Source of the DNA: Bacteroides sp.
Lineage (GTDB): Bacteria > Bacteroidota > Bacteroidia > Bacteroidales > Muribaculaceae
Length of the DNA stretch: 64,000 bases
Assembly: GCA_014802045.1 (NCBI GenBank)
Contig: JAAVDA010000022.1
Span: forward strand, 9,539 to 73,538
Direction: 5' to 3'
In this document: positions 1 through 64,000 of the stretch, piece by piece
Layout: the number at the start of each line of letters is the position of its first letter
How positions within the stretch are numbered: the stretch's first letter is position 1
Program-made: the position numbers and the translations under genes
The notes under the pieces: generated by a model
Told to the model about the DNA's origin: nothing
Databases searched by the model: none
What the model saw: only the letters and a program-made list of their open reading frames with translations

Positions 1-16
1 GTCACCGCAGAAATGT

Positions 17-1396
17 TCAGAAAGAGTAGCTGATTCCGATTGAGGGCACGAAAGCCTTCACGCTGTAGTCGGCTTTGAAGGTGGTTTCAGCCGGGAGCTG
101 GAGAGCCGGATTTCGGGCTGCGAGGAGGTCGGTATAGGTGCAGGATGCATTGTCCTCACCGAGTCCGGCCACATACATGAAGGCCACGTCGATAGATAGA
201 TTTCCAATCGGGCGGAAAGAGAATCCAACGGCCGGCTCTATCTTGGTCATTCCGGGAGTTTCCGGATTATAGTGGAGGGTGCTCACCGGTGTTGTGTCGA
301 TCATCATTCCGGCTCTCAGGTCGAGGCGTTGTGTGAGAGCATACTGCGCTCCGGCTTTTACAGCCCATGCATTGGAGTAGTTTTTTGTGAGGTGCTGGTC
401 GTAGGGAGTGAGCTGTTCTGCGAGGAAATCGATATCGAGGTGGCGATATGCGTGCCATCCTGTGAGCTGTGCGTCGAGAGCGAGAGTGAGGCGGGAGGTC
501 GGGCGGTAGCTCACCCCGAAGTTAAGCACATATGGACAGGGCATCTCTGCGGCGAAGTTGGCGGAGTTGATAATGTTGAGGTCGCCCTCCAGTATGGCTC
601 TTGCCACTTCGTTGGCATAGTCTACGGTGGCTTCGCCGGCCTTTACCTTCATCATCATCTTGGAGCGGAAGGATGCCCCGACGGTCACACGGTCGCTGAC
701 ATCGAACATCGCTCCGACATTCACACCTACGGCTACATCTGAGGTGCCCTTGAGATTTACCGATGCCGGTGTTGTGGTGCCAAAGCGATATGAAGGGTCG
801 AGTCCCATGGCCTGAGAAGCTCCTGTGGCCTGGAGCACGGTAAGAAGCCGGTCGAGCGACGATGAGCTTACGAGACCTTTGTTGAGGTCTACGGAGCCCC
901 ATGTGAGCATCAGTCCGGCTCCTACCGACAGGCGCGGGGTGATTTTCCATGAGAGTGTGGGCTGGATAGTGTAGGTGGCGAGATCAACCTTTTGGCTGAG
1001 CACAGCTCCGGGCCAGTTGTCGGTCCAGTTGATGCTGCTGCCGTAGGGAGTGAAGAAGCTCACTCCGGCCTGAAAGTTATCGTAGATTTTGAAAGATGCA
1101 TGAAAGGCCAGGGGAGTGCTGAGCGCATTGCGGGTTTTATATTCCACGCCGTCCACTTTAGCGTCGGCTATAGCTTTTATGCCGGTGAATGTGCCGGAGA
1201 GGTCAAGGGTTTTGTCGGAGAATGCGAGTCCGGCCGGATTGAAAAGCATGCTTTCGGCTCCGAGTTTCATCGCTACTCCCACATGACCCATGCCGAGCTG
1301 CTTGGCGCTAAGGGTGTTCACCTGATATCCTTCAGCCATGAGAGTGAAGCTGCATGCCGCCGCGGCAATTGTGGTCAGTAAAAATTTTCTAATCAT
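17..1396 (-). CDS. OmpP1/FadL-family outer membrane transport protein
   Basis: 459 aa; signal peptide, 'GYQVNTLSAKQLGMGHVGVAMKLGAESMLFNPAGLAF' N-terminus typical of FadL/OmpP1 barrels, C-terminal aromatic 'GISYSF'. Confidence 0.85.
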   Translation of the reverse strand: MIRKFLLTTIAAAACSFTLMAEGYQVNTLSAKQLGMGHVGVAMKLGAESMLFNPAGLAFSDKTLDLSGTFTGIKAIADAKVDGVEYKTRNALSTPLAFHASFKIYDNFQAGVSFFTPYGSSINWTDNWPGAVLSQKVDLATYTIQPTLSWKITPRLSVGAGLMLTWGSVDLNKGLVSSSSLDRLLTVLQATGASQAMGLDPSYRFGTTTPASVNLKGTSDVAVGVNVGAMFDVSDRVTVGASFRSKMMMKVKAGEATVDYANEVARAILEGDLNIINSANFAAEMPCPYVLNFGVSYRPTSRLTLALDAQLTGWHAYRHLDIDFLAEQLTPYDQHLTKNYSNAWAVKAGAQYALTQRLDLRAGMMIDTTPVSTLHYNPETPGMTKIEPAVGFSFRPIGNLSIDVAFMYVAGLGEDNASCTYTDLLAARNPALQLPAETTFKADYSVKAFVPSIGISYSF

Positions 1397-1491
1397 AAGT
1401 TTTTTGATGTATTATGTCAGAAGAGAGTTTTGTTGATTGTTTATTTTCCACAAAGGTAGGTATCTTTGTCGGGGTATGCAAACGGCACAAA

Positions 1492-1517
1492 AAAAGAGCT
1501 GCCCACGCAGCCCTTTT
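1492..1517 (-). terminator. Hairpin aaaagagctgc/gcagccctttt, possible terminator of the lpxH-like operon
   Basis: 11-bp stem with one mismatch, followed on the minus strand by a T-run; lies about 230 bp past the stop of 1746..2507. Confidence 0.4.
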
Positions 1518-1745
1518 CTATGAGTTTCAAAGGGTATGATTTCTAAGGTAAAAAAGATTGTTTTAAGTCAGTGGCACAAAGGTATTCCTAAAAACTCGGT
1601 TAAACGAAAAAAAAAACATGTTATGTAACATTGTTTTTTCGCAGCGAGATTTGAATTCGGACTATACACTCTGATTTATAATAAAATAGCGAAGATTGCT
1701 ATGGAGAGATTCGTTTATTAAAGAATGTTAATTCGGGCCTGCCGG

Positions 1746-2507
1746 TCAGAAATCGATACTTTTCAGCTCCAGAATCCCACCTCGGAATGTGGCATAAGAT
1801 ATTCTTGTGAAAGACTCTCCGAGTATCATCAGGGTGGTGTGAGGGGCAATGGAGTGGGTGAGGGGAGTGTGGCGGTGACCGAAGATGAAATAGTCCACAT
1901 GGCCGAGTCTGGCCATGTAATCTTTGGCGAAAATCACAAGCCTGTCATCGTCATAGAGCCGGGGCGGGGGGAGCACGCCTTTCATACGGGAGCTTGACGA
2001 CCATCTGTGGGCAAACTCAACCGTCCACCTGGGATGGATGGCGGCAAACAGGCGTTGACAAAACCGGTTTCGGAATATTTTCTGCATCCTCCGGTAGGAT
2101 GGACGCGGTTCGCCGGCTCCGTCGCCGTGTTCCATCACGAAGCGCTTGCCGTCGATAATCCTGTCGGCCACTCCGTCTATGGCCTCAAGGCCGATTTCTT
2201 CGGGAAGATAGTCGAAAATCCAGATGTCGTGGTTGCCCTTGAGCCAGGTGATGCGGGTGCCGGAGTCGGCCAACCGGGCGAGCGCACCGAAAAAGCGGAC
2301 GAATCCGCGGGGCACCACCGTGCGATACTCATACCAATAGTCGAGCGCATCGCCCAATATATAAAGTTCGCGCGCGTGAGGCCTGATAGAGTCAAGCCAG
2401 TCGGCAATCTTTCTCTCATGGGAGGCCTGGTCAGCGATATATCCGGCGCCGAGATGAATGTCGGATATGAAATAAACGGTGTCTCTTTGCACTGCAGACT
2501 GTGTCAT
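1746..2507 (-). CDS. UDP-2,3-diacylglucosamine diphosphatase-like metallophosphoesterase (LpxH family)
   Basis: 253 aa; 'FISDIHLGA', 'LGDALDYWYEY', 'KGNHDIW', 'EHGD', 'FGHRHTP' metallophosphoesterase motifs. Confidence 0.85.
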   Translation of the reverse strand: MTQSAVQRDTVYFISDIHLGAGYIADQASHERKIADWLDSIRPHARELYILGDALDYWYEYRTVVPRGFVRFFGALARLADSGTRITWLKGNHDIWIFDYLPEEIGLEAIDGVADRIIDGKRFVMEHGDGAGEPRPSYRRMQKIFRNRFCQRLFAAIHPRWTVEFAHRWSSSSRMKGVLPPPRLYDDDRLVIFAKDYMARLGHVDYFIFGHRHTPLTHSIAPHTTLMILGESFTRISYATFRGGILELKSIDF

Positions 2508-2512
2508 AAGGC

Positions 2513-2836
2513 TCAGAGAAATCCGAGATCGAGTTTGGCCTCCTCGCTCATCATGTCCTTATTCCATTCGGGTTCGAACACAATTCGGATATCCACACTT
2601 TTGATTCCTTCGATGCTTTCGAGCTTTATGCGGGCATCCTCCACAATGAAGTCGGCTGCCGGACAGTTGGGGGCTGTGAGCGTCATGTCAATTTTCAGAT
2701 TGGCTTCATCGTCTATGTCTATGTTGTAGATTAGCCCCATGTTGTAGATATCAACCGGTATTTCGGGGTCATAGACGGTTTTGAGCATCTCTACCGTCTT
2801 TTCTTCAAGCGCAAGGCGCTCCTGAGGTGTCAGCAT
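2513..2836 (-). CDS. DUF59/MIP18-family Fe-S cluster assembly protein (SufT/PaaD-like)
   Basis: 107 aa; 'VYDPEIPVDIYNMGLIYNIDI', 'MTLTAPNCPAADFI'. Confidence 0.85.
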   Translation of the reverse strand: MLTPQERLALEEKTVEMLKTVYDPEIPVDIYNMGLIYNIDIDDEANLKIDMTLTAPNCPAADFIVEDARIKLESIEGIKSVDIRIVFEPEWNKDMMSEEAKLDLGFL

Positions 2837-4190
2837 AAGCAGTGGATTTACTGGGTTTGTTGTTGAAATATAGTCGGGTCTCCTCTCTGACCGTGCGCCG
2901 GAGCATAATCAGGGTAGCCATGGTCGGAAATGCCATGAGGGCATAGAAGAGATCGCAGAGAGCCACGGCCGCCGTCATCGGCACCACGGCAAAGATTATG
3001 AGCGAGAGGATAAAGAAATAGGTGTAGGCTTTGCGGCCTCGGTTGCCGAAGAGATAGGCCGCGCAGCTCGAACCATAGAAAGAATAGGTGAACATCGACG
3101 ACATGGCGAAGCAGGTCACGATGGCGGTAAGGAGGTAGCCCCCCATAGGGATGGAGCGATTGAAAGCTTCAAGAGCTATTCCGAGCCCTTGTGTGCCCTC
3201 CGGGTAGAGGTCACCGCCGAGCAGTATGGCAAATGCAGTGAGAGTGCAGACAAGGCCGGAGTCGATGGCCGGTCCGAGCATGGCTACGAGTCCTTCGCGC
3301 ACGGGCGAAGTATTGGCGGAGGTGCCATGCATGATGGATGCCGTGCCCACTCCGGCATCGTTGACCAGAGCGGCTCTTCTGGCTCCGATTATGGCTATCC
3401 CGGCAAGCGCGCCCCAACCGGCGCGGAGAGAGAAGGCTTCTGAAAATATAGCATGCACAGCGGCGGGCACTTCGTTGAGATTGGTGAGTATTATGTAAGT
3501 CACCATTATAAAATAGGCCCCCACCATAAACGGCACCATCACTGTGGCCACCGAAGCTATTCTCTTTATGCCCCCGAGCACCACGAGTGCCACTGTGGCG
3601 GCGATGGCTATTCCGATAGAGAGATGAAGGGCGAGCGAACGCGAGGCCACACCGGCCTGAGCGGCGGTAGATGCGATTGCCTCCGTAAGCTGGTTGGCAT
3701 TCATGATGCATAGTGTGCCGAACATTCCGGCCACGGCGAAACACACGGCCATAGGGCGCCATTTCCGGCCGAGCCCCTGCTCTATTATGTGCATAGGACC
3801 ACCGGAAGGCTCTCCGGTGGGGCTGTGTCGCCGGAACTTGATGGCAAGCACCCCTTCATGATATTTGGTACTCATGCCCACGATGGCGCTTACCCACATC
3901 CAGAAGATGGCTCCCGGACCTCCCATGGCTATGGCAATCGCCACCCCTGCTATATTGCCCATTCCCACGGTGGCGGCCACAACCGACACGAGAGCCTGAG
4001 CTGAGCTTATGCCGGTGGATGAGCTGCCGCGGCTGCCGCGAAGCGCTCTCAGAGCCTCCGGAAGACGGCGCAGGGAAACCATGCCGGAATAGGCAAACAG
4101 AAACAGGCCGCCCCCTATCAGAACGGCAAAAAGGGGATAGCCGCACAATGTGTCGGCTATCTCCGTGAGTATGCTTGCTATTTTTTCCAA
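2805..4190 (-). CDS. Sodium:alanine symporter family (AGCS) transporter
   Basis: 461 aa polytopic; 'VAATVGMGNIAGVAIAIAMGGPGAIFWMW', 'NDAGVGTASIMHG'. Confidence 0.9.
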   Translation of the reverse strand: MEKIASILTEIADTLCGYPLFAVLIGGGLFLFAYSGMVSLRRLPEALRALRGSRGSSSTGISSAQALVSVVAATVGMGNIAGVAIAIAMGGPGAIFWMWVSAIVGMSTKYHEGVLAIKFRRHSPTGEPSGGPMHIIEQGLGRKWRPMAVCFAVAGMFGTLCIMNANQLTEAIASTAAQAGVASRSLALHLSIGIAIAATVALVVLGGIKRIASVATVMVPFMVGAYFIMVTYIILTNLNEVPAAVHAIFSEAFSLRAGWGALAGIAIIGARRAALVNDAGVGTASIMHGTSANTSPVREGLVAMLGPAIDSGLVCTLTAFAILLGGDLYPEGTQGLGIALEAFNRSIPMGGYLLTAIVTCFAMSSMFTYSFYGSSCAAYLFGNRGRKAYTYFFILSLIIFAVVPMTAAVALCDLFYALMAFPTMATLIMLRRTVREETRLYFNNKPSKSTAYADTSGAPCA

Positions 4191-5087
4191 TCAGACGAGA
4201 TGACGAATTAGCTCCTCTCTGTCGCCGGGCAGGAGGTCGATTACCGGAATCTCAATCATGGTATAGGCTCCGGGCTTCTGAATCATAGAAGCGCGTGCCA
4301 CACCAACGAGAATCTGGGCTGTGAGGGCGGGGTTATTGATGCTCATGTTGAACTCGAAGCGCTGGTTCTGGGTCTTGCCCGACACACCTTTGCGCACCAT
4401 GTTCACACCATGGCCCATATCTTTCACCTCGTCTACAGAAGCCACCTGCATCACGTGAGTTTCATCTGAAGCGAAATAGGGGTCTTCTTTCACCGCGCGA
4501 GTCACCTCCTGGAGCGACGCGCCATCTTCGAGTTCCACATAGACCATGCGGCGGTGTATGCCTGTGCCGAGAGGAATGGTCATGGAGAGAGCGTTCTTTA
4601 CTCCGGGCTTGGATTTCACACACACTGTGTGGCCCATGCTCATGCCGGGACCGAAGTTGGTATATGTGATGCCCTTGGGGGCCGCGGCCTGAAGCAGGGT
4701 GCGCACAACCGAGTCGCTGCCCGGATCCCATCCGGCCGAGATTATTGCGACAGTGCCGTTGGCCTTGGCAATTTTGTCGAGGTTGCTGCGGAGGTCGGCG
4801 ATAGAGGTGTGGATGTCGTAGCTGTCAACAGTGTTGATACCCTCTGCCAGAAGCACAGCGGCATGTTTCTCCACTTCGCGGGTGGGAGTGCAGAGGATAG
4901 CCACGTCTACCTTTCCGAGGGTATGGATATCGGTTGTCACCTGATAGGGTGCGAGTTCGGCCGGAATCTCACTGACGCTGCGGCGCACAATGCCCGCAAT
5001 CTCAAAATCGGGTGCTTCCTGAAGGGCTTCGAGAACGAAGCGTCCGATGTTGCCGTAGCCAACTACGGCGGCTCTGATTTTTGTCAT
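4191..5087 (-). CDS. ddh: meso-diaminopimelate D-dehydrogenase
   Basis: 'MTKIRAAVVGYGNIGRFVLEALQEAPDFEIAGIVRR', 'DSYDIHTSI', 'SAGWDPGSDS', 'GPGMSMGHTVCVK'; ORF track starts upstream at 5147 but ATG at 5087 fits the family N-terminus. Confidence 0.9.
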   Translation of the reverse strand: MTKIRAAVVGYGNIGRFVLEALQEAPDFEIAGIVRRSVSEIPAELAPYQVTTDIHTLGKVDVAILCTPTREVEKHAAVLLAEGINTVDSYDIHTSIADLRSNLDKIAKANGTVAIISAGWDPGSDSVVRTLLQAAAPKGITYTNFGPGMSMGHTVCVKSKPGVKNALSMTIPLGTGIHRRMVYVELEDGASLQEVTRAVKEDPYFASDETHVMQVASVDEVKDMGHGVNMVRKGVSGKTQNQRFEFNMSINNPALTAQILVGVARASMIQKPGAYTMIEIPVIDLLPGDREELIRHLV

Positions 5088-5207
5088 ACTATGTAAATCT
5101 ATACTTGATGTTATCATGCGCGGGCACCGTTGCCGATGCCCGCACAATAGTTGCTGCCTTATGCCGTGGCGGAGATTATGCCCCGGCCATAAGATTAGAG
5201 GTTTGCT

Positions 5208-6413
5208 TTATTTCTTGGCGCTTACGATGGCCTGGGTGTCGCGGGCAATCATGAGCTCTTCGTCGGTAGGAATCACCACTACTTTCACTTTCGAAGCGGG
5301 AGTAGAGATTTCAGTCTCGGTGCCGCGTGTGCGGGCATTGAGCTCGTTGTCTATCTCCACGCCCATGAAAGCGAGGGGTGCGCACACGTTCTCACGCACT
5401 CCGGTCTGATTTTCGCCGACGCCGCCGGTAAATACGATTACATCCAGACCGCCCATTTCGGCTGCATACGCTCCGATATATTTCAAGATGCGCTGCTCAT
5501 ACATGTCGAGACCGAGTTTGGCGCGCTCATTGCCTTCGTTCACGGCATTTTCGATTTCGCGCATGTCGCTCGAAATCTCGCTCACGCCGGCCATGCCGCT
5601 CTCCTTGTTGATGATGCGCTGGAGGTCGTCGACAGTGTAGCCATGCTTGTGCATGAGATAGGTGAGGGCTCCTGGGTCTACATCACCCACACGCGTGCCC
5701 ATCATCAGACCCTCGGTGGGGGTGAGACCCATGGAGGTGTCTACGCTCTTGCCTCCGAGCACAGCGGTGATAGAGCCGCCGTTGCCGATATGGCAGGTGA
5801 CCATCTTGAGCTTCGTGATGTCGAGGCCGAGGAATTCGGCGGCACGCTGCGACACGTAGCGGTGGCTGGTGCCGTGAAAGCCGTAGCGGCGCACCCCGTC
5901 TTCTTTGTAGAAGCGGTAGGGGAGTGCATACATAAACGATTTGGGCGGCATGGTCTGATGGAAAGCGGTGTCAAACACTCCAACCTGAGGCACATCGGGC
6001 ATCAGCGCCGAGATGGCCTCTATGCCGGTGATGTTGGCAGGATTGTGGAGAGGGGCCAGATCGTAGCAGTCTTTCACCTGCTGGATCACCTCGTCGGTGA
6101 TGAGCATGCTCGAATTGAACTTCTCCGCACCATGCACCACGCGGTGGCCCACGGCGTCGATTTCAGAATAGTTCTTGATGCAACCAACGGTGGGGTCTGT
6201 GAGGTTGTTGAGGATAGCCTGCACGGCTCCTTTGTGGTCTGTAAGGCCGAGCTCGGTAATCTCTTTGCTGCCGTCGGGGCGCTTGAACTTGAGGAATCCG
6301 TCGGGCAAACCGATTTTTTCAACGCCGCCTTCGGCGAGGGTAGAATCGGTGTCGGTGTCGATGAGCTTATATTTCACAGAGCTGCTGCCGCAGTTAAGCA
6401 CGAGTATCTTCAT
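5208..6413 (-). CDS. ackA: Acetate kinase
   Basis: 401 aa; 'MKILVLNCGSSSVKYKLID', 'HRVVHGAEKF', 'VFDTAFHQTMP', 'GFHGTSHRYV', 'VTCHIGNGGSITAV'. Confidence 0.97.
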   Translation of the reverse strand: MKILVLNCGSSSVKYKLIDTDTDSTLAEGGVEKIGLPDGFLKFKRPDGSKEITELGLTDHKGAVQAILNNLTDPTVGCIKNYSEIDAVGHRVVHGAEKFNSSMLITDEVIQQVKDCYDLAPLHNPANITGIEAISALMPDVPQVGVFDTAFHQTMPPKSFMYALPYRFYKEDGVRRYGFHGTSHRYVSQRAAEFLGLDITKLKMVTCHIGNGGSITAVLGGKSVDTSMGLTPTEGLMMGTRVGDVDPGALTYLMHKHGYTVDDLQRIINKESGMAGVSEISSDMREIENAVNEGNERAKLGLDMYEQRILKYIGAYAAEMGGLDVIVFTGGVGENQTGVRENVCAPLAFMGVEIDNELNARTRGTETEISTPASKVKVVVIPTDEELMIARDTQAIVSAKK

Positions 6414-6449
6414 GATTATTTATACTTTCTTTGTGGTGGTTTAGACTGA

Positions 6450-7460
6450 TTAGTGTTTGAGACCGATAGCCTGGTTGGCGGTCATGATGATGGTCTTGTA
6501 GATATCTTCGGGGAAGCATCCGCGAGAGAGGTCGTTGACGGGGGCGGCGAGACCCTGAAGCACCGGACCTACGGCCTGCACACCACCCAGACGCTGCACG
6601 AGCTTATAGGCGATATTGCCCACTTCGAGCGAGGGGAACACGATTACGTTGGCACGGCCGTTGAGGGGCGAATTGGGAGCCTTTGTGTTGGCTACGCCCG
6701 GCACAATGGCTGCATCGGCCTGAAGCTCGCCGTCGAGGATGAGGTCGGGAGCCATCTGCTTGGCAATCTCTGTGGCGCGGATCACTTTGTCTACGCGCTC
6801 ATGCTTGGCGCTCCCCTTGGTGGAGAAAGAGAGGATGGCCACCCGGGGCTCTATTCCGGCGATATCGCGTGCGGTCTGTGCGGCAGACACTGCAATCTGG
6901 GCAAGCTCCTCGGCCGACGGATCTGGCACAACAGCGCAATCGGCGAAGATGAGTATGCCGTCCGTGCCGAAATTAAGACCGGCCGGGAGAAGCATGAGGA
7001 ATGCGCCAGACACAACACTGATGCCGGGCTGGGTTTTGATGACCTGGAATGCGGCGCGAAGCACATTGCCGGTGGTGTTCATGGCTCCTGCCACCTGGCC
7101 GTCGGCATCGCCTGCCTTTACCATGAGGCAGCCAAGATAGAGAGGATTGGCGGTGGTGAGACGAGCCTCCTCCATAGTGATGCCTTTGCTCTTGCGGAGT
7201 TCGTAGAAAAGGGGAGCGTAACGGTCAATGACGGCCTCGTCGGCGGGGTTGACAATCACGGCATCCTTGATGTTTTCGAGCTTGAGTTCCTTAGCCATAG
7301 CCATGATGTCGACGGGATCGCCGATCAGCACGATTTCAGCGAGCTTTTCGCCGATTATACGGTCGGCAGCGGTGAGCGTACGGGGCTCTGTGCCTTCGGG
7401 CAGCACAATTCGCTGAGGATTGGCTTTGGCCTTGAGGGTCATCTTCTCAATAAGTTCCAT
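6450..7460 (-). CDS. pta: Phosphate acetyltransferase
   Basis: 'MELIEKMTLKAKANPQRIVLPEGTEPRTLTAADRI', 'GAMNTTGNVLRAAFQVI'; paired with ackA; ATG at 7460 preferred over 7580. Confidence 0.95.
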   Translation of the reverse strand: MELIEKMTLKAKANPQRIVLPEGTEPRTLTAADRIIGEKLAEIVLIGDPVDIMAMAKELKLENIKDAVIVNPADEAVIDRYAPLFYELRKSKGITMEEARLTTANPLYLGCLMVKAGDADGQVAGAMNTTGNVLRAAFQVIKTQPGISVVSGAFLMLLPAGLNFGTDGILIFADCAVVPDPSAEELAQIAVSAAQTARDIAGIEPRVAILSFSTKGSAKHERVDKVIRATEIAKQMAPDLILDGELQADAAIVPGVANTKAPNSPLNGRANVIVFPSLEVGNIAYKLVQRLGGVQAVGPVLQGLAAPVNDLSRGCFPEDIYKTIIMTANQAIGLKH

Positions 7461-7631
7461 GATGAGGTATTTCGATTGGTTAGTTATGAAATTTCTATAA
7501 TGATGCAAATTTAGCGCGAAATCCTCTAACCGCCGCCAAATCCTCAAAAAAAATCGTGTGCTTTTCACACTTTCAAACATTCATGCCCCGGGCGGCGTTA
7601 TAGAAGTAAAATTTACCAATTCCCAACAATT

Positions 7632-7814
7632 ATGAACGACTACAGAAAAAAACGTAAAAGTTCCACCAGTCTCTGGGTGGCAATCGGAGCGATAATCCTC
7701 ATTGTGCTTCTCATCGTATGGCTTACAATGGCCGATTTCTGGCATGACACAGATGTGGCCGCGTTTCTCACTCCGGCCGGTTTCAGCCAGGCCTTAAGCT
7801 TTCTGACCTTATGA
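7632..7814 (+). CDS. Small single-pass membrane protein
   Basis: 60 aa; one strong TM segment; 4-bp (ATGA) overlap with the next gene. Confidence 0.55.
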   Translation: MNDYRKKRKSSTSLWVAIGAIILIVLLIVWLTMADFWHDTDVAAFLTPAGFSQALSFLTL

Positions 7815-8101
7815 TTACCGCAGCTATTGGTGCCACCGACTGGCTTGTGTGGGCGCTCATAGGAGTGATTGGTGGCTATATGGCGGGTAGACTTCTCACC
7901 TCCGGCGGCATGGCTTTGGTCTTGCGTGTGATAATCGGTATTGCGGCAGCCATAGGTGGCGGATATGCATTCCTGATGTGGTTTGGTGAGAACGACTATG
8001 GCCAGACCATCTCGCTCGTGGGTTCGGTAGTGGTGTGTGGCATCGTATTATGGCTGATAAGCTTGATATTCAGATCGCCCGACACTCCGGAAGATGAATG
8101 A
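7811..8101 (+). CDS. Small membrane protein, GlsB/YeaQ/YmgE (transglycosylase-associated)-like
   Basis: 96 aa; three TM segments, Gly-rich 'LIGVIGGYMAGRLL'; overlaps preceding ORF by 4 bp. Confidence 0.55.
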   Translation: MITAAIGATDWLVWALIGVIGGYMAGRLLTSGGMALVLRVIIGIAAAIGGGYAFLMWFGENDYGQTISLVGSVVVCGIVLWLISLIFRSPDTPEDE

Positions 8102-8144
8102 TATTTCTATCGGTCTACCGACCGATAATACAGTAACTGAAAAG

Positions 8145-8184
8145 CCGAAAGCCTCACCAATCCGCGGATTGATGAGGCTTTCGG
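8145..8184. terminator. Bidirectional terminator between the small-membrane-protein pair and rplS
   Basis: ccgaaagcctca ... tgaggctttcgg with an inner palindrome aatccgcggatt; convergent genes. Confidence 0.75.
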
Positions 8185-8208
8185 TTTGTTGCGGATTGAT
8201 GTAATCTA

Positions 8209-8577
8209 TCAGTCGTTGGCCGGCTTGTTGATGACACGGCGCTCTTTAATACGAGCTTTCTTGCCGGTGAGGTTGCGGAGATAGTAGAGCTTCGCACGAC
8301 GAACCTTACCGTACTTGTTGACTGTGATAGAATCGATAAAGGGTGACTCGATGGGGAAGATACGCTCCACGCCGATATTGTCGCTCATCTTGCGAACGGT
8401 GAAACGCTTTTTGTCGCCCTCGCCCGAAATACGGATAACCACACCACGGTACTGCTGGATACGCTCCTTGTTGCCCTCTTTGATGCGGTAGGCCACGGTG
8501 ATGGTGTCGCCGGGACCGAATTCGGGATGTTTCTTGCCGGTAGCATATGCTTCCTCGACAACTTTAATTAAATCCAT
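8209..8577 (-). CDS. rplS: 50S ribosomal protein L19
   Basis: '[48 protein letters not shown]...[18 protein letters not shown]'. Confidence 0.97.
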
Positions 8578-8810
8578 TTTTCTTTTAATTAAAATGTTAA
8601 CATTTACCACGCAATATGGCCAAGCCGCTTTGTCTTGCCAGAGATTGCGCTATTCGGCCGCAAAATTACGCTATTTATTCCATTTGCACAACACTATGCG
8701 CCCTTTTTCTGCATTCAGCGCCCGAAATTCAAAAAGTTTTGCCTAATTTTGCACCATAATAATAACTCTACAATAAGAACTCTACCTAAAATATCAAATC
8801 AATACGCGAT

Positions 8811-10325
8811 ATGGCTAAAAAAGCACTGCTGATGATTCTCGACGGATGGGGAATCGGCAACCACGACAAAAGCGACGTAATCTTCTCTACTCCCACACCC
8901 TATTGGGACTCGCTCATCGCCAACTATCCTAACTCGCAGCTTCAGGCAAGCGGTGAGAACGTAGGTCTGCCCGACGGACAGATGGGCAACTCTGAGGTGG
9001 GTCATCTCAATATCGGTGCCGGACGTGTGGTGTATCAGGACCTCGTGAAAATCAACAAGGCTTGCCGCGACGGTTCAATTCTCGAAAACCCTGAAATCAA
9101 GAGCGCTTTCTCATATGCCCGCGACAATGGCAAGGCTATCCATTTCATGGGGCTGACCTCCGACGGCGGTGTGCATTCATCGCTCGATCATCTTTTCGCT
9201 CTCTGCGACATAGCTAAGACCTATGGACTTGAAAAGGTGTATATCCACTGCTTTATGGACGGCCGCGACACCGACCCCCGAAGCGGAAAAGGCTTCATCG
9301 AGGCTCTCCGCAACCATTGCGAGAAGAGCGCCGGTGTGATTGCTTCGATTATTGGTCGCTACTATGCCATGGACCGCGACAAGCGCTGGGAGCGCGTGAA
9401 GGTGGCTTATGACCTCCTTGTGAAGGGTGAGGGCGAGCAGGCCACAGATATGGTTGCCGCCATGCAGAAATCGTATGATGAGGGTGTGACCGACGAGTTT
9501 GTGAAGCCGATCAACAATGCCAACGTAGACGGAACTATCAAGGAGGGCGACGCCGTGATTTTCTTCAACTACCGCAATGACCGCGCCAAAGAGCTCACCG
9601 TGGCTCTAACCCAGCACGATATCCCCGAAGCCGACATGAAGGTGATTCCCGGCTTGCAGTATTACTGCATGACTCCCTACGATGCATCCTTTACCGGCGT
9701 GCATATCATCTTCGACAAGGAGAATGTGGACAACACTCTGGGTGAATATCTGTCGTCGCTCTCAAAGAAGCAGCTTCATATAGCCGAGACTGAGAAGTAT
9801 GCCCACGTGACCTTCTTCTTCAATGGCGGCCGTGAAGCGCCCTATGAAGGTGAGGAACGAATACTGGTGGCGTCGCCTAAGGTGGCTACTTATGACCTCA
9901 AACCTGAGATGAGTGCTTTCGAGGTGTGCGACAAATTGGTTGACGCCATCCGCTCGCAGGAATTTGATTTCATTGTGGTAAACTATGCCAACGGCGATAT
10001 GGTGGGTCACACCGGAGTGTATGAAGCTATCGAAAAAGCAGTGAAGGCAGTGGATGAATGCGTGAAGCGCACTGTAGAAGCTGCCAAGGAGGCCGACTAT
10101 GAGGTGATAATAATTGCCGACCATGGTAACGCCGACAATGCTGTGAACCCCGACGGCACTCCCAACACAGCCCACTCGCTCAACCCTGTGCCGTGTGTGT
10201 ATGTGACCAAACGTGAAGGAGCTACCGTGGCCGACGGCAAACTCGCCGATGTGGCTCCCACCATCCTTACAATCATGGGCCTCCCGCAGCCGAAGGAGAT
10301 GACCGGCCATTCTCTCATTGGCTGA
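8811..10325 (+). CDS. gpmI: 2,3-bisphosphoglycerate-independent phosphoglycerate mutase
   Basis: 504 aa; '[11 protein letters not shown]', '[23 protein letters not shown]', '[14 protein letters not shown]', '[10 protein letters not shown]'. Confidence 0.97.
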
Positions 10326-10363
10326 TAAGGTTGTGTAGGATACCACAAATCCAGATATAAGAA

Positions 10364-10410
10364 CACGGGGCGGAAAGACTATCGGTCTTTCCGCCCCGTG
10401 GCTTTTTTTT
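10364..10410. terminator. Strong intrinsic terminator between gpmI (+) and ogt-like gene (-)
   Basis: Perfect 16-bp stem cacggggcggaaagac/gtctttccgccccgtg, 5-nt loop, then gctttttttt. Confidence 0.9.
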
Positions 10411-10928
10411 CATAATCTGTTGGCTGCTTCCAGATTCAGGAGGGCTTCTTTGACGGAGAGTCCGCCGGCATAGCCGGTGAGACTGTGGTCGCTTCCGACC
10501 ACCCGGTGGCATGGCACGATTATGCTCAAAGGATTTAGTGCCACACCTCTCGCCACAGCCCTAACTCCCGCCGGCATGCCAGCCAGCGCGGCCAGCATCT
10601 TGTAGGTGGTCTGTTCGCCGTAGGGTATGGTGAGAAGCGCGCTTCTCACCTTTGCCATAAACGGGGTTGAAGCATCTGCCAATGGAATATCGAAAGCACG
10701 CCGCTGCCCGTCAAAATATTCGGAGAGTTCTGCAGCCGTTCGGCTCAGCAGAGGAGTGATGCGATGATGCCGTTCGGTGGATAGAGCAGAGAGATGCGGG
10801 CCGAAATGACGCGATGAGGTCCAGTCGCAAAGCGCGAGCCGTCCGCATTTGTCGGCCAGCATAAGGGTTGCTCCCCAAGGTGTGGGAAATTCGTGAAGAT
10901 ATACCGGCTCAGGAATTGATAGTCTCAT
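10410..10928 (-). CDS. Methylated-DNA--protein-cysteine S-methyltransferase (Ogt/Ada-C family)
   Basis: 172 aa; 'IPYGEQTTYKMLA', 'NPLSIIVPCHRVVGSDHSLTGYAGGLSVKEALL' with PCHR active site. Confidence 0.93.
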   Translation of the reverse strand: MRLSIPEPVYLHEFPTPWGATLMLADKCGRLALCDWTSSRHFGPHLSALSTERHHRITPLLSRTAAELSEYFDGQRRAFDIPLADASTPFMAKVRSALLTIPYGEQTTYKMLAALAGMPAGVRAVARGVALNPLSIIVPCHRVVGSDHSLTGYAGGLSVKEALLNLEAANRL

Positions 10929-11526
10929 ATTTCCTTTCCAGAATCTGGGCGGCTGCTGTGTCGGCGAGCTGTATCAGCGTGACGAGCGGATACAGCTCCT
11001 GAGCCTTGCGGAACGAACCGCGCTCTTCGGCATCGCCGGAGGCTACGCTCCATGCGCCCATGTGCCAGCGGATGGCGCATATCTCATCATCACGCAGGTC
11101 TAAGCCGAGACGCAGCAGCATCACCACGCTCTTCTCGCCGTGGCCTATTGGCAGACGTCCGTAATCGCTGCCATATTCAGCCTGGCCGAATTCGTATTGC
11201 GCGCCTTTCTTGCGGAAGTAGAGTCCGGCCTTGCAGAGGTCGTGGAGCAGGGCGGCCACTATGATGCTTTCGTCGGAAATCTTGTCGAACACATCCGGAC
11301 GCACAGTCTTGAATGCATCCCTGATTTTTATTGCGGCTTCATACACATTGAGCGAATGAATCATCAGGCCACCCTCATAGCATAGGTGGTTTTTCATAGA
11401 GGCAGGCGATGTGAAGAAACCCATGTGGTCGAGGTCTTCGATTATGAGATCCACATCGGGGATAGATGTGCTTTTGAGCAGACTGATAAACTGCTCTTTG
11501 TGTTGTTTGAGTTCGTCTTTGTCCAT
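10909..11526 (-). CDS. HD-domain hydrolase-like protein
   Basis: 'HLCYEGGLMIHSLNVYEAA', 'VAALLHDLCKAG', 'HGEKSV', 'IRWHMGAW'; start at 11526 (MDKDEL) avoids overlap with the PBP gene. Confidence 0.75.
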   Translation of the reverse strand: MDKDELKQHKEQFISLLKSTSIPDVDLIIEDLDHMGFFTSPASMKNHLCYEGGLMIHSLNVYEAAIKIRDAFKTVRPDVFDKISDESIIVAALLHDLCKAGLYFRKKGAQYEFGQAEYGSDYGRLPIGHGEKSVVMLLRLGLDLRDDEICAIRWHMGAWSVASGDAEERGSFRKAQELYPLVTLIQLADTAAAQILERKYETINS

Positions 11527-11554
11527 AGGGTTGTGTAAGAGGGATGGAAACGGG

Positions 11555-13927
11555 TCAGTCAAACACTCCTTCGATTGAGGCTTCTTCAGCATCGGAGTCG
11601 TAGTCTTGTGACACTCCGTAATATTCTTTTTCGCAAAGACTCACATCTGAGGGGAATGCAAAGCGTGAGTCCTGACTGTAGGGGAGGGTGTGGTCTGCGT
11701 AGACTTTGCTCATGAACCGTCCGTAGATAGGGAGAGCCATCGACGCGCCCTGACCGTTGGCCATATTGTTGAAGTGGATGTAGCGTTCTTCTCCTCCCAC
11801 CCATGTGCCTGCCACGAGCTGAGGCGTAAAGGCCATGAACCATCCGTCGGCATTGTAGTTGGTCGTTCCGGTCTTGCCTCCGGTCTGTGCGGTGATATTG
11901 TAGGGCGGACGGCGTATGCGGTTGCCGGTGCCTCCGTCCACCACGTTGAGCAGCATAGACAGAATGCGCCAATAGGCGGTCTCTGATATGACCTCGGTGT
12001 GGCGCGGGGTGAATTCTGTGATTATATTCCCGTTGGAGTCGGCTATGGCTGTGACGAAAAGGGGGTCTACTCTCATGCCGTTGTTGGCAAACGCTGTATA
12101 GGCCGTCACCATTTCCTTTACCGAGATATCGGCCGGACCGAGACACAGCGACATCACAGGGTCGAGTTTGGAGGTGATGCCGAAATTGTGCATGGTGCGC
12201 ACGAGCGATGCCGGCGAAAGCTGGCTTATGAGGCGTGCTGAAATCCAGTTGTTGGAGTTGGTGAGAGCCCAACGGAGGTCTACCATCTCGCCCACTCTGG
12301 CCGAACCTGAATTGCGGGGTATCCATTCGCGACCGTTCTCATCGTAGAGCACCGGCTGCTCATTGAGAAATTCATCGCAGGGGGTGAATCCCTCTTCCAT
12401 GGCATAGGTGTAGAGAAACGGTTTTACTGTAGAGCCTATCTGACGGCGACCGGTAGACACCATATCATATTGGAAATATTCGAAGTTAGGGCCACCCACA
12501 TAGGCTTTCACATGACCGTTCACTGGATCCATAGCCATGAATCCGGTGCGTAGAAAATGCTTGTGGTAGAGAAGCGAGTCCATCGGCGACATCAGGGTGT
12601 CGATAACTCCTGCATAGCTGTAGACTTTCATATCTCTCTTCGTGGCAAACTCCTTCTCGATCTGGGTGTCGCTCGCACCGGCTTTTTTCATCATGCGATA
12701 TCGATCGGTCTGCTGCATGGCGTGCTTTATTAGCGCGTCAACCTGCTCCTGGCTCACTTCGCTGCGGTTGGTGGAGTAGGGGGCGCTTTTGGTGCCTTTT
12801 TTCTCGCGGAAGAAAGCCGGTTGGAGGGTCTGGCTCATATGTTCCTGCACGGCATCTTCGGCATACTGCTGCATGCGTGAGTCGAGAGTGGTGAAAATCT
12901 TGAGTCCGTCGGTATAGATGTCATATTTGGTGCCGTCGGGTTTCGGATTTTTTTCAATCCAGCCGTAGAGAGGGTTGTTGGCCCAAGCGATAGAGTCGTC
13001 GGTGTAGCGCTGGCGGTCCCACGATGGATAGTCGGAGGCCACAGGCTTCTTGGCCCTGAGCATGCGGCGCAACTCCTCGCGGAGGTAGGGGGCGGGGCCC
13101 TCCTTGTGGTCCACACGGTGGAAATCGAGTTTCAGAGGAAGATTCTTGAGCGAATCGAGCTCGGCGCGGGTGATCTTGCCGTTTTTCTCCATCTGTTCCA
13201 GCACAACATTACGGCGTGCGCGGGTGCGCTCCGGCTGTCTGACAGGATTGTAGACCGAGGGATTCTTTACCATTCCTACGAGGGTGGCGGCCTCTTCTAT
13301 CGTGAGGTCTTTCGGTGCCTTTCCGAAATAGACATAGGCTGCACTCTTTATGCCGACAGCGTTGTAGAGAAAGTCAAACTGATTGAGATACATCTTCAGA
13401 ATCTCCTCCTTCGAATAGAATCGTTCCAGCTTCACGGCTATCATCCATTCGATCGGTTTCTGCATCACACGGCTCATGAGGCCGTTTGATTCGGGCGAAT
13501 AGAGCTGCTTTGCGAGCTGCTGGGTGATGGTGGAGCCGCCGCCTGCATTGCGCTGACCCATGAGTAGGGTCTTGAACGCCACTCGTGCAAGAGCTCTCAC
13601 ATCTATACCGGAATGCTCTTCAAACCGAGCGTCTTCGGTGGCGATGAGTGCATCGACCACATTCTGCGATATTTCGTCGAAATCGGCATATACGCGGTTG
13701 CCGGTGTTGCGGAAATATCGTCCGAGTTCCTTTCCGTCAGCTGAATATACAACTGAGGCAAATCTGTCTGACGGATTTTTGAGTTCTTCTACCGGGGGCA
13801 TATATCCTATTGCACCGTTATACACGGCCCAGAAAAATACAACCGCACCTATAATCAGTGCGCCAAACACACACCACATTATTAAAATCACGCTCTTCTG
13901 GCGCAATGTCAGTTTCTCGAGTTTCAT
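11555..13927 (-). CDS. Class A penicillin-binding protein (PBP1A-like; GT51 transglycosylase + transpeptidase)
   Basis: 790 aa; 'ATEDARFEEHSGID', 'GGGSTITQQLAKQLY', transpeptidase 'STGRRQIGSTVKPFLY', 'SNN', 'GGKTGTTNYNADGWF'. Confidence 0.95.
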   Translation of the reverse strand: MKLEKLTLRQKSVILIMWCVFGALIIGAVVFFWAVYNGAIGYMPPVEELKNPSDRFASVVYSADGKELGRYFRNTGNRVYADFDEISQNVVDALIATEDARFEEHSGIDVRALARVAFKTLLMGQRNAGGGSTITQQLAKQLYSPESNGLMSRVMQKPIEWMIAVKLERFYSKEEILKMYLNQFDFLYNAVGIKSAAYVYFGKAPKDLTIEEAATLVGMVKNPSVYNPVRQPERTRARRNVVLEQMEKNGKITRAELDSLKNLPLKLDFHRVDHKEGPAPYLREELRRMLRAKKPVASDYPSWDRQRYTDDSIAWANNPLYGWIEKNPKPDGTKYDIYTDGLKIFTTLDSRMQQYAEDAVQEHMSQTLQPAFFREKKGTKSAPYSTNRSEVSQEQVDALIKHAMQQTDRYRMMKKAGASDTQIEKEFATKRDMKVYSYAGVIDTLMSPMDSLLYHKHFLRTGFMAMDPVNGHVKAYVGGPNFEYFQYDMVSTGRRQIGSTVKPFLYTYAMEEGFTPCDEFLNEQPVLYDENGREWIPRNSGSARVGEMVDLRWALTNSNNWISARLISQLSPASLVRTMHNFGITSKLDPVMSLCLGPADISVKEMVTAYTAFANNGMRVDPLFVTAIADSNGNIITEFTPRHTEVISETAYWRILSMLLNVVDGGTGNRIRRPPYNITAQTGGKTGTTNYNADGWFMAFTPQLVAGTWVGGEERYIHFNNMANGQGASMALPIYGRFMSKVYADHTLPYSQDSRFAFPSDVSLCEKEYYGVSQDYDSDAEEASIEGVFD

Positions 13928-13931
13928 TTTG

Positions 13932-13939
13932 CAAAGTTA
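13932..13939 (-). promoter_or_regulatory. Bacteroidetes -7 box (TAACTTTG) at the PBP1A start
   Basis: CAAAGTTA on + strand; matches TAnnTTTG consensus; very close to the annotated ATG. Confidence 0.5.
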
Positions 13940-13962
13940 CAACATTCCTCATCTATTATATA

Positions 13963-14380
13963 AGACCCCGTTCCCCAATATTTGTTAACGCAGAGGTCGC
14001 ATATCTCCGAGTGATTTTTGTGATGGAACGAAGGAGCGATGGGGATCCATCGTGTCTGAGTGACAACACAAAAAGCGCTGTAGATATGGGCCTGTAAGGT
14101 AACTTTTTCACATGGTTCTACAACAAAATGTACGCAAATTGAGTGATGTAATTTAATGATTTTTAGCTTATCGCAGTAACTTGGGATATAAAACAGATCT
14201 GACACATACACAAATATCACTATTTTCATCTATCCGTGTTCCCATCGCCTCGGCCAATCGTCACGCATCTGCGTCCTCTTGCTTCGGTCACGATGGGCCT
14301 CCATCGCTCCCTCACTGCGCGAGCACAGCGGCATAACGCTTGACCGCCTCAGCATTAACAAATATTGGAGAAAGGGGTCT
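13963..14380. repeat. Putative noncoding element with symmetric terminal inverted repeats (MITE/REPIN-like candidate)
   Basis: agacccc[g/t]tt[c][c/t]ccaatatttgttaa[c/t]gc[a/t]gagg at the left end, its reverse complement at the right end; hairpins CGATGG-N4-CCATCG at 14037-14052 and 14291-14306, each starting 74 nt in from its end. Confidence 0.75.
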
Positions 14381-14497
14381 AATAAAACTTAGAAATCTTG
14401 TCAGTTTGATATTCGATGCTTTAGAAGGTGTCGTTCAAATTCGATAATTTGAGGTGGAAGTTTGAAACTGTGTTTTTTGTCTTTCGCGATATTTTAC

Positions 14498-14505
14498 TAA
14501 CTTTG
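14498..14505 (+). promoter_or_regulatory. tpiA promoter -7 box (TAACTTTG)
   Basis: TAnnTTTG consensus with upstream T-rich TTTTGT about 19 nt away; ATG at 14538. Confidence 0.6.
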
Positions 14506-14537
14506 CAGTCAGAAACAACATACTTATATATACTGAT

Positions 14538-15293
14538 ATGAGAAAGAATATAGTAGCAGGCAACTGGAAGATGAACACCACTCTCAATGAGGGTGTCGGT
14601 CTGGCCAAGGATGTCAATGAGGCTCTTAAGAATGTGACCCCGAAGTGTGACGTGGTAATCTGTGTGCCCTTCACTCATCTTGCTCCCGTGTGTGGCGTCA
14701 TCGACCAGCAGAAGCTCGGTCTTGGTGCTGAAAACTGCGCCGACCACAAGTCTGGTGCATATACCGGCGAGGTGAGCGCTCCGATGGTAGCTTCTACCGG
14801 TGCAACCTACGTTATCCTTGGTCACTCAGAGCGTCGTCAGTATTATGGCGAGACCGCTGAAACCCTCAAGGAAAAGGTGCGTCTGGCTCTCGACAATAAC
14901 CTTACTCCGATTTTCTGCATCGGCGAAGTGCTTGAGCAGCGCGAAAACGGCAGCTATCTCGATGTTGTGAAGGGTCAGATTGAAGAGGCTCTTTTCGATC
15001 TCTCTGCCGAAGATTTTTCCAAGCTGATTCTCGCTTACGAACCTGTGTGGGCTATCGGCACCGGCAAGACTGCCACCGACGACCAGGCTCAGGAGATGCA
15101 CGCTTTCATCCGCAGCGTGATTGCCAATAAATATGGCAACGAGGTGGCCGACAATATGAGCATCCTCTATGGCGGCAGCTGCAAGCCCTCAAATGCAAAG
15201 GCTCTCTTCGCCAAACCCGATGTGGACGGCGGCCTTATCGGCGGCGCTTCGCTCGACGCTGAGTCGTTCATGGGCATCGTAACCGCTTTCTGA
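14538..15293 (+). CDS. tpiA: Triose-phosphate isomerase
   Basis: 251 aa; '[14 protein letters not shown]', '[15 protein letters not shown]', '[15 protein letters not shown]', '[12 protein letters not shown]'. Confidence 0.98.
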
Positions 15294-15367
15294 TAATAAT
15301 TTCGTCCTACAAAAGCAGGCTGCAAGAATATATTTTGTATTTTTGTAGCCTGTTTTGTATCCTGCAT

Positions 15368-15877
15368 ATGACAAGAAGATTCACATTTATTCTCATGATG
15401 CTGGCCGCTGTGATGGCAGTATCGGCTCAGCGCCCTGACACTCTGAATATTGTGGGCCATATAACGGCCGACGGTGTCAATACAGTGACCCAGCCGGCAG
15501 CCCTTTCGCGGCTGCTGATGCGGTCTGCCGCCGCGTCGGTTGCCGTGGAGCATACCGACGACGACCAGACTGAGGCCGACAAGGGGGCTTCGGAGCCCGC
15601 TGCGTCAAAGAGCCGTGTGGCAGGATATCGTGTGCAGGTGTTCTCAGACAACAATTCGTCTACAGCCAAAAATGAAGCGAGATCAAAGGCACGCCATATC
15701 TCCGAGCGTTTTCCTGAATGGCGCACATATGTGATCTACAATTCTCCTTACTGGAGGCTCAAAGTGGGCGATTTCCGCACCCAGCGCGAGGCCAATGATG
15801 CGGCCGACGAGATAAAGAGAGCGTTTCCATCTTACGGTAAGGAGGTGAGAGTGGTGCGCGACAGGATTAATTTTTGA
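15368..15877 (+). CDS. SPOR-domain-like secreted protein
   Basis: Signal peptide 'MTRRFTFILMMLAAVMAVSAQ'; C-terminal 'GYRVQVFSDNNSSTAKNEARSKARHISERFPEWRTYVIYNSPYWRLKVGDFRTQREANDAADEI'. Confidence 0.85.
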   Translation: MTRRFTFILMMLAAVMAVSAQRPDTLNIVGHITADGVNTVTQPAALSRLLMRSAAASVAVEHTDDDQTEADKGASEPAASKSRVAGYRVQVFSDNNSSTAKNEARSKARHISERFPEWRTYVIYNSPYWRLKVGDFRTQREANDAADEIKRAFPSYGKEVRVVRDRINF

Positions 15878-15897
15878 ATCTCAATGACAATAATAAT

Positions 15898-16470
15898 ATG
15901 GAGTATCCTGAAGAAGTGATAGGTGAGATTGCGGCCCACATGGGTGAGATAATCCGTCTGCTCGGTGAGGATCCCGACAGGGAGGGACTGGTTAAAACTC
16001 CGGTGAGAGCGGCCAAAGCTCTCTACTATGCCACGGAGGGCTATCGCCACACTGAAGAAGAGACTGTGGGCGACGCTGTATTCACTTGTCCGTCTGACCA
16101 GATGATTATAGTGCGCGACATTGAATTCTATTCTTTCTGCGAACACCATATCCTGCCTTTCTTCGGCAAAGTTTCCATAGGCTATCTTCCTACCGGAAAG
16201 ATGATAGGACTGAGCAAATTGGCCCGCATTGTGAATCTCTATGCACGGCGTCTTCAGGTGCAGGAGCGTCTGACTCATGAAATTTGTGAGGCTGTGAGGC
16301 GTGCGGTCGGGGCGAGAGGTGTCATTGTGGCATGCTCGGGAGAGCATCTTTGCATGAAAATGCGTGGTGTGGAGAAACAAGACAGTTCAACCGTGACGGT
16401 TGCCACGTCGGGCGACTTTGACCGGTTGCCTGAACTGCGCAGAGAGTTTTTCGAAAGTCTGAAGTGCTGA
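15898..16470 (+). CDS. folE: GTP cyclohydrolase I
   Basis: 'LGEDPDREGLVKTPVRAAKAL', 'FYSFCEHHILPFFGKVSIGYLP', 'GARGVIVACSGEHLCMKMRGVEKQDSSTVT'; ATG at 15898 preferred over TTG at 15874. Confidence 0.96.
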   Translation: MEYPEEVIGEIAAHMGEIIRLLGEDPDREGLVKTPVRAAKALYYATEGYRHTEEETVGDAVFTCPSDQMIIVRDIEFYSFCEHHILPFFGKVSIGYLPTGKMIGLSKLARIVNLYARRLQVQERLTHEICEAVRRAVGARGVIVACSGEHLCMKMRGVEKQDSSTVTVATSGDFDRLPELRREFFESLKC

Positions 16471-16558
16471 CTCGGAGTGCTCCAAGCTGAGTCACAATGC
16501 CGCCGCATGGATTCTTCACTCCATCTCAAAAATGACTCCAGGATATTCGTCGCGGCAT

Positions 16559-17152
16559 TTAGTCAAGCCGGCTCTTAAGCTCGTCGATGCTCACGAGTTT
16601 GCTCACGATAGCATAGATGGTGAGACCGGCGGGTGAGTGAATCTGAAGTTTTGAGGCTATATTGCGGCGGTGAGTCATGACGGTGTTGACCGATACATTG
16701 ATTTCCGCCGCTATTTCTTTATTGGATAGTCCTTTGACAATGCCTATCACTACATCTTTCTCACGCGGACTGAGTTCGCGCGATGTGTCTTCGTCTATCT
16801 CTTCGGCCACGGCTTTGGTGATAAGCGATATGAATTGTTCGGGAGGATCGTAGACGGAAAGCGCGGCATCATATTCGCGGGTCACAGAGCGGGGGAGTGC
16901 GGAAGAATAGACGGCTATGAAATGTGGATTCCACGGCGACTCAGCTTTGAGCGGGGCGATACGCTCCGGCGGGAGAAGGAGAGGGTCGGCCATAACGGCT
17001 ATGGCCTTATGGGTGTGGAGTGCATCGGGCAGACCGGCCAGATCGGTCATGAGTGCGGTGACCGTAGGGTCTTTTCTCCCGGACAACAGTGATGCTATGC
17101 CGGCGGCAATAATCGGCGATTCGCTCAACACCAGCACGGTTACATGCTTCAT
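16559..17152 (-). CDS. LuxR/NarL-type HTH regulator with degenerate receiver-like N-terminus
   Basis: 197 aa; C-terminal 'LSPREKDVVIGIVKGLSNKEIAAEINVSVNTVMTHRRNIASKL'; N-terminus lacks the usual acidic pair (LSES). Confidence 0.9.
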   Translation of the reverse strand: MKHVTVLVLSESPIIAAGIASLLSGRKDPTVTALMTDLAGLPDALHTHKAIAVMADPLLLPPERIAPLKAESPWNPHFIAVYSSALPRSVTREYDAALSVYDPPEQFISLITKAVAEEIDEDTSRELSPREKDVVIGIVKGLSNKEIAAEINVSVNTVMTHRRNIASKLQIHSPAGLTIYAIVSKLVSIDELKSRLD

Positions 17153-17886
17153 GACTTCTTGCGGCGGGATATAGGCTTGTTGTAGGGTTCGGATGTGTCG
17201 CGGATATGCTCAAGAGATGCAATCATCGGCACGAGAATATAGTTTTCGATATCGTTGTGGATATCGAGGTCGTCCTCACAGTTGAAAATATCGACAAGCG
17301 CATCATACATCAGATTGGGCCTGGAGGTGGAGTAATATCGGAGTATGATGTTTTTGAGTTCGGAGAGCTTTTCGCCTATTTCGTCGTGATGACGGCGAAA
17401 CACTTCGATGTTGTAGTCGGAGCGGTGGCCTTCGGCAAGCTGACGGATATAGGGGAAAAGGGTGGTCTCCTCATATTCGAAATGCTTTTTCACCTCCTCC
17501 ACATAATCATCGAAAAACCGAATTATGGCCGGATTGATATCGGAATGGTGACAGTCGAGCGCATTGATGAGGTTGGCCCGGATATGGGGGAACTTGTAGG
17601 TGAGGAAATATGTGTGGCTATTATGCAGAAAGTCCACAATTCCTGTGGCCGCCATCCCCGACGGTTTCTCACTGATAATCTTTCCGGAAAAAATGAAATT
17701 GACTATCAGGAGAAAAATGTCGGTATCGATGCCCTGCTCCATGCAGACTTCAGCAATAGTCTTGTTGCCGAAGCCGAGGGGCAGGGAGAAGCGGCTCAGG
17801 ATGGGGAGTATGTTGAAATCCTCTTTCACGAGGTCAACCATACTGTCGGCCGGTGTGAAGCGTCGTTTGATGTTCATCGAGGCCAT
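17149..17886 (-). CDS. Hemerythrin HHE-domain protein (RIC/ScdA-like)
   Basis: 245 aa; 'LDCHHSDINPAIIRFFDDYVEEVKKHFEYEETTLFPYI', 'FRRHHDEIGEKL'; N-terminal 'LPILSRFSLPLGFGNKTIAEVC' resembles DUF542. Confidence 0.85.
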   Translation of the reverse strand: MASMNIKRRFTPADSMVDLVKEDFNILPILSRFSLPLGFGNKTIAEVCMEQGIDTDIFLLIVNFIFSGKIISEKPSGMAATGIVDFLHNSHTYFLTYKFPHIRANLINALDCHHSDINPAIIRFFDDYVEEVKKHFEYEETTLFPYIRQLAEGHRSDYNIEVFRRHHDEIGEKLSELKNIILRYYSTSRPNLMYDALVDIFNCEDDLDIHNDIENYILVPMIASLEHIRDTSEPYNKPISRRKKS

Positions 17887-17897
17887 ATGAATGATTC

Positions 17898-18335
17898 TTA
17901 TTCGGCGTCGGGAGCGGCGGTCTCGGTGTCGTCGGGCTTCTCTTCCTTGTTTACATAGTCGGTGATTCCGGCAGCAAGGAGTGCGTTATACCACTGGAGG
18001 AGCTTTCGGATATCGTTGGTGTAGACGCGCTCGCGGTCGAAATCGGGGAGGATTTCTCCGAAGAAACTGCGCACAGAAGCGTCGTCGCCGAGCCCTTTGA
18101 TGTCGACGGGCTGGGCACCGGTCTTCTCTTTCACGAGTTCAAACACTTCGGCGAGAGGGCGGTCGTCGGTTTCTGTATAGATTGCGATATCTCCGAGGCT
18201 CACCACTTTGTCGCGGGCATATGCGGGCATGCGCTTGTGGTCTGCGAGCGATTCAACGATAAGCATATTTTTGCCCTGACTCACGAGCCGGAACAGGCCT
18301 GGGCGGCCGGATATTGAAAGAATGGTCTTAATCAT
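17898..18335 (-). CDS. DUF5606-like conserved Bacteroidetes protein
   Basis: 145 aa; 'MIKTILSISGRPGLFRLVSQGKNMLIVESLADHKRMPAYARDKVVSLGDIAIYTE'. Confidence 0.75.
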   Translation of the reverse strand: MIKTILSISGRPGLFRLVSQGKNMLIVESLADHKRMPAYARDKVVSLGDIAIYTETDDRPLAEVFELVKEKTGAQPVDIKGLGDDASVRSFFGEILPDFDRERVYTNDIRKLLQWYNALLAAGITDYVNKEEKPDDTETAAPDAE

Positions 18336-18389
18336 AGGTGATAATCTTTGTTTCGTCTACAAAATTACGATTTATCTCCGAATTATGGC

Positions 18390-18397
18390 TAACTTTG
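18390..18397 (+). promoter_or_regulatory. -7 box (TAACTTTG) for the Yip1-like gene
   Basis: TAnnTTTG consensus 23 nt upstream of ATG 18421; argues for the downstream start. Confidence 0.55.
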
Positions 18398-18420
18398 TGG
18401 TCAGAATCTCTGAAAAGACC

Positions 18421-18972
18421 ATGCTAACATTTTATAAACTCCTTTTTCAGCTTATATTGTCGCCAGCACAGGGCTGGAGTGATATCTCATATGCTTCCGT
18501 GCCTGAGAGGCGGCTCGCATCTGTGGGCATGTATCCCCTTCTCGCGGTTACGGGGCTGACCATTTTGCTCAAGGGTGTGTATCATCCGGGCTCAGAGACC
18601 TGGACTGTGCTGATAGAAAGGGCTATAGTGGAGTTTGTGAAGTTTTTTGTGTGTTATTATGTAGCAGTCTTTTTCTTCTCGTCATATATCCACAGATTTT
18701 CTGATGCGGAGCCGAGCGAGAAGCGTGTTCACACGTTTGTGATTTTCACCATTTCGCAGCTGGCTCTCATGAATCTGCTGGAGAATTGTCTGCCGATAGA
18801 CCTTACCGTGATTGGTTTTCTGGCGATATATGTGGCTGTGGTGATGCTGAGAGGGGTGAGATATATGGCTGTAAGACCAGACAAGGTGGAGAGTTTCATG
18901 ATTTTTGCGGTCTCTACAGTAATCTTACCGTGCTATCTGCTCGGATGGCTGTTTAATATATTGTTTTTCTAA
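18421..18972 (+). CDS. Yip1-like multi-pass membrane protein
   Basis: 'MLTFYKLLFQLILSPAQGWSDISY' plus several TM helices; start chosen downstream of the -7 box. Confidence 0.65.
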   Translation: MLTFYKLLFQLILSPAQGWSDISYASVPERRLASVGMYPLLAVTGLTILLKGVYHPGSETWTVLIERAIVEFVKFFVCYYVAVFFFSSYIHRFSDAEPSEKRVHTFVIFTISQLALMNLLENCLPIDLTVIGFLAIYVAVVMLRGVRYMAVRPDKVESFMIFAVSTVILPCYLLGWLFNILFF

Positions 18973-18986
18973 ACCTTTAGCTTGTT

Positions 18987-19439
18987 ATGAAACCTAACGA
19001 AGTGAACATTCAGAACCGCCGTGCGCGGTTTGACTATGAGATATCCGAAACTTTCACGGCCGGAATAGTGCTCACCGGCACCGAAATAAAGTCTATCAGG
19101 CAGGGTAAGGCAAGCCTTGTGGATACATTCTGCTATGTGGACAATGGCGAGGTGTGGGTCAAGAATATGTATGTGGCCGAATATTTCTACGGGTCATATA
19201 ACAACCACAATACACGCCGCGACCGCAAGCTGCTGCTCACCCGTAAGGAGATCGGGCGTCTGGAGAAAGCCGGGAAAGAAACCGGATTTACAATAGTGCC
19301 CCTGAAGGTGTTTGTCAGCGAACGTGGCCTCGCCAAAATGGTGATAGGCATTGGCCGGGGCAAGAAGGAATATGATAAGCGTCAGAGCATCAAGGAGCGT
19401 GACGATAAGCGCGCGATAGCGCGTGCTTTCCAGAAATAA
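18987..19439 (+). CDS. smpB: SsrA-binding protein SmpB
   Basis: 150 aa; '[42 protein letters not shown]', '[27 protein letters not shown]'. Confidence 0.97.
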
Positions 19440-19495
19440 GCACACGCTATCACCGCACACAAGGAGAGGGGAGAAACCTCAGAGGGTAGGAGAAG

Positions 19496-20554
19496 TTATT
19501 TTATTTCCGGAATTTCGAGAACTACAACCATTGGGTCACAATCGTCTTCTGTAAGGGCATACATGCGCCCTTCGGCATCGGGTGCGGTTATATGCCTGAG
19601 GCGTCGGTCGGTGTGGAGTTCGCCGATTTTTTTGCCGTCCCAATCATAGACAAATATCACTTTACCGGTCACGTAGTCGATATTTTCCTCTCCGTCTTTC
19701 AGGCAATCATATATGCTGAATTCTGAATTGAGGATATAGACGGCATCATCTGACGCAGCAGCTGTGACAAACCCCATCGGCACTTTTCCACTTTGTCCCA
19801 TGTATTCTTTGTCGGAAAAGTTATGGTCTGCATCTGCCGCAGGATTGAAAAACTGAGAGATGAGAGCCACCGTGTCGGCATCCAGCCGATAGAATCCGGC
19901 TGCTTCTCCCGAACCGAGGGCAAGCACTTTTTTTCGGTCGGGAGAAAGGTATGGTGCAAACTGATAGGCCGCTGTTCCGACCACGTTAGGGAGTCGGCGC
20001 ACATTGTCGGGCATCTGCCGGTCGCCTGTGAGAACCATTACTTTGCCCTCGGGAGAAATGATTTTGAAAAGCTCGGGATAATCTACATAGCCTTCTGAGG
20101 TGATATAATTGCCGTTGGCAAGTTTTTCAAGATACCAGAATGAGGTCTCGGCCTGAAAAATCGGTTCATAGGAAACTGTCTGTTTCTGCGGATTGATCTT
20201 TACGGCAGTGGCACGGTTGTCAAGTGGCTCTGAGATAATGAACCCGTCATCTCCCGATGAGATAATGGTGATACGTCCGAATTCTCCGGGTCCGCTTCCC
20301 TTACGTCCGAACTGACCTATATATTTATTGCGTGCGATATCTATTGCCAGAAATACAGAGTCTGCTTTACTGTCGTCTATGACCAGAAGATCGCCATTGC
20401 GTGACATCGATTTAGGGTTACCAATTATCACCTCTTCCCCGAAATCAACAGGAGTGGAGGTTACATCGGTGACGAAATATTCTTTCTCTACAGGCCCGCT
20501 GCAGGCCATGCATGCTGCAAGCAGTGCTATTGATATAGTGGTTGGAATCTTCAT
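19496..20554 (-). CDS. Lipoprotein, 6-bladed beta-propeller (TolB-like) family
   Basis: 352 aa; lipobox 'LLAACMACSG'; 'NKYIGQFGRKGSGPGEFGRI' propeller motif. Confidence 0.75.
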   Translation of the reverse strand: MKIPTTISIALLAACMACSGPVEKEYFVTDVTSTPVDFGEEVIIGNPKSMSRNGDLLVIDDSKADSVFLAIDIARNKYIGQFGRKGSGPGEFGRITIISSGDDGFIISEPLDNRATAVKINPQKQTVSYEPIFQAETSFWYLEKLANGNYITSEGYVDYPELFKIISPEGKVMVLTGDRQMPDNVRRLPNVVGTAAYQFAPYLSPDRKKVLALGSGEAAGFYRLDADTVALISQFFNPAADADHNFSDKEYMGQSGKVPMGFVTAAASDDAVYILNSEFSIYDCLKDGEENIDYVTGKVIFVYDWDGKKIGELHTDRRLRHITAPDAEGRMYALTEDDCDPMVVVLEIPEIK

Positions 20555-20621
20555 AAAATGAAATATGAGTGTGAATATGCAATTGCAAAAATAACTCAGA
20601 ATAGTGAGATTACCGAATCTT

Positions 20622-21812
20622 TTACTGATTATTTGATAGCGGAGAGAGCAGGAGCATCATGTAAGTGTCGTTGGCGACTTTCACTCCAAACAGATGGAGC
20701 GGACCTCCGTCGCGGAGTTTTAGTTTCTTGCTCAGCTGGGGTGCGGTGATGATGAAGTTGCGCACACTCGTGTTGGCTTGACGGAGTTCGCCGAGCTCAC
20801 GGATGCCCTGGCGGGAGAATGGGAGCGCTTCAAGAATCCTGTAGCATCTGGCGGGCACACCTTCATCTATTTTGTCAGAAAGATAGAGATGGGTGTGGTG
20901 ATGGAGCGGGGAGAGTGAATAGCGGTGGGCGAATATGGAGAATGCTCCTGATTTCAGCACGGATGGGAAGGGCTCGTAGAGAACCATTCCTTTTGCGGGC
21001 ATCTGGGGTTCAACTTTAGTGGCGCTCTCTTCGGCGGTTGTGAATGTGACAGTAGGATGACCTACAGTTACGGCATGAATAGTGGGGCGGTGATTGTCGG
21101 GCAGGTTGAAATCAATCACTGCGGTCAGTTCCTTGCATTCGGTGGGTGTGCCGATGAGATACACTGCCTCCACACAGCGGAGCTCTGCAACCGTGCGGCT
21201 CACATCAAGCATGGGTGAGGCTTTAATAATAGCCCGGCGGGCTATCCCGGCCATCTGAGGGAGCAGACCCACTACGTCGGGCCGGCATTGAGACAGAGCG
21301 AAAACTCTCTCTCCGTTTGATCCTCTTCGGGCAGGGTCTATGAATATGGTGTCAAACCGCCGGCGGGTCTCGGCAACCCATTGAGTGGAGTCGGCGCAGA
21401 GTGTTTGGATATTGCTGATACCGAGTGCGCCGGCATTATGGCTCATAGCTTCGGCCACCTCCGGATTGAGATCTATGGCAGTGACGCTCGCGGCGCGCCG
21501 GGCGCAGTGGAAAGCGTCAATTCCGAGGCCGCAGGTCATATCGAGCACGCTGCTTCCGGGTTCTATCAGACTGGCGTGGAACTCTGCGAGCCGGTCGGAT
21601 GTGGCCTGCTCTGCGGAGAGGAGGTTGGGAAATAAGAACCGCTCGCAGCGGAGAGTATCGGCGAGTTTGACCGAGGTCTTGCGCCGGCACTCTATCTGCG
21701 TTATGGCGAGTTCCATCTCAGGGTTGCCGTGATGTTTGAGTCTCAACTTTGTAGTGTCGGCCTTATCGTTGTCGGCAATCCAGCGGTATGTGGCATCACT
21801 GAGCTCCACCAT
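20622..21812 (-). CDS. SAM-dependent methyltransferase with THUMP-like C-terminal domain
   Basis: 396 aa; 'SVLDMTCGLGIDAFHCARRAASVTAIDLNPEVAEAMSHNA', 'FDTIFIDPARR'. Confidence 0.85.
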   Translation of the reverse strand: MVELSDATYRWIADNDKADTTKLRLKHHGNPEMELAITQIECRRKTSVKLADTLRCERFLFPNLLSAEQATSDRLAEFHASLIEPGSSVLDMTCGLGIDAFHCARRAASVTAIDLNPEVAEAMSHNAGALGISNIQTLCADSTQWVAETRRRFDTIFIDPARRGSNGERVFALSQCRPDVVGLLPQMAGIARRAIIKASPMLDVSRTVAELRCVEAVYLIGTPTECKELTAVIDFNLPDNHRPTIHAVTVGHPTVTFTTAEESATKVEPQMPAKGMVLYEPFPSVLKSGAFSIFAHRYSLSPLHHHTHLYLSDKIDEGVPARCYRILEALPFSRQGIRELGELRQANTSVRNFIITAPQLSKKLKLRDGGPLHLFGVKVANDTYMMLLLSPLSNNQ

Positions 21813-24249
21813 TTCCTCCTTGCGATGAGTTGCCCCCCACCATATCGTCGTTTGATATACCTTTCACCTTCTTCACGCTGGCTCTGAGCTGACCGAAACG
21901 GTAGGAGATATTGATGGAGAGGTTGCGGCGGCAGAGCTGCCATGATGTGGTGTGGGAGGTGTAGGGCAGGTTGACTGAATAGGATTGTGATTTCGGGTGG
22001 GCATTGGTGATGGGATTGCTGAGATAGAGCCCCACCGAGAGACGGTTGTCTTTGAGAAACTGACGGCGGAGATTCAGTCCGTAGTTGAAATTGTTGGAGA
22101 ATGTATTGTGATTCTTGCTGTAGAGGCCTCCTCCGAAGCAGAAATATGATGCATTGAGACTGAAATCAAGCTTCCAGGGGAGTGTCTGGCCGAATCGGAA
22201 GAACACCATGTGCATCCAGCTGCCGTGTTCTATACCGGCCGAGGGATTTTTCTCGAAATTGTAGCGCTCGTTGAGATTGACCATAAACGAAGTCTTTGTG
22301 GTCGGACGCCAGTTGGCATAGCCGGATATTGACACGGAGCGGTTGTGGCCGGCATTGGCATAGGTGCTGTAGGTGTGGTCGTTCACAACGTCCATCACAG
22401 ATATGATACCATTGGTGGAGAAGTTGTAGGATGTGGTGAGGTTGAGGTTGATTTTCGGCTTCATGAGGCTATATTGGAGCGACATGGAGTTGATGCGCAC
22501 GCTTTCGAGGTTTGGATTGCCCTGAGATGTGGAGGTCGGGGTGGTGTTGACCGACGGATCGAGATATGTGATGCCCGGACGCTGTATGCGTGAGCCGAAA
22601 TTATATTTGATAGAGTGTGAGCGGTTAGGATTGAATATCAGGCCAACGTTGGGCACGAGATCATTGAGGTTGGCTGAGAATGGGTCATGCGAGCCGTCGG
22701 GATATTTGGCCGAAAGATGGGAATACTCGTAGCGCAGACCGGCTCGGGCTCCGAATTTGCCTACATTCAGTCGGTAGTCGGCATAAAGCGCGCCGATATT
22801 GGTGATGTGGTGAAACTCCGAGAGGTCTGAACGGTAGTCTATATAATCGTTGAGAGTATTGCTGCGGTTGTCGCGGTTGATGAATTTTCCGCCGAGGTCA
22901 AGAGTCATGATTTTTCCGATAGGGCGGCTCCAGTCAAGCTGCACGGTCTGCTCAAGAAATTTCTCGGTGGAATTTCTGTGGATGCCGCTGTAGGGCACCG
23001 GGAGCGAGAAGAATTCTTCATATTCGTCGAGAATATTCTGGCTCACATGGTTGCGGTCAATACGGTAGGAGAGGGTTATGGTTTCCCCTTTCAGACGGGT
23101 GGACCGCTGATAGTTTGCGGCGCCGCCGAAACTCAGATATTTTGAGGGGCCCTGGGCTGTGTTGATGTAGTAGTCGTAAATCACTGATTTGTCAGGGTCG
23201 ATCATTATGTTCGGGCCGTGCGAATAGTTGTGGTTGCGGTTGCCGAAGGTGCTGAATTCGAGTGTGACGAGATTCAGAGTGTCTATCTCGTAGCTCGCTT
23301 CCACATTGCCATAGAGGAATGTGCCTTTTCCGTAGCCCTCACGAGAGGTGTAGAGAGTATTGCCGGAGTCATGATATGTGGTTTCGCTTTCGCTGGAATA
23401 GCGCGAAGTGCGTTTGTTCCAACTGCTTGTGCCAAGGCTCACAGACATCATGAACTTGCCGAGCTGGGCGGTGGTCCACACTCCGGGCGAAGGGATTCGT
23501 GAACGGGTGTCGAAGTTGATATAGGCATTGCCCATGGCTCCTTTCATCATCATATTCTTTACAGTGACGATATTAAGGATATTGCTCACCCCTTCGGCAT
23601 CTTCACGGGCACCCGGCTCGGTGATTACCTCAATCTTCTCGATCATGTTGGCAGGGAGTGTTTTGAACAGCTCCTTGGCATTTCTGCTGAATGATTGGTT
23701 GGGGCGGCCGTTCTTGTAGATCTTGAAGTCTGTTGAGCCGTTCACCTTTATGGTTCCGTCAGATTCCACGCTCACCATCGGCACCTTTTTGAGAATCTCG
23801 TCGGTCATGGCGGTCTTTGAATCGGCATCGGCCTGCACATCATAGCCGATGCGGTCTACTTCGAGCGACACAATCGGACGCACAGCTTCAACCACCACCT
23901 CGCCCAGCATATTATCGGCCTGACCGAGGACAATGGTGCCGAGGTCGGCTGTGGGCTTCTCGGCTGTGAGTGTGAAATTTCTCACGGCAGGGCTCTTGCC
24001 GATAGAATAAAGAAGGAGGCGATATTGGCCGGGAGATTTTAGGGTCTGGGAAAATATGCCGTTTTCATTCGTCACACCCGACGACTTCGGGGTGATACTG
24101 TCGGGTAGGAGAAACACCTTGACCGTAGCGTAGGCTTCAGGATCTCCTATTGAATCGGTAGCAGTCCCTGTCACACGGTAGTCTGCTGCCGAAAGCATTA
24201 AAGCCTGAAGTGTCATGCCTATACTGAGAAGTGTTGTTTTGATTTTCAT
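21796..24249 (-). CDS. TonB-dependent receptor-like outer membrane beta-barrel protein (OMP_b-brl_3 type)
   Basis: 817 aa; carboxypeptidase-like N-domain, plug 'VDRIGYDVQADADSKTAMTDEILKKVPMVSVESDGTIKVNG', 'IEKIEVITEPGAREDAEGVSNILNIVT'. Confidence 0.9.
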   Translation of the reverse strand: MKIKTTLLSIGMTLQALMLSAADYRVTGTATDSIGDPEAYATVKVFLLPDSITPKSSGVTNENGIFSQTLKSPGQYRLLLYSIGKSPAVRNFTLTAEKPTADLGTIVLGQADNMLGEVVVEAVRPIVSLEVDRIGYDVQADADSKTAMTDEILKKVPMVSVESDGTIKVNGSTDFKIYKNGRPNQSFSRNAKELFKTLPANMIEKIEVITEPGAREDAEGVSNILNIVTVKNMMMKGAMGNAYINFDTRSRIPSPGVWTTAQLGKFMMSVSLGTSSWNKRTSRYSSESETTYHDSGNTLYTSREGYGKGTFLYGNVEASYEIDTLNLVTLEFSTFGNRNHNYSHGPNIMIDPDKSVIYDYYINTAQGPSKYLSFGGAANYQRSTRLKGETITLSYRIDRNHVSQNILDEYEEFFSLPVPYSGIHRNSTEKFLEQTVQLDWSRPIGKIMTLDLGGKFINRDNRSNTLNDYIDYRSDLSEFHHITNIGALYADYRLNVGKFGARAGLRYEYSHLSAKYPDGSHDPFSANLNDLVPNVGLIFNPNRSHSIKYNFGSRIQRPGITYLDPSVNTTPTSTSQGNPNLESVRINSMSLQYSLMKPKINLNLTTSYNFSTNGIISVMDVVNDHTYSTYANAGHNRSVSISGYANWRPTTKTSFMVNLNERYNFEKNPSAGIEHGSWMHMVFFRFGQTLPWKLDFSLNASYFCFGGGLYSKNHNTFSNNFNYGLNLRRQFLKDNRLSVGLYLSNPITNAHPKSQSYSVNLPYTSHTTSWQLCRRNLSINISYRFGQLRASVKKVKGISNDDMVGGNSSQGGNGGAQ

Positions 24250-24343
24250 TGTAGCGAAATGTGATGTTTTTATTAGTTATCGTCTATTTGACGCCTGACG
24301 ATTGAATTAAGTTACATCAGTATGTGAGATTAATATAATTTAA

Positions 24344-24976
24344 TCAATCGGGGTAATTAATAAACACAAGGTAATATCCGCGGGCTTGGATAGTGAAGCT
24401 GTCGGCATTAGTTTCATTAAGAGTGCCTTGCCACCAGCTATCGAAATCACGCAGAGGGTAGCGGAGCCCATCGGCAAGGAGGCCGGTGGCTCCGAAATTG
24501 AAAATAGACACCTGTGTGCCGGTCGGACAGATAAAGGTGCGGCTTCCCCTCACCGGAATGAAGACTCCGAAATCAGTGTAGGCTCGCGCCTCTATTCCGT
24601 CGGTCAGATAAGTCATGAGCAGACTGATATTTCCGAGAGTATGATCTTCGCGGAGTCCGGTGGCTCCGAGGATCGCAATCCGTCTGATGCCTTTGGATGC
24701 GAGATATCTCACAGATTTTGTCTGGTCGTTGGTCTCCTGGTCGGGAAATCGGCGCACAATTTCACTGTAGCGTTTCATTATTTCGGGAGAGAGCGAGTCG
24801 CAGTCGCCCACGATGCGCCAAACCTTGCGGTCTGAGGCCAGATAGCGGTTGGCGGCACCATCGCAACAAACAATCTTGTCGCACACGTCAAGCCATCCGA
24901 GTGCAATTTCATTACTGGGAAAACAGCCTGCATCAATCACCACTGCTTCAGGCTTAAAATCTATAATTGTGTTCAT
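24344..24976 (-). CDS. thiN: Thiamine pyrophosphokinase
   Basis: 210 aa; 'VCCDGAANRYL', 'IVGDCDSLSPE', 'DQETNDQTKSVRYLASKG', 'LGATGLREDHTLGNISLL'. Confidence 0.93.
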   Translation of the reverse strand: MNTIIDFKPEAVVIDAGCFPSNEIALGWLDVCDKIVCCDGAANRYLASDRKVWRIVGDCDSLSPEIMKRYSEIVRRFPDQETNDQTKSVRYLASKGIRRIAILGATGLREDHTLGNISLLMTYLTDGIEARAYTDFGVFIPVRGSRTFICPTGTQVSIFNFGATGLLADGLRYPLRDFDSWWQGTLNETNADSFTIQARGYYLVFINYPD

Positions 24977-24977
24977 T

Positions 24978-25547
24978 TCAGTCTAAGAGTTGTTTCCATT
25001 TGCGGTAGCCCAGCACGGCAATCACCGCATAGGCAAGATAAAGTGCGGATGTAAACCATAAATCCTTGTAGGCATAGAGCATGGAGCAAGCCACATCTGC
25101 GGCAATCCACACAAGCCATTGTTCCACATATTTGCGGGCGAGCATCCACATGGCCACTATGCTCAGGGCGGTGGTGAACGCATCGGCCCATGGCACGGTG
25201 CTGTCTGTGAACCGGCTTAATAGAACACCGATCACAATCATCAGCGCTCCGAATACGGCTGTGAGCGGTAAAAGGAGCGATTTCGGAGTGTGGGTTATTT
25301 TCAGCGGTGACGATTCACTCTGAGTGTCGGCAGAGCCACGCAGCCAGCAAATCAGGCCGTAGATAGAAGCGATGATATAATATATGCTTATGCCGAAATC
25401 GGCATATAATCCGGCCTGATAATACACCACGAGATATATGGCAGGCATGACAATACTCGCAAGCCAAAGCCATGCGCTCGCCCGATATTCAAGCCAGAGA
25501 TAAACGACTCCGACAGCTGTGCCCAGGATCTCAAGGTAATTCATCAC
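24978..25547 (-). CDS. PnuC-family transporter (probably thiamine by context)
   Basis: 189 aa; 'EILGTAVGVVYLWLEYRASAWLWLASIV', 'VWIAADVACSMLYAYKDLWFTSALYLAYAVIAVLGYRKW'; adjacent to thiN. Confidence 0.88.
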   Translation of the reverse strand: MMNYLEILGTAVGVVYLWLEYRASAWLWLASIVMPAIYLVVYYQAGLYADFGISIYYIIASIYGLICWLRGSADTQSESSPLKITHTPKSLLLPLTAVFGALMIVIGVLLSRFTDSTVPWADAFTTALSIVAMWMLARKYVEQWLVWIAADVACSMLYAYKDLWFTSALYLAYAVIAVLGYRKWKQLLD

Positions 25548-25684
25548 GCTCTATCAGTTATTTCACTACAAATGTATGCAATCTTTTTTAATATACAAAG
25601 ATGGTTTTATACGTTGAATACTGGTGATTGAGAGAATGGGTGCGTTGGTTCAGAATTCGTAGAGAGAAATGTGTGAACTGCGAT

Positions 25685-25721
25685 AAAAAAGCCTCGCTGG
25701 GAGGGAATCGCAGCGAGGCTT
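25685..25721 (-). terminator. Terminator downstream of the serine palmitoyltransferase-like gene
   Basis: aagcctcgctg/cagcgaggctt 11-bp stem with T-run on the minus strand. Confidence 0.85.
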
Positions 25722-25746
25722 GTTGGGGGGAGCCCTATAAGGTGAA

Positions 25747-26934
25747 TCAGGCGATGATGCCGTGGGCCTTGAATACTTTCTGGATTTTTTCGAGGGCTGT
25801 GGTCACCTGGTCCATGGTGTGGGTGGCCATAAGGCTGAAGCGGATGAGGGTGTCTTGCGGAGCTACGGCCGGAGAAACCACGGGGTTGACGAAGATGCCT
25901 TCTTCGAGAAGATCGCGGGTGATTGCGAAGGTCTTGAAGTTGTCGCGGATGAAGAGGGGGATAATCGGGGTGGAAGTATGCCCGATTTCACAGCCCATGT
26001 TGCGGAATCCGTCGAGAGCGTAGTGTGTGAGTTTCCAGAGCTGTTCCTGACGCTCAGGTTCTGTCTGCATAATCTCAAGAGCTTTGAGGGCAGCGGCGGT
26101 TGAAGCCGGAGTGATGCTGGCGGTGAAGATATATGAGCGAGAGTGGTGGCGGAGGAAGTTGGTGATTTCCTTGTCGGTGGCAATGAAGCCTCCGAGTGAT
26201 GCGAATGATTTGGAGAATGTGCCCATTATGAGGTCTACATCATCGGCTACGCCCTGAGCATGGCACACACCGCGACCACCGGGGCCGAACACACCGATGC
26301 CGTGAGCTTCATCGACCATCACGCTGGCGTTGTATTTTTTTGCGAGTTCGGTGATGCGTTTCACGTCGGCTACGTCGCCTTCCATGGAGAATACGCTGTC
26401 TGTGACGATGAGCTTCACCTTGTCGGGGTCGCATTTCTGAAGCTGCTTTTCGAGCGACTCCATGTCGTTGTGTTTATATTTCAGCGACTGGCTGAACGAC
26501 AAGCGGCGACCTTCAATGATAGAGGCGTGGTCCTGTTCGTCCCAAAGGATATAGTCTTCGCGGCCTGTGAGGGTGGAGACCACTCCGAGGTTCACCTCAA
26601 AGCCGGTGGAATAGATCATCACATCTTCCTTGCCTATATACTCTCCAATTTTTGCTTCGAGCTGCTTGTGGAGGTCGAGCGTGCCGTTAAGAAATGGCGA
26701 ACCGGCACATCCGGTGCCGTATTTTCGTGTGGCTTCAATCGCGGCCTCCTTGATGCGGGGGTCGTTGACAAGACCTGTGTAGCAGTTCGAACCGAACATC
26801 AGCACTTTGCGGCCGTTGATAATCACTTCCGGGTCCTGCTCGCTGGAGATGGCTCTGAAATAGGGGTAAATTCCCGCTGCTTTAGCTTCCTGGGGAGCCG
26901 TATATTTGGCGAGCTTGGATTGTAATAATTTCAT
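25747..26934 (-). CDS. Serine palmitoyltransferase-like PLP enzyme (alpha-oxoamine synthase family)
   Basis: 395 aa; 'LMFGSNCYTGLVNDPRIKEAAIEATRKYGTGCAGSPFLNGTLDLHKQLE', 'DEAHGIGVFGPGGRGV', 'GTFSKSFASLGGF'; N-terminus resembles Bacteroides SPT. Confidence 0.85.
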   Translation of the reverse strand: MKLLQSKLAKYTAPQEAKAAGIYPYFRAISSEQDPEVIINGRKVLMFGSNCYTGLVNDPRIKEAAIEATRKYGTGCAGSPFLNGTLDLHKQLEAKIGEYIGKEDVMIYSTGFEVNLGVVSTLTGREDYILWDEQDHASIIEGRRLSFSQSLKYKHNDMESLEKQLQKCDPDKVKLIVTDSVFSMEGDVADVKRITELAKKYNASVMVDEAHGIGVFGPGGRGVCHAQGVADDVDLIMGTFSKSFASLGGFIATDKEITNFLRHHSRSYIFTASITPASTAAALKALEIMQTEPERQEQLWKLTHYALDGFRNMGCEIGHTSTPIIPLFIRDNFKTFAITRDLLEEGIFVNPVVSPAVAPQDTLIRFSLMATHTMDQVTTALEKIQKVFKAHGIIA

Positions 26935-26988
26935 AATCGGTGATTGAATAGACTTTCAGATGATACTATCTGGACTGTTTTTAGGCTG

Positions 26989-26996
26989 CAAAGTTA
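26989..26996 (-). promoter_or_regulatory. -7 box (TAACTTTG) of the SPT-like gene
   Basis: CAAAGTTA on + strand, about 55 bp upstream of the start at 26934. Confidence 0.55.
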
Positions 26997-27007
26997 CGAA
27001 AAAAAGT

Positions 27008-27049
27008 GTGAGAAAGTGCACATTTGAAAGAAAATGTGCACTTTCTCAC
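27008..27049 (-). terminator. Long perfect hairpin, terminator of the OmpA-like gene, next to the SPT promoter
   Basis: gtgagaaagtgcacattt/aaatgtgcactttctcac, 18-bp perfect stem, loop gaaaga, T-run on the minus strand. Confidence 0.8.
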
Positions 27050-27140
27050 TCGATTTTCTAATATTTTCTATTCGAGGATGGAGGATGTCAGTTGGGCTGA
27101 CACCGTTGTTCCGAGGGGTTCGGAAGAACGGGCAGTCCGT

Positions 27141-27848
27141 TTATCTCATGGAGAGTGTGCCTTGCTCAGCCTGCTGAATCATCTGCTGGTTGGCGGTGAT
27201 GTAGATTTCCACACGACGGTTCTGGGCGCGGCCTTCGGGAGTGGAGTTGGAGGCCACATAGTCGGCCATTGGAATACCTTCGGCTGAGAGTCGCGATGCG
27301 GAGACCCCGCTATGGAGCAGGTAGTTTTTCACTGCATCGGCGCGTCCGTCGGCCACTTTGGTGTTGACGGCCATCGTGCCGGTATCGTCTGTGTAGCCGA
27401 ATATCTGCACATTAGTGTCGGGGTTGTTGATGAGTGAGGAAGCGAATGCAGTGAGGTCGGATTTTGCCGACTGGCTGAGCGTGGTGCCGTTGGTGGGGAA
27501 GAGGATACCGCTGTTGAAGGTGACTTTGATGGCCTGCAAGCCGTTCTGGTCTTTCACGGCTTCCACCTGGGCTTTTTCGGCGAGTTCGCGCTGCAGTTCT
27601 TGCTGCTGCTTGTCCATCTTACGGCCAATCAAGGCTCCGGCTCCTGCGCCTACGGCAGCTCCGATGGCCGAACCGATACCGGCACCTTTGCCTCCGCCTA
27701 TTATCGCGCCGAGGCCGGCACCTAAAGCAGCTCCGCCACCTCCACCAATAAGAGCTCCCTTACCGGTGTTGTTGAGACTGTTGCAGCCAGACGACAGAAG
27801 TAGGCAAAGAGCCATTGCTCCGGCTCCGATAACTTTTAATGCTTTCAT
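27141..27848 (-). CDS. OmpA-family lipoprotein with glycine-zipper domain
   Basis: 235 aa; lipobox 'LLLSSGCN'; 'GGGGGAALGAGLGAIIGGGKGAGIGSAIGAAVGAGAGALIGRKMD'; 'IFGYTDDTGTMAVNTKVADGRADAVKNYLL...GRAQNRRVEIYI'. Confidence 0.93.
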   Translation of the reverse strand: MKALKVIGAGAMALCLLLSSGCNSLNNTGKGALIGGGGGAALGAGLGAIIGGGKGAGIGSAIGAAVGAGAGALIGRKMDKQQQELQRELAEKAQVEAVKDQNGLQAIKVTFNSGILFPTNGTTLSQSAKSDLTAFASSLINNPDTNVQIFGYTDDTGTMAVNTKVADGRADAVKNYLLHSGVSASRLSAEGIPMADYVASNSTPEGRAQNRRVEIYITANQQMIQQAEQGTLSMR

Positions 27849-28026
27849 AAATATTCAAATTAGAGTTAGTAGATTCGGCTGCAGAGGGTGTCTCTCCACC
27901 GGTTTTCTCTATAAACCGCCGAAGAGAAAAATATGTTTGGTGAATAGATAAATTTTCCTCAAAATATACAGAATATATGCGTAATTTTGCAGTGAAGTTT
28001 CATTGCATAGCGTAAAGTGGAAAAAA

Positions 28027-28959
28027 ATGACAAGAATATCAGTTACTCGAAAAATTGAAAAGAAGCCGGTGCTGATTTATCATATAGGTGCCCTGATAGC
28101 AGTGACGGCGTGGGGAGCGGCTTTTATCTCTACGAAAATCCTTCTTCAGAATGGACTTAGTGCTGTGGAGATTTACGTGTATCGTTTCCTGCTTGCCTAT
28201 ATTTTCACGCTGGTGATATGTCCGAAACCTTTCTTTTCCAATTCTCTTCGCCATGAGATGATGTTTTTGCTTTGCGGTGTGTGTGGCGGTTCGGTCTATT
28301 TTATCGCTGAGAATACGGCGGTGGAATACACCCTTGTGTCGAATGTGTCGCTAATCACCGCGACATCTCCGCTGCTCACCACCATGCTTGTGGCTATGCT
28401 CTACAAGAGCGAACGTGTGAGCCGTCCGATGATAATAGGGTCGCTGGTGGCGCTGGCTGGAGTGGGCTGTGTGATTTTCAACAGCAGTGTTGTTGTCAAG
28501 GTCAATCCGCTTGGCGATATGCTGGCACTGCTGGCGGCGATATGCTGGGCGGTCTATAGTGTGATTCTCCGTCCGCTGAGTGCTCTTTACGGCACATGGT
28601 TCATAACCCGCAAAACATTTTTCTACGGTATAGTGACCGCTCTGCCGTTTATGATGATGGAAAGCACCCATGCTCCGCTTGAGGTGCTTCTTGAGCGCGA
28701 TGTGATGTTCAATATGCTTTTTCTTGGTCTTTTCGCTTCGCTCACGGCCTATTTGCTATGGAGCGGTGCGGTGAAACATCTTGGCGCGGTAAAGTCGGGC
28801 AACTATCTGTATGTTAGTCCGATAGTTACTCTTGTGATGTCGGCGCTGATACTCCATGAGGGGGTGTCGGCGGTTGGCTACATAGGCTGCTCGCTGATAC
28901 TTATAGGGCTAATCCTCAGCGAGAAGCTCGGCGATAGGCACAATGAGAAGACTAAATGA
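28027..28959 (+). CDS. DMT/EamA-family transporter
   Basis: About 310 aa, ten TM helices; 'VTAWGAAFISTKILLQNGLSAVEIYVYRFLLAY'. Confidence 0.85.
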   Translation: MTRISVTRKIEKKPVLIYHIGALIAVTAWGAAFISTKILLQNGLSAVEIYVYRFLLAYIFTLVICPKPFFSNSLRHEMMFLLCGVCGGSVYFIAENTAVEYTLVSNVSLITATSPLLTTMLVAMLYKSERVSRPMIIGSLVALAGVGCVIFNSSVVVKVNPLGDMLALLAAICWAVYSVILRPLSALYGTWFITRKTFFYGIVTALPFMMMESTHAPLEVLLERDVMFNMLFLGLFASLTAYLLWSGAVKHLGAVKSGNYLYVSPIVTLVMSALILHEGVSAVGYIGCSLILIGLILSEKLGDRHNEKTK

Positions 28960-29533
28960 TGAGGTCGGCAACCGCACGCTTAGGCACACACTGGTTGGAC
29001 TGACTGTCGCGATAATATCTGAAATCTCCGTCTTCACCGAGGTCAACCAATCTGACCTTTTCGGCCGCGCGCCCGAGAGCGAGCACATAGCGCGGAGTGT
29101 AGCGGGGGTCTATCCGTAGAGCCTCAACGACTGCAGATTTATTGAAAGCCTTTATGATGCACCCCGCAAGCCCTTTGGCTGTGGCGCCGAGAGTAATGGC
29201 CTGAAGCTGTAGCCCGTCATCGCATAGGCAGTCATTGCCGAGAGTGGTGTCGAGACACTGCACCATATATGCTGTAGGGCGCTCTGATTCAGCCGGCCCG
29301 GCCCAATCCTTATAATAACCGGCCCATGCGAGAGCCGGAAAGAGGCGGCTGCACTCGTCGGGGTCTGTGACGAGGCGGTAGCGAAGCGGCTGAGCGTTTC
29401 GTCCGGAAGCACAGAAGCGTGTGAGCGACACAAGTTCAATCAATGTGTCACGGTCAATAGAGTGCGTTGCATCGAAGCGACGCACACTGCGGTCGGCTTT
29501 GAGGAGGTCTGTCAGAATTTCAAATTTATCCAT
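28952..29533 (-). CDS. Nitroreductase-family protein
   Basis: 193 aa; 'DRSVRRFDATHSIDRDTLIELVSLTRFCASGRNAQPLRYRLV', 'DDGLQLQAITLGATAKGLAGCII'. Confidence 0.85.
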   Translation of the reverse strand: MDKFEILTDLLKADRSVRRFDATHSIDRDTLIELVSLTRFCASGRNAQPLRYRLVTDPDECSRLFPALAWAGYYKDWAGPAESERPTAYMVQCLDTTLGNDCLCDDGLQLQAITLGATAKGLAGCIIKAFNKSAVVEALRIDPRYTPRYVLALGRAAEKVRLVDLGEDGDFRYYRDSQSNQCVPKRAVADLII

Positions 29534-29587
29534 GGTAAAGAGGTGTTGCGGGAGGATATTTGGGTTGAAGTATGGTGCAGGAAATAC

Positions 29588-30133
29588 TCACATTTCGCGA
29601 AGAAAATCTATCTCTTCCATAAGATTGCGGGCGAGAAGAGAGATAGCGTCTTCGCCTTTGGATGCTTCACGCGAGGCAAGCGGATAGACTTCATCGGCAT
29701 GAGACGGAATAAGATTCCACATGAGCCTCACGGCGGCATATCGTGCGTTGGGGATGTCTGAGTTGAGAGCCTGCTCTACGGTATCAAGCGCGAAAGGCAG
29801 GCGGCGGAGCAAGCGATGGCAGAGAATATCGATGGCTTCATGAGAGGGAGCGCCGGCAATCCACCCGATAGCTTTTTCGGGGGTCATCTCCTCTTCGGGC
29901 ATAAGCATGGGGGCGAGAAGCTGACTCTCGCGTGTGGAGGTGTCGGCATGGAGCTTTTCGGCAAGTTCTTTATTTTTGCCTGTCTCGCGGGCTATCTCAT
30001 CAATCTGTGGGAGATTGAGTCCGAAAATCATGCGGTAAGGAGCGCCTGATTTGCGGATAGTGTCGGCAATGATGCCATTGCGCATGGCGAAAAAACGCCG
30101 TTTGATAATCTGTAGGTCGTTAAACTTATCCAT
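29588..30133 (-). CDS. DNA alkylation repair-like/HEAT-type conserved protein
   Basis: 'MDKFNDLQIIKRRFFAMRNGIIADTIRKSGAPYRMIFGLNLPQIDEIA' and helical repeats. Confidence 0.5.
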   Translation of the reverse strand: MDKFNDLQIIKRRFFAMRNGIIADTIRKSGAPYRMIFGLNLPQIDEIARETGKNKELAEKLHADTSTRESQLLAPMLMPEEEMTPEKAIGWIAGAPSHEAIDILCHRLLRRLPFALDTVEQALNSDIPNARYAAVRLMWNLIPSHADEVYPLASREASKGEDAISLLARNLMEEIDFLREM

Positions 30134-30247
30134 TTTCATTGCAAAGTTAGGCAAAAAAACAGGAAATCCTGCATATAGGAGGGTCTTGATTCTGTGGATG
30201 CCTCCGGGAAATGACGGGTGCAGGTTGCATAATTCGGTTAAAGCAAC

Positions 30248-30255
30248 TAACTTTG
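30248..30255 (+). promoter_or_regulatory. -7 box (TAACTTTG) of the LysM-protein gene
   Basis: TAnnTTTG; 30 nt upstream of ATG 30286. Confidence 0.5.
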
Positions 30256-30285
30256 TGGCTTGCTAACCTCATATCACAACAGCAG

Positions 30286-32409
30286 ATGATATTACTTCGT
30301 AATATATTAGCCGGCGGCATGCTGATGGCCATGTCTGTCGCGGCTCAGAATCAGGTGAACAGCCTTCCGGTCAAGACTGTCAACGGACAGCAGTATCACT
30401 ATTATGTGGTGCAGCCTAAGGAGACTATCTATTCTCTCAGCCGCTCGCTCGGAGTTGACCGTAAGGATATCGAGCGGTATAATCCGTCTGTGGCCGATGG
30501 TCTCAGAGCCGGCCAGACACTCTATTTTCCTGTGACCACATCGACAGGCACAGCTGTCCATGTGGTAAAGGAGAAGGAGACTCCCTACGGAATAAGCCGC
30601 CGCTACGGTATAACCACAGCTCAGCTTATGGAGTGGAATCCGGAAGCGCGCGACGGTATCCGCCCGGGGCAGCGACTCATAGTGTCTGAACCCCTCGGGA
30701 TGCCCCAGCCTCAGCCGGAAGCCGTGGCCGAGGCTCCGAAGAGTGCTGATGACATTAATTCGTCTGCCACATATACTATCCGCGATGGCGACACGCTTTT
30801 CGGCATCGCCTCGCGTCTTGGCACTACCGTTGACGATATTCTGGCTCTCAATCCCGGGCTTGACCGCAATAATTATCAGGCCGGTCAGACCATCACTGTG
30901 CCGGAATCGAAAGAGGTGGCTCAGCGACCGGTGCCGGTGCGTCCGCAGGTGCCGGCCGTTGCCGAACCTGTGGCTATGCCTGTCTATAAAGTAGAGGAGA
31001 AGGATGAACCGGTATCGGCCACAGCAGCCCTGGTCGACACGAAAGAGGAGTATCCCATGGATCAGATTCCATCCACCACCTATATGCGCTATGATGTGAA
31101 GAAACATGAGACCTTCTATTCCATTGCCCGCTCTCATGGTCTAACGGTAGAGGATCTTGAGAAGGCAAACCCCACGGTGGGAATCCTTAAGGAGGGTATG
31201 GTGCTCAATATCCCTGTGGTTTCCGCTCCGGAGGTGGAGGAGACAGCAGCGGAGAATGGAGAGAATATAGCCGGCGAGGGCAATTGGAAGACCATATTTG
31301 GCGAGGGGGTAGACACGACATCGGTTGCCGTAGGCCCGATGCAGTCGGAGAGTGTGGATATCGCTCTCATGCTTCCTCTTATGCTCAACACCGACAGCCG
31401 TTCGAAGCAGGCTCAGCTCTACACAGAATTCTATAAGGGCTTCCTCATTGCAGTAGACAGTATGCGTCGTTGCGGTTCGCCCATAAATATCCAGGCCTAC
31501 GACACCGAAGGGTCGGCATCGAAAGTGGAGAGCATTCTCTCCACCCCTGCTCTTGAGCAGGCGGAGGTGATTATAGCGCCGGATTCAGAGGCTCATCTCG
31601 CCCTGATTGGCGACTGGGCGAGGAATCATGATGTGAAGGTGCTCAATCTCTTCGTGGTGAAAGATGAATCTTATCTGAGCAACCCGTCGATGATGCAGGG
31701 CAATATCCCTCATGCCGACATGTATGTGAAAGCAATCAACGGAATGATCAACCGCTTCTCGCGTTTCACCCCTGTGATTATAACCCGTAAGGACGGCCCT
31801 GATGACAAAGCCGAATATATCAAGGCTTTGAAATCTAATCTGGAGGCTCACAATGTGGACTATAAGGAGATTGAATTTGAGTCGACTCTCCGTGCCTCAG
31901 ACCTTGAAGTGCTTTCGATGGCCGGAAGCTATGCGTTTATCCCCACAAGCGGACGTCAGGTGGAACTCAACCGTATCACTCCGGCTTTGATTGAATTCAG
32001 CCGTAGTTCGACCAATCCTGATCCGGTGAGACTTTTCGGCTATCCGGAATGGACCACTTTCAGAGGTGAGACGCTTGTCAATATGCACACACTCAACACT
32101 CTGGTCTACTCGCGATTTTACACCGTGCCCGAAGACCCCTCGGTGCGTGAGGTGGAAGATGCTTTCGTGAAGTGGTATGGCGCTCCGATGGCCAATTTCG
32201 TTCCACGCCAGGGGCTGTTTGGTTTCGACACCGGTATGTATCTCATCAATGCTCTGAAAAATGGAAAAGCGGCTCTCTCCGGCAAGGCTTATCTTGGAGT
32301 GCAGAACGGTTTTGATTTCAAGCAAATCGGCGCCGGAGGGTGGGTGAACGACGAGCTTTATTTCATCAACTTCCGCCCCAGCGGACTCATTGACAAAATT
32401 TCGCTATGA
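30286..32409 (+). CDS. Multi-LysM protein with C-terminal periplasmic-binding-protein-like domain
   Basis: Four LysM motifs ('YYVVQPKETIYSLSRSLGV', 'VHVVKEKETPYGISRRYGI', 'TYTIRDGDTLFGIASRLGT', 'RYDVKKHETFYSIARSHGL'), then 'VDIALMLPLML...FYKGFLIAVDSMRR...IQAYDTEG'. Confidence 0.85.
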   Translation: MILLRNILAGGMLMAMSVAAQNQVNSLPVKTVNGQQYHYYVVQPKETIYSLSRSLGVDRKDIERYNPSVADGLRAGQTLYFPVTTSTGTAVHVVKEKETPYGISRRYGITTAQLMEWNPEARDGIRPGQRLIVSEPLGMPQPQPEAVAEAPKSADDINSSATYTIRDGDTLFGIASRLGTTVDDILALNPGLDRNNYQAGQTITVPESKEVAQRPVPVRPQVPAVAEPVAMPVYKVEEKDEPVSATAALVDTKEEYPMDQIPSTTYMRYDVKKHETFYSIARSHGLTVEDLEKANPTVGILKEGMVLNIPVVSAPEVEETAAENGENIAGEGNWKTIFGEGVDTTSVAVGPMQSESVDIALMLPLMLNTDSRSKQAQLYTEFYKGFLIAVDSMRRCGSPINIQAYDTEGSASKVESILSTPALEQAEVIIAPDSEAHLALIGDWARNHDVKVLNLFVVKDESYLSNPSMMQGNIPHADMYVKAINGMINRFSRFTPVIITRKDGPDDKAEYIKALKSNLEAHNVDYKEIEFESTLRASDLEVLSMAGSYAFIPTSGRQVELNRITPALIEFSRSSTNPDPVRLFGYPEWTTFRGETLVNMHTLNTLVYSRFYTVPEDPSVREVEDAFVKWYGAPMANFVPRQGLFGFDTGMYLINALKNGKAALSGKAYLGVQNGFDFKQIGAGGWVNDELYFINFRPSGLIDKISL

Positions 32410-33104
32410 GAAAATATCTGCTGATAATCTGTCTGGCTTTTATTGCGTCGCTTTCTTTGACTGAGAAGGCGGCCGCTCAGCGCACTGTCGAACCAAAATT
32501 CTATCTCGGGGCAAAAGGTGGCGCCACATGGTCGAAAATGCAATTTAATCCTCATGCGCGTCAGGCCATGCGCCAAGGAATCATGATGGGTGTGGCGGCA
32601 AGATATACCGAAGAAAAGATATTCGGTATCATGGCCGAACTGCTTTTCGAGCAACGCGGCTGGCGCGAGGGATTTGAACCGGGAGAGGATTTCAGCTACA
32701 GCCGATGTCTAAACTATATCACTCTGCCGGTGCTCACCCATATTTATTTCGGCAACGAGCGCATAAAGGGCTTTGTGAATCTCGGACCCTCCGTGAGCTA
32801 TATGATATCAAGCTCAATCTCCGCAGACTTCGATTATCGCAATCCGGCGTCGGTGGCAGGATTTCCGATGCAATACCGCAGTGTGGAGCAGATGGCCATG
32901 GAGGTGCATAATAAGTTTGACTATGGTATTCTTGGCGGTGTGGGAATGGAAATCACTGTGGCGCGTCGCCACAGCCTGATGCTTGAGGGCCGCTATTATT
33001 TCGGTCTCGGCAACATATTCCATTCATCGAAAAAGGATGTTTTCTCAGCGTCGAGAAACAATGTTGTCGAGGTGTCGCTCGGCTATATGTTTCGCCTGAA
33101 GTAG
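32406..33104 (+). CDS. Porin-family / PorT-like outer membrane beta-barrel protein
   Basis: 232 aa; signal peptide, 'FYLGAKGGATWSKMQFNP', C-terminal barrel 'VVEVSLGYMFRLK'. Confidence 0.8.
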   Translation: MRKYLLIICLAFIASLSLTEKAAAQRTVEPKFYLGAKGGATWSKMQFNPHARQAMRQGIMMGVAARYTEEKIFGIMAELLFEQRGWREGFEPGEDFSYSRCLNYITLPVLTHIYFGNERIKGFVNLGPSVSYMISSSISADFDYRNPASVAGFPMQYRSVEQMAMEVHNKFDYGILGGVGMEITVARRHSLMLEGRYYFGLGNIFHSSKKDVFSASRNNVVEVSLGYMFRLK

Positions 33105-33117
33105 TGTTTGCGCTCTC

Positions 33118-34164
33118 TCAGATGATGATTTCACCATGGGCGTTGAGGATATGGAAAAGGAGGTCGTGGAGCAGTCCGTATTCGGGCTGACGTGAGCCGA
33201 TTCCTTTCACATTGGCGTCAAACCGGCGTATTGCCGAGATGATTTCTATCACCTGATAAGCATTATAATTTTTCAGCCCGATATTGATTTTGGTGAGCTG
33301 TCCGGACCATTTATAACCAAGCGCAGCCTGCAGTGAGGAAGATGATTTATCGCGGGTGAAATGGGCTATGAGCAGGTCGGAAAAAAATGAGAAGAGCGCG
33401 CTTGCGGTCAGCACGGTCGGATTGTTTTTCGGATTTCGCTCGAAATAGGCGGCAATACGAAATATTTTGAGCTGATTGCGTGCGGCAACAGCATCTACGA
33501 GCTCGAAATTATTGAAATCTTTGCTCACACCTATGTTACGCTCTATGCTTTCCGGGGTAATCATAGAGCCGCGGCCGAGAATCATGGCGAGCTTTGATAT
33601 TTCATTAAACAGACGCGACGCATCCAGCCCTATATACTCCTTGAGCATAGCCATGCTCTTGGCTTCGATGTTGAGGCCTTTCTCCTTTACGATAGCCGCG
33701 ATGGCCGGCTCGATATTGCGTTCGGTGAGTTTCTTTGATTCGAATATCACTCCTCCGGCTTTTCTCACAGCCCCTGTGAGCTCCTTGCTTTTGCATAGCG
33801 CTCCGCGCGAACAGACCACAAGCACAGTGGTTGCGACAGGGTTGTTGAGATAGGGGGCAATCTTATTGAGATAGTCGGCGCTTACAGACTGAGCCTCCTT
33901 TACAATAACAATCTGGCGGTCGGCCATCATCGGAAACCTCCGGCAGGTCTCAACAATCGTGGCAGGTTCGGTCTGAGGGGCGTAGAGAGTGTAGAGATTG
34001 AAATCCCTTTCGTCTTCCGGCACCGCTTCGTCAAACAGTCTGGCAAGTTCGTCAATAAAGTAACTCTCCTCGCCGTGGAGCAGATAAACCGGCGCAAAGT
34101 TTTTCTTTACGATGGTCTGACGCAGGGAGCCGAATGTGAGTGCTGGTGCTGAAGATACTGCCAT
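33118..34164 (-). CDS. holA: DNA polymerase III subunit delta
   Basis: 'FGSLRQTIVKKNFAPVYLLHGEESYFIDELARLFDEA', 'CRRFPMMADRQIVIVKEAQ', 'LDASRLFNEISKL'; start at 34164 preferred over 34359. Confidence 0.9.
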   Translation of the reverse strand: MAVSSAPALTFGSLRQTIVKKNFAPVYLLHGEESYFIDELARLFDEAVPEDERDFNLYTLYAPQTEPATIVETCRRFPMMADRQIVIVKEAQSVSADYLNKIAPYLNNPVATTVLVVCSRGALCKSKELTGAVRKAGGVIFESKKLTERNIEPAIAAIVKEKGLNIEAKSMAMLKEYIGLDASRLFNEISKLAMILGRGSMITPESIERNIGVSKDFNNFELVDAVAARNQLKIFRIAAYFERNPKNNPTVLTASALFSFFSDLLIAHFTRDKSSSSLQAALGYKWSGQLTKINIGLKNYNAYQVIEIISAIRRFDANVKGIGSRQPEYGLLHDLLFHILNAHGEIII

Positions 34165-34227
34165 TATGCTATAATATGCGGATTTTGTTGTAAATTTACG
34201 CATATTTTGAATCACATCCAAAAAAAG

Positions 34228-34682
34228 ATGCCGTTTGCAAGACTGAATATTCCCCCAGCAGATGTAAGTGTACGCCCTTCGGCGGGCGGCTATGAGATAT
34301 TTGATCCTCTTCGTGGAAGATGGGTTGAGCTGACACCAGAGGAATGGGTGAGACAGCATTTTTCGGCATGGCTCATAGCGTCGAAAGGCTTTCCGCGCTC
34401 TCTTATGGCCAATGAGGTAGGAATCACTCTCAATGGTCTGCGCCGCAGGTGCGACACTATTGCCTACGACCGGACTCTGCGGCCGGCTGTGGTGGTGGAA
34501 TATAAAGCACCCGCCGTGAATATCTCACAGCGGGTGTTTGACCAGATAGCCCGTTATAACATGGTGCTCAAAGCACGGGTGCTGATAGTGAGCAACGGCC
34601 TGTCGCATTATTGCTGCCGTTACACGGACGATGGGTATGTGTTTATGAGCTATGTGCCTGATTTCTCCGAGGTAGAGGCCAT

Positions 34683-34695
<13 letters not shown>
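34228..34695 (+). CDS. Orphan HsdR_N-type (PD-(D/E)XK-like) domain protein
   Basis: 'GRWVELTPEEWVRQHFSAWLI...RRRCDTIAYDRTLRPAVVVEYKAPAVNISQRVFDQIARYNMVLKARVLIVSNG'. Confidence 0.8.
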
Positions 34696-36640
<1,945 letters not shown>

Positions 36641-36659
36641 TTAAAAATGAAGTGAAGTG

Positions 36660-37217
36660 TCAATCATTGAGTTCGTAGCTGTAGATATCTACGAGCTTTA
36701 TGTCGAAAACAAGAGTGGAGTAGGGGGGGATACTTCCGGTGCTTTGAGCCTGATATCCTTGCCCGTAGGGGATTACCACGCGGGCACTGTCGCCCACTCT
36801 CATGTCGGTGAGAGCAATCTGCCAGCCTGTGATTGTGCCTGAGGGCTTGGTGCGGAAGATGCTGTCGCCATATGTGGTGGTGGTGAATGATGAGTCGAAG
36901 GGCACATCATTATATAAGCGTCCGATATATTTCACGTCGACTGTGCTCGTGACCATGGGCGAAAGGTTGCCGGCGGTCTTGGAGCGGTCGTTGAAATAGT
37001 GGATGAGGACTCCTGAGGTGGGATACCATGAGGGTTTCAGCTGGGTATAAAAGGGGCTGCCGTCGGAATTCTTCACGTCTATCTGCTGGAGATAGAAGCT
37101 GTCGTTGGTCTTGCGCCACTCCTCATACTGATCCCATGTGGAATCGTCGCCGCAACCGGTCATGAATATCGAACCGATAATCAGGAGCACAAAAAGGAGC
37201 GAAGGTAATCGATTCAT
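36660..37217 (-). CDS. FKBP-type peptidyl-prolyl cis-trans isomerase lipoprotein
   Basis: 185 aa; lipobox 'FMTGCG'; 'VLIHYFNDRS', 'GWQIALTDMRVGDSARVVIPYGQGYQAQSTGSIPPYSTLVFDIKLVD'. Confidence 0.93.
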   Translation of the reverse strand: MNRLPSLLFVLLIIGSIFMTGCGDDSTWDQYEEWRKTNDSFYLQQIDVKNSDGSPFYTQLKPSWYPTSGVLIHYFNDRSKTAGNLSPMVTSTVDVKYIGRLYNDVPFDSSFTTTTYGDSIFRTKPSGTITGWQIALTDMRVGDSARVVIPYGQGYQAQSTGSIPPYSTLVFDIKLVDIYSYELND

Positions 37218-37247
37218 TTTTGTTTGATTTGTCAGTGTGAATGATGA

Positions 37248-37832
37248 TTAGAATTCCACCTTTGGTGCCTGCGATGCTCCGGCTTCGGCCTTAAACTGGG
37301 GCTTCTCCTTGAAACCGAACCATCCGGCATAAATCACAGTGGGGAATTTCTTGATAGAGGTGTTGTAGGTGGCCACAGCTTCAGTGTAGCGACCGCGGGC
37401 AGTGGTCACACGGTTTTCCGTGCCTTCAAGCTGTACCTGCAGGTCGCGGAAGTTTTCGTTGGCCTTAAGGTCGGGATAGGCTTCGGTCACTGCGAGCAGA
37501 GATTTGAGTGCCTGGCTGAGTTCGCCCTGAGCTTCCTGGAAGCGGGCGAGAGTCTCCTCGTTGAGATCGTTAGCGTCTATATTAATCGAGGTGGCTTTCG
37601 CACGGGCTTCTGTCACCTTTTCGAGAGTCTCGCTTTCGTGTGTGGCATAGCCTTTTACTGTGGCCACGAGGTTGGGAATCAGATCGGCACGACGCTGATA
37701 CTGGTTTTCAACTTCTGCCCATGACTGATCCACAGCCTGCTGCTGCTCTACGAGAGAGTTGTAGTTGCAGGATGTGAGCGACATAGCGAGAAGACATCCG
37801 AGAGCTATGGTGATTCGGCGTATTGCTTTCAT
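37248..37832 (-). CDS. LemA-family protein
   Basis: 194 aa; 'QQAVDQSWAEVENQYQRRADLIPNLVATVKGYATHESETLEKVTEARA'. Confidence 0.95.
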   Translation of the reverse strand: MKAIRRITIALGCLLAMSLTSCNYNSLVEQQQAVDQSWAEVENQYQRRADLIPNLVATVKGYATHESETLEKVTEARAKATSINIDANDLNEETLARFQEAQGELSQALKSLLAVTEAYPDLKANENFRDLQVQLEGTENRVTTARGRYTEAVATYNTSIKKFPTVIYAGWFGFKEKPQFKAEAGASQAPKVEF

Positions 37833-37871
37833 AAATAAAGATGGGGAGGGATGGATTGTTAGATATAATTA

Positions 37872-39416
37872 TCAGTCGAGTTTGCGGAGAAGCGATGTGA
37901 GACTCACGCGGTCGTGAATCAGACGATGGAGGTCGGAGACGGCCACACGGGTCTGCTCCATCGAATCGCGCTCACGGAGAGTCACAGTATTGTCTTCGAG
38001 GGTCTGATGGTCAACAGTGATGCAGAAAGGAGTGCCGATGGCATCCTGACGGCGATAGCGTTTGCCGATTGAATCTTTCTCATCATAGCGGGTGGCGAAA
38101 TCAAACTTAAGGTCGTTGACAATCTCGCGGGCTTTGTCGGGGAGGCCGTCTTTCTTTACGAGGGGCATCACAGCACACTTCACCGGTGCGAGGGGAGCCG
38201 GAAGGTGGAGCACAACTCGCTTGTCGCCCCCTTCGAGAGCCTGCTCTTCATAAGAGGAGCACAGCACTGAGAGAAACATGCGGTCTACACCGATAGAGGT
38301 CTCTATAACATAAGGTGTATAGCTCTCGTTGAGCTCAGGGTCAAAATACTTGATGTTCTTGCCTGAGTATTTCTCGTGCTGAGAGAGGTCGAAGTTGGTG
38401 CGGGAGTGTATGCCTTCCACTTCTTTGAAGCCAAACGGCATTTCAAATTCAATGTCTGTTGCGGCGTTGGCATAGTGGGCGAGCTTCTCGTGGTCGTGAT
38501 AGCGATATTTCTGGTCGCCCATGCCGAGAGCCTTGTGCCAGCGGAGGCGCCATTCTTTCCAGTAGGCAAACCATTTGAGCTCATCGCCAGGACGAACGAA
38601 GAACTGCATCTCCATCTGCTCAAACTCACGCATGCGGAAGATGAACTGGCGGGCTACAATCTCATTGCGGAATGCCTTGCCTATCTGGGCAATGCCGAAG
38701 GGCACACGCATGCGTCCGGTTTTCTGCACGTTGAGATAATTCACAAAGATGCCCTGGGCTGTTTCAGGACGGAGATATACGGTCATGGCGCCGTCGGCGG
38801 TGCTGCCCATCTCGGTGCGGAACATGAGGTTGAACTGACGCACTTCTGTCCAGTTTTTGGTTCCAGATACCGGACAAACGATTTCGCGGTCAATGATAAT
38901 CTGGCGCAGTTCGTCGAGGTTGTTGTCGTTCATGGCCTTGGCAAAGCGCTCGTGGAGCTCTTCGCGCTGTTTCACGTGTTCGGCCACTCGGGGGTTGGTC
39001 TGACGGAAAAGTGCTTCGTCGAATGAATCGCCGAAACGCTTGCGGGCTTTGGCAACCTCTTTTTCAATCTTATCGTCGATTTTAGCGATGTCGTCTTCAA
39101 TCAGCACATCAGCGCGATAACGCTTCTTAGAGTCGCGGTTGTCAATCAGGGGATCGTTGAATGCGTCTACGTGACCCGAGGCTTTCCAGATGGTGGGGTG
39201 CATGAAGATTGCGGAATCGATGCCCACGATATTTTCGTGGAGGAGGGTCATGGCGTCCCACCAGTAGCGTTTAATGTTGTTTTTGAGCTCTACGCCATTC
39301 TGGCCGTAATCATATACTGCTGCCAGACCGTCATAGATTTCGCTGGACTGAAACACAAAGCCATATTCTTTGGCATGTGACACTATTTTTTTGAAAACGT
39401 CGTCTTGCTGTGCCAT
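37872..39416 (-). CDS. glyS: Glycine--tRNA ligase
   Basis: 514 aa; 'HAKEYGFVFQSSEIYDGLAAVYDYGQNGVELKNNIKRYWWDAM', 'YLRPETAQGIFVNYLNV', 'PFGIAQIGKAFRNEI'. Confidence 0.96.
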   Translation of the reverse strand: MAQQDDVFKKIVSHAKEYGFVFQSSEIYDGLAAVYDYGQNGVELKNNIKRYWWDAMTLLHENIVGIDSAIFMHPTIWKASGHVDAFNDPLIDNRDSKKRYRADVLIEDDIAKIDDKIEKEVAKARKRFGDSFDEALFRQTNPRVAEHVKQREELHERFAKAMNDNNLDELRQIIIDREIVCPVSGTKNWTEVRQFNLMFRTEMGSTADGAMTVYLRPETAQGIFVNYLNVQKTGRMRVPFGIAQIGKAFRNEIVARQFIFRMREFEQMEMQFFVRPGDELKWFAYWKEWRLRWHKALGMGDQKYRYHDHEKLAHYANAATDIEFEMPFGFKEVEGIHSRTNFDLSQHEKYSGKNIKYFDPELNESYTPYVIETSIGVDRMFLSVLCSSYEEQALEGGDKRVVLHLPAPLAPVKCAVMPLVKKDGLPDKAREIVNDLKFDFATRYDEKDSIGKRYRRQDAIGTPFCITVDHQTLEDNTVTLRERDSMEQTRVAVSDLHRLIHDRVSLTSLLRKLD

Positions 39417-39571
39417 TATCTTTTGATGATGATAGATGTTTTGTTGCTTTTAGCTTGCAAAGGTAATTATTTTCCATTAATTATGTGGCTTGCGCCGGGC
39501 AAATTTTGCCGAAGTGATTAAAAATTGGCGGATATGCGTGAAAATATGTTGTGTAGGTCGGGGCTATGATG

Positions 39572-39579
39572 TAAATTTG
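39572..39579 (+). promoter_or_regulatory. -7 box (TAAATTTG) upstream of the TonB-dependent receptor
   Basis: TAnnTTTG consensus; about 55 nt upstream of the start at 39633. Confidence 0.45.
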
Positions 39580-39632
39580 CACGAATTATACCGTGGCGGG
39601 GCTGCTCTCTGCTTCGGTGTGTTTGTAAGAGA

Positions 39633-41906
39633 ATGAAAATGAAAAAGTTTATAGTGGCCGTAATAGTCGGCGGGCTTTATATGTCGGAGGCTTTTGCCGC
39701 ATCGGTCGGCAATAGTGAGTCAACCGGGGTGCGTCCGGACTCGGTTAGGCATCTTGATGAGGTGTCGGTTACGGCGATAAAGCAATCGGCAGATATAAGA
39801 CTGCATCCACAGGCCTCTACGGTGGTGGGGGCAAAGAGGCTTGAGCGTCTTGGAGTGGTGTCGATGAAAGGAATGAGTGAGATAGCTCCCAACTTTTATG
39901 TGCCAGACTATGGTTCGCGCATGACATCGAGCATCTATGTGAGAGGCATCGGTGCGCGGATAGACCAGCCTGTGGTTGGGCTTAATGTAGATAATGTGCC
40001 TTTCCTTAATAAGGATGCTTATGATTTCGACCTCCCGGATATAAGCCGGATAGAAATTCTGCGCGGTCCGCAGAGCACCCTCTATGGGCGCAATACAATG
40101 GGAGGATTGATAAATATCTACACTCTCTCGCCGTTTGACTACACGGGAAGCCGACTCATGGCTGAAACCGGAAAGGGACCTATCATGCGGTTTTCGGCTT
40201 CGCAATATGCCATGCTGCGTCCGGATCTTGGCATGAGCCTTTCGGGGCAGTTTTTCTATAGCGATGGATTTTTCGTGAACAACTGGCGCGGTTATAAGGC
40301 CGATAAGGAAAAGGGAGGGAGCCTGAGATGGAAAACCGAATGGCGCCCGTCGTCGCGCCTTCGAGTGGAGAATATAGCCGCCTATTCCATAAATCGCACG
40401 GCGGGTTATCCGTATGAATATCTTGCAGGCGAAGAAATTAATTATAATGACACCTGTTTTTACAGACGAAATATTCTCTCAGATGGTCTGACAGTGAAAT
40501 GGGATGGCGGAAAATGGTCTCTGTCGAGCATCACCAGCGGGCAGTATATAGTGGACGATATGACTCTTGATCAGGATTTCCTGCCGCTGGACTATTTCAC
40601 TCTCACACAGAAACGCCACGAATGGGCCGTTACGCAGGACATTATAGCCCGTGGCTCGGTGGGGCGGTCGTATCGCTGGCTGGCGGGTGTGTTCGGATTC
40701 TACAAGCGCACTTCCATGCATGCTCCGGTCACTTTCAAGGGGCATGGCATTGACCGTCTTATTATAGATCGCCTGAATCAGATGAATCCTCAGTTTCCAA
40801 TCCGTTGGAATCAGCCCGAATTTGTGCTTGGAAGTGATTTCACATTGCCGGTCTATGGACTCGCGGCCTATCATCAGAGTGATTTCACATTCGGCCGATG
40901 GAATCTTTCGGCCGGTCTGCGACTGGATTATGAGCGTTCGGGTCTGAATTACCGCAGCTTCACGTCTACAGGCTATACGGTGATGGATATGACTGATCCT
41001 GACAATCCCACTGATTATCTCACCCGTGATATTGTGATAGATGACCGCGGCCGGCTTCATAAATCGTTTGTGGAGCTTCTTCCCAAGCTGTCTCTATCTT
41101 ATAGGCTGCCCATGCCGTCAGAAAGCGATGTATATGTGTCGGTGGGCAAGGGATATAAGGCTGGCGGATTTAACACTCAGATGTTTAGCGATGTGCTCCA
41201 GCAGCGTCTCATGGGTGAGATGGGTATGGGGGCTGACTACGATGTGGACGATGTGGTGGGTTATAAACCGGAGCGTAGCTGGAACTATGAGCTTGGTGCT
41301 CATGTGGCCTGTGCCGACGGACGTGTTTTGACAGATCTTGCATTATTCTATATAGATTGCCGCGACCAGCAGCTCACTATGTTTCCCGACGGAACCACCA
41401 CCGGCCGCATAACCACCAATGCCGGAAAGACCAGAAGCTACGGCGCGGAGGTGCAGATCAGCTATAAGCCTACTTCGAGATGGCTCTTCAATCTCAGCTA
41501 CGGATATACTAACGCACGCTTTGTGGAGTTTGACAACGGTCGCGAGAATTTCAAGGGCAAGAGAGTGCCTTATGCTCCGCAAAACACTCTGTTCGGAGGC
41601 CTTACTTACACTCAGCCTGTGGGACGGTGGATTGACTGGATTTCATTCTCCGGCAATGTAAGGGGCGTGGGTAGCTTCTATTGGGATGAGGAGAATGCGG
41701 GCCATCAGCCTTTTTACGCTCTGGCCGGTGCTTCGGTCGAGGCTCGTCACGATTGGCTCTCTCTGTCGCTTTGGGGGGAGAATCTTACTTCGACCCGCTA
41801 CACCGTGTTCAGCTTCAAGTCTATCGGCAACACTTTTGTGCAGCGTGGCAAGCCTCTGACATGGGGTGTGACGCTGCGAATGACTTTTGGTGCGAATTCT
41901 TTATGA
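39633..41906 (+). CDS. TonB-dependent receptor
   Basis: 757 aa; 'HLDEVSVTAIKQ', 'SSIYVRGIGARIDQPVVGLNVDNVPFL', 'ISRIEILRGPQSTLYGRNTMGGLINIYT', C-terminal barrel ending 'GVTLRMTFGANSL'. Confidence 0.95.
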   Translation: MKMKKFIVAVIVGGLYMSEAFAASVGNSESTGVRPDSVRHLDEVSVTAIKQSADIRLHPQASTVVGAKRLERLGVVSMKGMSEIAPNFYVPDYGSRMTSSIYVRGIGARIDQPVVGLNVDNVPFLNKDAYDFDLPDISRIEILRGPQSTLYGRNTMGGLINIYTLSPFDYTGSRLMAETGKGPIMRFSASQYAMLRPDLGMSLSGQFFYSDGFFVNNWRGYKADKEKGGSLRWKTEWRPSSRLRVENIAAYSINRTAGYPYEYLAGEEINYNDTCFYRRNILSDGLTVKWDGGKWSLSSITSGQYIVDDMTLDQDFLPLDYFTLTQKRHEWAVTQDIIARGSVGRSYRWLAGVFGFYKRTSMHAPVTFKGHGIDRLIIDRLNQMNPQFPIRWNQPEFVLGSDFTLPVYGLAAYHQSDFTFGRWNLSAGLRLDYERSGLNYRSFTSTGYTVMDMTDPDNPTDYLTRDIVIDDRGRLHKSFVELLPKLSLSYRLPMPSESDVYVSVGKGYKAGGFNTQMFSDVLQQRLMGEMGMGADYDVDDVVGYKPERSWNYELGAHVACADGRVLTDLALFYIDCRDQQLTMFPDGTTTGRITTNAGKTRSYGAEVQISYKPTSRWLFNLSYGYTNARFVEFDNGRENFKGKRVPYAPQNTLFGGLTYTQPVGRWIDWISFSGNVRGVGSFYWDEENAGHQPFYALAGASVEARHDWLSLSLWGENLTSTRYTVFSFKSIGNTFVQRGKPLTWGVTLRMTFGANSL

Positions 41907-41970
41907 TGCCGAAACATTTTTGCGGCATGATGAGTTTTATGTAAAGTGTAATCAGACAAATTAATCAGAT

Positions 41971-42822
41971 ATGAAATATCCTTTCCTGCTCACAGCTCTC
42001 GCTTTAGGCGTGGTGATGACTTCGTGTGGAAGTGACGAAAAGACTGTTCATGACATCACCGAAGCTATCACAACCTCGTCATTCAGTTATGTGACAGATC
42101 AGAACGGAGTGGGCAGAGTGTTCTCGGGGCCGACCTACAGAGTGTCTTTCGACAATGATGAAAAGACCGCAGTCGTGAAAATGGAAAATGTGGTCTGGGC
42201 AGACGGCGCTCAGCCGGCCTCATATGTGTTTACTGGAGTGAGCTGGAAGTTCAATCCCGACAATAAGGCAAGGGTGATAAAATGTGACCGTCTGGCTCCG
42301 GACGGTGCTTCGGCGCCGGTGGTCACCGATCTGGAGATTACCATGTATGAGCCGGAGGAAATCAACGATCAGGTGGCATCAGGTTTGTCTGTGAGCTATA
42401 CGGCTGACGGGAAGTATGATGTGACAAATGTGCCTTATCGCACGATATTCACCGGCGCCACTGAGACTGTGAACTCTACAGACAACACTGCTTTTGAGAC
42501 CACGAAGACCACTTATGCCGTAGATATCGATCCGAAGTCTATGATTGGTGTGCTTAAGATTACCAATGCGGCATTTGCTGAAAATATGCCAAGTCTGAAT
42601 ATGGAATTTCCCGGGCTGGTGGTAATTGTGGAAGACGGAGGTTATCGTCTTCACTCTGATATGCTGATTCCCACTATAGCCGGAACCCCCTATCCGCGTT
42701 TTGCGATTTCAGACTTTGAAATGGATGTGGATCTTGACGGGGATTCGCATCTCGAATTCGGCTGCATGTCTATATATAAAGTCGAGGCTTTCTTTGAAGC
42801 AGCTTATTCTCCTGCTGACTGA
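41971..42822 (+). CDS. Uncharacterised lipoprotein with a possible internal duplication
   Basis: 283 aa; lipobox 'GVVMTSCGSD'; repeated 'TYRVSFDNDEKTAVVKMENVVWAD' / 'TYAVDIDPKSMIGVLKITNAAFAE'. Confidence 0.65.
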   Translation: MKYPFLLTALALGVVMTSCGSDEKTVHDITEAITTSSFSYVTDQNGVGRVFSGPTYRVSFDNDEKTAVVKMENVVWADGAQPASYVFTGVSWKFNPDNKARVIKCDRLAPDGASAPVVTDLEITMYEPEEINDQVASGLSVSYTADGKYDVTNVPYRTIFTGATETVNSTDNTAFETTKTTYAVDIDPKSMIGVLKITNAAFAENMPSLNMEFPGLVVIVEDGGYRLHSDMLIPTIAGTPYPRFAISDFEMDVDLDGDSHLEFGCMSIYKVEAFFEAAYSPAD

Positions 42823-42869
42823 TTGGCGGGGGAGGGGAGTGTGTCTCCTCTACCGTTGACTGATATGAT

Positions 42870-42909
42870 TCCGCGTTGCCTGTAGCTGACAGGTGGCGCG
42901 GATTTTTTT
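42870..42909 (+). terminator. Intrinsic terminator after the lipoprotein gene, upstream of nuoA
   Basis: tccgcgttgcctgt-agctg-acaggtggcgcgga stem (with G-U pairs) then ttttttt. Confidence 0.8.
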
Positions 42910-42963
42910 GCAGCAAGGCGCGGCGTGAAAAAATGAATGATATTCAAAAATATGTGAACTTTT

Positions 42964-42997
42964 TTTGACGCTCTGCAAAAAATTTTGTCTATATTTG
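42964..42997 (+). promoter_or_regulatory. Putative promoter of the nuo-atp-nuo locus (TTTG ... TATATTTG)
   Basis: -33-like TTTG at 42964 and -7 TATATTTG at 42990-42997, just after the terminator; about 140 nt leader to nuoA. Confidence 0.65.
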
Positions 42998-43138
42998 CAA
43001 CACGAAATATCGTATGCCATTGATAACACAGTGCCATAACCACGTTTTGATGTGGTTAATAAATTGGGTAGCAGGGTGTTGTTTGGCGTTCGGTCGTGCG
43101 TATTATTTTGAAGCGAATATATTAGACAAATCAATATT

Positions 43139-43507
43139 ATGGTATTGTTAACGATTCAAAACTCAACGCTTGCCATAGCCGCTGCTCTTACGGGTATCGG
43201 ACTGGTGGCTCTTGCGTTGTGGCTCGCGGGTCTGATTTCTCCGCGGTCATTCAATCCGCAGAAAGGCGAGGCCTATGAGTGTGGTATTCCCACCCGAGGC
43301 GAAAGTATGGCTCAGTTTAAGGTCGGCTATTATCTTTTTGCTATTCTGTTTCTGATGTTCGACGTTGAGTGTGTGTTCCTCTTCCCCTGGGCCGTGCGTG
43401 TCAAGGAGCTTGGAGGCGCAGGTCTGCTGAGCATCGCCATATTTTTCATTATCTTGGTGCTGGGTCTTGTGTATGCCTGGCGGAAAGGAGCTCTTGAATG
43501 GAAGTAA
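43139..43507 (+). CDS. nuoA: NADH-quinone oxidoreductase subunit A
   Basis: 122 aa; 'NPQKGEAYECGIPTRGESMAQFKVGYYLFAILFLMFDVECVFLFPWAV'. Confidence 0.95.
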   Translation: MVLLTIQNSTLAIAAALTGIGLVALALWLAGLISPRSFNPQKGEAYECGIPTRGESMAQFKVGYYLFAILFLMFDVECVFLFPWAVRVKELGGAGLLSIAIFFIILVLGLVYAWRKGALEWK

Positions 43508-44106
43508 CAACCAAAAGCATGCCCTACGAGGCATGGAAAGATAACGAGTATATCGAATCACTCGTCAAGGAACTTCAGGACAGCGGTGCGAATATCGTGG
43601 TCGGTTCGCTTGACAAACTCATCAACTGGGGGCGGTCTAACTCCATCTGGCCCCTCACTTTCGCAACCAGTTGCTGCGGCATTGAATTTGTGTCGCTTGG
43701 AGCCGCGCGTTATGACATGGCGCGTTTCGGATGGGAAGTGGCTCGCGCCTCGCCCCGTCAGGCCGACTTCATTATGGTGGCCGGCACTATTGTCCACCGT
43801 ATGGCTCCGGTGCTCCGTCGTCTCTATGATCAGCTCGCAGAGCCAAAATATGTGATAGCCTGCGGCGCTTGCGCTGTGTCGGGCGGTCCGTTCAAGAAGT
43901 CTTACCATGTTGTGATGGGTGTAGACCAGATTATCCCTGTCGATGTGTATCTGCCCGGCTGTCCTCCGCGTCCCGAGGCCATGATATATGCCATCATGCA
44001 GCTTTCGCGCAAAATCAAGGTGGAGCGTTTCTTCGGCGGAGTCAACCGTCAGGAGAAGCAGCAGGAATTTCTCGCATCTCACCCCATCGAGGGAGTGAAT
44101 GACTGA
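43498..44106 (+). CDS. nuoB: NADH-quinone oxidoreductase subunit B
   Basis: 202 aa; 'PLTFATSCCGIEFV...ARYDMARFGWEVARASPRQADFIMVAGTI', 'VDVYLPGCPPRPEAMIY'. Confidence 0.96.
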   Translation: MEVTTKSMPYEAWKDNEYIESLVKELQDSGANIVVGSLDKLINWGRSNSIWPLTFATSCCGIEFVSLGAARYDMARFGWEVARASPRQADFIMVAGTIVHRMAPVLRRLYDQLAEPKYVIACGACAVSGGPFKKSYHVVMGVDQIIPVDVYLPGCPPRPEAMIYAIMQLSRKIKVERFFGGVNRQEKQQEFLASHPIEGVND

Positions 44107-44162
44107 CCCCTCCATTGTGACTCTTAATAAAGAAAAGTAAACTCAAGCAACCAATCATCAAT

Positions 44163-45791
44163 ATGGCAGAGATTCAGGAAACCATAGCACGGCTATTTCC
44201 CGAAGCTACTTTTGAGGAGGGCGATATCCTTACCGTCGGGATTGACGACGCGAAATGGCATGCGCTCGCCCGCACACTACGCGACGACGAGGCTCTCGGC
44301 TTCGACTATCTCATCACCATCGTAGGCATGGACTGGGTGGAGAAGATGGGATGCGTGTATTATCTTCAGAATACCCGCACTCAGGCCCGCATAGCAGTGA
44401 AAGTTGCCACTGCGGACCGTGAGAATCCGATGCTCCACAGCGTGTTTGACCTCTGGGCTATCGCCGGAATATACGAACGCGAAGTCTACGACTTTTTTGG
44501 AATAATATTTATCGGCAATCCCGATATGCGCCGTCTGTTCCTCAGCATTGACTGGAAGGGCTACCCCCTCCGGAAGGACTATGACGCAAATCCGGAGCTG
44601 AATCCCGCTTCAACAGACAACGAACGTCAGAGCGACTTTACCGACACTTATGTGGAGGAGTCTGACGGTAAGATTGTAAAGAAAGAGGAGCGTGTGTTCG
44701 AGCCCGATGATTTTGTGGTGAATATCGGCCCGCAGCACCCTGCCACTCATGGTGTGCTCCGTTTCCGCACGGCTGTAGATGGCGAGACAATCAAGAAAAT
44801 CGACGTCTATATGGGCTATATCCATCGTGGTGTAGAGAAGATTTGTGAGAGCCTCACCTATCCGCAGACTCTCCATTTCATGGATCGTCTTGACTATTTC
44901 TCTGCTCATCCCTATCACCACTGCCTTTGCATGACTATCGAGAAGGCCGCCGGAATAGAGATTTCGAGAAGAGCCCAGGTGATTCGCGTGCTCATGGACG
45001 AGCTTTCGCGCATAGCATCCCACTGTCTGTTTATCGGCACATTCTGTATGGACCTCGGTGCTACGACCATGCTGTTCTATACTCTCCGCGTGCGTGAGCA
45101 GATTCTTGATATCATGGAAAAAACCTGCGGTGCCCGCATGACATTCAATTATGAATGTATCGGCGGTGTGATGCAGGATCTGGCTCCTGATTTCGTGAAA
45201 GATGTGAAAGCTCTGCTGGCTGTGCTTCCTGCCAATCTTAAGGAATATGATAAGATTTTCACCGGCAATGTGATTACCCGCAACCGTATGGAGGGTGTGG
45301 GCATGCTGTCTCATGACGATGCTATCTCTTGGTCTGTGACCGGTCCTTCCGGACGTGCATCGGGCTGGGCCTGCGATATCCGCAAGACGAATCCCTACAG
45401 CATTTATTCAGAGCTTGATTTCGAGGAGGTGGTGCGTCACGAAGGTGATTCTATGGCACGTTTCAAGGTGCGCATGGATGAGATTGTGCAGAGCGCCAAA
45501 ATCATCGAGCAGCTCATAGACAATATCCCCGATGGGGAATATTGTGTGAAGGTGCCCAAGGTGCTTAAGCTTCCTGTAGGCCATTGGTTCCAGACTGTAG
45601 AGGGTTGCCGCGGCACATTCGGAGTGTATCTCGAGAGCGACGGCACTACAAATCCGTTCCGTCTGAAGCTCGTGCCTCCAAGCTTAACGGCTGCTGCTGT
45701 TGTGGATCACATCACACGTGGCAAAAAGATTGCCGACCTTATCACCATCGGTGGTTCGCTCGACTATATCGTGCCTGATATGGACCGCTGA
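44163..45791 (+). CDS. nuoC: NADH-quinone oxidoreductase fused subunits C/D
   Basis: 542 aa; 30-kDa-subunit-like N-terminus ('EREVYDFFGIIFIGNPDMRRLFL') fused to 49-kDa-subunit ('VNIGPQHPATHGVLRF', 'DRLDYFSAHPYH'). Confidence 0.95.
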   Translation: MAEIQETIARLFPEATFEEGDILTVGIDDAKWHALARTLRDDEALGFDYLITIVGMDWVEKMGCVYYLQNTRTQARIAVKVATADRENPMLHSVFDLWAIAGIYEREVYDFFGIIFIGNPDMRRLFLSIDWKGYPLRKDYDANPELNPASTDNERQSDFTDTYVEESDGKIVKKEERVFEPDDFVVNIGPQHPATHGVLRFRTAVDGETIKKIDVYMGYIHRGVEKICESLTYPQTLHFMDRLDYFSAHPYHHCLCMTIEKAAGIEISRRAQVIRVLMDELSRIASHCLFIGTFCMDLGATTMLFYTLRVREQILDIMEKTCGARMTFNYECIGGVMQDLAPDFVKDVKALLAVLPANLKEYDKIFTGNVITRNRMEGVGMLSHDDAISWSVTGPSGRASGWACDIRKTNPYSIYSELDFEEVVRHEGDSMARFKVRMDEIVQSAKIIEQLIDNIPDGEYCVKVPKVLKLPVGHWFQTVEGCRGTFGVYLESDGTTNPFRLKLVPPSLTAAAVVDHITRGKKIADLITIGGSLDYIVPDMDR

Positions 45792-45845
45792 TAATACGAT
45801 GTAAACGACAAATATCGAATAATACTTTTCTGAAAATCATAAATC

Positions 45846-46922
45846 ATGTTTGATTTCTCATTACTAACCAACTGGATCCATAGCGCTCTCAGTTCTTTCA
45901 TGCCCCAGTGGCTGACTGTTACTACCGAGTGCGTGCTTATCGGAGTGGTGCTTCTGCTCACCTATTCGGTGCTTGCTCTGTTCTATATCTGGTTTGAGCG
46001 TAAGGTTTGTGCCGCTTTCCAGTGTCGTCTCGGTCCTAACCGAGTGGGTCCGATGGGACTGCTCCAGAGTGTAGCGGATATGTTTAAGATTCTTATCAAG
46101 GAGCTTATTTCGCTCAATCACACTGATAAGTTTCTGTTTGCTCTCGCACCCTATCTGGTGATTCTCGCCTCGATGCTCGCTTTTGCAGTGCTTCCTTGGG
46201 GCAACGGTCTTCAGATTATCGATTTCAATATCGGTATATTCTTCCTGATTGCTGTATCGTCTATCGGAGTGCTCGGTATACTGCTTGCCGGATGGTCAAG
46301 TAACAATAAGTTTACTCTAATCGGCGCTCTCCGTTCGGGCGCACAGATGGTGAGCTATGAGCTTTCTATCGGTCTGTCAGTGCTCACAATGGTGTGCTTT
46401 GCCGGCACAATGTCGGTGGGTGGCATCGTTGAGCAACAGAAAGACCTGTGGTTCATCTTCTCCGGTCATATTCCGGCAATCATCGCATTTATCATCTATC
46501 TTATTGCCGGCACTGCTGAGACCAACCGTGGTCCGTTTGACTTGCCTGAAGCAGAAAGTGAGCTGACAGCCGGTTATCACACTGAGTATTCCGGCATTCA
46601 TTTCGGATTCTTCTATCTTGCCGAATATCTCAATCTCTTCATTGTGTCTGGTGTGGCTACACTCCTCTTCTTCGGCGGATGGATGCCTCTCCACTTCCCC
46701 GGCTGGGACACCTTTAATATGATTATGGACTATATCCCGTCTGTAGTCTGGTTTATTGCCAAGGCTATCGCGATTTCGTTCATCATCATCTGGTTCAAGT
46801 GGACTTTCCCCCGTCTGCGAATCGACCAGATGCTTGCCCTCGAATGGAAATACCTTCTGCCCATCAATCTTTTCAATCTCGTGCTGATGGTGCTGATTGT
46901 GGTCTATGGCATCCACTTCTGA
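45846..46922 (+). CDS. nuoH: NADH-quinone oxidoreductase subunit H
   Basis: 358 aa; '[36 protein letters not shown]', '[41 protein letters not shown]'. Confidence 0.96.
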
Positions 46923-46950
46923 TATCATTTCGAAAAACTGCAATTTCTAA

Positions 46951-48462
<1,512 letters not shown>

Positions 48463-48506
48463 AACGAGTAATAATTATTTTTGATATTCACAATCCGCTT
48501 AATAGC

Positions 48507-48758
48507 ATGACACTAAAGATAATTTCAGCCGAAGACGTGCTCTTTGAAGGTAAGGTCACAATGGTGGCTCTCCCCGGAGAGATGGGAGAGTTTACGGTGT
48601 TGCGCAATCACGCCTCTCTGGTGTCGGTGCTTGTTGCCGGCTCGATTCGCTACCGCGATGCTGACAGCGGCGTGGACGGAGAGATTCGTGTGGGGGGTGG
48701 AGTAGTGGATGTCAATGATAATGTAGTGTCTGTCTGTATTTATCCCTCTGAGTCATGA
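48507..48758 (+). CDS. atpC: F1Fo ATP synthase subunit epsilon (short form)
   Basis: 83 aa; 'MTLKIISAEDVLFEGKVTMVALPGEMGEFTVLRNHASLVSVL'; ends after the beta-sandwich domain. Confidence 0.92.
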   Translation: MTLKIISAEDVLFEGKVTMVALPGEMGEFTVLRNHASLVSVLVAGSIRYRDADSGVDGEIRVGGGVVDVNDNVVSVCIYPSES

Positions 48759-49864
48759 AGAGAATTCTGATGCTTTTGGTTCTGGCATTTGCCGCAGTCT
48801 GTGTGCCTGCACGGATATGCGCCGCTGTGTCGGATAATGGTGAGGAGAAAAAGGGATTTGACCCGAAAGAGACTATCTTCGAGCATCTCGGAGATGGCTA
48901 TGGATGGGAGGTGCCTTTCAATCACCATAAGCGTATACCGCTACCGATTATAGTATGGGGAAAAGATGGACTGCACTGCTTTCTGTCGAGCCGGGTGGAG
49001 CATGGAAAGTCATACACCGACGGAAATGCGACCTTCCTCATTGCCGGAGCCGACAGCAAGTATAAAGGAAAGATTGTGGAGATTGTAGACGGTCAGGAGT
49101 ATCGTCCGTGGGATATCTCGATTACGAAAAATGTGTGTGCGCTGTTCATCACGGTTCTGCTTGTGGTGTGGAGCATTCTGGCTGTGGCCCGCTGGCACAA
49201 GCGAATGGGCACGAAAGCTCCGCGTAAGATGGTCGGAGCTCTTGAATCGCTCATCACATTCATCTACGATGGCGTGATTAGACCCACTCTCAAAGACCGC
49301 GCCCCGAAGTTTGCGCCCTATCTCCTTTCAGTCTTCTTCTTTATCCTCTACATGAATCTCCTCGGACTAATCGTTGTGTTTCCGGGTGGAGCGAATCTCA
49401 CGGGCAATATCGCTGTTACGCTCGTTCTTTCGATTATCACTTTCCTCTGCACGAATATCTTCGGCACCAAGCATTATTGGAAAGAGGTGCTTTGGCCTGA
49501 TGTGCCCCTCTGGCTCAAGTTTCCGCTCCCGATTATGCCTGTGATTGAGATTTTCGGTATATTCACAAAACCGGCGGCTCTCACCGTGCGTCTGTTTGCC
49601 AACATGCTCGGAGGCCATATGATTGTGATTGTCCTTACGATTCTCATATTCGTATTCGCTTCGATGGGAGCGGTTGTGGCGGGTGCCACAACGGTGATGT
49701 CGGTGCTCTTCTCTGTGTTCATGCTCCTGATCGATGTGCTTGTAAGCTTCATTCAGGCCTATGTGTTCACCATGCTCTCCACGATATTTATCTCCTTTGG
49801 CCAGGAGCAGGGTCATGATTCGCATCATCCCGCCACACAAGCCACTGTAGTTGAAAACCAATAA
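48755..49864 (+). CDS. atpB: F1Fo ATP synthase subunit a, with N-terminal signal-like extension
   Basis: 369 aa; 'FGIFTKPAALTVRLFANMLGGHMI', 'SFIQAYVFTMLSTIFI'; about 120-aa N-terminal extension beginning with a signal-like peptide. Confidence 0.95.
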   Translation: MKRILMLLVLAFAAVCVPARICAAVSDNGEEKKGFDPKETIFEHLGDGYGWEVPFNHHKRIPLPIIVWGKDGLHCFLSSRVEHGKSYTDGNATFLIAGADSKYKGKIVEIVDGQEYRPWDISITKNVCALFITVLLVVWSILAVARWHKRMGTKAPRKMVGALESLITFIYDGVIRPTLKDRAPKFAPYLLSVFFFILYMNLLGLIVVFPGGANLTGNIAVTLVLSIITFLCTNIFGTKHYWKEVLWPDVPLWLKFPLPIMPVIEIFGIFTKPAALTVRLFANMLGGHMIVIVLTILIFVFASMGAVVAGATTVMSVLFSVFMLLIDVLVSFIQAYVFTMLSTIFISFGQEQGHDSHHPATQATVVENQ

Positions 49865-49878
49865 AATAATAACCATAA

Positions 49879-50139
<261 letters not shown>

Positions 50140-50154
50140 TCATCCTGTCCGGTC

Positions 50155-50652
50155 ATGGAATTGTTCACACCTGATTTCGGCTTGATATTCTGGATGTTCT
50201 TTTCGTTTGCCATCCTGTTTGTGATTCTCTACAAATGGGGCTGGCCGGCGATAATGAAGGGAGTGGAAAGCCGTGCCGACCTTATCGACAAGGGTGTCGA
50301 GTATGCTCAGAATGCTAAGGAGCAGCTTGACAATGCCCGTGCCGAGGCCGAGAAATATATCGCCGAGGCTCGACGCCGACAGGCCGATATGCTTCGTGAG
50401 GCCGATAAGATGAAGACTCAGATTATCGACGAAGCCCGCGAGGCTGCCCAGAAAGAGGCAAAAAAGGTGATGGACGCTGCCGCTCTTTCTATCGAGCAGG
50501 AACGGAAGGAAGCACAGAGACAGATGCGCGACGAAGTCGGGGCGCTCGCACTGGAAATCGCCACGAAGGTGGTGAGAAACAGGATGACCGAGACAAAGGC
50601 TCAGGCTGAACTCGTTGACTCGCTTCTCGACGATATGGAGAAACAGAATTAA
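50155..50652 (+). CDS. atpF: F1Fo ATP synthase subunit b
   Basis: 165 aa; N-terminal TM plus long charged helix; located between atpE and atpH. Confidence 0.95.
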   Translation: MELFTPDFGLIFWMFFSFAILFVILYKWGWPAIMKGVESRADLIDKGVEYAQNAKEQLDNARAEAEKYIAEARRRQADMLREADKMKTQIIDEAREAAQKEAKKVMDAAALSIEQERKEAQRQMRDEVGALALEIATKVVRNRMTETKAQAELVDSLLDDMEKQN

Positions 50653-50675
50653 GAATAAGCCACACACAGACGCAA

Positions 50676-51224
50676 ATGAATCAGGGACTCATTCCGCGGC
50701 GTTATGCCAAAGCTCTCTATGCCGTTGCTCTCGAAAAGGGCAAGGCAAAAGAGATTTATAATCTGATGTCGTGTCTTGTAACTTCGTTTGAGGATAACAG
50801 CGACCTTCAGCAGGCACTTGCCAATCCTTTTGTGCCCGAGGCAGACAAAATGACTCTTGTGCGCACAGCGGCCGGTGTGAAAACCGGAGACGACAGTGTG
50901 TTCGACGATTTTCTATGTCTTCTGGTACGAAACCGCAGGATTGATTTCACCCGTGGCATAGCTCTGGCTTATCTTGACATCTATCGTGAGGCCAACAGAA
51001 TCTATGTGGTTAAGGTGGAAAGTGCGTCTCCTCTGAGCGAGGAGAACACTGAGCGCCTGAAAACTCTCGTAGGACGTCATCTCGGCGATGCCCGTATGGA
51101 GTTTTCCACCTCTGTCAATCCTTCTCTTATCGGCGGCTTCACCGTAACAGTCGGCAACGAACGGCTTGACGCGTCTATCAGCAATGAACTTAAACAATTG
51201 CGTCTGAATCTATTAAGCAAATAA
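50676..51224 (+). CDS. atpH: F1Fo ATP synthase subunit delta
   Basis: 182 aa; '[18 protein letters not shown]', '[32 protein letters not shown]'. Confidence 0.94.
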
Positions 51225-51240
51225 AAACTTTCTCACTCTC

Positions 51241-52815
51241 ATGATAAATCCCAGCGAGATTTCGGAAGTATTGAAACAGCAGCTCGAGAATGTCAACTCT
51301 AAAGTGTCGTTCGAAGAGACCGGTACCGTCCTTGAGGTCGGTGACGGAGTGGCTCACGTGTACGGACTTGACAATGTGTGTGCCAACGAGCTTGTGGAGT
51401 TTGAAAACGGTGTGACCGGTGTGGCCCTCAACCTCGAAGAGAGCAATGTAGGTGTCATCCTGCTCGATAATGTCGATAAAGTGACTGAAGGCATGTCGGT
51501 GCGTCGCACAGGGCAGATTGCTTCCATTCCGGTGGGAGAAGGTTTGCTCGGTCGTGTGATCAACGTTCTCGGCGAGCCTATCGATGGTCGTGGCCCAATC
51601 GACGGCGAGCTTCTGCGTCTGCCTCTTGAGCGCAAGGCTCCCGGAGTTATTTTCCGTCAGCCCGTCAATCAGCCTTTGCAGACCGGCATCAAGGCTGTCG
51701 ACTCTATGGTGCCTATCGGACGCGGACAGCGTGAGCTCATCATCGGCGACCGTCAGATAGGTAAGACTGCCATAGCGATTGACACTATCATCAATCAACG
51801 TCAGAATTTCGAGGCCGGCAAGCCGGTTTATTGTATCTACGTGGCCATCGGTCAGAAGGCATCTTCTGTTGCAGCCACGGTTGAAACCCTCCGCAAGCAT
51901 GGAGCCCTTGATTATACGGTGGTTGTTGCCGCAACCGCGTCAGACTCCGCTTCCATGCGCTATTATTCTCCTTTTGCCGGAGTGGCAATCGGAGAATATT
52001 TCCGCGACACCGGCCGCGATGCTCTCATTGTCTATGATGATCTCTCGAAGCAGGCGGTGGCCTATCGTGAAATTTCACTGATTCTTAAGCGTCCTTCCGG
52101 CCGCGAGGCATATCCCGGTGATATCTTCTATCTCCATTCACGTCTGCTGGAGCGTGCTGCCAAGATTATCGACAATCAGGAGGTGGCATCGCAGATGAAT
52201 GACCTTCCCGAGCCGCTGAAACCCATCGTGAAGGGTGGCGGTTCGCTCACCGCACTGCCTGTCATTGAAACACAGGCCGGCGACGTGTCTGCTTACATTC
52301 CCACCAATGTGATTTCAATCACCGATGGTCAGATTTTCCTTGAGACAGCCCTCTTCAACCGTGGTATCCGCCCGGCTATCAATGTGGGTATTTCTGTGTC
52401 GCGTGTGGGTGGTAACGCTCAGATTAAATCAATGAAAAAGGTGGCCGGCACACTGAAGATTGACCAGGCTCAGTTCCGCGAACTTGAGTCGTTCACAAAA
52501 TTCGGTGGCGATATAGACCCCGTAACTGCCCGAGTGATTGACAAAGGCCGTAAGAACGAGCGCCTGCTCATACAGCCTCAGTATCATCCTATGGCAGTGG
52601 AAGAGGAAGTGGCAGTGATTTTCTGTGGCACCCGCGGCCTCCTCGAAAATGTGCCCACCGACAAGGTGGCCGAATTTGAGAAACAATTCCTCCAGCTTCT
52701 CCATGCGTCTCATCAGGCCGATGTGCTCGACGTGATCCGCTCCGGCCAGCTCACCGACGATGTGGTGGAGAAACTTACCGCCGCCGCCAACGAAGTAACC
52801 CAGAGATTTCAGTAA
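51241..52815 (+). CDS. atpA: F1Fo ATP synthase subunit alpha
   Basis: 524 aa; '[27 protein letters not shown]', '[40 protein letters not shown]'. Confidence 0.98.
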
Positions 52816-52853
52816 CAAGTCACCATCACCGCTAAAAGAGCACATCAACTCAC

Positions 52854-53735
52854 ATGGCTACACTACGTGAACTTAAAACCCGCATCGGCTCCGTGGCTTC
52901 ATCTGAGAAGATCACCGGAGCAATGAAGATGATATCGTCGGCCAAGATGCACAAGGCGGAGCAGGCACTGCGCCGCTTGGCTCCGTTCCGGTCGCAGGTA
53001 GAGACTGTGATCGGCAATCTTCTTTCAGCCGACGCGGAGTTTTCCTCGCCTCTTCTTGAGCAGCGTGAGGTGCGTACTGTGGCTATTGTGGTTTTTGGTT
53101 CTGACGACGGTCTTTGCGGTGCCTACAATGTGAATATATTCAAGCAGCTGCTCTCTCGTCTCAACTCCCTGCGCAATCAGTTTGGCGAATCTGTCCGGTT
53201 TGTGATATTTCCTATCGGCAAGAAGATGCTCAAGGCTGTGCGCGCTGTGGCCGACTCCTCAATTAGCGTCCGCACTATGGAAGGTGTCGATTCTAAGACT
53301 TCAGGCGAGGGGGTGAGACTGTTTGTCGATACTCTCCGTCAGAATTTCGAGGCAGGGGAGTTTGACAGAGTAGACTGCCTTTATATGAATTTCAAGAGCG
53401 TCAGTCGGCAGATACCTCGCGCCGAACAGCTTCTGCCTGTGGTTCACGACACCTTTACATCCAACGGTGTCAGCGAAAACTGTCGCCCCTATATTTTCGA
53501 ACCATCTCCCCAGGCTATATTCAGTTCTGTGCTGCCGATGTTTCTTCTTGCCGTGATGCACGATATCTTCACCGAAAACCGTGCGTCTGAACAGGCGGCG
53601 AGAGTGATGGCCATGCAGAGCGCCAACGATAATGCGAAGAAACTCCTCGATTCGCTCAGCCTCGAATACAATAAACTCCGTCAGCAAAGCATCACCACCG
53701 AACTCCTCGATATCCTTGGCGGACAAGTCAGATAA
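52854..53735 (+). CDS. atpG: F1Fo ATP synthase subunit gamma
   Basis: 293 aa; 'LRELKTRIGSVASSEKITGAMKMISSAKMHKAEQAL', 'DDGLCGAYNVNI', 'ASEQAARVMAMQSANDNAKKLLDSLSLEYNKLRQQSITTELLDI'. Confidence 0.96.
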   Translation: MATLRELKTRIGSVASSEKITGAMKMISSAKMHKAEQALRRLAPFRSQVETVIGNLLSADAEFSSPLLEQREVRTVAIVVFGSDDGLCGAYNVNIFKQLLSRLNSLRNQFGESVRFVIFPIGKKMLKAVRAVADSSISVRTMEGVDSKTSGEGVRLFVDTLRQNFEAGEFDRVDCLYMNFKSVSRQIPRAEQLLPVVHDTFTSNGVSENCRPYIFEPSPQAIFSSVLPMFLLAVMHDIFTENRASEQAARVMAMQSANDNAKKLLDSLSLEYNKLRQQSITTELLDILGGQVR

Positions 53736-53778
53736 GACCAATTAACGGAAAAAGTAAAATAACATACAACATCAGACT

Positions 53779-54429
53779 ATGGGTAGTGTAAAAGACTATT
53801 TTTCGTCATTAGGGTCGGGCATTGCAAGCCTTGTAAAAGGCATGCAGGTGACCGGAAAGGAATTTATCACCCCTAAGATTACGGAAAAGTATCCCGAAGA
53901 CCGCGACACCGTAAAGGTGCCCGAGCGTTTCAGAGCCATACTCACTCTTAAGTATGACCAGGAGGGACGCCATAAGTGCATCGCTTGCGGCATCTGCGAG
54001 CGCAACTGTCCTAACGGTACAATCTCCCTCACCACCAAAATGGTGGATACACCCGACGGCAAGAAGAAGCGCAAGCTTGACAAGTATAGCTACGATCTCG
54101 GCAGCTGTACTTTCTGCCAGCTTTGTGTCACCTCGTGTCCGCAGGATGCTCTTGAGTTTTCCAATGATTTCGAGCAGGCAGTGTTTACCCGCGACAAGCT
54201 TGTGAAGAAGCTCAATTATCTCCCGGAGAAGGAAGAGCCCGCTCCCTCACCCGAACAGCTGGCCCGAATCCAGGCCGAGCGTGAAGCAAAAATAGCCGCT
54301 GCCAAGGCTGCCGCCGCCGCAAAGAAAGCCGCCGCTGCCGAAGCTAAGGCTATCGACGCTCAGGAGAAGAAGGAGGAGGATGCCTCAAAGGAGTCGGCCT
54401 CTGCTCCATCAAAAGATAATAATAACTAA
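53779..54429 (+). CDS. nuoI: NADH-quinone oxidoreductase subunit I with Ala/Lys/Glu-rich C-terminal tail
   Basis: 216 aa; two 4Fe-4S motifs 'CIACGICERNCP' and 'CTFCQLCVTSCP'; low-complexity tail from about residue 150. Confidence 0.95.
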   Translation: MGSVKDYFSSLGSGIASLVKGMQVTGKEFITPKITEKYPEDRDTVKVPERFRAILTLKYDQEGRHKCIACGICERNCPNGTISLTTKMVDTPDGKKKRKLDKYSYDLGSCTFCQLCVTSCPQDALEFSNDFEQAVFTRDKLVKKLNYLPEKEEPAPSPEQLARIQAEREAKIAAAKAAAAAKKAAAAEAKAIDAQEKKEEDASKESASAPSKDNNN

Positions 54430-54438
54430 TCATCAGAT

Positions 54439-54954
54439 ATGGAATCAGTAGGAAGTATCATCATGTATCTGGTAATCGCTCTGTCGATTATCGTGTTTTC
54501 GGTACTGACTGTGACTACCCGCAAGATCCTGCGCTCGGCCACCTACCTTCTGTTTACCCTTTTTGCCACCGCCGCTCTTTATTTCAAGCTCGATTATGAG
54601 TTTCTCGGCGCTGTGCAGATTGCGGTCTATGCAGGAGGTATCGTAGTGCTGTTCGTATTCTCGATTTTGCTTACGTCGCATCCTGGCCATAGTTCCGAAC
54701 GCCTCGTTTCTCGCAGACGTGTGCTCGGAATCATAGCCGCAGTTGCCACTTTCATAATTGCCGGCTACGCGCTGTTGAGCCGTTGCACAGCGATGTTTGC
54801 CTCACTCCCTGAAATGGAAAATCCCACCATGCATAAAATTGGTGAGACTCTCATGGGCACAGGCATCGGCCAGTATCTTCTGCCTTTTGAGGCAATCAGT
54901 GTGTTATTGCTCGCATGTATAATCGGTGGCGTGGCTGTCGCCCGTAAAAGATAA
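54439..54954 (+). CDS. nuoJ: NADH-quinone oxidoreductase subunit J
   Basis: 171 aa; 'SATYLLFTLFATAALYFKLDYEFLGAVQIAVYAGGIVVLFVFSILLT'. Confidence 0.93.
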   Translation: MESVGSIIMYLVIALSIIVFSVLTVTTRKILRSATYLLFTLFATAALYFKLDYEFLGAVQIAVYAGGIVVLFVFSILLTSHPGHSSERLVSRRRVLGIIAAVATFIIAGYALLSRCTAMFASLPEMENPTMHKIGETLMGTGIGQYLLPFEAISVLLLACIIGGVAVARKR

Positions 54955-54962
54955 CTGACGCT

Positions 54963-55274
54963 ATGGATATTTCAATGATTTACTACATAGTGCCGTCGCT
55001 CATCATGTTCTGCTGCGGAATCTACGGTTTCGTGACCCGTAAAAACATGATTGCGATGCTCATATCCCTGGAGCTGATGCTCAATGCCGTGGATATCAAC
55101 TTTGTGGTGTTCAACCGCTATCTTTTCCCCGGCCAGTTGGAGGGTATGTTCTTCACTCTCTTCGCTATCGCTATCGCTGCAGCAGAAACAGCGCTCGCCA
55201 TCGCGATTATCATCAACCTCTTCCGCGGTTCGAAAAATATCGACGCAACTGAGATTAACAAATTAAAAGACTAA
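54963..55274 (+). CDS. nuoK: NADH-quinone oxidoreductase subunit K
   Basis: 103 aa; 'CCGIYGFVTRKNMIAMLISLELMLNAVDINFVVFNRY', 'FTLFAIAIAAAETALAIAIIINLFR'. Confidence 0.95.
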   Translation: MDISMIYYIVPSLIMFCCGIYGFVTRKNMIAMLISLELMLNAVDINFVVFNRYLFPGQLEGMFFTLFAIAIAAAETALAIAIIINLFRGSKNIDATEINKLKD

Positions 55275-55280
55275 GAGGCA

Positions 55281-57311
55281 ATGGATATTACGTTACCTAT
55301 TCTCATACTGTCCATTCCGCTCTTCATGTTCCTGCTTCTCGGATTGCTGGGCATGAAGATGAGCCATAAGCTCGCCGGCACTCTCGGCACACTCGGAATG
55401 GGCACGGTGCTCGTGCTGTCATATATCACAGCATTCACCTATTTCTTCAGCGGATCGCCGCAGTTTATCTCTGCCGCCGGCGAAAGACTTCAGGCTGTGA
55501 TTTTCAATCAGACCTGGTTGCAGTTTTCCGACACTCTTGTGATTAAACTCGGTTTTCTGCTAGACCCCATCTCGGCAATGATGCTGGTGGTCATCCCCAC
55601 CATTTCGTTTATGGTCCACCTCTATAGCCTCGGCTATATGCGCGACCATCACGGGGTGTATGAGCACGGATTCCAGCGTTTCTACGCTTTCCTGTCGCTC
55701 TTCAGCTTCTCTATGCTCGGTCTGGTTGTGGCCACCAACATCTTCCAGATGTATATATTCTGGGAACTCGTGGGCGCTTCGTCTTATCTGCTTATCGGTT
55801 TCTACTACAAGAAGCCCTCCGCAGTGTCTGCATCGAAAAAAGCATTTATCGTCACCCGTTTCGCCGACCTCGGCTTCCTTATCGGTATTCTGGTGCTGTC
55901 GTACTACACCGGCACTTTTGATTTCATGAGCCTCACCTCGGTGCCCGTAGACGGTATGGCCGATGTGTACCATGTGAGCGAAAATACCGCAGTGGCAGTC
56001 AAAGGCATTTTCCAGAGCAGTGCTGCTCCCATGTTTATGGGCGCGTCGGTTATGACATGGGCTCTGGTGCTCATCTTCATGGGCGGCATGGGTAAATCGG
56101 CTATGATGCCTCTCCATATCTGGCTCCCCGACGCCATGGAGGGTCCCACCCCTGTGTCGGCTCTCATCCATGCAGCCACAATGGTTGTGGCCGGTGTGTA
56201 TCTCGTGGCCCGACTCTTCCCGCTCTATCTGATGGAGGAAGCCGCTCTCAACATTATCGTAGTGGTAGGCGCCCTCACCGCCTTTTATGCCGCAATGGTG
56301 GCCTGCACACAGATTGATATCAAGCGAGTGCTTGCATTCTCAACCATCTCTCAGATTGCATTCATGATGGTGTCGCTCGGTGTGGCTCGTCCTGAATTCC
56401 ACCATGGCATCGGTTATATGGCCGGAATGTTCCATCTGTTCACCCACGCTATGTTCAAGGCGCTCCTCTTCCTCTGCGCCGGCGCTCTTATCCATGCAAT
56501 CGGTTCCAACGACTATACTGCCATGCATGGTCTGCGCAAGTATATGCCCATCACTCATATCACATTCCTTATCGGCTGTCTTGCCATTGCCGGTATCATT
56601 CCGTTTGCCGGATTCTTCTCTAAGGATGAAATCCTCACAGCATGCTTCGGTCATTCAATCGTATGGTATGTGTGGATGTCGGTTGTGGCAGGTCTCACAG
56701 CTTTCTATATGTTCCGCCTCTACTACCTAATCTTCTGGTGGAAGGAACATCACGTTCACGAAGGCCATCATGCACCCCATGACCAGCCCATGACCATGAC
56801 CCTCCCGCTCATCATTCTCGCCGCTGTGTCGTGTGTGGCCGGTTTCGTTCCTTTCGGCAACCTTGTCACCTGGAACGGCAAGCCGATGTATGATTCGATG
56901 GGATTCTTCACCAATCTTCAGCATCTTGACTGGAGCGTAGCCGCTATCTCGCTCGCTGTCGCCATTATTGCCATCGCAATAGCCACAGTGATGTATCGCA
57001 AGGAGAACCCCCTCCCCGACAAGATGGCCAATATGTTTCCCCGCCTCTGGGACTGGTGTTATCACCGTTTCTACTGGGACGAACTCTACATGTTCATCAC
57101 CCACAAGATTATATTTGGCTGCATCTCCCGTCCGATCGCATGGTTTGACCGCCATATAATCGACGGCACAATGGACTCCCTCGCCACGATTACCAATAAG
57201 GCTTCTTATGCAATCCGTGGCCTCCAGAGCGGCAAGGTGCAGATGTATGTGTGGATTTATCTTGCCGGTGCACTACTGCTCGGCGCAATCACGGCAATCT
57301 GCCTGATGTGA
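55281..57311 (+). CDS. nuoL: NADH-quinone oxidoreductase subunit L
   Basis: 676 aa; 'FWELVGASSYLLIGFYYKKPSAVSASKKAFIVTRFADLGFLIGI', 'MPLHIWLPDAMEGPTPVSALIHAATMVVAGVYLVAR'. Confidence 0.96.
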   Translation: MDITLPILILSIPLFMFLLLGLLGMKMSHKLAGTLGTLGMGTVLVLSYITAFTYFFSGSPQFISAAGERLQAVIFNQTWLQFSDTLVIKLGFLLDPISAMMLVVIPTISFMVHLYSLGYMRDHHGVYEHGFQRFYAFLSLFSFSMLGLVVATNIFQMYIFWELVGASSYLLIGFYYKKPSAVSASKKAFIVTRFADLGFLIGILVLSYYTGTFDFMSLTSVPVDGMADVYHVSENTAVAVKGIFQSSAAPMFMGASVMTWALVLIFMGGMGKSAMMPLHIWLPDAMEGPTPVSALIHAATMVVAGVYLVARLFPLYLMEEAALNIIVVVGALTAFYAAMVACTQIDIKRVLAFSTISQIAFMMVSLGVARPEFHHGIGYMAGMFHLFTHAMFKALLFLCAGALIHAIGSNDYTAMHGLRKYMPITHITFLIGCLAIAGIIPFAGFFSKDEILTACFGHSIVWYVWMSVVAGLTAFYMFRLYYLIFWWKEHHVHEGHHAPHDQPMTMTLPLIILAAVSCVAGFVPFGNLVTWNGKPMYDSMGFFTNLQHLDWSVAAISLAVAIIAIAIATVMYRKENPLPDKMANMFPRLWDWCYHRFYWDELYMFITHKIIFGCISRPIAWFDRHIIDGTMDSLATITNKASYAIRGLQSGKVQMYVWIYLAGALLLGAITAICLM

Positions 57312-57356
57312 TAGAGACTGACACACAATGGTGCAATAAGAAAAAGTATAGTAATT

Positions 57357-58889
57357 ATGTTTTCCAATCCTTTGATTTATTTCGTGGTGATTCCGCTGAT
57401 TATGCTTGGCGGTCTTGCCCTCTGCCGAAATATTAAGCAGATCCGTGCCGTTGCGGTCACAGGCTCTCTGGCTCTGACTGCACTCTCGGTGTGGCTGCTG
57501 CTCGACTACCTCGGTCTACGCGCCGCTGGTGCCGATGCCCCCATGCTTTATACCGGTACATGGAGTTGGTTTACTCCGCTCAACATCAATCTCTCCGTTG
57601 GTGTCGACGGTATTTCCATCGCCATGCTCATCCTATCTTCAATCATTCTTCTCACAGGCAGCTTTGCTTCCTGGAAGATTGAGCCTCACACCAAAGATTT
57701 CTTCCTCTGGCTGATTCTGCTCTCCACAGGTGTGTATGGATTCTTTATCTCGATTGACCTCTTCACGATGTTCATGTTCTATGAGGTCGCACTTATCCCG
57801 ATGTATCTTCTTATCGGTGTGTGGGGCAGCGGCAACAAGAACTATTCGGCCATGAAGCTCACCCTGATGCTCATGGGCGGCTCAGCATTCCTGATGCTCG
57901 GTCTTATCGGCATCTACTATCATTCGGCTCCTGCCGGTCAGCCTCTCACCTGGAATCTCCTTGAGATCGCTTCCAATGCCTCTATCGAAAAGGGCTGGCA
58001 GTATTTCCTCTTCCCGATGACCTTTGTTGGTTTCGGTGTGCTTGGCGCAATGTTCCCCTTCCACACATGGAGCCCTGACGGTCATGCTTCCGCTCCCACA
58101 GCGGTGTCCATGCTCCATGCCGGTGTGCTTATGAAACTTGGTGGCTACGGATGCTTCCGCGTGTCTATCTACCTTATGCCTCAGGCTGCCGAAGACCTCG
58201 CATGGATATTCCTCATCCTTACCGGTATCTCCGTGGTCTATGGTGCTTTCAGCGCTTGCGTGCAGACAGACCTCAAGTATATCAACGCCTACTCCTCAGT
58301 GAGCCACTGCGGTCTGGTGCTATTCGCCATCCTCATGCTCAACACCACCGCGATGACCGGCGCAATCATGCAGATGCTTTCGCATGGTCTCATGACAGCT
58401 CTCTTCTTTGCCCTCATCGGTATGATCTACGGACGCACACACACACGTGATATCCGTCTGATGGGTGGTCTGATGAAGATTCTTCCTTTCCTTGCAGTCT
58501 GCTATGTGATTGCCGGTATGGCCTCTCTCGGTCTGCCCGGTCTGAGCGGATTTGTGGCTGAAATGACCATCTTCGTCGGATCGTTTGAAGCCGGTATGGC
58601 CGACTATCTCTCGGGTGCAGGTTCGCTTCGCCTTGTGTTCACCATTATTGCATGCTGCTCGATTGTGATTACTGCGGTCTATATCCTCCGCGTTGTCGGC
58701 AAGCTGCTTCTCGGTCCGGTGTACGACGAGCATCATCTCACCCTCACCGATGCCACATGGTGGGAACGCACTTCCACCGCCACTCTCATTCTCTGCGTGG
58801 CAGCAATCGGATGTTTCCCCAATTTCTTTGAGGAACTCATCAAATTCACATTCAGTCCCTCCATCTATGCCGTTATTGGCATGAACTAA
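57357..58889 (+). CDS. nuoM: NADH-quinone oxidoreductase subunit M
   Basis: 510 aa; 'FYEVALIPMYLLIGVWGSGNKNYSAMKLTLMLMGGSAFLMLGLIGIYY', 'HTWSPDGHASAPTAVSMLHAGVLMKLGGYG'. Confidence 0.95.
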   Translation: MFSNPLIYFVVIPLIMLGGLALCRNIKQIRAVAVTGSLALTALSVWLLLDYLGLRAAGADAPMLYTGTWSWFTPLNINLSVGVDGISIAMLILSSIILLTGSFASWKIEPHTKDFFLWLILLSTGVYGFFISIDLFTMFMFYEVALIPMYLLIGVWGSGNKNYSAMKLTLMLMGGSAFLMLGLIGIYYHSAPAGQPLTWNLLEIASNASIEKGWQYFLFPMTFVGFGVLGAMFPFHTWSPDGHASAPTAVSMLHAGVLMKLGGYGCFRVSIYLMPQAAEDLAWIFLILTGISVVYGAFSACVQTDLKYINAYSSVSHCGLVLFAILMLNTTAMTGAIMQMLSHGLMTALFFALIGMIYGRTHTRDIRLMGGLMKILPFLAVCYVIAGMASLGLPGLSGFVAEMTIFVGSFEAGMADYLSGAGSLRLVFTIIACCSIVITAVYILRVVGKLLLGPVYDEHHLTLTDATWWERTSTATLILCVAAIGCFPNFFEELIKFTFSPSIYAVIGMN

Positions 58890-58905
58890 TTAGATAGATA
58901 CAGAC

Positions 58906-60351
58906 ATGGATTATTCTCAGTTTTTAGTGATGAAGCAGGAAATCGGTCTGCTGGCCGTATTCCTCCTGGTCTTCCTCTTCGACACGTTCATGCCCCGCGG
59001 CCGTCAGGGCGCCGTAGGAATGGTTGGATGCATACTCTTCGCTATCTTCACCGCCTTCGGGTTCTGTCCGTCATTCACCTGTGGCGTGACAGATGCATTC
59101 TCCGGAATGTATAATTCTTCCGCAGCTGTTGTCAATATCAAGAATATTCTCAATATCGGCGCGCTGATTGTGATGATTCAGGCTCTCCGCTGGGCCGATC
59201 AGGAAATGACCCGCATACGCCGCGGTGAGTTCTACGAGCTTCTGCTTGTCACTCTCTTCGGCATGTATCTCATGATTTCTGCCCGCCATTTCCTTCTCTT
59301 CGTTATCGGTCTCGAGACAGCGTCGCTGCCCCTCGCAGCCATGGTGGCTTTCGACAAGCACCGCTACGAGAGTCGTGAAGCTGCAGTGAAATATGTGCTC
59401 ACTGCTGTGTTCTCCTCCGCAATCTTCCTGATGGGTCTCTCGTTTGTCTACGGTCTTGCCGGAACGCTTTATTTCGACGGTATCGCGCTTGCCCTCTGGG
59501 GTGAGGGAGTCAACACTCTCCTTATCGTAGCTCTTGCGTTTGTAATTGCCGGTATCGGTTTCAAGCTCTCGCTTGTGCCGTTCCATCTCTGGACAGCCGA
59601 TGTCTACCAGGGCGCTCCCACACCTGTCACCTCATATCTCTCGGTGATATCTAAAGGCGCCGCCGCATTTGCATTTCTCGTGATTCTCTGGCAGGCTTTC
59701 GGTCAGGTATATTCTCAGGCATGGGAATGGATGCTCTATGCACTCATTATCCTTACCATCACTGTGGGCAACCTCTTTGCCATGCGCCAGCGCAACATCA
59801 AGCGTTTCCTCGCTTTCTCGTCTATCTCTCAGGCCGGCTACATAGTGCTCGGCGTGATAGCCATGAATCCGATGGGCATGTCGGCGCTGATGTACTACGT
59901 GCTCGTCTACATCTTCTCCAATCTTGCCGCATTCGGTGTGATAGGAGCAATCGAGAACAATTCCGGCAAGCTCTGGATCGATGACTATAAAGGACTCTAC
60001 AAGACCAACCCTCGCCTCGCATTCACCATGATGCTGGCCATGTTCTCTCTTGCAGGTATTCCTCCCTTTGCAGGATTCTTCAGCAAATTCTTCATCTTTA
60101 CCAGTGCCATCAATCAGGGAAGCATCGCAATCTATGTGCTTGTGCTTATAGCCCTGATTAATACGATTATCTCGCTCTATTATTATCTCCTCGTGGTGAA
60201 AGCAATGTTCATAAGCCAGGATGACTGCGTGATACCCAATTTCCGCAGCGCTTGCTCCGAGCGCCTCGCCCTCTGGGTGTGTGTGGCCGGCATAATCTTC
60301 CTCGGTATTGTGAGCTGTGTCTACAACCACCTTCTTCAGGTGGCTGCCTGA
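58906..60351 (+). CDS. nuoN: NADH-quinone oxidoreductase subunit N
   Basis: 481 aa; 'GLETASLPLAAMVAFDKHRYESREAAVKYVLTAVFSSAIFLMGLSFVYG', 'FKLSLVPFHLWTADVYQGAPTPVTSYLSVISKGAAA'. Confidence 0.95.
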   Translation: MDYSQFLVMKQEIGLLAVFLLVFLFDTFMPRGRQGAVGMVGCILFAIFTAFGFCPSFTCGVTDAFSGMYNSSAAVVNIKNILNIGALIVMIQALRWADQEMTRIRRGEFYELLLVTLFGMYLMISARHFLLFVIGLETASLPLAAMVAFDKHRYESREAAVKYVLTAVFSSAIFLMGLSFVYGLAGTLYFDGIALALWGEGVNTLLIVALAFVIAGIGFKLSLVPFHLWTADVYQGAPTPVTSYLSVISKGAAAFAFLVILWQAFGQVYSQAWEWMLYALIILTITVGNLFAMRQRNIKRFLAFSSISQAGYIVLGVIAMNPMGMSALMYYVLVYIFSNLAAFGVIGAIENNSGKLWIDDYKGLYKTNPRLAFTMMLAMFSLAGIPPFAGFFSKFFIFTSAINQGSIAIYVLVLIALINTIISLYYYLLVVKAMFISQDDCVIPNFRSACSERLALWVCVAGIIFLGIVSCVYNHLLQVAA

Positions 60352-60396
60352 TTCAACAGTTTATTCCCTTCCCAGAATATTTTTCAGTATGATGGA

Positions 60397-60436
60397 ATCC
60401 TCGCACCGCTCTTGTGGCGATGCGGGGATTTTCCGT
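60397..60436 (+). terminator. Likely terminator after nuoN
   Basis: aatcctcgcaccgc ... gcgatgcggggatttt stem with one wobble and one mismatch. Confidence 0.55.
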
Positions 60437-60532
60437 AACTAATGAGGCAACCCACTCATAAAAATCAAACCGGAAAAGTGATGAAAACTGGTAAAAATCA
60501 GCGCGGGAGTTGCGCAGATAAAACTTTTTGAT

Positions 60533-60540
60533 TAAATTTG
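60533..60540 (+). promoter_or_regulatory. -7 box (TAAATTTG) for rpmH
   Basis: TAnnTTTG consensus, 45 nt upstream of ATG 60585. Confidence 0.5.
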
Positions 60541-60584
60541 CACTCCGAATTCAGCTTTGAATTAAACGATAACACTATACGGCA

Positions 60585-60740
60585 ATGAAAAGAACATTTC
60601 AACCTTCTAACAGAAAGAGAGTTAACAAGCACGGTTTCCGTGAAAGAATGTCAACCCCCGATGGCCGTAAGGTGCTTGCACGCCGCCGCGCCAAGGGCCG
60701 CAAGCGTCTTACCGTGAGCGATTCTATCGCCGGCAAGTAA
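60585..60740 (+). CDS. rpmH: 50S ribosomal protein L34
   Basis: 51 aa read directly from the sequence (absent from the ORF track): [51 protein letters not shown]. Confidence 0.97.
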
Positions 60741-60929
60741 GCCACGAGCCTTTTTTTGACGTCACTTTCTTTCGGGCCACGCCCGTTAATGGCATCAGGC
60801 CGGGATTGTCGCTCAGCGGCTTTTCCGGCTTCTGTCTTTTTAAGACCGGCAGGGGAGTGAATAGGTTACGATATGGTTACGGCTTATTTTATTCAATCTC
60901 CCGCAGCCTTACTTTTGAAAAATTACGCT

Positions 60930-60937
60930 TATCTTTG
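60930..60937 (+). promoter_or_regulatory. -7 box (TATCTTTG) upstream of the PPDK_N-domain gene
   Basis: TAnnTTTG consensus, 43 nt upstream of ATG 60980. Confidence 0.5.
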
Positions 60938-60979
60938 CAGGTCATAAATCCCTTTCGTTTAATTTCATTCTGACAATCT

Positions 60980-63900
60980 ATGAATGAGGACGCTCTGAGC
61001 CATCTGTATCTAAAGGACACTGCATTTCAAGACCTGATGCAGAAACGCATATTCAATGTGCTTCTTGTTGCTTCGCCCTACGATGCCTTTATGATGGAAG
61101 AGGACGGACGCATTGAAGAGCAGCTCTATTTCGAATACGTGGCTCTCAACCTCAGCTCCCCTCCGCGCATCACCCAGGTGGCCGATGCCAAAGAGGCTCT
61201 GGCTGCAATGAAAACCAAACATTTTGACCTGGCCATAATGATGCCCGGCAATGAGTTGAGCGAGACTTTTTCAGGCGCACGCGCCATCAAGAATCAGCGT
61301 CCGGATATGCCGATTGTGGTGCTCACTCCTTTCTCAAAAGAGGTGTCGCGCCGTCTTGCCAATGAAGACCTCTCGGCTGTTGACTATGTGTTCAGCTGGC
61401 TCGGTAATGTGGATTTGCTGCTTGCAATCATCAAGCTGCTTGAAGACCGTCTGAATGCCGACAGAGATATCAACGAGGTTGGAGTTCAGATGATCATGCT
61501 CGTGGAAGATTCTGTGAGATTCTACTCCTCTGTGCTTCCGACTGTATATAAGAACCTGCTTAAGCAGTCTTTCGAATCGTCTACCGAAGCGCTCAACAAG
61601 CATGAACAGATGCTCCGTATGCGCGGCCGCCCCAAGGTTATGCTTGCCCGAGATTACGAAGAAGCAATGGATCTCTACCGACGCTATGGCGACAATATGC
61701 TCGGTGTGATATCCGACGTGTCGTTCAAGCGTGAGGGTGTCAAAGACCCGCATGCAGGTCTGCGTCTTGCCAATTTCCTGCGCAAGACCAATCCCAATCT
61801 GCCGATTATCATCGAATCGTCAGAGATAAAGAATGCCGACCATGCTCTTCAGATAGGGTGTGTGTTTCTCGACAAAAATTCAAAGAAACTTCCCGTAGAC
61901 CTCGGTAACGCCATTAAAGACCGCTTCGGGTTCGGCGACCTCGTGCTGACCGATCCCACCACCGGCAAGCAGGTGCGCATCACCTCGCTCAAAGACCTTC
62001 AGTATCGCATGGCCGACATCCCTTCGGAGTCGCTGCTCCATCATGCTTCAACCGACGATATTTCACGCTGGCTCTATTCGCGTGCGCTTTTCCCCCTTGC
62101 AGAGGTTATTAAAGAGCATCGTTTCTACAATCTCGAAGAGGTGCCCGCTGTCAGGAAACTCTTCTTTGATCTGATTGTCAAATATCGCAAGATGAAAAAC
62201 AGGGGAGTGGTGGCCGTGTTCCGCAAGGACCGTTTCGACCACTATTCCAATTTCGCCCGAATTGGCGAAGGCTCTCTCGGAGGCAAAGGTCGCGGTCTGG
62301 CTTTTATTGACCAGATTATCAAGAAGCATCCGGAGTGTGACAATTTCCACGGCATAGCCATCAGCATACCGCGCACTGTGGTGCTCTGCACTGATATATT
62401 CGACGAATTCATGGCCAGCAACAATCTCTATCCGCTGGCACTGAGCGACGCGCCCGACGAGACTATTCTGAAATTTTTCCTTCAGGCACGCCTCCCCGAG
62501 CGCCTTATCGAAGATTTCTTTGCCCTTTTCGAAGTGGTCGACAAGCCTCTTGCCATCCGTTCGTCGAGTCTGCTTGAAGACTCCCACTATCAGCCTTTCG
62601 CCGGCATCTATTCCACCTATATGATTCCGAGGCTCTCAGACCGCTATGAGATGCTGAAGCTGCTGAGCGATGCCATCAAGGGTGTATATGCCTCGGTGTT
62701 CTATGCCGATTCGAAAGCCTATATGACGGCCACCAGCAATGTCATCGACCAGGAAAAAATGGCCGTGATCATTCAGGAGGTGGTTGGCGACGAACATGGC
62801 GGTTACTATTTCCCGTCTATGTCGGGTGTGGGCCGTTCGCTCAATTATTATCCTATCGGTCACGAAAAGCCCGAAGACGGTGTGGCCGAAGTGGCCGTAG
62901 GGCTTGGAAAATATATCGTTGACGGCGGCATGGGCCTGCGCTTTTCGCCACGCCATCCTGAAAGTGTGCTCCAGACCTCTGAACTCACTCTTGCGCTGCG
63001 CGACACCCAGACCCGCATGTATGTGCTTGATATGGCCAAGGCTCATGAAGAGTTTAGAGTGGACGACGGGTTCAATATTCTCAAAAAGTCGGTGCAGGAT
63101 ATTGCTCCAACCGGAGCACTGCGCTACATGACCTCCGTGTTCGACTACCGCGACAATGTGCTCCGCGACAATGATTTCGGCGAGGGGCGCCGTGTGGTGA
63201 CCTTCAATAATATCCTCAAACACCACGTTTTTCCGCTTCCTGAAGCCGTCAATTTCATGCTCACCACCGGCCAGAAAGAGATGTCGCGTCCGGTAGAGAT
63301 AGAGTTTGCCGGCATGATTAAGCCGGAGGGAGATTTGAAGGGTCATATCTACTGGCTTCAGATTCGCCCGATTGTAGACCGCAAGGAGCTTGTAGACGAG
63401 CATCTGCTTGAGCTTCCAGATTCAGACCTAATAATGCGCAGTGACACCGCTCTGGGTCATGGCACGATTGAGGGTGTGCGTCGTGTGGTTTATGTGCGTC
63501 CGGAATCATTCTCCTTTTCAAACAATTCACTCATAGCCCGTGAGGTCGAAAAGATTAACCGCGCGATGGCCGATGCCGGTGAAAACTACATTCTTGTCGG
63601 TCCCGGACGCTGGGGTTCGAGCGACACCGCCCTCGGCATCCCTGTGAAGTGGCCCCAGATTTCAGCCGCCCGCCTTATAGTGGAATCGGCGGTGGGAAGC
63701 TATCGCATAGAGCCTTCGCAGGGCACCCATTTCTTCCAGAATCTTACCTCTTTCGGGGTTGGATATTTCACCGTCGATTCAACTGCCGGACAGGGATTTT
63801 TCGACGTAGATTTCCTCAACGCCCAGCCGGCCGAGAAAGAGACCGAATTCATAAGGGTGGTGACTTTCCCGTCGCCTCTTGCCATAGGTATCAATGGCAA

Positions 63901-63982
63901 AAAAGGCATAGGAGTAGTAGCCAAGCCCGGAGCCGCCACAGCGTCGGCCTCCGTTGACCCCTCATTAATCCCAGATTTCTGA
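60980..63982 (+). CDS. Tandem receiver-like domains fused to a PEP/pyruvate-binding (PPDK_N, ATP-grasp) domain
   Basis: 1000 aa; receiver-like segments 'FNVLLVASPYDAFMMEEDG...FDLAIMMPG' and 'MIMLVEDSVRFYSSVLP...LGVISDVSF'; PPDK_N motifs 'GSLGGKGRGLAFID', 'LAIRSSSLLEDSHYQPFAGIYSTYM', 'YWLQIRPIVD'. Confidence 0.85.
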   Translation: MNEDALSHLYLKDTAFQDLMQKRIFNVLLVASPYDAFMMEEDGRIEEQLYFEYVALNLSSPPRITQVADAKEALAAMKTKHFDLAIMMPGNELSETFSGARAIKNQRPDMPIVVLTPFSKEVSRRLANEDLSAVDYVFSWLGNVDLLLAIIKLLEDRLNADRDINEVGVQMIMLVEDSVRFYSSVLPTVYKNLLKQSFESSTEALNKHEQMLRMRGRPKVMLARDYEEAMDLYRRYGDNMLGVISDVSFKREGVKDPHAGLRLANFLRKTNPNLPIIIESSEIKNADHALQIGCVFLDKNSKKLPVDLGNAIKDRFGFGDLVLTDPTTGKQVRITSLKDLQYRMADIPSESLLHHASTDDISRWLYSRALFPLAEVIKEHRFYNLEEVPAVRKLFFDLIVKYRKMKNRGVVAVFRKDRFDHYSNFARIGEGSLGGKGRGLAFIDQIIKKHPECDNFHGIAISIPRTVVLCTDIFDEFMASNNLYPLALSDAPDETILKFFLQARLPERLIEDFFALFEVVDKPLAIRSSSLLEDSHYQPFAGIYSTYMIPRLSDRYEMLKLLSDAIKGVYASVFYADSKAYMTATSNVIDQEKMAVIIQEVVGDEHGGYYFPSMSGVGRSLNYYPIGHEKPEDGVAEVAVGLGKYIVDGGMGLRFSPRHPESVLQTSELTLALRDTQTRMYVLDMAKAHEEFRVDDGFNILKKSVQDIAPTGALRYMTSVFDYRDNVLRDNDFGEGRRVVTFNNILKHHVFPLPEAVNFMLTTGQKEMSRPVEIEFAGMIKPEGDLKGHIYWLQIRPIVDRKELVDEHLLELPDSDLIMRSDTALGHGTIEGVRRVVYVRPESFSFSNNSLIAREVEKINRAMADAGENYILVGPGRWGSSDTALGIPVKWPQISAARLIVESAVGSYRIEPSQGTHFFQNLTSFGVGYFTVDSTAGQGFFDVDFLNAQPAEKETEFIRVVTFPSPLAIGINGKKGIGVVAKPGAATASASVDPSLIPDF

Positions 63983-64000
63983 TTGCTCCGAATCAATATG

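Follow-up and report, generated by a model that had tools for sequence, protein, structure and literature searches.

An IS5-derived MITE with a conserved hairpin behind each terminal inverted repeat in a Muribaculaceae-type genome

MITEs are usually viewed as passive deletion derivatives and are defined by their terminal inverted repeats (TIRs). RNA structure at the end of an insertion sequence (IS) is known from IS10/IS200-type elements, in which 5' structures arising from incoming transcripts act against read-through. Rolling-circle plasmids have single-strand origins in which a long, strand-specific hairpin pairs imperfectly and keeps conserved internal loops. IS5-derived MITEs are already known in Bacteroidales; those of Porphyromonas gingivalis, together with BrickBuilt, carry the TIRs of ISPg1/3/4/9 of the IS5 family (PMC4596501). 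Long stem-loops are predicted for BrickBuilt, but they derive from 23-nt tandem repeats, no transposase remnant is present, and a covarying 120-nt hairpin is not described (PMC4596501). In Neisseria, the Correia elements or NEMIS are short MITEs present in many copies, and RNase III cleaves their folded transcripts at the TIRs (PMC10969869). Target duplications are ANT in bacterial IS5 and TWA in PIF/Harbinger (PMC4482050). A literature search, with most subscription journals outside its scope, returned IS5-type MITEs in Porphyromonas and nothing on the hairpins described here.

The locus considered here lies in a 64-kb window, the whole stretch of DNA that was analysed (64,000 nucleotides). 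It is a 416-bp element that is almost certainly a MITE, a gene-less internal-deletion derivative of an IS5-family insertion sequence. With the IS5 family (DDE_Tnp_1; NCBIfam NF033580, transpos_IS5_3) it shares the parent transposase family, the flanking TIRs, and a short AT-rich target duplication, which in this element is TWA. Like the P. gingivalis elements, it is a Bacteroidales MITE that borrows IS5-family TIRs. Its IS5 clade has noncoding ends of ~150-265 nt with a covarying hairpin in each, whereas the compact ~0.9-kb IS5 relatives examined, which occur in the very genomes that carry the element, have no hairpin. In contrast to Correia elements and NEMIS, in which the TIRs themselves pair, the window element has a separate hairpin behind the TIR that persists when the TIR changes. 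Unlike the IS10/IS200-type structures, this hairpin is present at both ends, is kept in gene-less MITEs, and leaves the start codon of the transposase uncovered. Unlike the rolling-circle single-strand origins, which it resembles in structure, it is not on a plasmid replicon.

The element was first described from the letters alone as positions 13963-14380 (418 bases); once the TAA duplication is removed, the element proper spans 13964-14379 (Table 1). The sequence-only reading had put the identity of the inverted ends at about 30 of 34 positions, and exactly 30 of 34 were found. They are the sole inverted pair of at least 29/34 identity in the whole window when arms within about 1.2 kb of each other are scanned, and a repeat search reports matches of 41 nt (85%) and 30 nt (80%). 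The two CGATGG-N4-CCATCG hairpins stand as that reading had placed them, at 14037-14052 (loop GGAT) and 14291-14306 (loop GCCT), each 74 nt from the element end. On the other hand, the 36 divergent positions between the matching blocks are not noise, as they form the 5' strands of two long, independently folding stems. The claim that no transposase is present holds for an intact gene; a relic of the first ~11 codons survives, and its translation corresponds to GYTTDLT and GYSTDLT in intact relatives. The transposase gene has been lost, and the left structured arm corresponds to its 5' noncoding region.

Table 1. Coordinates of the features of the element in the window
Feature	Position	Strand	Evidence
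Target-site duplication TAA, left copy	13961..13963	.	TWA (TAA/TTA) duplications around most copies at other loci
Left terminal inverted repeat GACCCCGTTCCCCAATATTTGTTAACGCAGAGG	13964..13996	+	30/34 vs right end; TIR type 30/30 in full-length IS L092
Left structured arm, ~120-nt rod-like inward hairpin	13984..14105	+	Covariance model R2 117.8 bits; MFE -50.4 kcal/mol, z -6.0; covariation
Conserved distal module GAAGGAGC-stem-GUGUCUGA	14032..14060	+	Near-invariant across 86 diverse copies
Transposase N-terminus relic LGYKTDLTHTQ	14181..14213	+	Translation compared with intact relatives
Right structured arm, same hairpin inward	14236..14359	-	Covariance model R3 115.4 bits, R2 50.9 bits; MFE -51.0, z -3.3
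Right terminal inverted repeat	14347..14379	-	Repeat search and inverted-pair scan of the window
Target-site duplication TAA, right copy	14380..14382	.	Sequence; pattern over copies

The flanking genes both point away from the element: one, on the minus strand, encodes a penicillin-binding protein and has its start codon at 13927, and the other, tpiA, is on the plus strand and starts at 14538. The MITE is upstream of the former gene, mrcA (PBP1A), and 35 bp from its start codon (window 13928-13966). A Bacteroidetes-type -7 box, TAACTTTG, persists on the minus strand upstream of mrcA, but the -33 region falls at the boundary of the element; mrcA expression may therefore have been altered by the insertion.

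The mobile nature of the element, which had been suggested from its ends, is borne out by its copies, TIRs, TWA duplications, transposase relics, and parents. Matches to the element occur in 18 of the 61 genomes searched. Further related copies, the shortest of 135 bp and the longest of about 706 bp, are present in its own genome, and copy interiors are variable across the genome and the genus; an ordinary single-copy intergenic region, which had been considered at the outset, does not describe this locus. The copy termini read AGACCCC...GGGGTCT, mostly with TAA or TTA duplications alongside, from which it follows that the element proper begins with GACCCC and that the target-site duplication is TWA. 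Longer copies retain broken pieces of a DDE transposase that match DDE_Tnp_1 (PF01609, E 8e-9 and 7e-10) and the IS5-family model NF033580 (E 9e-22 for one fragment, which is under the whole-protein cut-off because it is fragmentary). The parents are near-complete or intact 1.0-1.3-kb IS5-family ISs with DDE transposases and the same two structured ends. Near-complete copies are L060 and L081; L092 (1182 bp) has a long open transposase frame, both arms, and both TIRs identical at 30 of 30 positions to the type in the own genome. A transposase gene with matching ends, proposed earlier as something to look for, is therefore found. Related ends also occur in ISs with long open transposase frames (L088, L090, L091, L093, L094, L096, and L101). 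Together, the parents with matching ends, the transposase relics, and the target-site duplications identify the element as an IS5-family MITE. The mrcA-tpiA adjacency is not conserved in relatives, and a look-up for the window copy gave no clean empty site.

Two more copies lie on the same contig (C22), within about 3 kb left of the window start. One (L048:6501-7206) is 706 bp long and has transposase relics, and the other (8583-8717 of L048) is 135 bp long and has lost most of both hairpins, with the TTA duplication still present. The near-complete IS copies L060, L061, L066, and L081 of one genome (G007) appear to have a common change of transposase frame near the FGHWRN/KYNAFRSW stretch, for which inherited damage and a programmed frameshift are the options.

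The whole ~120-nt arm behind each TIR forms a single long rod that reads inward from both ends. When left arms (20 elements) and right arms (17) are aligned inward, each set gives one such rod. In the left arms, 42 pairs are formed with 92.8% of cells paired and a covariation score of 0.389 (0.166 when shuffled), and both sides change in 19 of the 42 pairs. In the right arms, 90.4% of cells are paired, the score is 0.338 (0.185 shuffled), and both sides change in 24 of 43 pairs. None of 500 shuffles reaches the observed covariation, and pairing is destroyed by sliding the partners. Among 89 diverse copies, 89.9% of cells are paired, the covariation score is 0.704 against 0.205, both sides change in 40 of 42 pairs, and double-changed cells number 1068 against 316 +/- 17 in shuffles; this alignment is fitted to the model and hence leans to structure, and its slid versions pair just 39-47% of cells. 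The covariance models in use are R2 and R3; the first model, R1, was dropped since one stem was misregistered. The distal core, GARGGAGC-stem-GUGACYGA, is near-invariant in 86 diverse copies while the stems diverge, and in the predicted fold its loops can be read as two tandem GA/GA (G.A/A.G) internal loops with two base pairs between them. The fold of a single strand is very probably under selection. Some copies are without one or both hairpins (L091, L089, and L114), and thus the hairpin is not strictly essential.

Of 114 distinct matches, 101 fold more stably on the inward strand, and in the right arm of the window the opposite strand has a folding z of only -0.2. In the two arm alignments G.U outnumbers A.C by 59 to 16, and in 86 diverse copies by 167 to 56; these counts take only pairs with a Watson-Crick majority, which lessens the bias from pairs picked by inward-strand folding, and part of the G.U excess stems from that choice. 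A cruciform in double-stranded DNA should lack a G.U/A.C bias, and therefore the selected form is the inward strand, as RNA or as single-stranded DNA (ssDNA). Several known structures were compared with the hairpin and rejected. A Rho-independent terminator has no consistent U-tract after the hairpin to support it, a kink-turn would require a 3-nt bulge whereas the loops of the predicted fold read as symmetric 2x2 GA, and an inward promoter in the TIR relies on a TTTG that is not conserved between TIR subfamilies. Rfam scans of the window region and seven relatives at relaxed thresholds gave chance matches only and no family at its curated score.

The left-arm covariance model has matches in 232 of 397 genomes of the host family (about 58%), which, with Candidatus Amulumruptor and Muribaculaceae records among the named relatives, is probably Muribaculaceae, and in 7 of about 292 other Bacteroidales after family members in that sample are set aside. 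The own genome has 10 matches, one of which is the opposite strand of an arm, and some genomes have 80-99 each. In one of these, a complete one-contig genome (G144; L309-L320), the 99 matches are mostly two-armed MITEs of about 350 bp. The transposase tree groups the hairpin-ended ISs in a single clade that has 13 rows and support of 100/99, and its one hairpin-less member, L114, lost the hairpins through deletions at both ends. Matches beside IS5 transposases of other clades (L110, L113, and L123) were considered as hairpin-bearing ISs and rejected, as they lie in adjacent elements. The other matches are for the most part MITEs of about 160-340 bp whose hairpin starts about 21 nt from the TIR end; among 40 examined, the start is at exactly 21 nt in 20, and TWA duplications are identical in 21. 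The TIRs of these other hairpin MITEs (AGAAACTGTTTAAATT, AGAGTGTGTTTACTTT, AGAGGTTGTTTAAAAA, and others) are similar or identical to those of hairpin-less, compact ~0.9-kb IS5 relatives. Moreover, G144 (L321-L328) has near-identical single-hairpin interiors enclosed by either of two different TIR pairs, AGAGATTGTCTAAA and AGAAACTGTTTAAA, which looks like a joint switch of TIR specificity at the two ends. The same interior with different TIR pairs, and the TIRs of other clades on hairpin MITEs, indicate a modular hairpin that persists through changes of TIR.

The account that probably fits best as a whole is an IS5-derived MITE with a selected single-strand hairpin, for which RNA is the favoured form. 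An IS5-type DDE transposase supplied in trans would recognise the TIRs and insert the MITE at TWA sites, and the ~120-nt inward-strand hairpin kept inside each TIR would be selected to fold single-stranded. The folded strand would most likely be RNA, formed when transcription enters the element; a protein might bind its tandem-GA core, an RNase III-type enzyme might cut it, or both, and the folded RNA could make the element tolerable to the host or shield it from read-through transcription. The preference for RNA comes from the analogy with RNase III cutting of Correia transcripts and from the inward polarity, by which any incoming transcript would meet a strong hairpin first. A role at the RNA level is put forward tentatively, as G.T wobble and G.A pairs form in ssDNA too. 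Since full-length ISs of other IS5 clades do without the hairpin, its benefit is probably not the catalysis of one transposase; the hairpin is dispensable in related compact ISs and contains no gene, and it most likely acts via a host factor.

The main rival, judged possible and rather unlikely, is a strand-specific ssDNA site that is used when one strand of the element is exposed in copy-out or replication, in the manner of a single-strand origin, a primosome assembly site, or a transposase accessory site. Because both hairpins of a two-armed element point inward, either strand has one good hairpin near its 5' end. Strand-specific wobbles agree with such a site, as does the form of the hairpin, which is long (~120 nt) and imperfect and has conserved internal loops. 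It also agrees that the hairpin is independent of transposase clade and of the direction of neighbouring genes: orientation in 40 copies shows no bias (left-flank genes 19 sense, 20 antisense), which gives no support for a host-adopted RNA role and leaves room for one in ssDNA. However, many MITEs have only one hairpin, and about 13 single-hairpin copies in a complete one-contig genome are spread over the two strands at comparable positions (origin not mapped). To our knowledge, IS5 elements have no established single-stranded intermediate, which also counts against an ssDNA site.

Quasipalindrome correction occurs in bacteria and yields paired changes, and a functionless, ordinary MITE could thereby keep its near-palindromic arms paired through template switching. 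This is improbable, since mutational pairing should erase internal loops, whereas the tandem-GA loops and core are near-invariant while the stems diverge; the excess of G.U over A.C and the retention of the module over different TIR families also speak against it. The REPIN-like element that the sequence-only reading had mentioned, which would be mobilised by a RAYT (Y1 transposase), shares the short, multicopy, intergenic palindromic units, but the TIRs with TWA duplications and the IS5 DDE parents with identical ends mark a DDE-type element, and its units are 120-nt rods against 20-40-nt REPs, so a REPIN is very hard to sustain. Equally implausible is an invertible segment or a regulatory RNA gene of the mrcA-tpiA region. 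The inverted ends and structured arms would suit either, but copies occur at unrelated sites with the arms as part of the element, and the mrcA-tpiA neighbours differ among relatives. Inversion finds no support, and of the earlier suggestion of a structured RNA, the strongly covarying single-strand structure of each arm stands, while a separate gene does not, the arms being part of a mobile element.

For the selected hairpin, RNA or ssDNA, a wider proposal is conceivable, although somewhat doubtful: a widespread, host-family-specific module of Muribaculaceae-type genomes that spreads inside IS5-type MITEs of many TIR types, switches TIRs with the hairpin kept, and stands at both ends of an autonomous element in one IS clade. 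The module would be selfish and act in cis, through recognition by a factor of the host or of replication. The TIRs differ from copy to copy, but the 120-nt hairpin and its protein-site-like core persist. The retention of the hairpin despite TIR changes, its presence in about 58% of the family's genomes, and the up to ~98 copies per genome suggest that the structure aids the spread of small transposons regardless of transposase. The hairpin thus offers a defined motif for testing limits on MITE success, and represents a large family of structured nucleic acids with no Rfam match. Two further loci differ in form. L226 (G602) has tandem hairpins with a similar GAGGNGC...GUGACGA-like core and no obvious TIRs, and L223 (G599), outside the main family, is a 117-nt unit that forms one long palindrome as a whole (AGGCTTTAGAAGGGGT...).
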